Of a stretch of 64,000 bases of DNA, positions 1 through 64,000 are shown one piece after another (the stretch's first letter is position 1; each line of letters starts with the position of its first letter). Source of the stretch: Odiellus spinosus (Eukaryota > Arthropoda > Arachnida > Opiliones > Phalangiidae). Location of the stretch: positions 2,091,001 through 2,155,000 of the forward strand of contig OY987233.1 of assembly GCA_963920705.1 (NCBI GenBank), given 5' to 3'. The position numbers and the translations under genes were made by a program. Below the pieces are notes generated by a model. It made no database searches and had not been told where the DNA came from. It saw only the letters and a program-made list of their open reading frames with translations.

Positions 1-1098
1 TGTTATCAGATTGTCACGTGATAAGTGTTGCAGGCCAAAATTATGTGGCACGAAATGCTCCGATAAAGCCATAATAACCGCTTTTACCGTGTTTGATACC
101 GATCTTTCAGTTAAATGAAATAAAGTTGATAACACCTTATTGGAGATACCCAATCGTAATTTCACCAATAATACTGCTAGAGCTGTCTTCGACGAACAGC
201 ATCTGATGGTACGAATAATGTCCTCAATAGTCGAATGCAACTCTAGGAACTCGTGCAGGGACAATGAAGTTAATACTTTACAGTCTTCATCACTTTGTAT
301 GAAGTTGTCAAAGCTCGGCGTCCGTAGGTCGTTAACACATTTCCTGAGGTCCTGTAATAGTTGCTCAATGTCCGTGGCAGTCATAATGGTTGATCTAGCG
401 GAAACCTGAATTCCAGCAATTATTTCGGTGGGAAGCTCTCCGTAAACGAGATGCGTGGAGCACATTCGGTTCTCCCGATGAATAAATATGGCTCTTTCCA
501 CAAATATACTTGTTCTCACTTCGGCTTTTACCCTGGTTCGTGTACTAACACTGCAAATGAAGCAAGTCTTTGGCAGGGGCCGAACACAACTGTGCTTTAT
601 GGCAATAGTATTTGATGACGTACGCTTTCGTGGTAATTGCGACGTTGATGGCTGAGGTATTGGTGACGGTGATGGATTAGATACTGTGGACTTTGTTGGT
701 TCAGGTACTGTGGACGTTGATGGCTCAGGTACTGTTGACGTTGATGGATTAGATACTTGCGTCATTTGTCTTCGTTTTTGTGGTGGAGACGATGACGTTT
801 AAGAGCCATGATCACTACTGAAGGACGATTTGCTAGCATTTAAGAACGTTTGAAACTTTCGTGACAGACCCGAGCACTTTAAACAAATCTTCGTTGTTTT
901 GCTATTAATTACAAGTGGTAATAACCCTTCACTAAAACGAAGAAAACGAGCAAAGCCAGCCTTTACGTGAGTGCCTATACCTCTACTTGTACTATTGGTA
1001 ACTTTCCGATTGCACGCGTAACATGTATTTGGAGCCATCTCCAAATTCCAAGTGACTCTCACATTGATGTTATTGATAAGGAAAGTTCTTAAGATCAT
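1..1098 (-). pseudogene. DDE/SWIM transposase, N-terminal half (copy A)
   Basis: Read right to left, the frame starts at 1098 (or the inner ATG at 1038, MAPNTCYAC), has a CxxC...CxxC zinc-binding-like N-terminus (CYAC, CLKC), meets an in-frame TAA at 799-801, and then continues in the same frame through a low-complexity Ser/Thr/Pro/Glu-rich stretch and a second cysteine motif (CFICG). It runs off the window before the catalytic core. The same TAA is present in copy B, so it predates the spread of this composite form or marks a real domain boundary. Between them is a helix-turn-helix-like segment (LTERSVSNTVKAV). Function is inferred from copy B, where the DDE core follows. Confidence 0.7.
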
Positions 1099-1127
1099 GG
1101 TTCAAACCAGATATTACAATTTTTTTA

Positions 1128-2245
1128 ATGTTTATAAAAACAGGTTTAATTATTTTTCGCCAACCTGGCTGGCAAAAAATATTAAAGACGTCTTTAATAT
1201 ATGTAGATGGCAGCTATATCAAGGTTGGAAGATCAAAGGACTATACCGTTCTTCACAAATCCTTCTGTGTGCACAAAGGCCAGCATATCCTCAAGCCAAT
1301 GTTAAGGGTAACAACTACGGGTTACATAATAGATATAATCGGACCCTACTTTGCTAATGGCCGCAATAACGACGCGCGCATTTTAAACCATTCTATCAAA
1401 AAGAGAGAAGAACTCCAGTCTTTCTTTCAAGTTGGTGACGTTGTACTGGCAGACCGCGGTTTTCGAGACTCCAACAGCGTACTGACTGAACTGGGTGTGG
1501 ATTTACAAATGCCTTCGTTCTTGTCTAAAGGCGAGAAGCAAGTAAACACGCAAGAAGTTAATCGTTCCCGACAAGTAACGTACTTCAGGTGGCCGGTTGA
1601 AGTTAGGAATGGGCATTTGCAGACGGTGTATCGTTTTTTTCAAAACCGTATACCTGTGCATATGTTACCATTAGTTCCGGAACTTCTTCAAATTGCTGCT
1701 GCGCTGTTGAACGCCTACCACCCGGAGTTACATCTTAAAGGTTCCTGGGAAGACTCCGTCGAAAAAATGCTGGCAGTCTCTACGAAAGAAAATCCTCAAT
1801 GGCAACGAATTGAGGATAGTGAATTTCAAGACTTCCCTGTACTTCGTGAAAGTGATGTACGTGAGGTGGTAATGAGCGACTTTAAAACGACACGCGCTGA
1901 ATCTTATGTGGCGTTGACTATAGAGAAATCCGGCTCTTTCAGCGTCGAAGTGTCCAAAGTTGAACATGACTTAATTCGTATACGCGTGCCTGGTCAATTT
2001 TCCACCTAGCTGTTCGCCAAGCTCTATTTCGTTATGTACCGAACGGGACAGGTGCAAATGCCATTAAAGGCTGGTATTGCAATTGCAAAGGTGGTAGTTT
2101 GACGATAGGTACTTGTGTTCACGTTAGCAGCGTAATCTGGTATCTTGGTTATCGTCGCCATGAAGATCGAGGCAGTTGGTACCAGTCAAAATTGCGTGTA
2201 GTGTGTGAAGATGCCACTGAGCTTGAACTACCAGACATACGTTAA
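1128..2245 (+). pseudogene. DDE/SWIM transposase catalytic half, inverted arm (copy A)
   Basis: The frame 1128-2009 carries the DDE core (YVDGSYIKVG, then LADRGF, then PVEVRNG), but its first 28 residues are unlike the real transposase and join the homologous part only at VDG. Relative to the minus-strand gene of copy B it lacks 45 bp in frame (after ENP, near 1796) and one C after TTTTCCACCT (near 2007), which shifts the frame. Homology continues in the shifted frame through the SWIM-like zinc motif (WYCNCKGG...CVH) to a stop at 2243-2245. It is the inverted-arm duplicate of the 3' half of the transposase and is not a complete gene. An AATAAA lies about 70 bp downstream. Confidence 0.7.
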
Positions 2246-4649
2246 ACGTAGAAAACCTTAGCGTTAAATGAATAATTTGTCCGTTTTATACAAGTGTGTT
2301 TTGTTTAATATGAAATAAAAATTAAAGATACTACTCCAGTATCTTCTAATTGGTATGATTTCACTATTTATTTTTCGAGTTTCTTATACACCAAAGACTA
2401 TTCAAGTAAGCTATATAGTCTTTGCACGGCCCCTGTAAAGGTAGCAAAAGCCTACTGCATGAATGCTTGACAAGTGGAACACTTCTACAGGCGTTTTCGA
2501 GGATTTCGAGGCATAGTAGACCAAAAATATACGAATTTCATTTTGCCGCCAGCACTATACCCGTGGCAGTTACAAAATAATTCTTTCCTAATATTTTCCT
2601 AACATAATTATGAATCTAAAATAATAACCGTTCAAGATTTTCGTGTGGGGGAAGCCTTTCATATCCGGCACGGAAGTCATAGATTCTTCCTATTCTTTAC
2701 ATTATGGAAGAAACCTTCCATTCGTTGTAATTCCCAAAATTTACAGTTGTGAGCTCGAATTTTAGCTTTAAATTATCCCCCAACTACCCTATTTTAATAA
2801 TATAATACGAATTTATCATAAAAGAGACGAAAATTTTTAACATTACGTGGACCCAGACTCTTATGGGGAGTTGCTGTTGTTCTTTAAAAATAAAGAAAAT
2901 TTGTTAGATAGATGGCGCCCTAAGCAAAAAATCAAGAAGTACATTTTTTCCAGAAAAATGGTTGGAAAGTACGTTTTTGGACGAAGTACATTCCCGAAAT
3001 CGCTAAGATTCCTCGAAAAGCCAAGTTCGACCTAAAGTTCGCTTAAAATTTCCATACCCATTAAACAACAATTTTACTATTTAAACTAAACTGTTGTATC
3101 TTTGGAGCAATAAAAAACCTCACTTGAAAGATTACCCTACCAAAGACAACTTTCACTTCACGATCCTCTACATCCTAGGGAAAATATGTCCCGTCCGGAC
3201 ATAGAAACTTAAAATAAATTTGTTAGTTGTTTTAAACCCTTGTTGGTATTTATTTTTACGCGACACGACCTCACGCCAGAATATTGTTTCAGTCCGATAT
3301 TCTGGTCACCAAACGCTCTCCCTTAAAGAACCAAACGTAAACCAGAGGAAATATCCCGAGACCAAGAATCTATTCAGGTTCCATAAGAATACGGGAGGGC
3401 CGCGATTCAATAACCATCCTCCCAAACTTTGTAGCAAATGTCGTCTGCTTCGAATCGATTTTTTCAAGTAAATCGCTCCTGCCATCTATTATTAACCCGC
3501 GCCACTAATGACCTTGACATAATATTTTGGGTATAAAAATGGAGCCGACCGAAAAAAGCTCTAAGCGTACAAATGTTGAAAACGAAATTTACGAAGACCA
3601 AAGCGACTATTGAAGAAAATATTATTTATTTAAGCAATATTAAGGAGGTAGACTTTTTACGAGAGCTAAATATATTTTAAAATGATAATTTAAAATTTTC
3701 TTTAATCCTTTATCTTCAAAATTTAAGCTGGAGGAGTTAAGCCTTTGTTCTTGAACTAGGGCAAAATAAACTTATCCAATTCGCGTAATTATTAAAGAGG
3801 AATTATTGAAAACCAATCTAGTATTAAGATCTTTCCATCCATGGTCGTTAATAAAATTATTTACACAAATACCCGCCAAGGAAAAGAAGACATCCAATTT
3901 ATTACCATTTGGGCTGATGCTCGCCTTAGTATACTCGCCATTTTAACGAAAAATAAAATGACATATTCTAACGCCAGAGTGCGTTGTGTACGCGTGTGCA
4001 TGCGAAAAGCAGACAAACTTTTGTTTACAAAGTTTGGTAGGATGGTAACAGAGGCTAAAGCTATGCTCCCATATTCTTATGGAACCTGAATGGATTCTTG
4101 CCGAGACCCATTACCAAATTCGGGAAAACCATAGACAATTTCTTCACATAGTGCCTAGACAGCAAAGCTAATACTGCGACCGAAGCTTAGCGATATAAAA
4201 TGATACAATGCTTACATATATTATGTACAAAAAATATTCTAATATTTTGGATGAGAAACATTTTTAAACGAAGTCATGCCCACGGATTACTATTCCGCCT
4301 ACCGGCCTAGGCGGCGGAGCCTACGGCGAGCGAGGCTTAGTGATATTTTCCACTATTTGACTTATGAAAACCTGTATTAGAAGCTCTTGTTTACTCCTTT
4401 TATTCGTAAAAATAATTTCAGAAGTTGACCTTATTTTAGTGGAAATTACAAATGCATAGCGAAGAATCTCTTCATAAGAGTCCATTAATTCGACGATTAG
4501 CGTATACATATTAAATGTCAATGGCTGACGCCATTTTATGTACGGGGCTAAGAAATATTTTGAGCCCTGAGGGAGAGTCATCGCGAAATTAATTTTAAAT
4601 GGTCCTTTAAATAAATTTACGTCTGCTTATGTTCTACGTAAAAATCTGA

Positions 4650-4732
4650 ACACGATTTACGTCCGACCGAAAGTGATTTACGTCGAGTTTTGCGTAAAGA
4701 AATCTTACGCCGTTTCGGTCGGATTTACGCCG
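4650..4732. repeat. Short inverted repeat (GATTTACGTCCGACCGAAA)
   Basis: GATTTACGTCCGACCGAAA near 4652 is mirrored as TTTCGGTCGGATTTACG near 4711, around a centre rich in TTTACG/CGTAAA words. This looks like a small palindromic element remnant; no flanking duplication was identified. Confidence 0.45.
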
Positions 4733-5038
4733 AGTGGGACTGAGGTTTTAGCCGTCTTTTTGGGTACGCCCAGATTAGGGTTAGCGAACTTTTGCGCGAA
4801 CAGCTTGGTGAAGCTTTTCGCGCTTCACCCTCGCTGCCCGCTTATGATCGTATATAGCGTTTGTGAGTGGAGTATTTAAATTTAGAGGATTGTTCAGAGA
4901 CACTAAAGGCATCTAGTTGCGAAATTATTATTCTAGTATATTTTTAAATCAACTGCGTATTTCTACGACGTTGGAGGTGTCCGGAACAAATATTAAATAC
5001 AGGAGGGTTCGTATCAAAAAATTTTACTAGCTTCTTTG

Positions 5039-5131
5039 GAAAGATAAAATTAACATTGAGCGTGTGCTAATCGCCAATTATTTTTTTTTAATAATGAATT
5101 AGCTTAGCACGCGCTCAAAGTTAAATTTATC
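5039..5131. repeat. Hairpin-forming palindrome, MITE-like
   Basis: GATAAAATTAACATTGAGCG at the left is matched in inverse orientation by CGCTCAAAGTTAAATTTATC at the right, with the arms continuing through GTGCTAA. The arms are about 30 bp with few mismatches around a T-rich centre. It resembles a very short palindromic MITE; family unknown. Confidence 0.55.
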
Positions 5132-5271
5132 ATTCCATACCTATTGAGTTTTTTCATCCGAAGCACCCTGTGCACTATTTCACCAATTATAAGTTCAAAT
5201 ATAGAAAAAATCGCAGGGTTGTAGCTAATTTTGTCGCTATAGACATTTTGAAAAATAAGAATATTTTATAG

Positions 5272-8200
5272 GCTGGAGCTCCAGTTCTCCGAGTACTACA
5301 CATAACAGACATTCATTTGGATCCTGACTACTCGGAAGGAGCTAACACTAAATGCAAGGCTCCCTTATGCTGTCAACGTCGCGATGGTCCTGGCCATGAT
5401 CGTTCAAGTAGTGCGGGGAAATGGGGAGACTATCACGATTGCGATACGCCACTTACAACGTTGCAAAATATGCTGAGACATATAGTAGCCAACCATAAGG
5501 TAAAAATACGTTATCAGTCCATTTTAATAATTAAAGGAATATTGGCATTTACAATCGAGAAGAACCCTAAACAACGCCCAAGAAACAACGCTTTCTCAAT
5601 TCTAAGTGATTGCCCGTTTGATGTGTCCTAATAAGGATATTTCGTAATGATGATAGGTGTTACGTCGTTTGTATCATGTTGCGTATTAACTATGATACGA
5701 CGTAATTATGATGTGATATAGGATGATTATAAAATATAAAAGCTATTAACTTAGGTTAGATGTCTTAATAATGATATGACATATTGATAGATGTCGTAAT
5801 TGTTTCTTAGGGTTAATTAAAAATGTCTTTGTCTATGGAGAACAGCCTTATCAGGTAGAAAACTGTCATAATGATAATTGAGAATTTTGTCTTCTGACCG
5901 CGAGTCCGTTTCATCGAGAATTTTCATTAGAGAGATAGATCTTTAAGAAACGCGTAGCTAAGAGGTAGAGGTTTGTTGTTTTTAATGCTCTGCAAAGACT
6001 GGTTTAACAATGCATAGCGTCTTTAAATTAGAGATAATAGAGAGAAAAAAGAGCTAGCTTGACTGATGTAATCAACTTTCTGAAGTTGATTACCATGACC
6101 GAGATAACGGTAGCCTTATGTAAGTTTGAAACACGGCGAAAAACTGAATAGGGGAACCAGTTTGGCTCCCCTCAAACTCTAACAAACGCGAAGATAAGAT
6201 TTGTAGCTTTTTACGCGCTGCAAGGATAAGGTTGAGCAATGATCTACAATGTCTAAATTAGAAAGAAATAATAAAGAAATGAAAAAAAAAAAAAGGAAGC
6301 CCCTAGGGATATTGTATGGAGTTGAACAAAAACGATACAGTATTATTATAATGAAATAATAGAGCAAGAGGCAGGAAATATAAGCAATATAATATATATA
6401 AGTATTAGTTTACTAGAGAGAAGATGGTTTCTAGCATTCTAATCATAATTATTGCACGACAGAATTTTTAGTTGTGAAGATTTTATGACAATTTATATGA
6501 TACGCCGCATATATTGGGCATTTCACATTAGCCCCAATATAGCGGTGAGATTTAAAAAAAAATTCTTAAACAGACAATAAATTTATTATTTTATAATAAA
6601 AATTAAAATTATGGGTAGAGTTTACATAAAAATTGCCAACTATATAGTTCTTATTACGTAAAATAAAATTTTTATTTATCATTGAATGTTTATTGTTGGT
6701 AACACAACATAATGCTTGAGAATTTAAAAGAGTACTAGAAAGAATATTATACGGTCCATCCCTCGAATTAGTCCCTTCTATTAGCCCGACCCCTTTGTTA
6801 TATTTTAGGTTAGGTTAGTTAATCACTCTAACTAGCCCAACCCCTTTGTTATATAGGTTAGGTTAGTTAATCACTCTAACTAGCCCGTCCCTTTCGTTAT
6901 ATTATAAGCAATGTTAGGTTCATTAATCACTCGAACTAACGCGTCCATCTTGTATTATAAGAAAGGTTAGTTAATCACTAAAATTAGCTTGTCCTTTCAA
7001 CTAGTTAATTCCTCGGGCTATCCAGTGCCTCTTGTAATTTTTTAGGTAAGGATTCGTTCATTAATCTTTCGAGCTAGCTCATCGCTACAACTGGCCCATC
7101 CCTCCCACAATATTTGTATATTCGAACGTAAGTAGATACGTAGCTCTCTATTTACTTAGTACATGTGAAGTGATTAATCTCTATATTTTATATTTTTGAA
7201 ACATAGCTTATTTCGTTTTGAGATAGTTTTAGTTTTATTAAACAACGCCATCAGGGCACTGGTTTCAATTTAAAATAATGTGGAAAGGGATGATGATATT
7301 AAAATAATTTAATTGTATTAAATATTATATTAAAACCTTATTCAAGAATAAAGTCTAAATACGTATCCTTAAATGTGAGACATAAATACATATAGAAGCC
7401 AAAATAATTTCCGAATAATTAATAAAATGAAATTTGTCTATATAGCCGATGAGACGCGTAGCTGAAAAAGAGCCACGAGCAGTGTTGCCAGATTTGAAAA
7501 ACTAAGTTATGATACTTGCTTCGCTGACGTTTCCAAGGGCAACCGGCCGAGTAACATGGAGTATTAATCTATCTCAGCTCGTCTTGCGCAATTTTGGCTT
7601 AGCCCAAAACATTTCCCACGTCCGTGCAAGGCTGAACAAGAGGGAATTTATTTCCACTTATAATTTTTATTCGTAAAATATTTAACATATGATACTTATT
7701 CGAAAATCATGGAAAATATTATACTGTATGAAAAATTATTTAAATTATGGTACAGACCTAATCAAGTTATTGAAAATTACCGTACGATATGGCACACCAT
7801 TAAAATTATAATAAATTCAAAATTTGGGGGTCGAATTATTGAAACGTAGCATAATTTTGGTACGTTTGGCAACGCTGGCCACGAGCTCCTTATACCTAAC
7901 TTTTAATAAACTTTATTTTAAAGGTTTCAATTTGAATTTCTATATTTTTTATTCTAGTGGGCGTATTATTTGAAATAATAATTTAAATGTTAACTACTAA
8001 TTTCAGATAGATTACATTATGTGGACAGGGGATGTCCCTCCACACGACATTTGGGAATCAAGTCGAGAAGAAAATTTAGCCATAGTCCAGCGAGTAAAAG
8101 AGATTTTGATAAGTTTCTTCCCAAATACGCCGATTTTCCCAGCTGTGGGTAACCACGAGTCCGTACCTGTCAATAGGTAAATCGATGCATTGGGAAAAGT

Positions 8201-11200
8201 TATAAAGTAAGATCATTCCTAAATAATTTTTGATAGTTTTCCACCACCTGAAGTAAAAGGCAAGTTCGATATATCTTGGCTATACGATAACCTCGCTAAT
8301 ATGTGGGGACATTGGCTACCCAAAAGTACAGAGTACACAATCCGAAAGTATATTGCACTCATTGTTAAATATAAAGCAAGATACAAGCATTTATTCTGGA
8401 CTTTTCAGAGGCGGATATTATTCTGTTCTGGTGAATAAAGGATTTAGAATCATATCTTTAAACTCCAATTATTGTAATGGTTTTAACTGGTGAGTTCATA
8501 CATTATATATCGGTTGTTCTGTTAAGTTGACACCAGTTGAGAGAAAAAAACCTCCCACAATACATCCTAACAATTAAGATCGTTACGAAACGTTGTAGCT
8601 CGCTTTTATAGCAAATAGATTTGAGAATATCTATGTAAAAAAGCTACGATGCGCGTATCCGTAGTTCCTTAACACCTTCGTTATTGGTTGTTACGAATTC
8701 AAATCCAAACCCTGTATTTAAATAAATGCACTGCGCGGTGATTTTAATGTGCCCATGTGTTTAACGGCTAAAATTTCATAGTAAACATATGACTGACACT
8801 GACCCTATACAGATTTTTTTAAATCCCCACTAGTATAAACCAACCCAAGTCCAGTAAGATAATTCTATTATTTGCAGAAAAATGACTTTCGTGTTAACGA
8901 GTATCGGAATAACTAATAAAAACAAGGCGTCGCGACGGAGAAAGTTTTTAATGAACGCCACTGTAACTTATCCAAAGTGTTCTCTGATTTAAAATCAAAT
9001 GATATCTAAAAAAAGCGTAAAACCGAGAAAAGGAGTAACCGTGTGACGTTTCTCTCATACGTACGCATGTGACAAGTCCCCACAATGCATGCCCGTTCAA
9101 AGTTCTTTATGAGGTCAAGTAGGCTAAAAAGTTATTTACTGAAACTACGATGACAACAAAACGGAGTAATAAATAAAATCCGAAAAATGGACTCAAGTGA
9201 GCTATAAATCGTAATGCGCTGCTTTGTACCTTTCAGTACTTTGAGCTAAAACTGATGACATGGTGACAGGGCGGGCTAGACATTGGCTTTCAATAAAACC
9301 AGCGATTTAAATTTTCCAATTCCCAAAAACAAGGAATCGCCATTTTTTATCCGAGATTATCTGTATACTTAAATTTTATAGCTAGAAATATGCAAATTCA
9401 GTTAAGGGAATTACGCAACTATATTAGCAAGTGCTTTTTAATCGATTCATTATCGTTCAAATATGCCTTATCCACCAGTAAATATTAAACAAGAAATCAA
9501 ATTAAAACTTACTCGGAAAATAGGTTTAGCTGAACTCGTGGAGATCCAGATTTTCTTCGTATTAAAGGGTCGAATGTTTTTGGAAGTCTCGCGGCTTTAT
9601 CAGCGGGCAATTCAGGAATCTAGCTAAACCTATTTCCCGGGTAAGTTTTAAATGCATTTCTAGTTTAATATTTGTTTGTAAATTTTCTATCGGTTTATTA
9701 GAGCTATTTAAACGGTAAACAAAAATCATTTGTTATTAGTTTGCATTCATCCTTTATGTTAACAATCAAAATATAGAAAATATATCATGTATTTAAGTAG
9801 ATTTTTTTTTTTTCAAAAGAAAATCACGGAGTAACATTATTCGCTAGGACAAACAGGGATTGAATTTGGGACACGGTAGACCAAATTACTAGTTGACAAC
9901 AGTTTCAAAAGTATTCGTCCATTGTTTTTTCTTTTGTTTCGAATAACTCAAAAACAGTTTATCGTAGAGATTTGAAACATGAAACTATTCCTTCAAACCA
10001 AATTGTTTATAAATGAAGGTATTTTCCAAGCACATATAAAAATTTCAGCAGATTTCCCACGCTTTCGTAAACATAAACTTTATGGGAAAATTGATTCCAT
10101 TTTCATAATCAGGGTAGTTGCTTTTTATTTTGACAGTTTTCTCGTATATTCAATAGTTTACGAGAAAATCAACTTGATTGAAAATGATAATTTCAAGGAT
10201 TTGATCTATCAGACTAAATTTACGGAGTAACGACATCTTGGAACTAAAATTATTCGTGGTTTATGGTACTTGAAAGTAGGGTGGGAACTGGGAAGAGTTG
10301 TGGCAATCAGGTTTAGAATTTGTACTAACGTGGATTTTTAATACAAAAGTTAGTACATGCAGCTGTAACTGCTAGTGGAGCTTTTGCTCTATGAAACTAA
10401 ACGAGGTCTGGGGGAACATATTCCCTTGTTTGACATCATGTTACAATAATCCCCACACAACCGTTTTGCGGAGTTGGTGAATATGTGTCCGTCCTTCTCC
10501 ACCAAAACCTTCTTGCTGTATATATTATGTGGCATAATAAGCAACTTTAGACACCAAAAACCTAGTCGAAGCGCTTTCTTTTTCTGATGGGTTTATTTTG
10601 TACGGTTTATTTTACGAATAGGTGGCTTTTGTTAAATTCAACTGATCCAGCCAATCAGCTATCCTGGCTTGTTGATGAACTCCAGCAAGCCGAATTTTCC
10701 GGAGAAAAGGTTTGAATAGCGTGAAGGAAAATAGTAAAATAACTAAGACATTAATTATTATTAAGGTTCACATAATATCGCACATACCACCAGGAAAATC
10801 GGACTGCATTCGAGTGTGGAGCAAAAATTTCAATAATATTATAAATCGGTAAAAATAAGAAATAAATCTGTGCGCGGCGATACCATGATAATTAGTAGGT
10901 TTAATCAAAATGAATTTAATTGTTGACTAATAGTTTCGAAAGTACCGTATTGGGTCAATTCTACGGGCACACGCATTTCGACGAGTTCGAGGTCGTATAC
11001 GATCATTCCTTAATACGAGCGACAAATATGGTTTACATTACCCCATCAGTTACCACGTATTTAGGAGTTAATCCGAGTTATAGAATCTTCACGGTGGACG
11101 GAGATTATCCAGAAAGCACTAGAGTTAGTTCGAAAAAGTAAAATAAATCGATTCGATGAGATTTTAATCTAGAATATTGTGTACCTCTTAGGCCATACTT

Positions 11201-12955
11201 GACCACGAAACATTCTTTTTGAATATCACTAAAGCTAACGAGTGCCCCGAAACTGTACCACAATGGCAGAAAGCGTATTCCGCGAAACAGCTATATCAAC
11301 TTCCTAGTCTACAACCCGAAGACTGGAGGCAACTAGTTAATAAGATGCGAACGAATGACCAACTATTTCAAACATTTTATAGGCAAGTATATCGAAAATA
11401 TTAAATTTAATATTTATCGCAACGCATATAGTCTTTCGCCGCAGTGGAGCCACGCACAAAAATAGTACGTTGATATTTGTTTCGTATTTCCGGAGAATGG
11501 GCGCCTCAAGCACCTGTATATATTTCATCCCTCATTAGAAAACGTTGAACCCGCAGCCAGGCTTAACGAGAAATTCAGTACATATTACCAAGAGCCGTAT
11601 ACGCCTATAAGCTAAGTCACGCGTTCGAATCGAAACGCTTCGTGTTTAACGAGAAAAATGTAATTGTACGCCTTCAAAGATGTTCAAAGGTACGGTTTTG
11701 TGGAAACCCTAGAATCATACCCTTACATCATCAAACCCTTTTAAATTAACTCTTATATAAACGTTTGTTATAAAATAAAATTTATAACATTTGTCAAAAG
11801 AAAAAAAAGATCGGACACGCTCCTCAATAAAAATATAATTGTAAAGAGCCCCTACACTCCCGAAATAGTTTCTCACGCTGTGGGAAAGAGGTTTCACGAT
11901 GAACAAGGAAAGTATTACGCAAATATGAATTACAAAAAATATTTATCGTCTTTTTTGATAATTACACAATTAGTTAATTTGAAAAATTCTTTCATTTAAT
12001 CGAAAACTCGCTTACGCCTTTGGTAATTAACCTCGGATAATCCAGAATAAGCGGTTAATTGAACTAAAACTCTTCGTAAACAAACTTAAAATGGCTAGAT
12101 GCTGTTTATTACTAAAATATATTTCATATATTCATACGATTATCTGATTTTTTTCGATTTGATTAATCGAAAATGTTTATTTTTTTATCGCAACTAAGGT
12201 ATCTTTTTAATTTTTTCACCACTTTATCAAACGGTGAAATTTTATCAAAACGTGAAGCACTTCAAAGTAGTATCAATTACCATTTGTGAATTTTGCTGAT
12301 GCGTTTGAAAGACACCAACTGTTGACAATTCGCTACACTTTTTTTTTACTTTGTTCCCTTAAATCCTTGATTCTTGAATGAAAATTCGAAATGCCGATGT
12401 TTCTCATTTTTAAATAGAGGTCCAATAAATTTCTCTGATCAGATGGAGTACGTTCTCGAGTCTTTGAGCCAGTCTGTCAAATTCTCATTATTACTTCACA
12501 TTGGTTAACAACCGAATACACAACTTACCACCACTCTTTCTTGATTTAGATTTGTTTCCAGTTCTGAGAAACAGTACTTTAGGCCCATCTTTTTGTTTGA
12601 ACCGGCATTGTTTTACTGATGCTATAAATCAAACATAATTGTCTAATTAAAAGCAAAAATATTTATTTTCATACCAAGAGGTGGTAAACAGTCACTGTAT
12701 ATTTTGATTTTACTTCTTGGAAAATTCCAACCTGAAATACATTGAAAATTAATAATTTGCTTATTTAAAATTATGAAACCAGGGCTATCCGATGGCCTTC
12801 TATTATCTAATAAGCTTGTCTTTTTCAGACTTTATTCAACACAAAGTGGTTATAACGAAAAGGTTTGCACTGGGGAGTGCCAAATGAATATAATCTGTGA
12901 TCTCAAATCGGCAATCAACGATCCATCTACTTGCAAACAAACCACCAAATTTTAA
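5272..12955 (+). CDS. Acid sphingomyelinase (sphingomyelin phosphodiesterase), nine exons, 5' end missing
   Basis: Hydrolyses sphingomyelin to ceramide and phosphocholine; family members are lysosomal or secreted zinc metallophosphoesterases. Predicted exons: 5272-5499, 8007-8176, 8237-8347, 8409-8489, 10622-10709, 10766-10848, 10934-11123, 11192-11382, 12829-12955. Together they give 1269 nt, all phases join, and they end in TAA (422 aa). The metal-binding motifs appear in order: [34 protein letters not shown]. The C-terminal Cys-rich end (CTGEC...CDLK) is typical of the family. GT-AG sites fit every intron except the last, which fits only a GC donor (AG|GCAAGT, 11383). The N-terminal signal peptide and saposin-B domain were not found, so the 5' end is missing from this model. 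Short introns are 56-85 nt; the long ones (2.5, 2.1 and 1.4 kb) contain repeats. The exon model is my inference from conserved motifs and splice phases. Confidence 0.9.
6775..7110. repeat. Degenerate tandem repeat, TTAGGTTAG/ACTAGCCCxxCCC units
   Basis: Within the first long sphingomyelinase intron, units of about 60-70 bp recur three to five times with decay: GGTTAGTTAATCACTC, then ACTAGCCC, CCCCTTTGTTATAT, then AGGTTAGG. Related units occur near 51700-51840 (opposite orientation) and, as short pieces, near 59820 and 60740, so this is a dispersed family with local tandem growth. Confidence 0.6.
7480..7877. mobile_element. hAT-type non-autonomous element with exact 8-bp target duplication
   Basis: The 398-bp element begins CAGTGTTGCCA and ends with the inverse of CAGCGTTGCCA. 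Both sides carry the same octamer GCCACGAG (7472-7479 and 7878-7885). CAGNG-type ends plus an 8-bp duplication are the signature of hAT-superfamily transposons. No ORF is present, so it would have been moved by a transposase encoded elsewhere. It sits in the first intron of the sphingomyelinase fragment. Confidence 0.85.
9478..9672. mobile_element. Palindromic MITE-like element in sphingomyelinase intron
   Basis: Left arm (AAATATTAAAC..., AAAACTTACTCGG, AAATAGGTTTAGCT) is repeated inverted at the right (AGCTAAACCTATTTC, CCGGGTAAGTTTT, GTTTAATATTT), giving imperfect arms of roughly 55 bp around an about 80-bp centre. No coding capacity. Target duplication not resolved. Confidence 0.65.
11383..12828 (+). 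other. Predicted GC-AG intron
   Basis: The only junction that keeps the sphingomyelinase frame (FYR|LYS) is AG|GCAAGT at 11383 to TTTTTCAG|AC at 12828. The nearby GT at 11387 would produce a stop after nine codons. GCAAGT is the usual extended consensus for the minor GC-AG class. The 1.4 kb inside shows no gene or clear repeat. Confidence 0.7.
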
Positions 12956-12984
12956 ACTTCATCCCAACGTGTTACATGAAACGA

Positions 12985-12990
12985 AATAAA
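12985..12990 (+). promoter_or_regulatory. Polyadenylation signal AATAAA
   Basis: AATAAA 30 nt after the sphingomyelinase stop codon; well placed to end that transcript. Confidence 0.55.
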
Positions 12991-13796
12991 ATCATTACTT
13001 AATAGCTGGAATTTGAGATTTTCTGATTTTTTTTTTTTTAATTAACGTGGTATTTTTCGACAATGGGCGATGAAAAATATTTCATTCATTTCAAGGTGAG
13101 CTAAAAGCGTAAAAGCTGCAATTTTGTTGGTTTTGCGCTCTTAAGAGTCAATTTTACGCTTGTTACGAATCGTTCTACAGGTTCTATATGATTTCCTAAA
13201 ATACGACAAGGCTTTCGTAGCTCACTCCCGTACATTTTGTTAAGGTGGTTCCACACGTGGCCCGCTTCGAACCCGTTCTCGGAAATCGTCCACACGAGGC
13301 AAAAAGGTGAACCCAGTGCGGTTTCGCACGCGTTTTCGCCTCTGTGTGGAAACAACTAGCCCACTTTCATTTAAAACGCGCCGGAACCGCTCCGAGAACG
13401 CTTCATGAAAATGGAATAAATACACGTAGTTTTACTGCTGTTTTTGAAATATAGAGCTATAAAAGGGCGCCAAAAGTTAACTAGCCAGAAAAAAATCTGC
13501 TTTCTAGAATTTTCCAATAGGGAGACCGCAAAGAGCATTTTTCCCCTTTACATCAAATCAAAGAATAGCAGCTTATAACAACAAATGTGACATTGGGACA
13601 TATTATTACTACAATAAATTAATAATACACGACGCTTATTCGAATATGAATTCAATTCATTTATGTTATGATGATATGTAAAAGATACCAACTGCGCTAA
13701 ATTTGGTTATTTTGTTCCTAGTTGACTAACAGTCCAACTTCCCATGTTCCCACGCCATAGCCTCTCGGCTCTCGCTCCCCTACTCCTACACCTATA
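12991..13796. other. Intergenic, no gene seen
   Basis: No supported gene. A small imperfect inverted repeat (GTGGTTCCACAC near 13246, GTGTGGAAACAAC near 13343) brackets a GC-richer stretch of about 115 bp whose open frames in both directions show no domain; possibly a short element. Confidence 0.5.
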
Positions 13797-14025
13797 GAGA
13801 CGAGTCGGGCCCACCATTTTAAAGACCCGACCCGAAAAAAATTTTACAAAAAAAAAACCCGACCCGGCCCGACCCGAAAACATTTTTAAAAAAAAAACCC
13901 GGCCCGACCCAAAAAACGGGGCTGACTAGTCCGTGAAAAGTCTGAAGATGACGTACTTTCCTCTCTCGCTTCTGTAACCAAAGATGCTAAGTTGCTAACC
14001 GTTTTTTGGTGCGCACTCACGTGAC

Positions 14026-14229
14026 TATTGAATTATAATCGTTGGATCATAAATAAAGAGACTATTGTGTTTTACTTTAGAACGAACATAGTTTTAATTC
14101 TTGCGAGCTACGCATCAGCTGAATGACTAAAGAGGTAAACAAAATACACGTACAATATGTGGCTCGGTATCGCCGTCTAGGTTACAAAAGTAGAAATAAC
14201 TTTGTACACCATTTTCAAATATATCAACA
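14026..14229 (-). repeat. copia 3' LTR
   Basis: 204 bp; on the minus strand it starts TGTTGATATA and ends ATTCAATA. The partner LTR is at 18368-18571. Confidence 0.95.
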
Positions 14230-14241
14230 CCCCTCCTCAAA
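14230..14241 (-). promoter_or_regulatory. copia polypurine tract
   Basis: On the minus strand TTTGAGGAGGGG directly precedes the 3' LTR; this is the usual site and composition of the plus-strand primer. Confidence 0.8.
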
Positions 14242-14285
14242 GTTATACTCTTCTTAATTAAACAATTTTTTTTTTTTTTTTTTTT

Positions 14286-17200
14286 TTAAGAATATAGTCC
14301 GATCATTGATGCCAGTTCGTGAGTCTTAATTCTACCGAGGGCTTTGGTCAGTAGGTCTGCAACCATGATTTCTGTTGGACAATATTGAAAAATCATGTCA
14401 TTTCGCAAATCTTTTACAAAATGATGTTTGGTATCAATGTGTTTCGTACGCAAGGTTACACTTTCACTATCAATCATCTTTAAACAACTTTGGTTGTCTT
14501 CATAGATTGTAGTCGTTACTTTCTCGTGCTTTAAATCTTGCAGTATTTGCTTCAACCACAGTGCTTCTCGGCAAGTTTCCGCCAGAGCAATGTATTCGGC
14601 CTCTGTGGAAGAAAGTGCTACAATTGTTTGTTTTCTGCTGGCCCAGCTTATGGTTGCACCATAGTATTGGAAAACAAAACCAGAGTTCGATTTCCTATCA
14701 TTTAAATCACCCGCCCAGTCGGCGTCGGCATACCCAATGAGGGTGGTAATCTGATTATCTTCGTTTCCAAGTTTCAACTTAAGGAATTGAGTGTATTTCA
14801 AATATCGCATCAGTCTTTTAACAGCGGCCCAATCTTTTTGGGATGGTTCTGTTATTTTTCGACTTAAGATTGAAACAATTACGGCGATGTCAGGGCGTGT
14901 GCATGTTGCAATGTATAGCAAACATCCTATGGCTTGGCGATAAACGTCCTTTACACTTATGTCCATTAGTTCGGTTTGCAAGGCGTTTTTCGTGTCCTTT
15001 ATATACCCTATGTCCATGGGCGCCTTTGCTGGCTTTGCCTCCGCCATACCAAAACGTTTCAAAACGGTTTCAATATAATTAGCTTGATGTATGCTAAATA
15101 TTTCATTACTGTCGCGTTGTATTTCAATACCTAAGTAGAATTTTAAGTCTCCGAGGTTTACTATGTCAAAATGCTGTGCTAAAAATTCGAAAATTTCATT
15201 GACTATGTCATCATTTGGTGCAATGGTCAGTAAGTCATCTACGTAGATGAAAACGTAGCACCAGTCATTTCTGATTCCTTTTGAATATAAGCATTTATCA
15301 GCCACTCCTCGCGACCAACCATCAACTATGAGAACGTCGTTTAATGTCTCATTCCAATTACGTGCAGACTGCTTTAGACCATAAATGCTTCGATGTAGTT
15401 TGCATACTAGTTTATTGGTATCCGTGGTCGTGAAGCCAGGAGGTTGTTTCATATACAATTCTTCTTCTAAATTGCTATTTAAGAAAGCAGTTTTTATGTC
15501 GAAGTGTTTTACCTTCATCTTCTTGTGTCCAGCAAGCGCCAACAAAGTTCGAAACGTTGATTGTCGTCCGACAGGTGCGAATACAGCATCGTATTCAGTT
15601 CCAAATTTTTGGGAGTAGCCGAAAGCTACTAGCCTTGCTTTGTATCGAATAACTTCCCCTTTTGAGTCTAATTTAGTTTTAAAAACCCACTTACACCCTA
15701 TGGGCTTTTTGCCATCAGGTAACTCTGTTAGAGTCCAAGTGTTCATTTCCTTGAGTGATTTTAATTCTTCAGTCATCGCGTCTTTCCACGCGCTTTGTTG
15801 AGGGCTTGCTAAAGCCTCTTCTATGTTACTTGGATCTGTGTAAGGAGTGTTTTCCTTTGCTAGCATTACTTCAATTAGTCTCTTAGGAGCCTGTCCTTTA
15901 CTTGATCGTGTGGAGCGTCTTACGCCGTCCACATTGGTATTCGTCACGTCATTTTCTTCCGCTTCACCTACCACTAAGTCGCCGGTAATTTCTTCCAATT
16001 CAGAAGCTTCGCTTTCATTTACCAAGGTTACGTCTTCCGTGTTAGTGGGATCTTCTGGTACCATAGATGTTACGTTTTCTTTTGAATCATGAACGACGCA
16101 GTTCTCTTCTATAAACCTTACGTCTCTGCTTAGAGTCACAGCATTCGTTGTTGTGTCTAAAAGTCTATAGGCTTTGGAACCGTCTTCATATCCGACGAAG
16201 ATTAATTTCTTTGCCTTTAGGTCTAGTTTTCTGCGTCTTTCATCTGGTACATGAGCATACGCGAGACATCCGAAGACACGAATATGCTTTAAGTCAGGTT
16301 TGGTGCCATACCACAGTTCAAAAGGTGTTTTTTCGATTGCTCTGCTCGGTAATCTATTTTGTAGGTACGTAGCTGTAGTTACAGCCTCGCCCCAGTAGCA
16401 GTTGGGTAGTTTTGCATCCTTTAACATGCTTCGGGCCATTTCTATGAGCGACCTATTCTTTCTTTCCGCCACCCCGTTTTGCTGCGGAGTATAAGGAGCT
16501 GTTAACTCCCATTCAATCCCTTCATTGCGAAGAAAGTCTTTGAGTGCTTTATTTACATACTCTCCCCCTCTATCTGAACGAAAGCTTTTGGGTTTTTGCT
16601 TATATTTCGTTTCACAGAGTCTGACAAAAGTCTTAATGTTTTCTGTGACTTCACTTTTATGCTTGAGTAGTGCAATTGTCGTATATCGACTGTGATCATC
16701 GATCAGCGTGAGAATATATCTTTTCCCACCTGGCGTCATGGTTTGCATTGGACCACATACATCCGTGTGGATTAAATTTAAAATTGTTTTTGATCTAGTA
16801 GTAGATGTTGGGAAAGGTAATCGTGCCATTTTGGTCTCAATGCAGGTTTCGCAAACCTTCACAGTATCACATTTTGTGATCTTCATTCCTTTTCCAAGCT
16901 CTGAATTCTGTAGTACTTTAATAGCGTCAGGGTGTCTATGCCCCATTCGTTTATGCCAGACATGAATGCAAGTGTTTGCAACTTCATTCCGTATTAAGCT
17001 TGCGTCACTTCGGACATTCAACCTAAAGAGATCGTCTTGACATGATGCTGTAGCCACAATACTCTTCTTCTGATTATATATTGTGCATCCAGTCATGTTG
17101 AACTCAACTAGCAAACCTTGTTTAACTAATTTCTGAACAGACAACAAACTTCCCTTTAGTTTCGGCACAAACAAAACATCTTTCACGTCAACTTGCACTA

Positions 17201-18245
17201 AGTCTTGTTTATCAACTAAACAGCTTAATGTTCCATTACCCTTGCCAGCAACTAAAAGAGTATTACCATCTGCGGTAAAGACTTTATCAACAAAAGATTC
17301 ATCTAAGTATTTAAAAAAACTTTTGTCATGTGTCATATGACACGTTGCCCCAGAGTCTATAAACCAGCAATCTTCAAATTCTCTGGTTGAAATCTTAAAT
17401 GCTGTAAAGGTAGGATTATTGCTCGTTTGTGCCTTTTCCTGAGTTTGCGAAGTTTGCCCTTGTTTGGCTATTGTTGCGTGTTCTTTTCCGCCATAATAGC
17501 CTTTCCTTTTCTTGGCTTTATAAATGAAGCAATCTTTCTTCATGTGACCTTCTTTGTTACATTCATAACATTTAACCTTTTTTTGTGGTTGCCTTGCATT
17601 CCCAATTTTACTGCTAATTCTTTCGCCATACGTTTGTAAAACTGTCTGTGTTTCATTTCGCGAATGAGCTTTACCATTTGATTCTTCTCTACGTTGATAT
17701 TCGTCTAATAGTTTCCCTTTCACCAACTCTAGTGTTAGGTCGGTCTCGTCTCTCGTTTCTAATGCTATAATTAAGGTTTCATAACTTTCCGGAAGACTGC
17801 ATAATAATAATGCAACAATCAAGTTTTCTTTCAAGTGTTCTCCTAAACCTCTTAAACGGTCTACTATATCTAGCATTGATTCGAGATGTGTTTCCATATC
17901 GCCTGATTCAGGTAATTGACTCCTACACAGTCTTTTTAATAGGAATACTTTATTGCACAACGTACTTTTTTGATGATACTGTTGAAGAGCATCCCAGACG
18001 TCAGAAGCTGTCGTTTTATCCCGTATGTGCATTAGTTGCGAATCTTCTACTTGCAAGCCAATTGTTGCTCTCGCTTTACCGTCTTGTTTGTTCCAAGTGG
18101 TAGTCAAAGGTTCTGGCGCAGGTTCATCTATAACATGCCATAAGTCCTCTTTTATCAACTGCATTTCCATCTTGAATTTCCATGTTTGATAATTTGAGCC
18201 ATTCAGCTTAGCAAACTGTACTTTCATTGTTGTAGAAGCCATCAT
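14286..18245 (-). CDS. copia Gag-Pol polyprotein, 1319 aa
   Basis: One uninterrupted frame encodes the whole polyprotein. Order of domains: Gag with zinc knuckle (CYECNKEGHMKKDC, residues 226-239); aspartic protease (DSGATCHM, 297-304); integrase with an HHCC-like zinc region (about 430-470) and catalytic residues around D495 (HTDVCGP), D558 (RSDRGGEY) and E595 (VAERKN); reverse transcriptase with YVDDLL at 1001; RNase H with ADADWAG (about 1173) and SSTEAEYIAL (about 1212). This Gag-PR-IN-RT-RH order defines Ty1/copia. Length is usual for compact insect copia elements. The first two codons are both ATG, and either could be the start. Expression would come from the LTR at 18368-18571. Confidence 0.96.
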   Translation of the reverse strand: MMASTTMKVQFAKLNGSNYQTWKFKMEMQLIKEDLWHVIDEPAPEPLTTTWNKQDGKARATIGLQVEDSQLMHIRDKTTASDVWDALQQYHQKSTLCNKVFLLKRLCRSQLPESGDMETHLESMLDIVDRLRGLGEHLKENLIVALLLCSLPESYETLIIALETRDETDLTLELVKGKLLDEYQRREESNGKAHSRNETQTVLQTYGERISSKIGNARQPQKKVKCYECNKEGHMKKDCFIYKAKKRKGYYGGKEHATIAKQGQTSQTQEKAQTSNNPTFTAFKISTREFEDCWFIDSGATCHMTHDKSFFKYLDESFVDKVFTADGNTLLVAGKGNGTLSCLVDKQDLVQVDVKDVLFVPKLKGSLLSVQKLVKQGLLVEFNMTGCTIYNQKKSIVATASCQDDLFRLNVRSDASLIRNEVANTCIHVWHKRMGHRHPDAIKVLQNSELGKGMKITKCDTVKVCETCIETKMARLPFPTSTTRSKTILNLIHTDVCGPMQTMTPGGKRYILTLIDDHSRYTTIALLKHKSEVTENIKTFVRLCETKYKQKPKSFRSDRGGEYVNKALKDFLRNEGIEWELTAPYTPQQNGVAERKNRSLIEMARSMLKDAKLPNCYWGEAVTTATYLQNRLPSRAIEKTPFELWYGTKPDLKHIRVFGCLAYAHVPDERRRKLDLKAKKLIFVGYEDGSKAYRLLDTTTNAVTLSRDVRFIEENCVVHDSKENVTSMVPEDPTNTEDVTLVNESEASELEEITGDLVVGEAEENDVTNTNVDGVRRSTRSSKGQAPKRLIEVMLAKENTPYTDPSNIEEALASPQQSAWKDAMTEELKSLKEMNTWTLTELPDGKKPIGCKWVFKTKLDSKGEVIRYKARLVAFGYSQKFGTEYDAVFAPVGRQSTFRTLLALAGHKKMKVKHFDIKTAFLNSNLEEELYMKQPPGFTTTDTNKLVCKLHRSIYGLKQSARNWNETLNDVLIVDGWSRGVADKCLYSKGIRNDWCYVFIYVDDLLTIAPNDDIVNEIFEFLAQHFDIVNLGDLKFYLGIEIQRDSNEIFSIHQANYIETVLKRFGMAEAKPAKAPMDIGYIKDTKNALQTELMDISVKDVYRQAIGCLLYIATCTRPDIAVIVSILSRKITEPSQKDWAAVKRLMRYLKYTQFLKLKLGNEDNQITTLIGYADADWAGDLNDRKSNSGFVFQYYGATISWASRKQTIVALSSTEAEYIALAETCREALWLKQILQDLKHEKVTTTIYEDNQSCLKMIDSESVTLRTKHIDTKHHFVKDLRNDMIFQYCPTEIMVADLLTKALGRIKTHELASMIGLYS

Positions 18246-18350
18246 TCAAAGCCTTCAAGAAGCCTTGGTCGAATCAAACTAAATCTTAAAATACGAAAAA
18301 TTTCCAACCTTGTCATAAGTTAAAATCACTTGGTTATTTTCGCCTAACGT

Positions 18351-18367
18351 GTTCTGGACCCATAACC
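18351..18367 (-). promoter_or_regulatory. copia primer-binding site, initiator-tRNA-Met fragment type
   Basis: Directly after the 5' LTR the minus strand reads GGTTATGGGTCCAG, very close to the Drosophila copia site that pairs with an internal fragment of initiator methionine tRNA rather than with the tRNA 3' end. Confidence 0.75.
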
Positions 18368-18571
18368 TATTGAATTATAATCGTTGGATCATAAATAAAG
18401 AGACTATTGTGTTTTACTTTAGAACGAACATAGTTTTAATTCTTGCGAGCTACGCATCAGCTGAATGACTAAAGATGTAAACAAAATACACGTACAATAT
18501 GTGGCTCGGTATCGCCGTCTAGGTTACAAAAGTAGAAATAACTTTGTACACCATTTTCAAATATATCAACA
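18368..18571 (-). repeat. copia 5' LTR
   Basis: 204 bp, nearly identical to 14026-14229. Being at the 5' end, it would carry the promoter of the element. Confidence 0.95.
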
Positions 18572-19385
18572 GTGACATACTTACATCATCTAGCCTTAGA
18601 CTCTTAGCTTAAATGCTTTAGTCTGCTCTCTCCTTCTCTAGCAAGGAGTCACGTAGCATGCACGAAAATGGACGCGCATTAGAAAATATATTAACAGCCA
18701 AGCGCGAAAAAAAGGGGGTATTGGACGCAGAAGCTGAGTTTGAACGACACAAGTTATAACGTGTGGCCGCCATTCCATCCCCCCTTAATATTCCATGGCG
18801 ACGCCAAGTAGGAAAATGATAACTGCACTCACAGGTCAATGCAGATGTCACACTGTGGGAGCATGGGGTAGGGGATGGGATGGTTTAAGAGCCGTAATTC
18901 CCATGAAGTAAGACGTTTTCCTGAGCGGACGTGCGCCCAAGAGCTAGGGCTAGAGGTATATGTAGAATTGTAGATACTAGGCTACTAGCTAAATGGTATT
19001 TAGAGATTAGACTAGAGTCGAGTTATTTCATAAATAAAGCTGACTCGACTCAACCCGAATATTTTAAGGCAAAGAAAAAATCCGACCCGAATATTTTTAG
19101 GCGAAGAAAAAACCCGACCCGAATATTTAAGCCGAAGAAAAAACCCGACCCGGCCCGGGCCCGATTGAAAATGAGCCCGACCCGATATGAATTTCACGAA
19201 ATAAAAGCCCGACCCGACCCAACCCGGAATAATTTTTTTAATTTTGTGCCCGACCCGACCCGAAACGGGTTCGGGTCGGGTCGAAAAAACCGTATTTAAT
19301 CGGGGGCCCGACTCGTCTCTAGATTATATTCCTAATCCTAACCTCCTATAGTTTTAGTTTACGTAAAACGTAAGTCGTAAGCCAC

Positions 19386-19570
19386 GTGTTATTTTTCGGG
19401 CCCGGCCGGGCCGGATCCACAACTCCGCAATTCCAATCGGGCCGGGCCGGACCGGGCCTACAACTTCAGAATTTCCAATCGCGCCGGACCTGGCCTACAA
19501 CTCCGCAATTCCAATCGGGCTTTTTTCATCAGGCTCGGATCGGGCCTGAAAAAGTCGGCCCGTGCAGGTC
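19386..19570. repeat. GGGCCGGGCC tandem repeat
   Basis: About three 55-60 bp units of AATTCCAATCGGGCC, then GGGCCGGAC, then TACAACTCCGC, with decay. GC-rich, no protein domain. It lies just outside the CCCGACCC element and may be a related composition island. Confidence 0.6.
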
Positions 19571-20780
19571 TCTGAAACTAACTCTAGATTTTTCAGTCGG
19601 TTTAGAGGTTAGTCACAAATAATCAACAGCTCTCCCAGCTAATTCAAAACCCCGAAAAAAAAAAAAGAAAAAAAAAACAGTATATCTTCTTCAGGCGCGG
19701 GAAATCAAGAATCGGTCCCAAACCGGCTAAATACAACTAATGTTTGCTTGTATTTCAATATATATTGTTTTTTCTATACAGAATATATTAGTGTGTCTCT
19801 CCTTGTTAATTATACGATATTTCTAATATCAATAAAGCTATTATTAGTGTACTCTTTAAAAATATTCGTTATTTAAGTAAGTAGTCCGTGGTTGAGCGAA
19901 ATATAAAATAAAACAAAAGTGTGAAATATTGTAAAAAGTTGACTTTGTCAAACACCGAATTTGCCCGCTCAATCTCGATAGAGCCTATCATTTTAGTAGC
20001 AGACGATAAATCGGACAAAAGTCAAAATGCGAAAACAAGTTCATAAAGTGGTTGGGCGGAGAATAGTTAGACTATTGAAGAACAAGCATTAAGCCTGGTC
20101 AGCAGATATCAGGGATACTAAATTTTGGTTAGGAAAAACATGAAAATGTAATGGGCAATAAAGAAATTAAAATGCTTTGTCTCAGATCCTTCAATTCTAG
20201 AGTTCTCACAAAATTTTTCAATTATAATACTACGAAAGAACACGTAATTTTAAATTTTTAAGAACTTTTTAAATAAATTTTAAGATAATCTTAAGTAAAT
20301 ATAAGCAAAATGAAGGAGGATGTTATGGGGATTTTTATAAAAAAATTTGAGTAAATTCCAAGGAACGTTGAAGGAAATTTAAAGACTTTAGTTTTATTGG
20401 AACTTGAATTTAATTTTGTTTGCATTTCAATGAAATTTTAAAGGAATTTGAAATTTTAGTGGAATAATAAGGACATGTAAAAGGAATTTTATTGTTATTT
20501 TAATAATTATTTTTACAAGTTTTAATGGAATTTTAAGGAAATTTGTAACAACTCGCGATAGAATGTAAGAGATAAAATGAAGTAACTTGGAAAACATGAA
20601 CTTCAATAACTTGATCTCGAAAAACTTGAACTACACAAACTCGATCTAGAAAATCTTCAACATGAAAAATATCTCTTAACTTAAATAAATAAAAAAAATA
20701 ACTTTGAGTAAATTTATTCAATGTTATTTTTTAAATGTTTTCTTTTTTTAAATAAAAGCATGAGGGCTATAAGTCTCATA
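19571..20780. other. AT-rich intergenic, no gene seen
   Basis: Contains an A-rich run near 19654 and loosely repeated AAGGAATTTT words between 20290 and 20540. No supported ORF. Confidence 0.5.
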
Positions 20781-21574
20781 TTATACAAAAACGTTGTTTT
20801 GCTTCGCACTTCAAAAAAGTGCATTTATAGGTAAGAATTTCAAACCCGTGAAGGGACAGAAATTAATTATCGTTGAGGGAACTATGAAAGTCACAGTCTA
20901 AGAAATCAGAAAGCCATAGTTAAAAAAAATATAATAAATACAAATTTACAAAAAAATTACATATAAATTCGGCCTATCGAAACTTTAAGTTATGTAGATG
21001 TCATTCTATTGTACAATTCACCTTTGGAAATTCTAACTTTTTTCTAGAGTTGAAAAACTCCCATGCGCGGAACGGTACAATAGCAAAATACCAAACAGTT
21101 GCAGCTCGTGTAGTTCTTGTGTGAAGAATTATAATATCTTAGCGAATGTTGCCTTTTGGATGTGGACTCAAGATTAAACATATTTTACCACGGGGTTTAA
21201 ACCACTGTCAAAGTTTAGATGACAATTACTTTTCCCTTCTCCTAGACTCACATGGCGGTGGATTTAATTTTCAGTTTGTAAAAGCAAACACTGACATCTT
21301 TATATTGTTCCCATTCTTTAGCTCTATTTTCTTTAGTGGAAAATATAGAATAGAATGACTTCTGCATAAGTCTCGATAGGCCGAATTTATATGTAATTTT
21401 TTTTTGTAAATTTGTATTTATTTTATTTATTTTAACTATGGCTTTCTGATTTCTTAGACTGTGACTTTCATAGTTCCCTCAACGATAATTAATTTCTGTC
21501 CCTTCACGGGTTTGAAATTCTTACCTATAAATGCACTTTTTTGAAGTGCGAAGCAAAACAACGTTTTTGTATAA
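20781..21574. mobile_element. Long-inverted-repeat (foldback-like) element
   Basis: Arms of about 205 bp (20781-20985 and 21371-21574) are near-perfect inverted copies starting TTATACAAAAACGTTG, with TGCTTCGCACTTC next. The 385-bp centre carries a weak 70-aa frame of unknown meaning. A single related arm occurs at about 60880-60955, and the tip of another at 51518-51543, so this is a dispersed family. No transposase is present. Confidence 0.75.
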
Positions 21575-23558
21575 TTTGTGTTTGCTTTTGGAAAAATTAC
21601 ACAGTTGTAAGACCAATGAACCCGTTTTATTTAGTGGTACGTACTTAAAATAATAAATTTACAAGTTGAAATTTAAATGAATTAATAAATATAAATATTT
21701 TTATTTTGTACAAACTTTATTATTATTTAATGTTAATCTAAATTATGAGCTCGGAATTGGATAACGAATAACTTAGGATATCGATTGACAACTAGGATTT
21801 TTGCAGATATATAAATCTTGGATAAATTGATTGTTAATTTAAAACCACAAATTATATTAAAAAACATATTACATCGATACGAATTATCAAAACATAAAAT
21901 TTTTAACTTGATTAAAAAACAAATTCCACATTTATTCAAACAGATGATGTAAAAATAAAAATATCACGCTTTTCAAAATCTATGATGAATGAAATTGAAT
22001 AATTATATTTCAACCTACATTGGAAAGAACCAACTAAATCACTACATTCTAGCTTCGAGATATCAATTTGGGTTAAAATCCGTGAAGAAACTTGAGTTTA
22101 CAATTTTCTTTTCCGAATGAAAAACTCGAGTATAACGTATCAATTTCGTATAGCAATGAGTACGAATAAAACGTTTGACTATCAGATACGTTAACTCAAA
22201 TAAGAAATGAATATCTTTCGTGAACAGCTAATATCCGATTGACATTCATTTAACCTTATACGAATTCCGAGCTCTGCCTATAACTGTGGTTTAAGATAAA
22301 ATATCCTATAGTGCGTCATGTTTTTTTGAATGGTGATCGCAGCACGTTATCCTATCTTTTTTTAAGTAAATTCAAGGACTTCTATTAATTAAATCAAATA
22401 TATTCCTTAGATCCACCGCATCGCGAAAAAAATTGTACATCATTGCTCTCAGCACAATTGTTCTAGTTTTTAAACTTCAAATAATTTCATTTCACACTGT
22501 TTAATTCAGAAGTGTCTTCGATATAGTTGAATATTGTGAGCTACGTATAAATAAACATCGCCTGCGCCGTGGTTTTAATTTTGTTGGTATACACAGTATA
22601 ATTTTTACTTTCCACTTGGATTTAAAATTTAACCATTAGGATAATTTGCTAGTTTATTCCACGGGAAAACTCCAACTTTATTGTATAATATTTTCACTAT
22701 CGTTTTTATGTTCATTGAATATTTGTGGAATTAAATGTGAGCTTAAATATAATTCCGTAAAAATTTTTCGTTATTAGTTTTTGTTAATTTGAAAATATGC
22801 CCTCGAGCCGCATCCTAAAATTAGATACCCATATTGCCGAAAACCTAAAAATGTAAACAAGAGACCAGTATCCCTTAGTTAAAGGTTTTAAAATAACAAG
22901 TATGTGTGACATTGAAATAAAAACACCTCTATAACAAATATGATTTATTTAGTCAAGCGTAATTCACGCGATGGTTAAAATAAATATTTCCATGTATGCA
23001 ATGATCAGGCTGACGATGTAGAAGTTCTTGCTCAGGGTTCCCACTTCCTCAAAGTCTTGACGCATAGCGCGGTTTTCTAGCAGGCAGGTTTCTTCATAGA
23101 ATGACTTATGCAGATGATAAGTAGATACTGCTGACAATGTGATGGTCGAGTGTTTCATGGCACGCCAGTCAGTTAATGAAGATGAGACGCTATCCTTCCA
23201 CCTTGGAGTTCAAAGTAATGACTAACCAATACTTCCAAGTTGACGTCGAGATATTAAGCAGTCAAATGATATTGTTTCGCTGAATACCTAGCCTTTTATA
23301 CCCAAAGTAGGCAAGATAAAAAACGGGCCCACTAACAAAGAGTGGCCTACTGGGGGAGTGGTGTCCCACCGCCGATTTTTATAAACTAATGAATTAATTA
23401 AATCTGTCTCAGAGTCCATTTTTCTAAGACATTTTGGAAATCTCATCTCTATATATCATTGAGGCTAATGTGAAATACCCTAGTTTATCTACCCTACGGT
23501 ACATCATTCTAATTTTGTTAATAAAACATTATGAACAAAACATTCCGTGCGTTTCTTA
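21575..23558. other. AT-rich intergenic, no gene seen
   Basis: No domain-bearing ORF. A 64-aa minus frame at 22964-23158 has no recognisable feature apart from a hydrophobic end. Confidence 0.5.
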
Positions 23559-23910
23559 GATATAGAGACTAAAAAAATAGTTTCCTTATTCCGTCTTTCG
23601 CTTTGACTAAAAAAAAAGTTTCCTTATTCCGTCTTTCGCTTTAACGTTATCTAAAGTTTTTGTTATCTCAGTCGTAGTATTCAACATCAGAAAAGTATAA
23701 AAAATATAGAACACCCCAACATTTCTCTCTCTCTCGAATGCAAACTCTGAATGAAACGCCGTCTTTCACGGGGCTTCAACGTTATCTATAAAGCTTTTGT
23801 TATCTCAGTCGAAGTATTCATCAGAAAAATATAGAGTACCCCCATGATCCTAACATATTTTTCTCTCTCGAATGCAAAATCTCAATGAAACGGACTCGCG
23901 GTCGGAAGAA
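23559..23910. repeat. Two nested local tandem duplications
   Basis: TTTCCTTATTCCGTCTTTCG occurs twice about 39 bp apart (near 23581 and 23619). Then a unit of about 130 bp (AACGTTATCTA...TTGTTATCTCAGTCG...TCTCTCTCGAATGCAAA) is present twice, from about 23643 and 23779. The end of the second (AATGAAACGGACTCGCGGTC) is related, inverted, to 5896-5914. No coding signal. Confidence 0.6.
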
Positions 23911-24004
23911 GAAGAAGAAGAATATCTCAGTTATCAATATGACAAAGAATTCCACCTCATATGGTTAATTTCCATAAACGTTTCTGATGAAATTGTGAGA
24001 GACC

Positions 24005-24012
24005 TATAAATA
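24005..24012 (+). promoter_or_regulatory. TATA-box candidate upstream of beta-galactosidase
   Basis: TATAAATA about 300 bp before the ATG of the GH35 gene. It is followed directly by a perfect 10-bp hairpin (AAAACAGGCC, loop GGCAC, 24012-24036). TCAGT initiator-like words occur farther downstream (near 24096 and 24127), so spacing is not ideal. Candidate only. Confidence 0.3.
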
Positions 24013-24311
24013 AAACAGGCCGGCACGGCCTGTTTTTAATGATGACTTTTCCCTCGTGATTAGAAAAAGCTGGTTCTAAATTCCTCGCAGTTTATCAGTA
24101 CAGCCGTAACTTTTATCTGCCGTATCTGTCAGTCACGTTTAGGAAATGACACTGGTTTCTCTACTCTGGAATATAATGGTGAGTGTTGGTCCGCTATACA
24201 ATTACGAGTTCTATCACGTGGCAGCGTGTACATGTACCACTCGTAAGCTGAAAAAACATTATCTATCCAACGCGTTAACACGAATTTAATCGACTCACTT
24301 AAGCGTTAGTG

Positions 24312-27300
24312 ATGAGGTTTATAAATTTACTACCGTCAATCCTATTTCTCTGGATATTTCTATCTGAAGCGGAATTTATCGTACAGCCGCCATCGTTTAA
24401 AGTAGACGTGTCAACCGCAACGTTCCTGAAAGACGGCTTGCCTTTCCGGTACGTCGGTGGATGTTACCATTACTTCCGGTCGACCAAAGACATGTGGCGT
24501 GATATAATGATCAAAATGAAAGAAGGCGGCTTAAATGTTCTTCAAACTTACGTCGAATGGTCGAGTCACGAGCCCGAGCCCGGTGTTTACGATTTCAAGG
24601 ATAATTTGGACGTGGTATCCTTTATCAAATTGGCCGATGAAGTTGGTTTATTGGTAATATTAAGACCGGGTCCTTACATCTGCGCGGAACGTGATCTCGG
24701 TGGTTTACCGTATTGGTTGTTGCGAGAGAAACCGAACATAGTTCTTAGAAGTACAGATGCCGTTTACGTCAAATACGTCAACCAATGGTTCGATGTTTTG
24801 CTACCCATGATGCGACCTCTTTTGTACGAGAACGGTGGGCCAATAATCATGGTACAAATTGAAAACGAGTACGGTCAGTACAACAAATGCGACCACGCTT
24901 ACGTGACACATTTGCGCGATTTAAATATAAAACACTTAGGTGATGAAGTTGTTTTATTTCGAACCAATCTTCCAACAAGAGAGAATTACCAGTGCGACAA
25001 GGTAGACGGTGTTATGGCCTCGGCCGATTTTGGACCTGGAACTAACGTCGAAAAAGCTTTCGAGATTCTCAGAGAAGCTTCGCCAAGGCATCCAGCAACG
25101 GTGTCCGAATTTTACATCGGTTGGATGGATCATTGGTCCGAACCTCACGCGACAGTTAATATGGATGAAATTGTGAAGACTCTTAATGACATATTGAATA
25201 ATAACGGTTCAGTTTGTTTCTATATGTACTACGGTGGCACAAATTTTGCTTTAAGTAACGGGGCCAACGCCCCAAATTACACCGTTCAACCGACTAGTTA
25301 CGACTATGCCGCGCCAATATCAGAAGACGGTGATTTAAGCCATATTTATTATAGGTTAAGGGACACTATCGGGATGCACTTTCCAATCGAATCAATCCCG
25401 GAAAGGAAACCGAGCGCAAAGACTTGGACAGGTCCAGTAAAATTACACGCTACCAGTACATTAATGGAATATATTTCAACTCAAAAAGACGTACAATTAT
25501 TTGAATCCGTTTACCCTAAAACTTTCGAAGCCTTAAGTGTCCGTTCCGGTTTCGTGTCATACGCGACCCGGGTGAAATTCGTTCCCGAAGACCCATCTGT
25601 CTTACAAGTACCGGGTTTAAGAGATAGAGGACTGGTTTTCGTGGACAATGAAATGGTTGGCATCGTTAGCAGAAAAGAAAAAGTGTTTTCTCTTGCCTTG
25701 ACAGTTCGAATTGAACAAGTTATAACAATCGTGGTTGAAAATCAAGGGAGAATCAATTTCGGTTGGGAAATTCACGACCCAAAAGTATTTTTTCATTTTA
25801 TATATATTAAGAATACGCACTTCTCAAATAGAGGCCACTTTATCGGCTGTTTGATAGAGAAAAGACGGAACATCCCTTAAAAATATTCAAACCATTAACT
25901 AAGAACTGGCTCTCTTCATTCATTGGGTAGCGGGACTCCCAGGCTTTGAAACGAACACCCTTTTTTCATCAAAAAAACTTCTAGCTTGTACCTGCACTAC
26001 AGTTTTAAAGCTTAAAAGAAGACAGATTAATTGTGTATAAGTCAACCTCAGGAATTATCAATGATTGATTATCGTGGTTGATACATAAGAACACGTCAGA
26101 AATTTTTTTCTAAATCCATCATCTATATAATTCCTTTTAAAGGTGTGAGAAAAGGAAAAGCAGAAATTTTTTAGCTACAAATTATGCAAGGATGGAATCA
26201 GAGATGTATCCCAAAATTCTTATTGCATAATGAGCTCGTGTACATATAAATATTAGAAGTACGTGAATTCACGAATTCAACAGCTACTTTAAAGCCCTAT
26301 CTAGATTCTTTGGAATAACAAACGGGATGTTCCTTCTATCGTTAATAATATCGCCAAAAACAGTCTCAATTTTACCTGTCCAGCCAAGGAGCGGTACTAG
26401 GGTGGTGCGAACGGTGCGATCACACCGGGCACCGTCATAGCGAAGGCGCCAAAAATGCACAGATACATAGGGGTGCCGAAAATACCACGATATATATATA
26501 TATATATATAGGGAGAGACCTTGCACCACTTGAAAAACTTGCTAGGGCCGCCCCTGGTTGGAATCTAGTTTTACCAGAGTTAATAGAATACATGGTTGGC
26601 AACTAGAATATTTTACTTGCGAGTGTTTTCGATTATTATTAGATATCGTCTCGATCAGACGTCAAGAATTTGATAAATTCAATTTAGTTTATTTCAGATA
26701 ACAGTCAATGTAGGTATAGACCGAGTAAGAAAGACATGCCACCTTCTTTTGTCAATCGCCACTTATGTCATCTAGCAGCCAAAAACTTGCAAAAAAGAAT
26801 CCGATGAGTTATTGTACAACATTTTTTATCGTAAATTAATTGAACACGACATTTCTTGCTTTTCAACATAAAAACAATACAAATACGTCTTGTCTCGTGT
26901 ATGTATTCTCTACTTGCTCTATACCTAACGTAAAATAATTTTAATTGTACGTTACCCCTAAATGGCTACTTTCACCCTCGCAGTCCTTTCCCATGTTAAA
27001 ATGATCTAGTTCCCCAAGCATGTATTCTATTAACTCTGGTTTTACTAGTCTACAAGCCCAATTATTGTTAAACCTTTTTTTTTTCACAAGACAACACGAC
27101 ACTTCTAAGAAATATGTATTTATCAAATAATAACGAGTAGCTGATTAACTTTCCGGATAATGAAGAATTAACTTCATTAATTAACTTTAATGAATTTAAA
27201 TTTCTTAAGAGGTGCCGTCTTTCCTTTGAAAAATAATATTAATATTTAGAATCTTGGTTCGTTCCAAGATTACTATTGAGTATGAAGTATGGAACTGTAA

Positions 27301-28368
27301 ATGACGTTTTCATCGCCTAGAACAACAAGACATGCTTGGAAGAAACCAATATCTTGGTAAAATCGTATTCACCGGGGTCGCCAAACGGTTGATCGCAATC
27401 GACCGGTCAATCTCGAAAAGTATACGAAGTACTCTTAATATAAAGACTTAGGAATAAGAAAGGTTTGGTTTAGAAGTACATGGCGGGGATCCTTTCTTAG
27501 TTCTTCCTGCCTTTATCCGATTAAATGGAGTCCGTCCTTGGACTCACGGAACAATTAATTTTGGTTTTAGAATAGGAATGTAGAAGCGTGAAAATTCTTC
27601 AAAATTTAGAGAAAAATAAGATTAAATTGGTTTCGAAAATAAAATTAATCATTTTCCTCGAGCTAAAGTACTATAAAATGCTTAACGTTCTTTTACTTGA
27701 TCGCCAGACAAAGAGAGTTTGCTTATAATCTAAAGTTCCATACTTCATATCAGTTCACTCTTGAACAAACTTATTTAAATATTTTCGCACTTCAGGGTCT
27801 TATCGAAAACGTCACGTTAAATGGCCAATTATTAAGAAACTGGACGATGATACCGGTTCCATTGAGCAACATAATAGAAATACAACAGCTGAATGCAAAG
27901 TTAAACGAAACTTACGGTTTCCAACCAAAGTTTTATTCCGGAAAATTTGTCTTGTCGAAAAATGCTAAAAAAGGAGCATCAACATTTCTGGACCCATCCG
28001 GTTTTTATCGCGGTATCGCGTTTTTAAATGGTTTTAATTTGGGTAGATACTGGCCAATCGCAGGCCCCCAAGTTACTCTTTTTGTTCCCGCCGTTGTATT
28101 GAAACCGTATCCTGATGAAAATGTCTTGACCCTTCTTGAATTGGAAAAAGCACCCTGCCTTGGACCCGAAAATAAATGTTACGTAACGTTCGTGAAAAAC
28201 TCAATTTTGGACGGGCCAGTTCCATCCTACACCCCAAAAACAATCTACGTTAATTTTTCAGAGCTCTACAATGAGTCCGACAGTGTACCTAGTTTTACTA
28301 TCGAAACAAGTTGCATTTTTATTTTAACATTGTTAACAATATTCATTTGCTTATCTTGGTTAAAGTAA
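24312..28368 (+). CDS. GH35 beta-galactosidase, two exons
   Basis: Glycoside hydrolase family 35 removes terminal beta-galactose from glycoconjugates, usually in the lysosome or outside the cell. Exons 24312-25784 and 27796-28368 join in phase 0 (HDPK|GLIEN) with GTATTT donor and TTCAG acceptor, giving 681 aa. An N-terminal hydrophobic signal peptide (about residues 2-20) precedes the TIM-barrel start (GGCYHYFR). The family signature GGPIIMVQIENEY (about 175-187) holds the acid/base Glu, and the Glu in SEFYIGW (about 266) is the likely nucleophile. The jelly-roll end (FLNGFNLGRYWP) is in exon 2. The last about 20 residues are strongly hydrophobic, suggesting a C-terminal membrane segment or GPI-type signal. 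The ATG at 24312 is the first in frame. AATAAA occurs at 28795. Specificity for beta-galactosidase over other GH35 activities is inferred. Confidence 0.93.
25785..27795 (+). other. Beta-galactosidase intron with repeat fragments
   Basis: A 2.0-kb intron. Around 26385-26560 lies a GC-richer stretch, GCGGTACTAGGGTGGTGC at the left and GCACCAC...GCTAGGGCCGC at the right in partly inverse arrangement, interrupted by an (AT)n run (26492-26509). This looks like a short repeat element. No other gene is supported in the intron. Confidence 0.6.
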
Positions 28369-30851
28369 GAATTGAGCAAGAAAACAAGCCTTTTTGCGTT
28401 GATGGACAGGTGTTGCCTTCAGCAAGTGTCCGTCTGCTGTGTATGTATGTTTGTTTCCCATCATAATCGCAGTGTACGTGTGTCTCATATTGTTTGTGGT
28501 ATTCACTATGTATGTGTTGGTGTTGTTCGCGGTGTTCGAAATGTTAGCAATATTCTTGCAGGGTTTAAAATTGTAACTCTCTAAGACACCGTTCAGCGTC
28601 TAGTCCACCCCGGGATGATCATGGGGGATCGATTTTACGAAATTGGTTCGAAGGCAAACAGTTGTTTAGTGAACTTTACCAATTAACCAGATTAGTCCAA
28701 AGTTAAGTTCTACCACTTCGTCTTCTCTACGTGGATATCCAGTGATCAAGTCTAATTAAATGGTCTTTCCTAAGACCCTACTATATTTGAAGAAAATAAA
28801 AAATCCGTGAAAGCCTCACTTTAAGCAACTTAATTACGCAATCGCTTGAGAAAGCGCATAGATTTCAAGTGTTTTAAATGTAATTAATACGCAGACGTGC
28901 ATTTTGCACAGATTGAGGCAGGGACGTAGCTTAGACATTTCTAGACGTTCATGCGATGACTTACGAACGTTTTTGATCTCCCCAATTCGAGCAACTTTAA
29001 TTAACGAAAGGTACTGCAAATCCCGAACTTCACGCAAAATCTTAGCCCCCATGCGAGTTTCAAGTGCACGAGATTTCTCGAACAACGTCTATGTGATTTC
29101 GCTTTTAGAAAGATCGACGATTTTTGCCAATTGTCACGTGAATTCGAGAGAAATGTCTAAATGTGGCTTCCCTAGCTCCATCTGCGCACATGTGAGATTT
29201 TCTAGAGAAATACAGTTGCGACGTTTGTGCGCATACAGCTTAAGTGTGGTACGTTCGCAAAGGCGCGACAAATAAAAAAATTAGCCTGTAGGAGCATGTT
29301 CTAACTGGTTTTTAAAACCAATTCTCGCGAGAAGATTAGTTTCTTTCGATGCATATAAAGCTGATTTTCACAAGAACATCAAAAATGGTTTGATTTTTAC
29401 GCTTGTGAGAAATGGTTTCCAACTATAAAATCACTATTCGTTAGCTACACATTCTCCCATTGTTTTGAACTCGATTTTAGGTGTCACAAATACGCTTAGC
29501 CTCCTTTGTATGAATGTCGTTATTATGCTTAACAGTTATTGGGAAATTGAGCTTATTTATTTCAGACATTCGGAGAAATTTTTCAAACAAATGAGTACCT
29601 TCTTCAATGCTTTTGGTCATTCCTCATTTGTTAAAGATAGCTTAAGGTAGCAGCGCGCGTTCTTCGTACGATTTTTTTTCATTTACTCTATATTCAGCCT
29701 TATTGGCAAAATTTATTTCGAAGGTCCATGAGAATGCGCCTTTATATTCTACAAACCATAATAAAATGGCATTTGCAATGTGCATGAAATGCGTCATGTG
29801 ATGTTCATTTTTTATCATGGACACCTGAGTCGATTTCATCGGATTCCAAAAGATCGAACTTTGTCTCAAAAGGTTGAATGTCACATGATCGAAATGATTT
29901 GTTTTTAAGATAGCCTCATTTGATCGAATGGGACCATCACACATGGATCGAAAAACATGTACTTCTCCGGGTCTAGAATTCGGTCCATTTGGAGAAGAAG
30001 CTTTGCTTCAATATCCGGGATGGAATAAAATAAATAAATTTTCGGATATGCAAGAATTATATCTTATAGCGAGCAAAGATCTTATTATCTTAAAATAATT
30101 TAATGGTTAGGTAATATGTGTAAATCACCCAAATTAAATTTAATAAAGCGAATTGCAATTTGTTTTAGTCATATTCATTATGTAAGAATTTTCAGTTTAA
30201 TGGTATCTCGCCGCAACGATTTGGGTTAATTTGTACGAATCTCAAATAATCGAACGTTCTCTCATTGTTAAATCACAAAACTTAATTTATTTAAAAAGAA
30301 AAGCAATTAAAAATCATGTCATTAAGTTTTCTTGTAAAATATCATCATTCACTCGCAGATCACCGCAGCCAGCAGTCATCATCCAGTAACCAGTTGATCC
30401 GCTTTAGTTGACCATGCCATAAGAACCTTCGCAAACTTAGTCAATTTTCAACTTAGCCCCCTTAAAAACTTTAGTAATTTAGCAGTTTTAACTTAGTAAA
30501 ATTTAAACCAGTTATTTTTTTTAATAAAACTTTTTTTTCGTTATCTCTAAATCGTCTTGAGATTCTCTTAATGCGAATCCTACTTTGAACGAGCTAGCAA
30601 CGCACTGTTCCAGAAACGACCTTTGGATATTCAGTAAAATCCCTCATACTCATAGATCGAATTTCATATAAAATAATACATGTTATCATGCTTGACCAAA
30701 GATTTCTTTTCACATCTATTCATATGTTAACATTAATAATAAGTATTCATAATTATATTTAAAATTATATTATGACCAAACTAAAAAGTAAAAATAGCTA
30801 ACTTAACCTATCTTATTCGAACCTAACAACGTTACCCAGCCTAATACCCTT
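28369..30851. other. Intergenic, no gene supported
   Basis: The 123-aa frame at 28904-29275 and the 100-aa minus frame at 29642-29944 show no domain. Between about 28913 and 29190 there is an imperfect inverted repeat (GCTTAGACATTTCTAG versus GAGAAATGTCTAAATG), perhaps an old palindromic element. Confidence 0.5.
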
Positions 30852-30991
30852 TTCAGACGAGGCGTAACTAACCGGTTTAATCAGATTTAACCGATGTTTA
30901 ATCTCAATTAACCGATGTTTATAGAACTGAGAAGGTTACGTAAACCTCGGTTAAATCTTTTTAAACCCCGGCTAATTACGCCTCGTCTGAA
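30852..30991. mobile_element. 140-bp MITE-like element, TTCAGACGAGGCGTAA ends
   Basis: TTCAGACGAGGCGTAACTA at the left is mirrored by the inverse of TTCAGACGAGGCGTAATTA at the right; arms continue through AGATTTAACCGA for about 45-50 bp. Relatives with the same internal words (AACCGAGGTTTA, GGCTAATTA) occur near 39640-39730 and 41200-41220. Target duplication not resolved. Confidence 0.65.
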
Positions 30992-31617
30992 GTTAACTTA
31001 CTTCAACTTAACCAACCTAACGTAACGTAACCCAACCAATCACCATCACGGTATGTAGCCATAAGCGCAGTTGATAAAAGAGCAGTTCCCCTCTGCGCTC
31101 TCCCATAAGAGGGGTGTCTCAAAAGCGCACTTCTCATTTGCCCACTTCCAAAAGAGTGTTTTCGTACAAACGCATTTTCTTATAATTGCGGGTTCTGTTT
31201 TTGGACGTCAACTGCTGAAAAGAACAACAGCAACTCCCCATAAGAGTCTGGGTCCACGTAATGTTAAAAATTTTCTTCAGTTTTATGATAAATTCGTATT
31301 ATATTATTTAATTTAAAGCTAAAATTCGAGCTCACAACTCTAAATTTTGGGAATTACAACGAATGGAAGGTTTCTTCCATAATGTAAAGAATAGGAAGAA
31401 TCTATGACTTCCGTGCCGGATATGAAAGCCTTCCCCCACACGAAAATCTTGAACGGTTATTATTTTAGATTCATAATTATGTTAGGAAAATATTAGGAAA
31501 GAATTATTTTGTAACTGCCACGGGTATAGTGCTGGCGGCAAAATGAAATTCGTATATTTTTGGTCTACTATGCCTCGAAATCCTCGAAAACGCCTGTAGA
31601 AGTGTTCCACTTGTCAA

Positions 31618-33998
31618 TGAATGAATGAATATTTATTGGCTTTCCATTTACTACAAAATGGATCCCTTTTATAGCAGGGAGGAACAATGGTTCGCAAGCG
31701 GTTAACCATGCGGTAACTAATGTTACGCGTTACATAAATCAAAAATAAGAAAACAAAAAATTAATTTTAAATTAAGCTAAGTTAAGTACAAATATCAAAA
31801 GTTCAATCAAGTTGACGCGTGCACGCAGCAGACAGTCTTATAAGCTTTAAGTATATAGTCCGAGATGAGTTTTCAGTTTTCAGGTGTTAAAATTTGGGTT
31901 AATAGTGGTCACAAGTCTAAGGGAACTCCAACGAAGAAGAAGGTCTTTAACCTTGTCAATGATAGTATAATCAACCTGTACAAATCCAAGAAGGCCCGGT
32001 AAATGAGGTGAGTCCATAAACGAAGCAGGGAGACCATTCCTCTCCTGAGAAAGAGCCTGGCAGTGTAATAAAATATGAGGTATATCTTCAACCGGAGCAC
32101 CACAAAGGGGGCAAGCTGGGTCCTCCCCAAATATGTCGGAGAGTCGCGAAGCCGTGGGCAAGGAACCGACGCGAGCGAGAAAATAGAGGTTACTGGCCCG
32201 ACCATTCGAATAAAACCTCTCTACCGATGGACAGTCCTTTGCTCGGTATAGAGAAAGGCTATCATGGCGTTCAACTTCAGCTTTCCAATACGCGGTCGAG
32301 TTCTCCCGGACCGCCCGGCGCACCACATTGCTCCACTCCCGCAACGACTCCACATCACCCCGAGGGTGGCCCTTGCCAAACTTGCAGTCTAAGTGCCATA
32401 TGCGATTAATCCATTTAGTTCTGTGACCCATGGCACGGAGGTACTCGTATACCTGTTTCGCTAGGCAGCTTCTGGACATGAACTTGAGCCGCCCAAGGTA
32501 TAGAAGCTTACTAGACGCCTCGCGTTCGACGAAGGTAGACCAGGCAAGCTCACCTTTGATGGCAGCGTGGGAGGTCATAAAGTTTCCTCCGATTCCAGCT
32601 TTGCCCACCACAAACTGTGCTTGATCGAGGCAACGAGTTGTTTGTTCGGAGAGACACAGAACTTCATTCGAGTACGTCAAGCTTGGAACGGCAACGGACT
32701 TCCATAAGGTACGGGTGACAGTGTACTGGTTGTAGGAATGCGCTCCCTTGTGCTTCACTGCCCCCATGTAACGTCTTGACCTCGTGCGTAAAATCTGCTC
32801 ATGGGAGGCCATGTACGTAGAGGAGTCGTTAAACGTAACGCCCAGATACTCTCCGGAGCTACATCTCTTTATTGGACTCCCCTGGATTGAAAATGTGAAA
32901 TCAGATATCGCAAGAGGGGCTCCCAGATACATGACGAAGCATTTTGATGAGCTGAAGAGAAGACCCATATCCGACGCAAAATCGCCACAAATGTCAAGCA
33001 GATTCTGTAGGGAAGCTTCGCAATCCGAGACGCAAAAAATATCGTCGGCGAAGAAAAGTCCTGGGATTGTAAAGTCCAGAGAAATGTTTGAAGGATGCCG
33101 CAACCGATAACCCAAACCGCTCGCCAACAGACTACGAGCGAGTGGTTCCAGAAAAAGCGCGAAGAGTAGCGGTGAGAGTGGACACCCCTGTTTCAGGCCA
33201 ACGCGACTCACGAGATAATCCGTAGAGATATTTCCAAATAAAAATCTATATTTCGTAACAGAATACAGCGCCGAAATATGCTCTACAAAATTCTTGGGAA
33301 TACCAAGGTCTAAAAGCGTGCTCCAGAGACGTTCCCTGCTAACCGAGTCGTAAGCCTTCTTGAGATCAAGAAACGCGACGTGAAGTTCACGGCCCTCTAT
33401 TCTCGCAGATTCAATTAGTTGCGTAAGGACAAACAAATTGTCAGCGCCGCGTCTTCCACGGCGAAATCCGTTTTGTAGTTCTCCAAGGATAGCGTGACTT
33501 TCAACATACGTTTCGAGACGGTGCTTGAGTAATGACATATAGAGCTTCGAAAGGCACTGAGAGAGGGCAATGGGACGATAATTGTCTAGTTCCTGCGGAT
33601 CTTTTGTACCTCCTTTAAATAATAAACGAATGTCAGTTAAAGACCAAGACTCGGGTATGTCATTTGTAGTTAGAACGGTGTTGAAGAGGTGACAGAGGGC
33701 AAAACGAGCTGCAGGACCGAGGGCGCGTAATAGTTCATTTGTTATCTGGTCTTCCCCAGCCGCTTTACCAGTAGGTAGACGCCGAATAGTTTCATTTAAC
33801 TCATGAACGGTTATATCTTCAGAAAGGGTCGAATCCAGATTTAACAAAGGGGCTACGACTCGGAATTGAGGCGATGTCAATGAAGTGTGTCGCGCGTGGA
33901 GAGCTTCCTCTTCCATGGTAGCAAATTCTTCCAAACGGTTTTGCACCTCTATGGGTGATTCCAGAACGTTTAAACCCGAAGCGTCCTTGATCGCGAGA
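31618..33998 (-). mobile_element. 5'-truncated non-LTR retrotransposon in left arm of copy B
   Basis: Comparison with the uninterrupted sequence at 2466 and 37825 places the insertion exactly between TTGTCAA and GCATTCATG. The 3' end (left on the plus strand) is a short TGAA/ATTC simple-repeat tail rather than poly(A). The 5' end is cut within the polyprotein: the apurinic endonuclease and ORF1 are absent. No target-site duplication is visible. The clade was not determined. Confidence 0.85.
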
Positions 33999-34006
33999 GC
34001 ATTCAT
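31880..34006 (-). CDS. Non-LTR reverse transcriptase, 5'-truncated, 708-aa open frame
   Basis: The frame covers the RT domain from its start (GEDQITNELL about 84) through the LLFKGG, NGFRRGR, AFLDLKKAYDS and GLKQGCPLSPLLF blocks to the catalytic FADD at 319-322, then the thumb region and a C-terminal zinc motif CPLCG...HILLHC. Such enzymes copy element RNA at a nicked genomic site. The first ATG (34004-34006) is not part of the element: it lies in the flanking arm of copy B, as comparison with 37816-37826 shows. The natural protein therefore began farther upstream and has lost its endonuclease. The remaining frame has no stop or shift, so the insertion is fairly young. Confidence 0.85.
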   Translation of the reverse strand: MNALAIKDASGLNVLESPIEVQNRLEEFATMEEEALHARHTSLTSPQFRVVAPLLNLDSTLSEDITVHELNETIRRLPTGKAAGEDQITNELLRALGPAARFALCHLFNTVLTTNDIPESWSLTDIRLLFKGGTKDPQELDNYRPIALSQCLSKLYMSLLKHRLETYVESHAILGELQNGFRRGRRGADNLFVLTQLIESARIEGRELHVAFLDLKKAYDSVSRERLWSTLLDLGIPKNFVEHISALYSVTKYRFLFGNISTDYLVSRVGLKQGCPLSPLLFALFLEPLARSLLASGLGYRLRHPSNISLDFTIPGLFFADDIFCVSDCEASLQNLLDICGDFASDMGLLFSSSKCFVMYLGAPLAISDFTFSIQGSPIKRCSSGEYLGVTFNDSSTYMASHEQILRTRSRRYMGAVKHKGAHSYNQYTVTRTLWKSVAVPSLTYSNEVLCLSEQTTRCLDQAQFVVGKAGIGGNFMTSHAAIKGELAWSTFVEREASSKLLYLGRLKFMSRSCLAKQVYEYLRAMGHRTKWINRIWHLDCKFGKGHPRGDVESLREWSNVVRRAVRENSTAYWKAEVERHDSLSLYRAKDCPSVERFYSNGRASNLYFLARVGSLPTASRLSDIFGEDPACPLCGAPVEDIPHILLHCQALSQERNGLPASFMDSPHLPGLLGFVQVDYTIIDKVKDLLLRWSSLRLVTTINPNFNT

Positions 34007-34219
34007 GCAGTAGGCTTTTGCTAGCTTTACAGGGGCCGTGCAAAGACTATATAGCTTACTTGAATAGTCTTTGGTGTATAAGAAACTCGAAAAATAAATA
34101 GAGAAATCATACCAATTAGAAGATACTGGAGTAGTATCTTTAATTTTTATTTCATATTAAACAAAACACACTTGTATAAAACGGACAAATTATTCATTTA
34201 ACGCTAAGGTTTTCTACGT

Positions 34220-36457
34220 TTAACGTATGTCTGGTAGTTCAAGCTCAGTGGCATCTTCACACACTACACGCAATTTTGACTGGTACCAACTGCCTCGATC
34301 TTCATGGCGACGATAACCAAGATACCAGATTACGCTGCTAACGTGAACACAAGTACCTATCGTCAAACTACCACCTTTGCAATTGCAATACCAGCCTTTA
34401 ATGGCATTTGCACCTGTCCCGTTCGGTACATAACGAATTAGAGCTTGGTGAACAGCTGAGGTGGAAAATTGACCAGGCACGCGTATACGAATTAAGTCAT
34501 GTTCAACTTTGGACACTTCGACGCTGAAAGAGCCGGATTTCTCTATAGTCAACGCCACATAAGATTCAGCGCGTTTCGTTTTAAAGTCGCTCATTACCAC
34601 CTCACGTACATCACTTTCACGAAGTACAGGGAAGTCTTGAAATTCACTATCCTCAATTCGTTGCCATTTAGACGGTTTGCGAAGCAGATTATCGCGCTCG
34701 ACTACTTCCTTTAGAGGATTTTCTTTCGTAGAGACTGCCAGCATTTTTTCGACGGAGTCTTCCCAGGAACCTTTAAGATGTAACTCCGGGTGGTAGGCGT
34801 TCAACAGCGCAGCAGCAATTTGAAGAAGTTCCGGAACTAATGGTAACATATGCACAGGTATACGGTTTTGAAAAAAACGATACACCGTCTGCAAATGCCC
34901 ATTCCTAACTTCAACCGGCCACCTGAAGTACGTTACTTGTCGGGAACGATTAACTTCTTGCGTGTTTACTTGCTTCTCGGCTTTAGACAAGAACGAAGGC
35001 ATTTGTAAATCCACACCCAGTTCAGTCAGTACGCTGTTGGAGTCTCGAAAACCGCGGTCTGCCAGTACAACGTCACCAACTTGAAAGAAAGACTGGAGTT
35101 CTTCTCTCTTTAAAATGCGCGCGTCGTTATTGCGGCCATTAGCAAAGTAGGGTCCGATTATATCTATTATGTAACCCGTAGTTGTTACCATTAACATTGG
35201 CTAGAGGATATGCTGGCCTTTGTGCACACAGAAGGATTTGTGAAGAACGGTATAGTCCTTGGATCTTCCAACCTTGATATAGGTGCCATCTACAATGGTA
35301 ATAAGACAATTAGGCTTGTTGTTAGCAAAGAGTTTTACTGCTGCTCCAGATTGATGGTTTGTTATCAGATTGTCACGTGATAAGTGTTGCAGGCCAAAAT
35401 TATGTGGCACGAAATGCTCCGATAAAGCCATAATAACCGCTTTTACCGTGTTTGATACCGATCTTTCAGTTAAATGAAATAAAGTTGATAACACCTTATT
35501 GGAGATACCCAATCGTAATTTCACCAATAATACTGCTAGAGCTGTCTTCGACGAACAGCATCTGATGGTACGAATAATGTCCTCAATAGTCGAATGCAAC
35601 TCTAGGAACTCGTGCAGGGACAATGAAGCTAATACTTTACAGTCTTCATCACTTTGTATGAAGTTGTCAAAGCTCGGCGTCCGTAGGTCGTTAACACATT
35701 TCCTGAGGTCCTGTAATAGTTGCTCAATGTCCGTGGCAGTCATAATGGTTGATCTAGCGGAAACCTGAATTCCAGCAATTATTTCGGTGGGAAGCTCTCC
35801 GTTAACGAGATGCGTGGAGCACATTCGGTTCTCCCGATGAATAAATATGGCTCTTTCCACAAATATACTTGTTCTCACTTCGGCTTTTACCCTGGTTCGT
35901 GTACTAACACCGCAAATGAAGCAAGTCTTTGGCAGGGGCCGAACACAACTGTGCTTTATGGCAATAGTGTTTGATGACGTACGCTTTCGTGGTAATTGCG
36001 ACGTTGATGGCTGAGGTATTGGTGACGGTGATGGATTAGATACTGTGGACTTTGTTGGTTCAGGTACTGTGGACGTTGATGGCTCAGGTACTGTTGACGT
36101 TGATGGATTAGATACTTGCGTCATTTGTCTTCGTTTTTGTGGTGGAGACGATGACGTTTAAGAGCCATGATCACTACTGAAGGACGATTTGCTAGCATTT
36201 AAGAACGTTTGAAACTTTCGTGACAGACCCGAGCACTTTAAACAAATCTTCGTTGTTTTGCTATTAATTACAAGTGGTAATAACCCTTCACTAAAACGAA
36301 GAAAACGAGCTAAGCCAGCCTTTACGTGAGTGCCTATACCTCTACTTGTACTATTGGTAACTTTCCGATTGCACGCGTAACATGTATTTGGAGCCATCTC
36401 CAAATTCCAAGTGACTCTCACATTGATGTTATTGATAAGGAAAGTTCTTAAGATCAT
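34220..36457 (-). pseudogene. DDE/SWIM transposase (copy B), two in-frame stops
   Basis: One frame runs from ATG at 36457 (or 36397) to TAA at 34220, about 745 codons, broken only by TAA at 36158-36160 and TAG at 35201-35203. The order is: CxxC zinc-binding N-terminus (CYAC, CLKC), Ser/Thr/Pro-rich linker, second Cys motif (CFICG), helix-turn-helix-like segment, then a DDE core with IVDGTY (near 35290), LADRGF (35049-35066) and PVEVRNG (near 34905-34920), and a SWIM-like zinc motif (CNCKGG...CVH, 34345-34395). The TAG sits where both right-arm copies read AAG (Lys), so it is a recent point mutation. The TAA is shared by copy A. A protein cutting and joining element ends is inferred from the fold family. 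Confidence 0.8.
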
Positions 36458-36486
36458 GGTTCAAACCAGATATTACAATTTTTTTA

Positions 36487-37604
36487 ATGTTTATAAAAAC
36501 AGGTTTAATTATTTTTCGCCAACCTGGCTGGCAAAAAATATTAAAGACGTCTTTAATATATGTAGATGGCAGCTATATCAAGGTTGGAAGATCCAAGGAC
36601 TATACCGTTCTTCACAAATCCTTCTGTGTGCACAAAGGCCAGCATATCCTCAAGCCAATGTTAAGGGTAACAACTACGGGTTACATAATAGATATAATCG
36701 GACCCTACTTTGCTAATGGCCGCAATAACGACGCGCGCATTTTAAACCATTCTATCAAAAAGAGAGAAGAACTCCAGTCTTTCTTTCAAGTTGGTGACGT
36801 TGTACTGGCAGACCGCGGTTTTCGAGACTCCAACAGCGTACTGACTGAACTGGGTGTGGATTTACAAATGCCTTCGTTCTTGTCTAAAGGCGAGAAGCAA
36901 GTAAACACGCAAGAAGTTAATCGTTCCCGACAAGTAACGTACTTCAGGTGGCCGGTTGAAGTTAGGAATGGGCATTTGCAGACGGTGTATCGTTTTTTTC
37001 AAAACCGTATACCTGTGCATATGTTACCATTAGTTCCGGAACTTCTTCAAATTGCTGCTGCGCTGTTGAACGCCTACCACCCGGAGTTACATCTTAAAGG
37101 CTCCTGGGAAGACTCCGTCGAAAAAATGCTGGCAGTCTCTACGAAAGAAAATCCTCAATGGCAACGAATTGAGGATAGTGAATTTCAAGACTTCCCTGTA
37201 CTTCGTGAAAGTGATGTACGTGAGGTGGTAATGAGCGACTTTAAAACGACACGCGCTGAATCTTATGTGGCGTTGACTATAGAGAAATCCGGCTCTTTCA
37301 GCGTCGAAGTGTCCAAAGTTGAACATGACTTAATTCGTATACGCGTGCCTGGTCAATTTTCCACCTAGCTGTTCACCAAGCTCTATTTCGTTATGTACCG
37401 AACGGGACAGGTGCAAATGCCATTAAAGGCTGGTATTGCAATTGCAAAGGTGGTAGTTTGACGATAGGTACTTGTGTTCACGTTAGCAGCGTAATCTAGT
37501 ATCTTGGTTATCGTCGCCATGAAGATCGAGGCAGTTGGTACCAGTCAAAATTGCGTGTAGTGTGTGAAGATGCCACTGAGCTTGAACTACCAGACATACG
37601 TTAA
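36487..37604 (+). pseudogene. DDE/SWIM transposase catalytic half, right arm (copy B)
   Basis: Same structure as 1128-2245: 28 unrelated residues, then VDGSYIKVG onward; a 45-bp in-frame deletion near 37155 and a one-base deletion near 37366 that ends the frame at 37368. Downstream homology in the shifted frame has an extra TAG near 37498, where copy A reads TGG (Trp). This arm is dead as a gene but keeps the Lys codon that the left arm has lost. Confidence 0.75.
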
Positions 37605-38522
37605 ACGTAGAAAACCTTAGCGTTAAATGAATAATTTGTCTGTTTTATACAAGTGTGTTTTGTTTAATATGAAATAAAAATTAAAGATACTACTCCAGTA
37701 TCTTCTAATTGGTATGATTTCTCTATTTATTTTTCGAGTTTCTTATACACCAAAGACTATTCAAGTAAGCTATATAGTCTTTGCACGGCCCCTGTAAAGG
37801 TAGCAAAAGCCTACTGCATGAATGCTTGACAAGTGGAACACTTCTACAGGCGTTTTCGAGGATTTCGAGGCATAGTAGACCAAAAATATACGAATTTCAT
37901 TTTGCCGCCAGCACTATACCCGTGGCAGTTACAAAATAATTCTTTCCTAATATTTTCCTAACATAATTATGAATCTAAAATAATAACCGTTCAAGATTTT
38001 CGTGTGGGGGAAGGCTTTCATATCCGGCACGGAAGTCATAGATTCTTCCTATTCTTTACATTATGGAAGAAACCTTCCATTCGTTGTAATTCCCAAAATT
38101 TACAGTTGTGAGCTCGAATTTTAGCTTTAAATTATCCCCCAACTACCCTATTTTAATAATATAATACGAATTTATCATAAAAGAGACGAAAATTTTTAAC
38201 ATTACGTGGACCCAGACTCTTATGGGGAGTTGCTGTTGTTCTTTACAAAATTAAATTAGGTAAGGTTAAAAAGGATAGGTAAGGTAGGTTAGGCTAGGGT
38301 AGGTTTGGTTATTTAATCTGTCTTTCGAGATTATGATTTTCGACATTATGTACCAAACTCTTTTAAACAGAGATTTAAAATTAACTTAATTATTAAAAAT
38401 GAAAGATTTTGTCTTATGTTTAAGATATTGGATGCAAGTATGCGAATATTTCGTGGATGTCTCTGGTAGAGAAATTATTTGGGAAACTGCGCTTGGGGAA
38501 ACTGTGCTATTGGCTATAAACC

Positions 38523-39235
38523 ACAATCACACCTAACCAAACGTAAGGTATCCTAACGTAACCTCACTTAACCAAACATAAACAAACGTAAAGTAACCTC
38601 ACTTAAATCAACATAACCAAACGTAAATTAATCTATTCTAGCCAAACGTAAATTAATCTATTCTAGCCAAATGTAAATTAATCTATTCTAACCAAACGTT
38701 AATTAATCTATTCTAACCAAACGTAATAAATTAATCTATTCTAACCAAAAGTAAATTAATCTATTCTAACCAAACGAAAAGAAAACTTACCTAAACGAAC
38801 CTAACCCAATCAAACCTAATGTAAATTAAACAAACGTTAGCTGACCCATCCTAAATTAACCAAACGTTAAATGACCTGACCTAACCCAACCTAAGTAAAT
38901 GAATATTTAACGTAGCTAACGTAACCAAATCTAACCTAACACAGCCTAACCAAACGTATTGCTTACTAATGTAAGCTAACATAACCCAACCTAACCGAAA
39001 GTAAAGTAACCTAACGTAACCCAACGCAATAAACCTCTGTTAGCACAATGTAAACACAAGTATACTCATGTAACCCAACCAAACCAAACGCAAAGTAACC
39101 TACGTTACCCATTCTAACCCAACCCAACCTAAACAAACGTAAAGTAACACAACGCAACCAAACCTAAGGTAACCCAACTTAACACTTCCAAACTTACCCC
39201 AACCCAACCTAATAACTAGCCCACTGGTTCGAAAC
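38523..39235. repeat. TAACC-rich region with 25-bp tandem array
   Basis: About 700 bp dominated by variants of CTAACC, CCAAACGTAA and AACCTAACCC. Between 38621 and 38776 the unit TTAATCTATTCTAACCAAACG(TAAA) repeats six times at about 25-bp spacing. The composition recalls the insect telomere word CCTAA, but the words are too irregular for a telomere array. A poly(A) run follows near 39267. Confidence 0.65.
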
Positions 39236-41250
39236 CCATTGGACAGAAATCCAATTCGACCGAAGTAAAAAAAAAAAAAAAAAAAAGCTATCCCATTGAG
39301 CAGAAATTTAATTTCCATTGGACCGAATTAATAAAAAAGAGTTTCCCGATAAATAGAAATGAAATATTATTCTATGGAAATGTTCCCATTCAACAAAAAA
39401 AGGTTCCATTCTAGAGAATAATTCCCTTTAAACAGAATCCCTTTTGTTCGAAATATACGCTTTATTTCCAAGCTTAAATCAAGCTCGAGAGCCTTAAAAT
39501 AGAAAGAGCGTTGGTTGCATAGTGCTTTTATTTTAGTATTTCCATATAAACCTTTACACGCTAATGTCTCTAATCAACATTAGGAACAAGAGCTCGGCAT
39601 AACTAGATAACCTACCCTACCCTAATAACCTCTCCAGAAAAAGCGTTATAAGCCGGTTTAAGCAAATGTAACCGAGGTTTATTAAACTGAAAAAGCCCTG
39701 TAAATCTCGGTTAAGGCTGCTTTTACGCCGAAAGTTACCGATTTAAAACACTAGACGGTGTTCTACATCTAATAGGGGGTTCCCCTTTTTTGTTGGGATA
39801 TCGAGAAGAAGAAAACACCTGACGGTCGGAACGCACGCCACACAAATTTGTATTATCTATTGAAAAGAAAGGGTCAGAGTTCCCCTTTCTAAGCGGGAGA
39901 AAATATTTTCTCCGTTTTTGAAACACCGTCTACCTCTGGCGGTTTTCATTCGGAACTAGGACTCTGGGTTAACTCAATGGAGAAATTAGAAGGGTGTATT
40001 TCTTCTTACGGTTATTTAAAAATAATAAAGCTTAATTTTCTATTAACATCTAAAAAAGGTATGATTTGAGATTATTTTTACGATGATACGGTATTTAGAA
40101 ATGAAATTACAGGCCGATAACTTGAACTTCAATTTTTCACAAAAGTTCAATTTTGACTTTAAACCTAAACATCTTTTAAAATAATTAAGATAAAATAATC
40201 AAAAGAACTAAAATCATACGTACAAATGTTTTGAACAAAATGACACATTTCGCAGCCCAATCGGTTTGCTAGTTCTACAAAACGGTAGGATGAAAGGGAG
40301 TCATGTAAGGCCAAATCTTTATTGACTTTGGATACTTATAACTAATGATCCCGATACGTCATAAGAAAAATATAGCACCTGTAGAATAATTTGTATTATA
40401 ATTAATTTTGTTTTATTAATTTTTAAATTAAGTGTTGTAAAAATAATTTGGGCCCAGAAAACTTGTAAATAATAATTTTAATTCTTGAAATTCTTTCATG
40501 ATTAATGTCCTGTATATAACCAATATTTCTTCATGTTCTTAATATGTTTATAATTTTGTCATTTATGTTGTAGATATCCTCTTTTTAAAAACTTTTCATT
40601 GTGTATATCATTGTAAAAATATTTGCTAAATTTCATCATTTTTGGAAGAAAAACCCAAAACCCCTGCTGTGGGGAATCGAGCGGGAAAAAGAGAGCTTCT
40701 CATTGGAGGGCAAAAATAAAATAAAATAAAGAAAAACAGGTGCTCGTACTTGCCTCGTGGCAAAATAGAAAGGAAACTTTTTTTGGTTAACAATAATTTT
40801 GGAATTCGAGCGAGCAGGCCACTGGGTCATAATAATGGAGCGTAGGGACATTGGTCCAAAAGCTAGAAAAATTATGTAAAAGTTAGATTTAAAATTTGAG
40901 CGAAGATTTGAGTGAGCGAGTTAAAAAATAAATAAAGTCATAAGTGCCCGTCATGGATGTTAAGAAAATTAATTAAGTGTTCAATTTATTTCACGCGATC
41001 ACGGAATCTTAAAATTGCGCTAAGATCTAAATGTTTCAGTTCGTTAGGATCTTAATTAAAAATCGAGCTCTCCCAAACAAAAAATAAACTACAGCACCAA
41101 TACATTAAGCATACATTTTTCTATAATATTTGCAAGCCGGTATTTCTAACTGTAATAAACTGTATAAAAAGTTGATATAACCAAAGAAGGAAGAAGAGCC
41201 TTAAAGCTGATTAAACCGGCTAATTAAATAAGTAAATAGGCTTTTTTAAA
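39236..41250. other. AT-rich intergenic, no gene seen
   Basis: Contains CCATTGGACxxAA phrases near 39235-39330, a relative of the 30852 MITE at about 39630-39735 (GCCGGTTTAAGC...AACCGAGGTTTATT...TCGGTTAAGGC), and nothing coding that I can support. Confidence 0.5.
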
Positions 41251-41335
41251 GGTATTTTTATCGGTAGCTGAAAATTACTTTCACTGGGTTCTTCTACTAA
41301 GGTAGCCCTTTTCAGCCGTTTAATTTTGACTATTA

Positions 41336-43442
41336 GTCCAGGAAAATTAAATTAAAAATGGGTTGTTCTGGGAACTAATTTGGGACAAAGGTTTCTCAAC
41401 GGAAATGTGTTCAGGGACATGCCCTTAGGTACCACAAGAAAGTTTGCCAAAATTTGTGAAGCGGAACATGTCAAAAAATGGCCGCCATTTTGTCAAATTT
41501 TAGTTTTTTGAGAATATAGGCGAAATGAAACAAGATAGAGCATTAGGTGATTGAACCATATGTATAGAAGGCCCGGTTTCCTATCGAATGATATACTTCT
41601 GTCAATGGTTTTGTTGGCGCCACCTACCGGGTATAGATGCAACACTCATGACAGTTCTGCATTTAACCGTAATTTTGCTTTAAAAATCAGTTCACTCAGT
41701 TTTTAGCTCCCAAATAATATTCTACACTTAGCATTGCTAAGCATTCGAATTAAATTTAGGTAAAACAAATTGTGCTGAGTATGGAAATAATAGGCCTAAT
41801 GATGTCAGCCTTCTATTTTTTCGTTAAACGTCAAAATGGCTCCTACAATCGAAATTCATGCAAATGTAGGAAGTTAAAGGTTTGAAGAATGGTAAAAAGG
41901 TAAGGCTCATTTCGAAGTGATATTATTGCCAACATTAACAATAGCCTACTAGGGGGCGTTCATGCTCAAAATATTTTATTTTGCAAAAAATAATTTTTTA
42001 TACGCCGAGAGGAGGCGACACTTGTTGACGGGACAGGCTTTAACAAAGAAAAACGCATACGCAGTAAAGATGGCTTCTCATCTACTAAATGAAACTTTTA
42101 TTATTGTCCCACTTTAATTTAAAGAATGGTAGTGTGTCATCAAATATATATTGTTTTGAGTTTCGGCAGCCCATATAATATGAACTAAAGGTTAATAATA
42201 ACCCAAAAAGGTAGATTGAAGTAGAGCGGTAACGAATTTTCACAATGGATGTCTGATTGATTTGCGATGCGCCTTTAGAGGATAGCAGCGTTTCCAACTT
42301 GAAGACAAAAGGAATCGCTGGAATAATTCGAGCCAGTAAGGAACGTTTAGACAAGCATGAAAAGCTAAATAATCTCCAAAGTTTAACGGTTCATAAAGCT
42401 TGTCAATTAAAATATATTAATCAAAAAGGAATAGCGAGGTATTTAAAAACAAGTGACTCTATAGCTTCCAGTAGTAATTCCGGCTGCGTACCTACTGAAA
42501 TCAGAGTAACCACGCCAACGTTTAAGTTTAAGAGCGACTGTATCTTTTGTGGAGAAATATGTGATACTGTAAATTTCATGTACAACCGATTTGTTTCTAA
42601 ACAGCTCAAGAGCGCTTTTGAACTAGCGACGCTGCCGCCAACTTCAGAAGCAGCTAAACATCATATAAGCCGAGTTTATTATCAAACGCAAGAATGGATC
42701 GGCAATAAATTAAATCCGGTGCATTGGAGGTGGAAGAAAACTGGTGAGATGTTAGAATCAATTCAGTGTGATATCCCTGCAGCCCCTCAATGAATTCTCA
42801 ACTTGATATTTTGCGGGTGCAAAGAGAGTAATTGCACAAAGTCGTGTTCCTTTGAACTGCTCGGCTATGTGCGGTAATTGCAACGGAATTTCTTGTCAAA
42901 ATGTATTTAAAGATGTGTTAAATGAGATACATTCATTCGAAATAGATAGAGATTAAAAATCTAGGAACATTCTAGTGATAGTACAACCACTATTAAAAAA
43001 TATAAAAAATACTCATAAAATTTTATTTCAAGTTAGATATAGTTAGAAGGGGAGGGTTTCAAAATTATGGAAAAAATCTTTGTTAAAGGGGTTGTGGCCT
43101 GCAACCGTTGAAACAAAATATTATATTATTTGCCAGTCATGAGTGTTGCATCTATACCCGGTAGGTGGCGCCAACAAAACCATTGACAGAAGTACATCAT
43201 TCGATAGGAAACCGGGCCCTCTATACATATGGTTCAATGACCTAATGCTCTATCTTGTGTCATTTCGCCTATATTCTCAAAAAACTAAAATTTGACAAAA
43301 TGGCGGCCATTTTTTGACATGTTTCGCTTCACAAATTTTGACAAACTTTCTTGTGGTACCTAAGGGCATGTCCCTGAACACATTTCCGTTGAGAAACCTT
43401 TGTCCCAAATTAGTTCCCAGAAAAATTCTAAATTTCTTGGAC
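41336..43442. mobile_element. X1: long-TIR element carrying a damaged PIN-CXC-family gene
   Basis: 2107 bp, with inverted arms of about 310 bp (41336-41655 and about 43136-43442) beginning GTCCAGGAAA and GTCCAAGAAA. TA lies directly outside both ends, and the uninterrupted H copy near 56265 confirms a precise insertion. The only coding sequence is the fragment at 42257-42956. Same terminal motif and flank as X2. Confidence 0.8.
42257..42956 (+). pseudogene. PIN-CXC family protein, internally deleted remnant (X1)
   Basis: The frame 42257-42793 has an N-terminal module (KGIAGIIRASKER, VHKACQLKY, CIFCGE) and then runs directly into LPPTSEAAKHHISRVYYQTQ, which is homologous to the segment after the PIN domain in X2 (LPPTSDGARLHSLRVYLQ). 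The PIN domain that should lie between is absent. After an in-frame TGA (42791-42793) the cysteine-rich tail follows (CGCKESNCTKSC), then shifts frame near 42855 (NCSAMCGNCNG...C) to a stop at 42954-42956. It is a dead, internally deleted copy that shows what the N-terminus of the family looks like. Confidence 0.65.
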
Positions 43443-43700
43443 TATATTATATTATATCATGAGTATCCCATTAAATTCACCCTAATTCACCGTAATTAAA
43501 AAGTAGGCAAGATTTTCTTATCATTTGATTTTTTTTACTTGATTAAAAGCGAGATTTACAAATTCGGTACTCATAGATGGACTGCACCATTATGGGCACT
43601 GTTTACGTTAGCGGTTAGAATTGTGGTGAACCTTCTCGCTTGCGCGATGGGGTCGTCTTCGATTGTTTTGGCAATCACTTCTCATCGCTTCAGTTCCATT
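43443..43700. other. H flank and P-element target site
   Basis: Right part of repeat H, ending in the octamer GTTCCATT (43693-43700) that is repeated after the P-like element at 48094-48101. Confidence 0.7.
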
Positions 43701-46700
43701 CATAGACATATGAAAATTAACCTAGACCCACTGCCCTATTGGTGGGGGGGTACGTCAGACCCAGGTGGCTGCCATTTGAGGGACAATCCGTTTTCCGCGC
43801 CATCTGACGGGCGAGAACTGAAATATTTAATTCTACTTTTGCCCCCATATTGGCAACCCCCTCATGTGTATGCTCGCGCCATCTGATGCTACATGGTTCG
43901 TATTTCGTCTGCTACAGATATTGCTGTTTGTTGGCAAATTTTATATTTTTTGCATCGGGTTTAACGAGGCAACGTTATTTTAGATTCCTGATGCCTTTTA
44001 TTATTGTTATAATTAATATCATTAGGATGCTACTTGTTAGTTTTAGTAAAAGAAGATTTATGTATCGGCGTTAAAAAGAATCCACAAAATAAATACAGGG
44101 AAGGGGAATTGTAAAGGTATTTAATGCGCTTTATTGGCCTTCAAACAAAATTAATTTTGATAGTTTATGCCTAATGGCTTGCTTTTATAATTGTAGGTTC
44201 TTATCCCTGGCAATTTTGTGAAGGTGAACCTTTGTGTACAAATTAATAATATTTTTCATTAATCTATTACGATGGTGTTCGATACCAATTTCAAAATCGA
44301 ACATGTGCTCTTGAAGCTCGGTAAATACATTTGCATTAACCAACTTTCGCATAACAGCAATTTCAATGGATAGGGAAATGTTTTTTGATTTCATATCAAC
44401 AGAAACGTTTTGCCGAATGCATGACTCTGTCAAAGCGCAGATTTGTAAAACACTTTTTGATGGATGTTTTAATCCTCCATTATCCTTTAGCTGCGTGAAT
44501 CTCGAATGAGTGGAAAAAGCGTAGTCATGCTCATTAGGGTGCGCTTGCAGTGATTGTTCACAAAATCGACAGTTCATTTTCTTGCAGAGCCTGGAGATAA
44601 CAAATCCTGCAATGTAATACACGGCATTTTCAAGAAATATTGAAGAATTGTTTTGGCTGATGGTAAATTCGTCTAATTCTTCATCGGATATTATTTCCCC
44701 GTGTAGCGTAGATGCTTGATATTCGGACACACCTTGATTATCAGAAAGAGTTGGAATTTGCGTCTCATCTTGAGATGTGACATTCCCAGTTGATGAAGGG
44801 GTAAGACGAGCGGCTAATGATTTGCGATATGCGGCTTTGAATTGCTTTGTAGTAGGGTTGTTATTCCAACCACCTTGTCGTCGTATAGTGTTGAAATATA
44901 ATTCTTCATGGTCTTGAGAAAATTTATACGTCAGTAAGTACCTTTTGAAATGGATATATTTATGTTACTAGTCAGTACAAGACTAATTTTATCATTAACC
45001 TACTTTAAAGGAGAATCCGGTGGGAGGAGGTATCTCTTAGATATTTCAATAATGCTCGTGATTGATGCCGCTAATCCCAAAGGACCAGTTTTTCTAGTAC
45101 CACACACAAGTAACGCTCCTTTATGGTCCTTTAACTTCAATAAAAGATCCTTGGTTTGCAATAGGGCCTCTTGAATATGATTGAAGGAGGTGTGCCTTAT
45201 TGGGGCTTTGTATCCTTTGGCATACGGAGAACGAGAATTCAAAATATCAAAACATATATATTTTAAAAAAGGTAAAATTTTAATATTTTAATTTAGGAAT
45301 TTAATTAAAAAGGATGATGAAACATTTGATAATAATTTTAGCACCTGTCAAGAGATTCAATGAAGGCTACTGTCGCTCCGCATCCTTGAAAACCTGGCAC
45401 TGATGTTTGTTCCAAAAACGTTAGTGCTTTAGCGACAGAATTGCTCATCACTTGTACAGCCAACTTGACTTTCATCTTTTGAGTTTTCCAGGTGACGTGA
45501 AATTTATTCAGTTTGTTAGCCAAGACCAACCCTTCCTTTTCTTGTAATTTGTGCAACTGTTTAACGAAGTCCCAGCTAATAATCTATAGAAGTAAATGTC
45601 AAAATTATTAATATGATATTATTAACTATAAGCCTATTAATCCGGGTGAATTAATAGGCTTAATATATAAATAGTCAACTATTAATTTTTTACCTCATCT
45701 GTGGAGCCATTGTAAATAGTTTTGAAGTCTGACCATAGATTACGAAGTAATTTTATCATATGGACCACATCAACGATTAAATAAATTCTATCTCCATTGG
45801 ATTCGCTGGATTTGGGAAACTGGGGTCCAAATATTCTGGATCCAAATTTGCTCCCAAGGTTTTGGCCATAGTTAAATTGCTGCTTAAGCCGTCGCAAACT
45901 AAAGCCACACACTTAACTCCAGTGGCGTTGATCCTGGCAAAACATTCTTTCACAAGTTGCGTCAAAAGCCAACCCGGTGTACCATGAAGAAAGAAATACC
46001 CAAGAGGTATTTTCCAGCTACAGTTGATAGCTACTAACATAAATACCAAAGCCTGTGACGCAACAGTTTGGCTATCTTGGCTGTTATTGGAAACCATGCC
46101 ATAGTCAACGAAGCCGGAGAAGTATTCCCCGCACCATTCAACATGCTTTCTAATAGCCATTCCATCCATATCTAAGGCAACAAGGACAGGTACAGGGCTT
46201 TTCTTGGCTTGCTCTTCAAGGAACTCGAAACTCTGCTTCGTAAATCCAGGCTCACCATTTATCCTGCTTGACCATTCTCTAAGCGTGTTTTCATGAGGCA
46301 AAGTAAAATGCTGCCTTAGATATTCGTACGCCTTTGGTGAATAAAAATGTAGCGTTCTTTATCTCTTCAGTGTAAGCCTTCTTTTTCTGGTTTTTAATTC
46401 CCAATTCCTTCAATTGCTCAAATAGTTCTTTCGCCGTCGAAGTGAAGTTTTCATTAATAGAGATGGCATGTTCTTCGAGAAGTAAGTTTTTGTTTCGTAG
46501 GCCATTTAAAAGATCTTTCAAATTGCTTAAATTTAAATACCGTCTCTGCAATTTCCGCTTCACGCATAATAGTTCGTTCTCCAAAGCTCTATTCTTCTCT
46601 TCACTTGACTCAAGTTTCCTTTTCAGGCTATGAACTAAAGTCTCGGGATCAGGTCCACTATAATTGTGCTCCCGCTATTAAAACATTTAGAACCAGATGT

Positions 46701-48093
46701 CATGTCTTGAGAAAGCTTTTATTTACCAAATGATACTCCACTGTCTTTCTAATTGGTAGGTCATCAAATTCTTGGAAATGAACATTTTCATTGCCACTTT
46801 GAACCTATTAAATGATTCTAATAGCTCTAGACTCTTAATTCTACATAAAAGTGTTTGTTACATACCGTATACTCCTCTACATCATTTTTGGGCATATATA
46901 GGGCTCTCGCTGACGTTTGATCACAAATAACCCCTTCGTCCGTGGTCATTGATTTATTACCCGCTTCAACCGTGGCAACAAAAGTGTTAACCGCTTCGAC
47001 CGTAATAGGACCCCAATTAACACTTTCAGGCGTGATGTCATTGTGATGAACTATACCGACCGTATCAGTTAAAACGCGAGTTTCACTGGAAGTCTGTAAT
47101 TGTATAGTTCTGACAGTTAAACTTTTTTTAAATCGTTTTAGTGACATCTTTGTCAGGAGTAAAGTTTGCATACGCGACATTCCACATTTTTCTTCTCACT
47201 CTCTATCACTTTAGCTTCTTTGCCAGTTAACTCTGCATGAATACTCGATGAAGGTGAAGGTTTGATTTTCCCGTATGTTTTCTGAAATATCCTTAAGTTT
47301 TTGAGCCTTTGTTATTATTTCTAGACTACAAAACTTTGCCTACACTAGAAGATGAAAATTGGCTGGGCTGTTCCTCTGCTACACATATTACTTGAATCCC
47401 TTTCAAATTCTGATTATAATAAACTAAAACTTTGCGTTATTTTTGCACACTCAACCACTTAATTTAAGTTATTAACCTTTGTTGGTACAGTATTGTCTCT
47501 AAGATAGTGTTTTCCGTTTTGAACATAAATTTCTTCCTCCAGGAAATGTTCGCTACACACTAAATCATATGAAGATGGATTCCAGTTGTCTCGATCAATC
47601 GCAGCTATCCATTTTCTTAGCAACTCGCTATTGCCCAGAGGAAATCTTAATCATAAAAATGCACCTCGGTTATTGTACATTATGAATGATTATGTTAAGA
47701 AGTTATTTTATACCTATGAAATGAACACTTTTGTTCTTTTCCGACTCTCTTATTGCTTTTACAATGCAAAAAAGCACAACTTTTAACCATTTTAGTCTTC
47801 TTCAGTTTAGTCTTTACGCCAGCTCTCAAACCTTAGAAAGTTGTTGAATCATTTCGTAGTTTCCCGCGCTTTTGCTTTTACTCAAATGGCCTATTCTTAT
47901 CTTTAAGTTTCCCGCGCTTTCATTAACGCGAATTCATCCCTACAAATTTCCCGCAGTTTTTTCCCTTTTAAAGTGTTTACTAGATGGCGCTAAAAATGTC
48001 CCTCAAATGGCAGCCTTCGGCTCCCGACGTTTCCCCCCCCCCCCCGGTTGGCCGTGAGGGTAGTGGATCTAGCTTATTTTTCATATATCTATG
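43701..48093 (-). mobile_element. P-element-like transposon with exact 8-bp target duplication
   Basis: 4393 bp. Ends are CATAGACATATGAAAA and the inverse of CATAGATATATGAAAA; inverted similarity extends about 110 bp inward (GCTGCCATTTGAGGGACA, GCGCCATCT). GTTCCATT flanks both sides exactly (43693-43700, 48094-48101). CA ends, 8-bp duplications and a THAP-domain transposase are the hallmarks of the P superfamily. The transposase gene fills the interior on the minus strand but carries lesions. C and G runs near 43745 and 48038 sit at matching places in the two ends. Confidence 0.93.
44185..47790 (-). pseudogene. P-element/THAP9-like transposase, multi-exon, frameshifted
   Basis: The THAP DNA-binding domain is split over exons 47714-47790 (MVKSCAFLHC...CSFHR) and 47477-47645 (FPLGNSELLRKW...CSEHF...VPTK), phase-2 intron with GT-AG. 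Then come a coiled coil (about 46370-46650), YSPKAYEYLRQHF and LREW, the RNase-H-like catalytic region (DMDGMAIRK, FVDYG, CDGLSSN), VDVVHMIKLLRN, exon 45345-45583 (SWDFVKQL...KMKVKLAVQ), LNSRSPYAKGYK...RKTGPLG, YKFSQDHEELYF...GGWNNNPT, and the C-terminal YIAGFV...C..C region to 44185. Defects: frame changes near 46345 and near 45795, and no AG at the expected acceptor near 45262. Such enzymes excise and insert P elements; this copy is probably inactive. Confidence 0.85.
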
Positions 48094-48101
48094 GTTCCAT
48101 T

Positions 48102-48211
48102 GCGCCAGATCCCATACGACCGAACGCATTCCCATTCGACCGAAAACTCCGCACTTTGGCGGATTCGGTCCAATAGAACTGTCCAATTGAAACGAAAAAT
48201 CCGCACTTATA
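48102..48211. other. Spacer between P-like element and X2
   Basis: Contains the phrase family CATTCGACCGAA / TTCGGTCCAATAGAAC in inverse pairs, related to 57560-57690. Ends with TA, the flank of X2. Confidence 0.5.
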
Positions 48212-48762
48212 GTCCAGGGTAGATAAGCATTTTTTGCGGTTAGACGTGAAAAAAATATGCTATAGCTGAAAATTTCAGAATCGAAAGGGATTAGGGTCCT
48301 AAATAATCCCCCAAAAGTCCCCAAGCCTCCGACGCGGGCTTTAGCCGCCATCTTGGAAAATGGCCGCCAAACCGGAAGTTACCGTATCTCTGGAACTAAT
48401 AGACCGGTTTCGATGGAGTTTGTGACACAATTATCCTTATAATCTGTCTTTTATATAAAAGTCTTAAAATACTCATATTATCTTTGAAATAAATGATTAA
48501 ATTAAATTTTTTTGACAAATATTGGGGTTAATTGGCATATTTATGCCAAATGTACAATGAAATTAAAATTTAACAAATATTTCAAACTCTTTTATGTGAA
48601 GAGCTTGAAATACATAAAATAATGGTATTTTTACCGTCTGAAACGGTTAATTCTACCTCGTGGTATCCAACTTTATTTGACACCCCTCTTCAACCAAACG
48701 GACGAAGAAATATTCCTGTTAATCCCGAGCAGTTCTTTAACAGAATCGCGTGTGTAATTAAT

Positions 48763-49519
48763 GGTTTATAGCCAGTAGCGCAGTTTCCCGAAAGCGCATT
48801 TCCCAAAAGCGCAGTTCCCAAAAGCGCAGTTCCTAAAAGCGCAGTTCCTAAAAGCGCAATTTCAAAAGCGCAGTTTCCCAAAAGCGCAGTTCCCAAAAGC
48901 GCAGTTCTCCAAATCATTTCTCAACCAGAGTCTTCCACGAAATACTCGTATACTTGACCCTAATACCTTGAACATAAGACAAAATCTTTCATTGTTAATT
49001 TTTAAGTTAATTTTTAATCTCTTTTTAAAAGAGTTCGGTACATAATGTCGAAAATCATAATCTCGAATGACAGATTAAATAGCCTAACCTACACTACCGT
49101 AATCTAACCTAACCTTACCTATGCTATTTAACCTTACCTAAAATATTTTTCTAAATTTTCAGCATTAGACGTCCAAAACCTGAGCCCGCAATTATAAGGA
49201 AATGAGTTTATACGAATGACAGATTAAATAGCCTAACCCACACTACCGTAATTTAACCTAACCTTACCTATGCTATTTAACCTTACCTAAAATATTTTTG
49301 TAAATTTTTAGCATTGGACGTCCAAAAACAGAGCCCGCAATTATAAGAAAATGAGTTCATACGAAAAAAACCTTTTGGAAATGCGCAAATGAGAACTTTT
49401 GGCAACCGCGCTTTTGGGAAACTGCTCTTTTGGCAAAACTGCGCTTTTGAGAAACCGCTCTTATGGGAGTGCGCAAATGGGAACTGCTCTTTTGGCAACT
49501 GCGCTTATGGCTACATACC
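48763..49519. mobile_element. R2 element nested in X2, with GCGCAGTTCCC subterminal repeats
   Basis: Ends GGTTTATAGCCAGTAGCGCAG and the inverse of GGTATGTAGCCATAAGCGCAG. Just inside each end is a run of 15-bp units AAAAGCGCAGTTCCC (about nine at 48776-48906; more, inverted, at 49376-49505). The middle has a tandem duplication of about 146 bp (49066-49211 and 49212-49357). No ORF. Target duplication is unclear (TAATGG occurs at both sides but overlaps the terminal bases). Confidence 0.7.
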
Positions 49520-49522
49520 GTA

Positions 49523-50933
49523 ATGGTTAACAAGCCTAATAGCCTTGCGGAATATATGAGCTATGAGCTATCTCCCAAGCCAGCTTCTTTGTTTGATGAC
49601 ATATCCATGCGCAAAACTAAAAAATCCATCCTAATAGAAATGTTGGAGAAGTTATCACCACCAAAAAGCTCTTTGCCGCCACACCCACGATTCGTTATAG
49701 ACGGGGGTTATCTACTCCATAAAGTCATATGGCCACGACCAGCGACATACGGTGAAATATGCAAATCATATTTATCGTATGTTTTAAATCATTTCGGTGA
49801 TAAAACTACAGTCGTATTCGATGGATACGATTCATCCTCAAGTACTAAAATGGTTGAACAAAACCGAAGAAGCTTTAAGAAGTCCTCCGTTGATATAATT
49901 GTACATGAAAACGGGTTCGCAACCACTGGGCAGCAAGAATTTTTTGCTAATAAGAAAAATAAATCCAGATTTATCGAGCTCCTATCAGAATATTTCAGGA
50001 CGATTGGAGTTGAAGTTCTTCAAGCTAAAGCCGATGCAGATACTTTAATTTCCATGACCGCATTAAAGCAAAGCGAAAGCGATGATAATATTGTAGTAGT
50101 GGCAAATGACACGGATGTTTTAGTCATTCTGCTATCGCTTTGTCAAGGGTCTGTTTACATGCAAATTCCTGGGTCATTTGGAAAAACCCATAAAATATTT
50201 GACGCTCAAAAAATTAAAGAAAACCTTGGAGACTTGGCTAATTCCCTGATGCTACTTCACGCAATTTCAGGATGTGATACTACATCAGCTTTTTATAAAA
50301 AAGGAAAGAAAACGGCGATGAAAATAATTAAGAACGATCAAATTCCTAGAACAAAACTTGAAATTTTTAATTCAAACTCCGCCACTACGAATGAAATTGC
50401 AGAAGCTGGAGAACTGTTTATACTCGCTCTTTATGGTCAGAAAAAGATGAAAACGCTCGACGAAGCAAGATATTTTTCATATAACCGTATTGTAGCAGCA
50501 CAGTCTTCGTCGGCAAAGTTTTCTTTGGCGGATTTACCACCAACTTCGGATGGAGCTCGACTGCATTCTTTGAGAGTTTACTTACAGGTAAAGTGATGTA
50601 TAGTTTTACCAACGCTGTTGTGAAGTCATTAAACTATCAAACTAAAATATCTGGTTCATAAAATACGATTTTTAGGTTCAACAATGGCTCGGAAATAATT
50701 TGCCTCCGACACAGTGGGGCTGGCAGATGTCCAGCAATGGCCTTATTCCAATTCCAACTCTGAAACCTTGCGCTCCTGTAGATCTCTTATAAGTGATAAG
50801 TTGTAAATGTAAAGCGGGGTGTAACAAACGATGTAGCTGTAAAAGTGCTGGCCTCTATTGCTCAGCTATGTGTTACCATTGCCAAGGAAACTCATGCAGT
50901 AACACTGAAGAAGTAGATAACGAAGAAAGTTAA
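49523..50933 (+). pseudogene. PIN-like nuclease / CXC-domain protein of X2
   Basis: Exon 1, 49523-50587, starts MVNKPNSLAEYMSYEL and carries a PIN/FEN-like fold: RFVIDGGYLLHKV (about residue 54), TTVVFDGYDS, an Asp pair in KADADTLIS, VVANDTDVLVILL and SGCDTTSAF. These are the spaced acidic residues expected for metal-dependent 5' nucleases. A 88-nt GT-AG intron leads to exon 2 (50676-50933; VQQWLGNNLPPTQWGW). After an in-frame TAA (50790-50792) the same frame goes on with a Cys-rich CXC (tesmin/TSO1-like) domain, CKCKAGCNKRCSCKSAG and CSAMCYHC, to a stop at 50931-50933. Upstream of R2 (48691-48762) a possible continuation reads PVNPEQFFNRI, but its frame does not join cleanly. Nuclease activity is inferred, not shown. 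Confidence 0.7.
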
Positions 50934-51497
50934 AGTTAAAAATACTTTCATGATACTTGTCAAAGTTTTTATCCCAAAATTGTTTTCAAAATAAATGTGA
51001 TATAATAATTGACTAATATTTATCTATGAAGAGGGGCGTCAAATAAAGTTGGATACCACGAGGTAGAATTAACCGTTTCAGACGGTAAAAATACCATTAT
51101 TTTATGTATTTCAAGCTCTTCACATAAAAGAGTTTGAAATATTTGTTAAATTTTAATTTCATTGTACATTTGGCATAAATATGCCAATTAACCCCAATAT
51201 TTGTCAAAAAAATTTAATTTAATCATTTATTTCAAAGATAATATGAGTTTTTGAAGACTTTTATATAAAAGACAGATTATAAGGATAATTGTGTCACAAA
51301 CTCCATCGAAATCGGTCTATTAGTTCCAGAGATACGGTAACTTCCGGTTTGGCGGCCATTTTCCAAGATGGCGGCTAAAGCCCGCGTCGGAGGCTTGGGG
51401 ACTTTTGGGGGATTATTTAGGACCCAAATCCCTTTCGATTCTGAAATTTTCAGCTTTAGCATATTTTTTTCAGGGTAAATGCTTATCTACCCTGGAC

Positions 51498-51996
51498 TAT
51501 TATCCGAGTTTAATATTTGGCGAAGCAACCTCTTTTTTGTATAATTTCTGTCCTTTTTTCACCAAAAATATACACCTTTTCCACATTCCACTAGTTTGCT
51601 TTATAGGTCTGTTGAACCTTAATTCTTACTAATGCTGAATAAAAATTAAGATGTTTAATTGAGGCTTCAATTGAGACCCTGATACAAATCTCGAAAGACA
51701 GAGATTAACTAATCTAACCTTACCTAAAGTAGTAAAAGAGGGACGGGCTAATTCACGGGATTAACTAAGCTAAACTAATTTTACCTAAAATATTACAAGA
51801 GGGACGGGTTAGCCCGAGCTAGGGATTAAATTTATAATATTGAATAGCATCGACAAAAAATGGGCATGGAAAGCGAAACATTTCTTTAAAACAAGAGAAC
51901 ATATTTCAGGAGACCAGAAGTATGTGGCCGTTTATTTAACTCGCCGACATATTTCCGTTTCGCCTATCCTATTTAACATGCTAAATCTTTATTTTT
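51498..51996. other. Spacer between X2 and F
   Basis: Starts with an end piece of the 20781 family (GAAGCAACCTCTTTTTTGTA, near 51518) and then carries two units of the GAGGGACGGGCTA/TTACCTAAA dispersed repeat (about 51700-51840). No gene. Confidence 0.5.
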
Positions 51997-52444
51997 AGCT
52001 AGACCCAACCCTATAGTGGGGTCTATGTACTGTATTCACTACGGCGTTGTCGTCGGCGTCGTGCAAGAAGACTAAATACGTCCTCGAATTGAAAAACTCG
52101 GTCTCTTATATATATATATGTGACGAAGGCTTTTTTATCGATTTTCCACCAAGTGGTCTCCCGAAAAACCGCGCCGCGCTCGATGCCGCATAGCTTTACG
52201 ATCGAGTGTTAGACGCTGATCCGCATTACCACTGGTACTTACTCTAGCATAAGCGAAAAACTCCTATCTTCATAGATTTCAATACAGAACAAGCAGTCGT
52301 TAATAAGGGGTCGTCACGAACGAGATAAAAAGGTAGCTTATGAATGTTTTGGTTCGAGTCTGTCAGTAATGAAAACTCAAAAACAGCAAACAAATCGTCG
52401 CGAACTAAATAAAAAGGAAGCTTATGTGTGTGGGGCTCGAGTAT

Positions 52445-52545
52445 GTCAGTAAAGAAAAACATGATTTGAAAAACGTGATTTGAAAAACAAGATTTGAAAA
52501 GACCTGATTTGAAAAACCCTGATTTGAAAAACATGATTTGAGTTT
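52445..52545. repeat. 15-bp minisatellite AACATGATTTGAAAA, first block
   Basis: Six to seven units of AAAACRTGATTTGAAA with small changes. Equivalent block at 58258-58392 and a decayed inverse block near 57255-57310. They sit at corresponding places in the related blocks of F, as subterminal protein-binding arrays often do. Confidence 0.75.
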
Positions 52546-54135
52546 GCAATGACTGCGAGTTTGCTCACAAGCGTGGATATTCCAATGTATGTCTTTTCCA
52601 ATATATCGCATAAAAAACGCTCGCGGTCATATAGTCGGCTCGGGAAATTTCCGCAACTTCGTGTTTCAAGAAATCTCGAGACGATATTCAAATATGCATG
52701 CATGCCCCTCCTATAGCATCAATTCTTAGAGCCTCTTTTACAATGTCGGGGGTCTAGCTATTCCATGGGCTTGACAATCTTGTTTAATATACTTAAGTTA
52801 GATGTGCTTTATGACCATACTTTTTATAAGTATTTTAACAAGTTGGGAAACCAAAATATAACCTCCTCGACGTTATGGTAACCTAACCTAACCCTACCTT
52901 AAATAAAAGATGAAAAGAAATGTAGAGTATTGGAAGAGCAGAAGAAACTGCCAGCATTTCTTAACTTCAAGGATTCAGAGAATGCAAAAGAATGTGCTGC
53001 GTTACCCTTAATTATATGCGGCAGGTCGTAGACTTCTTAATATACACACCAAATGAAATGTCAGGAGTTTCCCATAATTATATGCGGCAGGGCGTAGATA
53101 TCTTAATAGACACACCAAATGAAATTTATTTTCTAAGTAAATATGTAAAATACATGTTCTTGTAATATAATTTAACACTTGAGCATAGGCTGTACTGTGT
53201 GATTATCTTTGAGATAATCCACTGATTTGATAAAGACGAAGGATTTAGTCTGGGATGGCAAGGAAGACAAGGAATTAAAACGACGAAGATATGGTAGCAA
53301 GTTCCTCTTGGACAAACCAAGAAATATTGTAGACTGAATGTTCCATTTACAACCCATTGTCGGAAGATGATTGGCAATTACTTCCGGTACAGTTTTCGTC
53401 TGAAATTCTTGTTTTGACGTGCTAATAGAGGACCATTTCTGATATTTTCATCATGCAAGTGATCCCAGTCATGGGAAGAATCCAAGGATTGAGCTGGTCG
53501 AGGTTATTTTTCAAACCGGCTGACAAGACGTTAGCTTCCACTCCTATGATAAAAAAAATTTCTTAAAAGACTGAAGTAGACTAATTTCCATACCGATAGT
53601 ACTTATATTTGAATAGCTCCTTTTATGTTTACAATTATGAGGCCGTATGAAGAACTCCCGAGCTTTTACTGACTGTAGGTATCGCATATGTCGAGTCCGA
53701 AAGCACTCACTGCTTGCACGTTTCAATTCTTCCTAGCCAGGCCGTCTCTTTCTGCTGATAAATAAAAGCCGTGTCGCTGCTCTGTTGACTTCAAATGGTG
53801 ATGACATTCTGCACTGGTTGATTATCTCCCTTAAGTCATTATAGCTGCCCGTTATACCTTTGTTTTTTGGACTAAATGATATATGGAAAACAGCTTAGCG
53901 CGTGTTGCCAACTCAAGCTGGTATTAAACGGTCACATTTCATTAAATTTTTGGACAATTTCTTAAATATCTTCTAAAATATCTCGAATTTTTAATTGATT
54001 TTTCAGCTTCGTTATTAATTAGATTCAGTTAAACAATATTATTATGTTAAATTAAAATTTGAATGCATTATACGCTTCAATTCACTAAAAGATATCGCGG
54101 CATAAGGCCAAAATAGTTAGGGCATGGAAAAGGGG

Positions 54136-54143
54136 TATATATA
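54136..54143 (+). promoter_or_regulatory. TATA-like box in each 598-bp unit
   Basis: TATATATA followed about 27 nt later by TTCACC, near the normal spacing to a start site, and about 100 nt before the twin hairpins. Repeated at 54734 and 55332. Candidate promoter only. Confidence 0.35.
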
Positions 54144-54245
54144 GCTTTCGCGAACCTTTATTCACCGAGCTAGTAGCCGAGAAGAGTTAGGCCCGCTGAG
54201 ATCGGACGTTATAGGTTGGATCTTGGTGTGAGGATGGACGGAGGT

Positions 54246-54374
54246 GATTATAACAGTGGGAGACGTCCCATTGCGTATAATCGCCTTCAACTGTCCAGCA
54301 TCGAGGTTTGACCTTAAAGTGGATGGTGGAATGCGATAATATACAATTGGAGACGTCCTGTTGTATATAATTGC
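54246..54374 (+). other. Twin hairpins with identical GACG loop (unit 1 of 3)
   Basis: Hairpin 1 (54246-54282): GATTATA and CAGTGGGA pair with TCCCATTG and TATAATC around loop GACG, 15 pairs with one small internal loop. Hairpin 2 (54333-54374): GCGATAATATACAATTGGA pairs with the matching 3' arm around the same loop GACG, 17 of 19 positions paired (two G-T wobbles). Stem sequences differ while the loop and inner GGA/TCC pairs are the same. Copies at 54844-54972 and 55442-55570. They could be an RNA structure, or two protein-binding palindromes in DNA. Confidence 0.6.
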
Positions 54375-56004
54375 ACAACACCTGAAACTCAATGTGGCAT
54401 ACGATAAGCTGGCATGAATACGTCTCTAGACTTTTGGCTCCACGAGGTAGGTCACGTGATTTTCGTTTACTAAATGATATATGGAAAACAGCTTAGCGCG
54501 TGTTGCCAACTCAAGCTGGTATTAAACGGTCACATTTCATTAAATTTTTGGACAATTTCTTAAATATCTTCTAAAATATCTCGAATTTTTAATTGATTTT
54601 TCAGCTTCGTTATTAATTAGATTCAGTTAAACAATATTATTATGTTAAATTAAAATTTGAATGCATTATACGCTTCAATTCACTAAAAGATATCGCGGCA
54701 TAAGGCCAAAATAGTTAGGGCATGGAAAAGGGGTATATATAGCTTTCGCGAACCTTTATTCACCGAGCTAGTAGCCGAGAAGAGTTAGGCCCGCTGAGAT
54801 CGGACGTTATAGGTTGGATCTTGGTGTGAGGATGGACGGAGGTGATTATAACAGTGGGAGACGTCCCATTGCGTATAATCGCCTTCAACTGTCCAGCATC
54901 GAGGTTTGACCTTAAAGTGGATGGTGGAATGCGATAATATACAATTGGAGACGTCCTGTTGTATATAATTGCACAACACCTGAAACTCAATGTGGCATAC
55001 GATAAGCTGGCATGAATACGTCTCTAGACTTTTGGCTCCACGAGGTAGGTCACGTGATTTTCGTTTACTAAATGATATATGGAAAACAGCTTAGCGCGTG
55101 TTGCCAACTCAAGCTGGTATTAAACGGTCACATTTCATTAAATTTTTGGACAATTTCTTAAATATCTTCTAAAATATCTCGAATTTTTAATTGATTTTTC
55201 AGCTTCGTTATTAATTAGATTCAGTTAAACAATATTATTATGTTAAATTAAAATTTGAATGCATTATACGCTTCAATTCACTAAAAGATATCGCGGCATA
55301 AGGCCAAAATAGTTAGGGCATGGAAAAGGGGTATATATAGCTTTCGCGAACCTTTATTCACCGAGCTAGTAGCCGAGAAGAGTTAGGCCCGCTGAGATCG
55401 GACGTTATAGGTTGGATCTTGGTGTGAGGATGGACGGAGGTGATTATAACAGTGGCAGACGTCCCATTGCGTATAATCGCCTTCAACTGTCCAGCATCGA
55501 GGTTTGACCTTAAAGTGGATGGTGGAATGCGATAATATACAATTGGAGACGTCCTGTTGTATATAATTGCACAACACCTGAAACTCAATGTGGCATACGA
55601 TAAGCTGGCATGAATACGTCTCTAGACTTTTGGCTCCACGAGGTAGGTCACGTGATTTTCGTTTACACAGGATATCCGCTTACGCCGGAAGCTAACACAC
55701 AGACAGACACGATCAGTGTAAAACCTCCCCCTGAACTAAAGTTCAGTCGGAGAGGTTAAAAATAAAGTAGAGATTGAGAACATTAAACTTTAAATTTCAT
55801 GTGTAATTGAGCACTTGGCAGGCAGGATATGAAGTCCAACTCAAGTGATGTTTAATCCCTAGAACTTTCATTGTGAAATGTTCTTACAGAGACATAATAT
55901 ATTAAATTAGCCACATTTCTAGGTAATACGATTTAAATTTAATCGCCTCGGTTTATTCGAGTACTCTACCGAAAAGATCGTGAGAAAGAGGTCTCTTATC
56001 ACCG

Positions 56005-56352
56005 AAATATAGGTGAGAAACGATTGCCGAAACAATCGTAGACGACACCATCGCGCAAGCGAGAGGGTTCGTAACAATTTTAAACGCTAACGAAAACCAC
56101 CCATTGGTGCTGTGCATCTTTGAGTACCGAATCTGTAAATCTCGCTTATATAGGCCGAGAAGAGATATATTATTATTAAAGTTAAAAAACCAAATAATAA
56201 GAAAATCTTGCCAACTTTTTAATTACGTTGAATTGGGGTGAATTTTATGGGATACTCATGATGTACTATAATAGTCAAAATTAGACGGCTAAAGAGGTCT
56301 ACGCTAGTAGAAGAACCCAATGAATGCAATTTTCATTTAACGATAAAAATGA
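56005..56352. repeat. Repeat H, uninterrupted copy
   Basis: Inverse orientation relative to 41251-43692. It provides the empty site for X1 (ATGTACTATAATAGTCAAAA near 56260-56280). Confidence 0.7.
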
Positions 56353-57440
56353 CATTAGAAAAAACGTACTGTTTAATAAATAAAATTATTGTTTATCAAT
56401 TTAGAACCAGTTAATAAAGCTCGGCTAGGTTTATGTATTAACCTTTTCGTAACCTATTCAGCCACCTTTCTCTCTATTACTTCATATACCTTTCATTATT
56501 GAAATCTTTGTTTAACCAAGAGAAGCCCTCGTACTCGATAAACTATACTTTCTATTAACTCGAATTCAATGGATATTCCTTATCATTCTACTGTTTCAGA
56601 AATAAAATTTTTGTTTACCATTTTGAAGCAATTAATAAAGCTCGGCTATGTTTATGTTTTACCCTTTTCGTTACCCATTCAGTCAAATTTTGTCAAAAGT
56701 ACCTCTGTCTGTATTAATTCGAATTCAGTGGACGGTGGGAAGAGAAATAAGAATTTAATGGAAATTTAAGTTATCAAGCGCCGCGGTTCCATTGGAAAAT
56801 ACATTACGGTTTCTGATGAAATTCGAGTTTAGATAAAGGGATAAACACTGTTGCGTTTATCCAATTATAAATTTCCGGGAACGCAAACATTGAATCTTTG
56901 CAAGCAAAAGATCTGATTTACTTATAATAATCAAGTAAAATAAGCACTAGGCCCAAATATTTGGTTCAATATTAAGCAAAATGTAATGTTTATAATAACA
57001 AAACATTTTTAAATCACAGAAATTTAACTTTAACAAGATGGTTAAGCACATAGGAATAGCTAGACCCCTCACATTGTAAAACAGGCTGAAAGGAATGATG
57101 TTATGCATGCATAAACGCTCTTTAAACAATTTGAATCGCGTCTCGAGATTCATTTAAACACGAAGTTGCGGTATAGTCTCGAGCCGACCATATGACCGTG
57201 AGCGTTTTTTATATGATATTTTGAAAAAGACGTACATTCGAATATCCCACTTGTTTTTTCAATCATGTTTTTCGAAATATGTTTTTCAAAACATGTTTCT
57301 CAAGACTAGTTTTTATTACTGGTAGACTAGAACTCAACTCGCATTTATAAGCTCCCTTACAATCTCGTTCGCGACTTCTTGTTCGTTGTTTTCGAGTTTG
57401 TATTACTGACAGAATTCACAAGCTACTTTTATATATTTAT
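56353..57440. other. Interior of F, inverted block, no gene
   Basis: From about 56950 the sequence is an inverted relative of 52540-52790 and 58390-58580 (TATGCATGCATAA, TCTCGAGATTCATTTAAACACGAAG, AAAAACGCTCACGG). 56353-56950 has two diverged GCTCGGCTA(G/T)GTTTATGTxTT copies (near 56420 and 56640) and no domain-bearing ORF. Confidence 0.5.
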
Positions 57441-57519
57441 ATACATATAGTTTAGAAAAATTCTTCGTCTCTTATCCACCAGACTTCACGACGTCATGTC
57501 CAACACAAATTAAAAATAT

Positions 57520-57930
57520 CGAGTTTTTTTTTTTTTTTTTTTTTTTTAACATATCGATTTTCCGCTGTAGGTCCATTGGGACGGTCGGTCTATTGGGACC
57601 TTCGCGCGGTTTTTTGTCGGTCGATTGGGACTGGAAAGGGCTGTAGGTCCATTGGACCGACAGTCCCAATCGACCGATAGTTCCAATGGACCTAACCTAA
57701 CCTAACCCAACAATACATAGGGAAATAAGACAGCAATGCTAGAGAAAACCGTAAGGCTTTATTCACAACATAATATTTATGGGGAAAAAACGGCAAGCCG
57801 CCAATCTGCCAGTTCCCTTTTTCGTTTAAGCCGTTTTCGGTCCATTGGGAAAAGCGCCTTCGGGCTAGTTTCTTTTATCTGTTTGGCGGTATTCGAGTCT
57901 GTCGAATGGAATTGTCGGTCCATTGGGAGG
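57520..57930. repeat. Phrase repeats GGTCCATTGGGAC / GTCGGTCGATTGGGAC
   Basis: After a T run (57525-57547) the sequence is built of short sense and antisense variants of GGTCCATTGGGAC and CGACCGATxGxxCC, again near 57835-57925. Similar phrases occur near 39235, 48120, 61558 and 62325. The 126-aa frame across 57736-58116 is a by-product of this composition. Confidence 0.5.
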
Positions 57931-58257
57931 ACACCCGATTGCCCACCAAGTGGTCTTCCCATAAACGGCGCCGCGCTCTCCGAGACTCGCAGCTGCATAG
58001 CTTTACGATCGAGTGCTGGACGCTTATCCGAGTTGCCTCGAGTTCTTGCTATAATGCGAGCGAAAAACTCCTTATATCTTCATAGATATACAATACAGAA
58101 AACAAGTCGTCGTTAATTAGGGGTCGTCGCGATAAAAAGGTAGCTTATGCATGTTTCGGTTCTAGTTTGTCAGTAATGAAAACTCAAAAACAACAAACAT
58201 GTCGTCGCGAACGAGATAATAAGGGAGCTTATGCGTGTTGGGTTTGAGTATGTCAGA

Positions 58258-58392
58258 AATAAAATATTTCATTTGAAAAACCTAATTTGAAAAACCTGAT
58301 TTGAAAAACATGATTTGAAAAACATGATTTGAAAAACACGATTTGAAAAACACGATTTGAAAAACATGATTTGAAAAACACGATTGGAAAAA
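58258..58392. repeat. 15-bp minisatellite AACATGATTTGAAAA, second block
   Basis: Nine units at 15-bp spacing, for example AAACATGATTTGAAA and AAACACGATTTGAAA; only the C/T and A/G positions vary. Same orientation as 52445-52545. Confidence 0.8.
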
Positions 58393-59017
58393 CTTTACGC
58401 ATCTTCGTGTTTAAAGGAATCTCGAAACGCCATTCAAGTTGTTGAAAGAGCGTTTATGCATGCATAACAAGCCCCTGCTATAGCATCATTCTTTTCAGCC
58501 TCTTTTACAATGTCATGGGTCTAGCTATATCCTATGGGCTTGACCATCTTGTTTAGATTAAGTTCAAACATTTAAATAGTTTTAATTTTATATTAAATGA
58601 ATATTACGTATCAATTCATTAAACGTTAAAACCTCAGAAGGCTAAAATAGACTCATACTCAAAAGATACTATTTAACGCGTTCGTGGATCTAAATAATAT
58701 AACAAGCGAGTAACGGTAGATATTCTACTATTAGCCGATGCGGGTTTACTTTGGTAGCAGGTGGAAGCTAATAGCTTTAAAAATGAAATTATTGGAAAAT
58801 CAAGCACCCAAGGTGATGACGTTTTCTTCTAATGACGTAATTGCGAACTCCGCGAACGACGGACATTCAGAACCTCTCCGTGAACTAAAGTTCACTCGGA
58901 AAGGTAAAAAGAGTGTTTTTTCAACCCGATGACGTATTTCGTCTTCGTGCCCAACGCCGACGCCGACGCCAACGCCAACAATACAGTACCTAGACCCCAC
59001 TAGGGTTGGGTCTAGCT

Positions 59018-61711
59018 AAGAAGTAAATTGCCTATTTTTATTTAGATTTAAAAGTCATATTCATTGAGTAAAAATGATTCGGCTGCAATTTTTGGGTATT
59101 TCCTTTATATAATTCATAAAAGTGATACTAGCCTTAGGAAACAAAATATTTTTAATCAATTTAGACTTTTAAGACATAATTAAAAATATCAAAACTCGCT
59201 ATAATCTTACAAGTTCTTCGTGGTTAATTATTCAATTTACGAATTAAGACTCGAAGATTTATTTTTTTCAAACTAAGCAATTGCTGATTCAAAGGAAAAT
59301 TCTAGCTAACTGAAAGAGATGTCTGATATTGTTAAATGTTTGTTCTCGCGATAATTTTATAAGAGATTTTAATGGCATCAGCAATTAACTCTTCTCGAGA
59401 AATCTAACCTTGTAAAATTGCATCAAAATGGATTAAGGCTTAGAGAGTATAGTTCTAGAGGAATAATTAACTCTAAATTACCTCAAAAAATGTGAGATTT
59501 TATATTTTTTACGCATATTAAAACAGTTCAAATCGTTCAAAAATAACTTGTTATAATAGTCTTCAAACATAATTAACTTTCAAATTGCATGATAAAATTT
59601 GTTTTATTGTTCAGATTTATAATATTAAAACATAATTTGCAGTAAAACTTATGACTAGAAGACAATATTCAAATCTCAAATAAATAACAATGGTTATCGA
59701 CTAATTTGGACTCGGGGAATTCAGATACAATTCTTTAAAACCTCTGTGACCAGCAGAAATGTCAGTAATATGCATTTGAAACTTTAAAATTTCCGTAATA
59801 AAATCCCATTAAGTTTCTAACCCAACCTAACCTAAAATATTACAAGAGAACCGGGCTAGCAAAGTGTTCATTCGAGATTGTGCACTATCGATGTTGTTTC
59901 CATTGTAACATTTATTTGTGCTTAAAGGTTATATTCGTTTGAGATCATAAGCTTATCAAACCCACCCAAAAGCCTGCATCCATAATAATACCACGCATAA
60001 TCAGCATTGTACAAGTCCGTAAAAGAGAGATTTTCTGTCGTACGCCACCTCAAGGACTAGTTTAGGAATGGCAAGCTTTAAGTGATCTGAAGAAAGTTCC
60101 CTGATCTGTGTACATAGCTAGTTTTGCTCAGACAATGCAAAAGATAAATTCCCTCCAATTCAGGCTTATGGGGCAGAAAACTTTGCAAGGGGGGGTTATG
60201 ATAATTTCGTGTAGCGAAAAGGCTCCGGATTTTTTTTTTTTTTTTTTTTTTTTTTGGAAATCTTAAACTATTGTTTACCGAATCTTTTAACTGAGCCTTA
60301 TTAATGTACGGAAAAGTAAAACCAATAAGCCTAACTTGCCTTATGTATATATTTTTCTTGTTTTAACAAAAACTGCATAACTATGAGAGTATGACTCTCG
60401 TGCAAAAATAACCTTGAAAATTTTAAATGAATCAAAACCTAGGCTTCCCAGGCTTGGACCAGCTCCTCAGTCTACTGTTGTAATGCCGTGGGGCTCCATG
60501 TAATACCATTGTAATATTTTTTAACTAAATAAAATTAGAAACTTCATCCTTTAAACAAAAACCCCGTAAAAATAATAAAGTTTAAAATATTTGGGATATA
60601 TCTTTAACAAAAAACGTATTACGTTAATATTTTGTATGCTTTATTTTAAAAATATAAAGCTAAAGCTAGACGGGACAATCTATGATTCAAGGGGGGCAAT
60701 TGCCTAGTTTGCCCACACCCCTTTTGGGCACCCATGCATCCAACTAGTTCATCCCTCGGGCTATCTGTTTTTTGGAAAAAAAAATTAAAAATAATCAAAT
60801 CTTTTGAGTAGTAGACTAAATCTACTAACTATAATTTTAATGATATTAAATTGCTCTTTTCCTAACAATTAATTTGTGTCCCTTCACGGGTTTGACTCGA
60901 GTTAGATAAAGAGCCCTATTTAAGGGTGCGAAGCAACCTCTTTTTTGTATAATATCACTTTAGCGAAACAAATTAGAGCGAAATACCATTATAGAACCAA
61001 CGCCGTCGAGACTACCAAAACCAACGTCACCAAGAGAACTAGAATCAAAGGTGCTACATTTTTATGCTGTTAGTAACGTACAAATACTACTGGAAATATT
61101 TTAGCATTTGTATCTCTCAGTTGATGCAGTACTGAACGAATTTTTTTTTAGAAGATAAATCAGATAGCTGTTTTTATCTGCAATCTGTTCATATTCTATC
61201 TGTTACTTTACAATGAACTCAGATATATAGCGGTCTAGCAATCTGAGATTTGTTTGGGTTGATATCACCTGATCTGAAAATATTCTGACGTATAGTGCGA
61301 TAATCTGGTATCTGATTTATCCGAATTCTCAGCTTAGATCAGGTAAAATAACTGCTATCTGAGCATCGGTTGGGAGCACTACGTTAAATGTCGTTTTTGA
61401 TTATTTCACTCTCAAAATCTTGCGTATTTGATTAGCCGGACGTTCCCCTTTTAGTCGAATGCTATAATTAGAGTTTTTCCCTTTTTTCACAATTGAATGT
61501 TTTAATACTCTGGCAAATCTTATATTTCATAGTTATAAATAGATGGAATGGATCCCATTCGTCCGAAAATCTCTAGCCGGTATTTTAAAATCTAGCCCAA
61601 TGGCTGGATATTGGGTTTGTTTGTGTTAGATTAGGTTGGGTTAGGTTAGGCTAACGTAATTATTAGCTTTCATGGCAAGAGGGAACCATGTAAAATTAAA
61701 ATTTATTTTGT
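59018..61711. other. AT-rich, no gene supported
   Basis: Holds a long T run (60231-60255), a piece of the AACCTAAAATATTACAAGAG family near 59828 and one arm of the 20781-type element at about 60880-60955 (TGTCCCTTCACGGGTTTGA, then GGTGCGAAGCAAC and TTTTTTGTATAAT). No domain-bearing ORF. Confidence 0.55.
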
Positions 61712-61715
61712 TTAA

Positions 61716-62139
61716 AGGGAAACTTGAAGCATAAAATCGAACAGCTTTTGAATTTATTTTCGGAATCATCATGCCAAAAAACGTGTTTGAGAATTTGTTC
61801 ACAATTTTTAAACACGTTTTTGGTGTTTAAATTAATTGATAAAGCAAGCATATTATTTCAACCTTCAACCGGGCTTGTAATGTCCTAGCATTAAAATAAT
61901 AGGCCGGCGTTTGACGCATAAGGTCTCGGGCATAAAACAACAGTCTATAATTTTAATGTGAGGACATTACAAGCTATTGAAGGCTGAAATAATATGATTG
62001 GTCCGAATGTGTATTTAATTTTATTCAAATTTTACCAAATTAATTTTAACACCAAAAACGTCTCTAAAAATTGTTTCAAAATTCTTGAACACGTTTGTTT
62101 GGCCCGGCGATTCCGAAAATTTTAGCTCCAAGTTTCCCT
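61716..62139. mobile_element. TTAA-flanked palindromic element, 424 bp
   Basis: Begins AGGGAAACTTG and ends CAAGTTTCCCT with TTAA on both sides (61712-61715, 62140-62143). Arms of about 190 bp are imperfect inverted copies (TTTTCGGAATC, AAACGTGTT, ACGTTTTTGGTGTT, CTTGTAATGTCCT). TTAA target sites are used by piggyBac and Kolobok elements. No ORF, so non-autonomous. Confidence 0.75.
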
Positions 62140-62143
62140 TTAA

Positions 62144-64000
62144 GTATAATAATTACACAGAAAGTTATAAATGCAATTAATCCGTTTATTTTGTAATGCA
62201 TATTAAACAAATTATTTCAAAAAAAAACATTCGTCGCATAAAATTTTCATGAGAATATACTAGAGCGTTTTTTAGACCACAATATTTAAATAACTTACCG
62301 CATCTTTTGGCTACATTTCGGTCGAATGGGCCAGAAGCATAACAAATTACTCAATTTTACTGCTTACCCTCCATTTAAGTCTACGAATCAAGCATATTTG
62401 AGACTCAAGTTTTCAAATTGACAAAAGTACGTTGAAACAGCATTATACAGGCTGAATTCTTGTCTCGCTTTTTATTTCATGTAACTTTTTCAGTTTCAAT
62501 AGATTTTGTCATTTGTCTTTTAAGAAATTCTGGTAATTGGGATAAACAAATAGCGTCATTTAATATGCAAGGAAAATGATTATATCGATTAAAATTCAGA
62601 AATGTTTGGGATCTGAACAGTTGTTACATTAAATCGTTTTCTAACGAGCATTCAAAATGATGCGGGCTATATATGACAAGCTATACGTAGAATTCAAGCA
62701 CATCAAAGCATTTTTGGTGCAGTTTACATTGCGATTTCAGTCGACAATAAACGACAAGACACTTGTACTTGATGTATTCCGCGCTACATAATGTGTCAAT
62801 TAAATTAGGAATGGCTGGGGTAAGTTGAATTAAAATTTCTACGAAATAAAACTACTTAATTTGCAAAGCCCCAGATTACAAAATCTGTATGGAGGTAATC
62901 TTTGTTTTAAGTTACGCAAACTAAAGTCCACCCCCACCGACGCAAAATATAGTCGGTAGTTTTAGGTTTTTCCTTTGAACCACGGCCCATCATGTTTTCT
63001 TAAGTAGCAGTTGCTAGAGGAATATATATTTTACGGCAAAGCAAGCATGAGAAAAGGGACATACCCAAAGGAAAAATACGGTCGGAAGGCTTCACTAATA
63101 ATTTTTCCGAGACAAAGTAAAGTTGAATGGGACTGATTGTGGAAACTTAATAGCAATGGATCCCAGACGAAAAGAAATTCCGAAAATTGGCCGGAGCTAT
63201 ATTTCCTTCAAACAAAACTCTTACACCGTCTTCCCTTTGCGCCTGCACGAGGAATAATATACGTTCCGAAAAAGTTTTACCTTCATTCCTGTTTATTTGG
63301 GGACCATATGCACGATACTCTTATTCCTCATAGTCGATTTATCTTGGACATTGGTTGGAATTATTCAATTTAATAGATAATACTACAAACAACGAGGGTA
63401 ACGTCCACTAAACACAATTGAAAAATTCCTTTTAATTCCCATGGTTCACCCACAGCTAGCACGATACCAGAAGTGGATAGAGATCATAGAGAATGAATAT
63501 TAACGGGACTCTTTATAATAATGTCTGAGTCAAACGTTAAGAACAATGATAAAAAATTGTCACGTCTTTTCAAGAAAGATTTACCTCAAAAATAAAATAT
63601 AAAATTATTCGGGAGAGACATTTTTTTGCACCTGTACACAATTTCTTCGTTTTATGCAGGTTCAATTATGCCTTCGAAATTTAAATTTGAAATATTTGTC
63701 AGCAATCTTTAAATGGAGTCCTGGTAAAAAACTTCAAACTAGATGGCGTTAATATATTCCATATTATTCAGTCTGGAAGTATTTGATAACCGAATATCAT
63801 AATAATTTAGTGAAATTTCACGCAAATTGTTCTATATTTGTAAAATGAAATTGAATAATTTCAACACTCTAACAATATAAATCTACCACGAGAAATATGA
63901 TTATCGCGTTAAAATTAGTCACAAGATCAACCGGAATAAATATTATTCCGTATATTTTCGCAAAAATAAGCCAATCCCGAAGGTGTTGCCAACTTTGTAA
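62144..64000. other. AT-rich, no gene supported
   Basis: The 78-aa frame at 63137-63373 shows no domain and no splice-joined extension that I can see. The window ends with GGTGTTGCCAACTTTG, which resembles the start of a hAT-type end but cannot be followed. Confidence 0.5.

Follow-up and report, generated by a model that had tools for sequence, protein, structure and literature searches.

Two mobile elements in the stretch of Odiellus spinosus DNA analyzed here (64,000 nucleotides of contig OY987233.1, hereafter the window, to which all positions refer) are internally deleted, non-autonomous copies of a DNA transposon, probably of the AcademX lineage (Academ superfamily), whose complete form measures about 5.7 kb and encodes a single protein of about 1460 amino acids. 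The first of them, element 1, is the subject of this study. A sequence-only reading of the window had described it as a mobile element whose only gene encodes a PIN-like nuclease with a CXC domain, and had proposed that it might represent a new type of DNA transposon. Novelty at that level is not supported, as AcademX elements with a nuclease and 3–4 bp duplications are already described in the available text of PMC10045372. The element is probably a new and recently active member of a transposon group that has a name and has been little studied.

Element 1: Ends, Arms and Gene

Element 1 occupies positions 48210–51499 (forward strand), with the ends TAGTCCAG...CTGGACTA and inverted arms. Comparison of the arms with each other places the left one at 48210–48692 (forward strand) and the right one, which is the 3′ end of the element, at 51027–51499 (reverse strand). 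The near-identical inverted arms of about 480 bp reported earlier are present: 446 nt agree at 99% identity and the outer 24 nt are perfect, or, when an 11-nt gap is counted, identity is 96% over 484 nt. Arms of this kind are not the normal terminal repeat of the group, since the repeats of the full-length copies (family A, below) are imperfect, with 271 identities in 355 aligned positions. The exact TA flanks, which had been noted as a boundary feature, proved not to be a target duplication; TA belongs to the terminal repeat itself, as its outermost bases (TAGTCCAG), and the duplicated bases are the next three, TTA, found at 48207–48209 and again at 51500–51502.

Within the 64-kb window the nonamer TAGTCCARG occurs four times, against 0.49 expected, and all four occurrences are ends of elements 1 and 2; because the motif was read from those same ends, the count is a description and not a blind test. 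A subterminal motif, GCCGCCATCTTGG..ATGGCCGCC, lies at 48344–48368. Across the 11 ends examined, ATGGCCGCC, mostly with CCATNTTG adjoining, starts 124–158 nt from the end in nine, and the motif is absent from both family C ends. For comparison, any member of the motif set was present in 4.75% of shuffled ends.

The one spliced gene of the earlier description held up as far as its intron is concerned, but the gene is not intact: it carries a 754-bp insertion, a frame offset and an in-frame stop. It begins as an open frame in the left arm (48622–48762, forward strand) that corresponds, from its residue 31 onward, to the full-length protein from residue 999. The insertion, at 48767–49520, is an unrelated sequence nested inside the gene and flanked by the 8-bp duplication TAATGGTT (48759–48766 and 49521–49528), with related pieces elsewhere in the window (38242–38532 and 31042–31221); the reading frame is not the same before and after the insertion. 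Beyond it lie an exon for a nuclease of Rad2/FEN1/EXO1 type (49526–50587, forward strand; profile match to Exonuclease 1), an 88-nt GT...AG intron (50588–50675, forward strand) and an exon for the CXC domain (50676–50933, forward strand), in which a stop at 50790–50792 sits in frame ahead of the CXC. Element 2 and the family A gene lack the intron and continue across this point without a gap, and a related copy (L046) has a gap of similar size there. Both protein features recorded earlier are found in the element, namely the acidic PIN/FEN-type motifs (VIDGGY, NDTDVLV, SGCDTTSAF) and the Cys-rich CXC stretch that follows the nuclease. By protein comparison, the gene represents residues 999–1453 of the 1464-aa full-length frame, at 46%. 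Judged by its sequence, element 1 is an internally deleted, broken and non-autonomous copy.

On the simplest reading, the left arm would derive from the 3′ end of the full-length element, duplicated in reverse orientation and substituted for the entire 5′ part, because residues 1–30 of the arm-borne frame have no match in the full-length protein and because in L046, a related copy, the arm is next to the CXC (3′) end of the gene. Another short copy, L033, also has an inverted piece of the gene end. If the arm arose in this way, long perfect arms mark a derivative and not the autonomous form, and a deletion derivative with copied arms can pass for a one-gene element with a new enzyme.

Element 2

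The second element (41334–43444, forward strand) is a related non-autonomous copy, located through its own inverted arms (about 290 nt, 98%) and through a gene remnant resembling the end of the first gene. It is flanked by a 3-bp duplication, TAT, at 41331–41333 and 43445–43447. In the remnant (42257–42865, forward strand), residues 11–107 of the full-length protein are joined to residues 1332–1423; the nuclease domain is deleted, and there are stops and a frameshift. The protein similarity between elements 1 and 2 scores 210, compared with 63 for the best of 1000 shuffles. Like element 1, it reads as an internally deleted, broken, non-autonomous copy.

Full-Length Relatives in the Genome

A search of the source genome (443 Mb) gave at least 124 nuclease matches. 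Family A (loci L040–L044) consists of five copies of 5723–5724 bp, with the ends TAGCCCAGTAAA...TTTACTGGGCTA and one uninterrupted frame of 1464 aa. Compared pairwise, the copies show 0–2 mismatches and at most one gap base, and their flanks differ; five near-identical copies at different places imply that the family moved recently. A further full-length copy (C169) measures 5.77 kb. The family A protein is arranged, in order, as N-terminal Cys/His motifs, a central region, the Rad2-type nuclease and the CXC domain, and the one copy that was translated has no other frame longer than 168 aa. In these full-length copies PIN-CXC does not stand alone, as the same protein also contains an extensive and well-conserved central region.

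The ends TAG(T/C)CCA, always with the same gene, recur in five sequence families (element 1, element 2, A, C, and D). Despite unlike arms, the ends fall into the types GTCCA (elements 1 and 2), GCCCAG (A, C, and D) and GTACAG (3′ end of B). In family B, the sixth with this gene, the 3′ end reads TAGTACAG, a variant; its 5′ end was looked for and not found, and one candidate was rejected when it proved to be coding sequence.

The claim that the PIN-CXC gene belongs to a DNA transposon is borne out by the placement of terminal motifs. An outward terminal motif stands within 1.5 kb downstream at 22 of 30 PIN-CXC loci, a count made with a motif picked after the ends had been inspected, that includes one locus (L035) where the motif reads as coding sequence and not as an end, and that covers loci which are not independent, element 1 being among them, family A contributing five, and L017 and L018 having a flank in common. 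The inward-turned motif, taken in gene orientation, was found at none of the same 30. No terminal motif was present in the stretch covered for the other eight (L021, L024, L025, L029, L030, L037, L038, and L039). With a looser motif and the strands mixed, outward matches occur at 18 and 19 of the 30 loci and inward matches at 10 and 11, and the inward matches, where inspected, are explained by coding sequence.

Target-Site Duplication

Outward-facing pairs of TAG(T/C)CCA and TGG(A/G)CTA were tested in the window and in loci L027–L059. Where 11 or 12 of the 12 end bases match, the 3-bp flanks are the same on both sides in all nine pairs; where only 9 of 12 match, they agree in none of nine. The insertion at C169, with ATG on both sides, is the tenth with a 3-bp duplication, so that such a duplication is present at every one of the 10 insertions with both ends read. 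The duplicated bases vary and include TTA, TAT, TAA, CAA, TAG, TGT, and ATG.

Empty sites could be read for two insertions that lie in repeats. For a family A insertion (C14), four of four paralogous empty sites read GACGCC-TAA-CAAG, and the filled site has two copies of TAA. The insertion at L027 sits in an abundant repeat, and a junction composed with a single TGT finds at least 40 genomic stretches that match across it; in the single empty site read, one TGT scores 105, vs. 99 and 96 for two or none. Since the empty sites have a single TAA or TGT, the duplication is 3 bp long and the TA belongs to the element; for elements 1 and 2 themselves this rule rests on their flanks, the empty sites being those of the related insertions C14 and L027.

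Three known duplication patterns were considered and rejected. A Tc1/mariner TA duplication does not fit, as the TA lies within the terminal repeat and a single TAA or TGT stands at the empty sites. Neither does the TTAA of Kolobok, as the duplications here are of 3 bp and various, nor the AT or TWA of ISL2EU/PHIS, as they include CAA, TAG, TGT, and ATG. These observations also bear on whether a host family of PIN-CXC genes might have been captured and moved by unrelated Tc1/mariner-like or PHIS-type elements. The terminal TA did suggest Tc1/mariner, and several other transposons are present in the window. Set against this are the 3-bp duplication with the TA inside the terminal repeat, the ends shared by five families (and varied in B) that all have the same gene, and the lack of any other frame above 168 aa in full-length family A; a Pfam scan of the 1464-aa frame also returned no PHIS-type transposase domain. 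We regard capture of a host gene as extremely improbable, and an AcademX transposon that encodes the nuclease as part of its own protein as the preferred reading.

Nuclease Domain

A profile built from 14 sequences, the window's own and those of 13 genome loci (several being similar to one another), matched Exonuclease 1 in the PDB with E-values of 3.7e-4, 3.9e-4, and 4.8e-3, and after these nothing better than E = 0.34, where the matches appear unrelated. The alignment spans profile positions 71–269 and takes in FDG, the (E/D)AD pair, DxD, SGCD and then a G..KA segment, and we take the aligned acids to be the metal-binding acids of EXO1. The first acid of the family (VIDGG) lies outside this alignment, yet is kept across the family. 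In the divergent locus L062, from a lineage only 28% identical in the central region, the acid motifs are readable and the protein has a Cys-rich, CXC-like end.

Single proteins were also searched. With the window protein, NCBIfam gave matches to a 5′-3′ exonuclease model (E = 8.7e-4) and to the flap endonuclease Xni (E = 4.6e-3), each far short of its cut-off. Against Pfam, the window protein matched 5_3_exonuc_N at E = 0.016, under the cut-off; three of the 14 members matched this model, with that value as the best. The Pfam XPG models were matched by none of the 14 at E = 0.1, and no nuclease in the PDB was matched by single proteins. A structure predicted for the window frame was of poor quality (mean pLDDT of 37.9). 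In a Foldseek search with it, Rad2 (E = 7.1e-3) ranked first and XPG (E = 1.3e-2) third, but a glycosyltransferase stood second at an E-value equal to that of Rad2 and the TM-scores of all three were about 0.2 or less, so that we give this ranking no weight. At the settings used, no relatives were found in GTDB genomes, phages, or plasmids, nor in viral contigs, where one stretch matched the pattern and was not confirmed; nothing useful was matched among PHROGs profiles.

On the profile alignment and the conserved motifs, the nuclease is of the Rad2/FEN1/EXO1 type, with putative activity. The PIN-like assignment of the sequence-only reading is thus confirmed and made more specific, with the difference that the nuclease and CXC together form only the last third of a 1464-aa protein.

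Central Region

The central region is well conserved: an alignment of 10 sequences has a mean column identity of 51% and many invariant residues. In family A it matches the Pfam domain DUF6589, listed in Pfam as of unknown function, at E = 0.028 for the whole frame and E = 0.0042 for the region, both under the cut-off; none of the nine other central-region members scanned matched the model. At two divergent genomic places DUF6589 scores above its curated cut-off of 27 bits (37.4 and 37.0 bits). Nuclease matches fall in the same 1445-aa frame at one of these (C11); at C5, the second place, they are adjacent and on the same strand, with the frames listed as 1473 vs. 1292 aa. DUF6589 is in this way connected with a transposon protein, in whose central region it falls.

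Genome-wide, a nuclease follows on the same strand at no fewer than 46 of 75 merged central-region loci, a lower bound because one of the other 29, when read, also has a nuclease. Conversely, no central region was detected upstream at 49 of 95 merged nuclease loci.

The candidate catalytic acids are D434/D437, D602, and E653, of which D602 and E653 stand 51 residues apart. Because no transposase was matched among solved structures (best E = 0.21), an RNase-H-fold DDE transposase is what we infer, and do not recognize directly, in this region. It bears no likeness to the P-type RNase-H stretch of the window, which belongs to a separate neighboring P element with a THAP9-like gene (44188–47650).

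Proposed Mechanism

Transposition would most likely be of the cut-and-paste type, with the central region of the full-length protein cutting and joining the ends. The CXC domain and the N-terminal Cys/His motifs may bind DNA, presumably at the element ends, and the Rad2/FEN1/EXO1-type nuclease may trim flaps or branched ends as the element is excised or the gap is repaired, leaving the 3-bp duplication. For their movement the window copies would then depend on protein supplied in trans by an intact copy.

It had been proposed that the PIN-CXC protein alone might be the mobility enzyme. This is unlikely, because element 1 is without the presumed catalytic domain, which full-length relatives encode as their conserved central region. 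In its fuller form the proposal would have the Rad2-type nuclease with CXC itself excise and insert the element, the central region being structural. The acid motifs are indeed kept in the window and genome copies and can be read even in the lineage that is 28% identical in the central region, and several short copies (L027, L033, and element 1) have retained PIN-CXC and lost the rest. However, element 2 has lost the nuclease and still has proper ends and a 3-bp duplication, longer copies strongly conserve the central region (the 10 sequences above), and we know of no Rad2-family transposase. We consider this proposal very unlikely; given the proper duplications of nuclease-less element 2, copies lacking either part could apparently move, presumably in trans, with the central region as the likely transposase.

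An intermediate arrangement, to which we give little weight, is that the nuclease makes an obligatory transposition cut (for instance of the non-transferred strand, or of a flap) and shares the work with the DUF6589-type domain, in a lineage distinct from the described Academ elements. In the available text of PMC10045372 the 3–4 bp duplication of AcademX is tied to the nuclease by inference only. The material described here (five nearly identical copies with intact frames, exact ends, empty sites, and short derivatives in which one or the other half of the protein is missing) makes the role of the nuclease directly testable.

Comparison With Known Transposons

The X in AcademX stands for XPG. 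AcademX elements have duplications of 3 or 4 bp and AcademH elements of 9 or 10 bp, a length that seems related to the encoded nuclease (AcademX) or helicase (AcademH), according to the available text of PMC10045372, which names the AcademX enzyme simply as a nuclease. In the parts of the literature at hand, Academ is counted among 20 superfamilies with a DDD/E transposase (PMC9587614), and bivalve Academ consensus elements, treated as DDE/D, average 5565 bp (PMC10294476). The element described here resembles AcademX in encoding a nuclease and in its duplication, which is 3 bp, and resembles Academ elements in size (5.72 and 5.77 kb vs. the bivalve mean). AcademH, the other lineage named in that account (PMC10045372), fits in neither respect, as it encodes a helicase and duplicates 9–10 bp, and no helicase turned up when the 1464-aa frame was scanned against Pfam. 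Membership in AcademX is thus probable, on the strength of features shared with the published description: nuclease, 3-bp duplication, and size. The likeness is one of description (PMC10045372, in the text available), and the CXC domain and TAG(T/C)CCA ends are features seen on the element here. Among the literature matches listed, there was no account of a PIN-CXC or FEN-type transposon besides the mention of AcademX.

Alternatively, the elements could belong to an undescribed superfamily of DNA transposons, with a DUF6589-type protein that differs from the Academ transposase and a likeness to AcademX that arose by convergence. The classification does rest on shared features and not on an alignment of transposases, and DUF6589 is of unknown function in Pfam; but three separate features agree with published AcademX or Academ elements, as far as those are described in the available text of PMC10045372 and PMC10294476, and we think a separate superfamily improbable compared with placement in AcademX.

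Other DNA transposons also combine a transposase with a nuclease. The KolobokD, E, and P lineages have a DDD/E transposase and a nuclease (PMC9587614, available text), but their nucleases are of their own kinds (DEDDh, PD-D/ExK, and His-Me finger) and Kolobok duplicates TTAA. ISL2EU (PHIS) likewise pairs a DDE transposase with a nuclease gene, and differs in its 2-bp AT duplication and in having a YqaJ exonuclease on a second ORF (PMC4482050, available text). Among nucleases, the closest resemblance is to the Rad2/XPG/FEN1/EXO1 family: the alignment with Exonuclease 1 runs through the acid motifs (FDG to SGCD) and on into the stretch beyond them, although overall similarity is weak and the nuclease here stands between a region presumed to be the transposase and a CXC domain.

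Divergent Frames with DUF6589

Two divergent long frames elsewhere in the same genome, of 1292 aa (contig position C5:5665608) and 1445 aa (C11:1705648), match Pfam DUF6589 above the cut-off, and nuclease matches lie in or beside both of them. This pairing ties a family of unknown function to the protein of the transposon described here.

Diverged Arms and Neighboring Elements

Diverged arms of the family of element 1, the internally deleted copy with the nuclease-CXC gene, were also observed at loci L045 and L047–L054. The examined stretches of these loci contain no match to the full-length gene, except for 21 arm-encoded residues at L045.

Element 1 carries a nested 754-bp element (48767–49520) with an 8-bp duplication, TAATGGTT, degenerate inverted ends and two 149-bp tandem units; related pieces occur at 38242–38532 and 31042–31221 of the window. 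Between element 1 and its non-autonomous relative, element 2, lies a THAP9/P-element-like transposase gene in several pieces (44188–47650, minus strand), with Pfam matches to THAP, HTH, TNP-like RNase H N and C, and THAP9_C. The window also holds copies of an element with DDE_Tnp_4 (1–2885 and 34223–38134; 98–99% identity, mutually inverted in part), whose HTH_Tnp_4 match is sub-threshold, and a Copia-type retrotransposon (14289–18245, minus strand) with an uninterrupted 1319-aa frame.

Subterminal Motif

The motif ATGGCCGCC, mostly together with CCATNTTG, starts 124–158 nt from the end at 9 of 11 ends; elements 1 and 2 have it at their ends, as do the related genomic families A, D, and B (3′ end). 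The motif resembles a YY1/Pho site and may act either as a promoter or as a site for protein binding.
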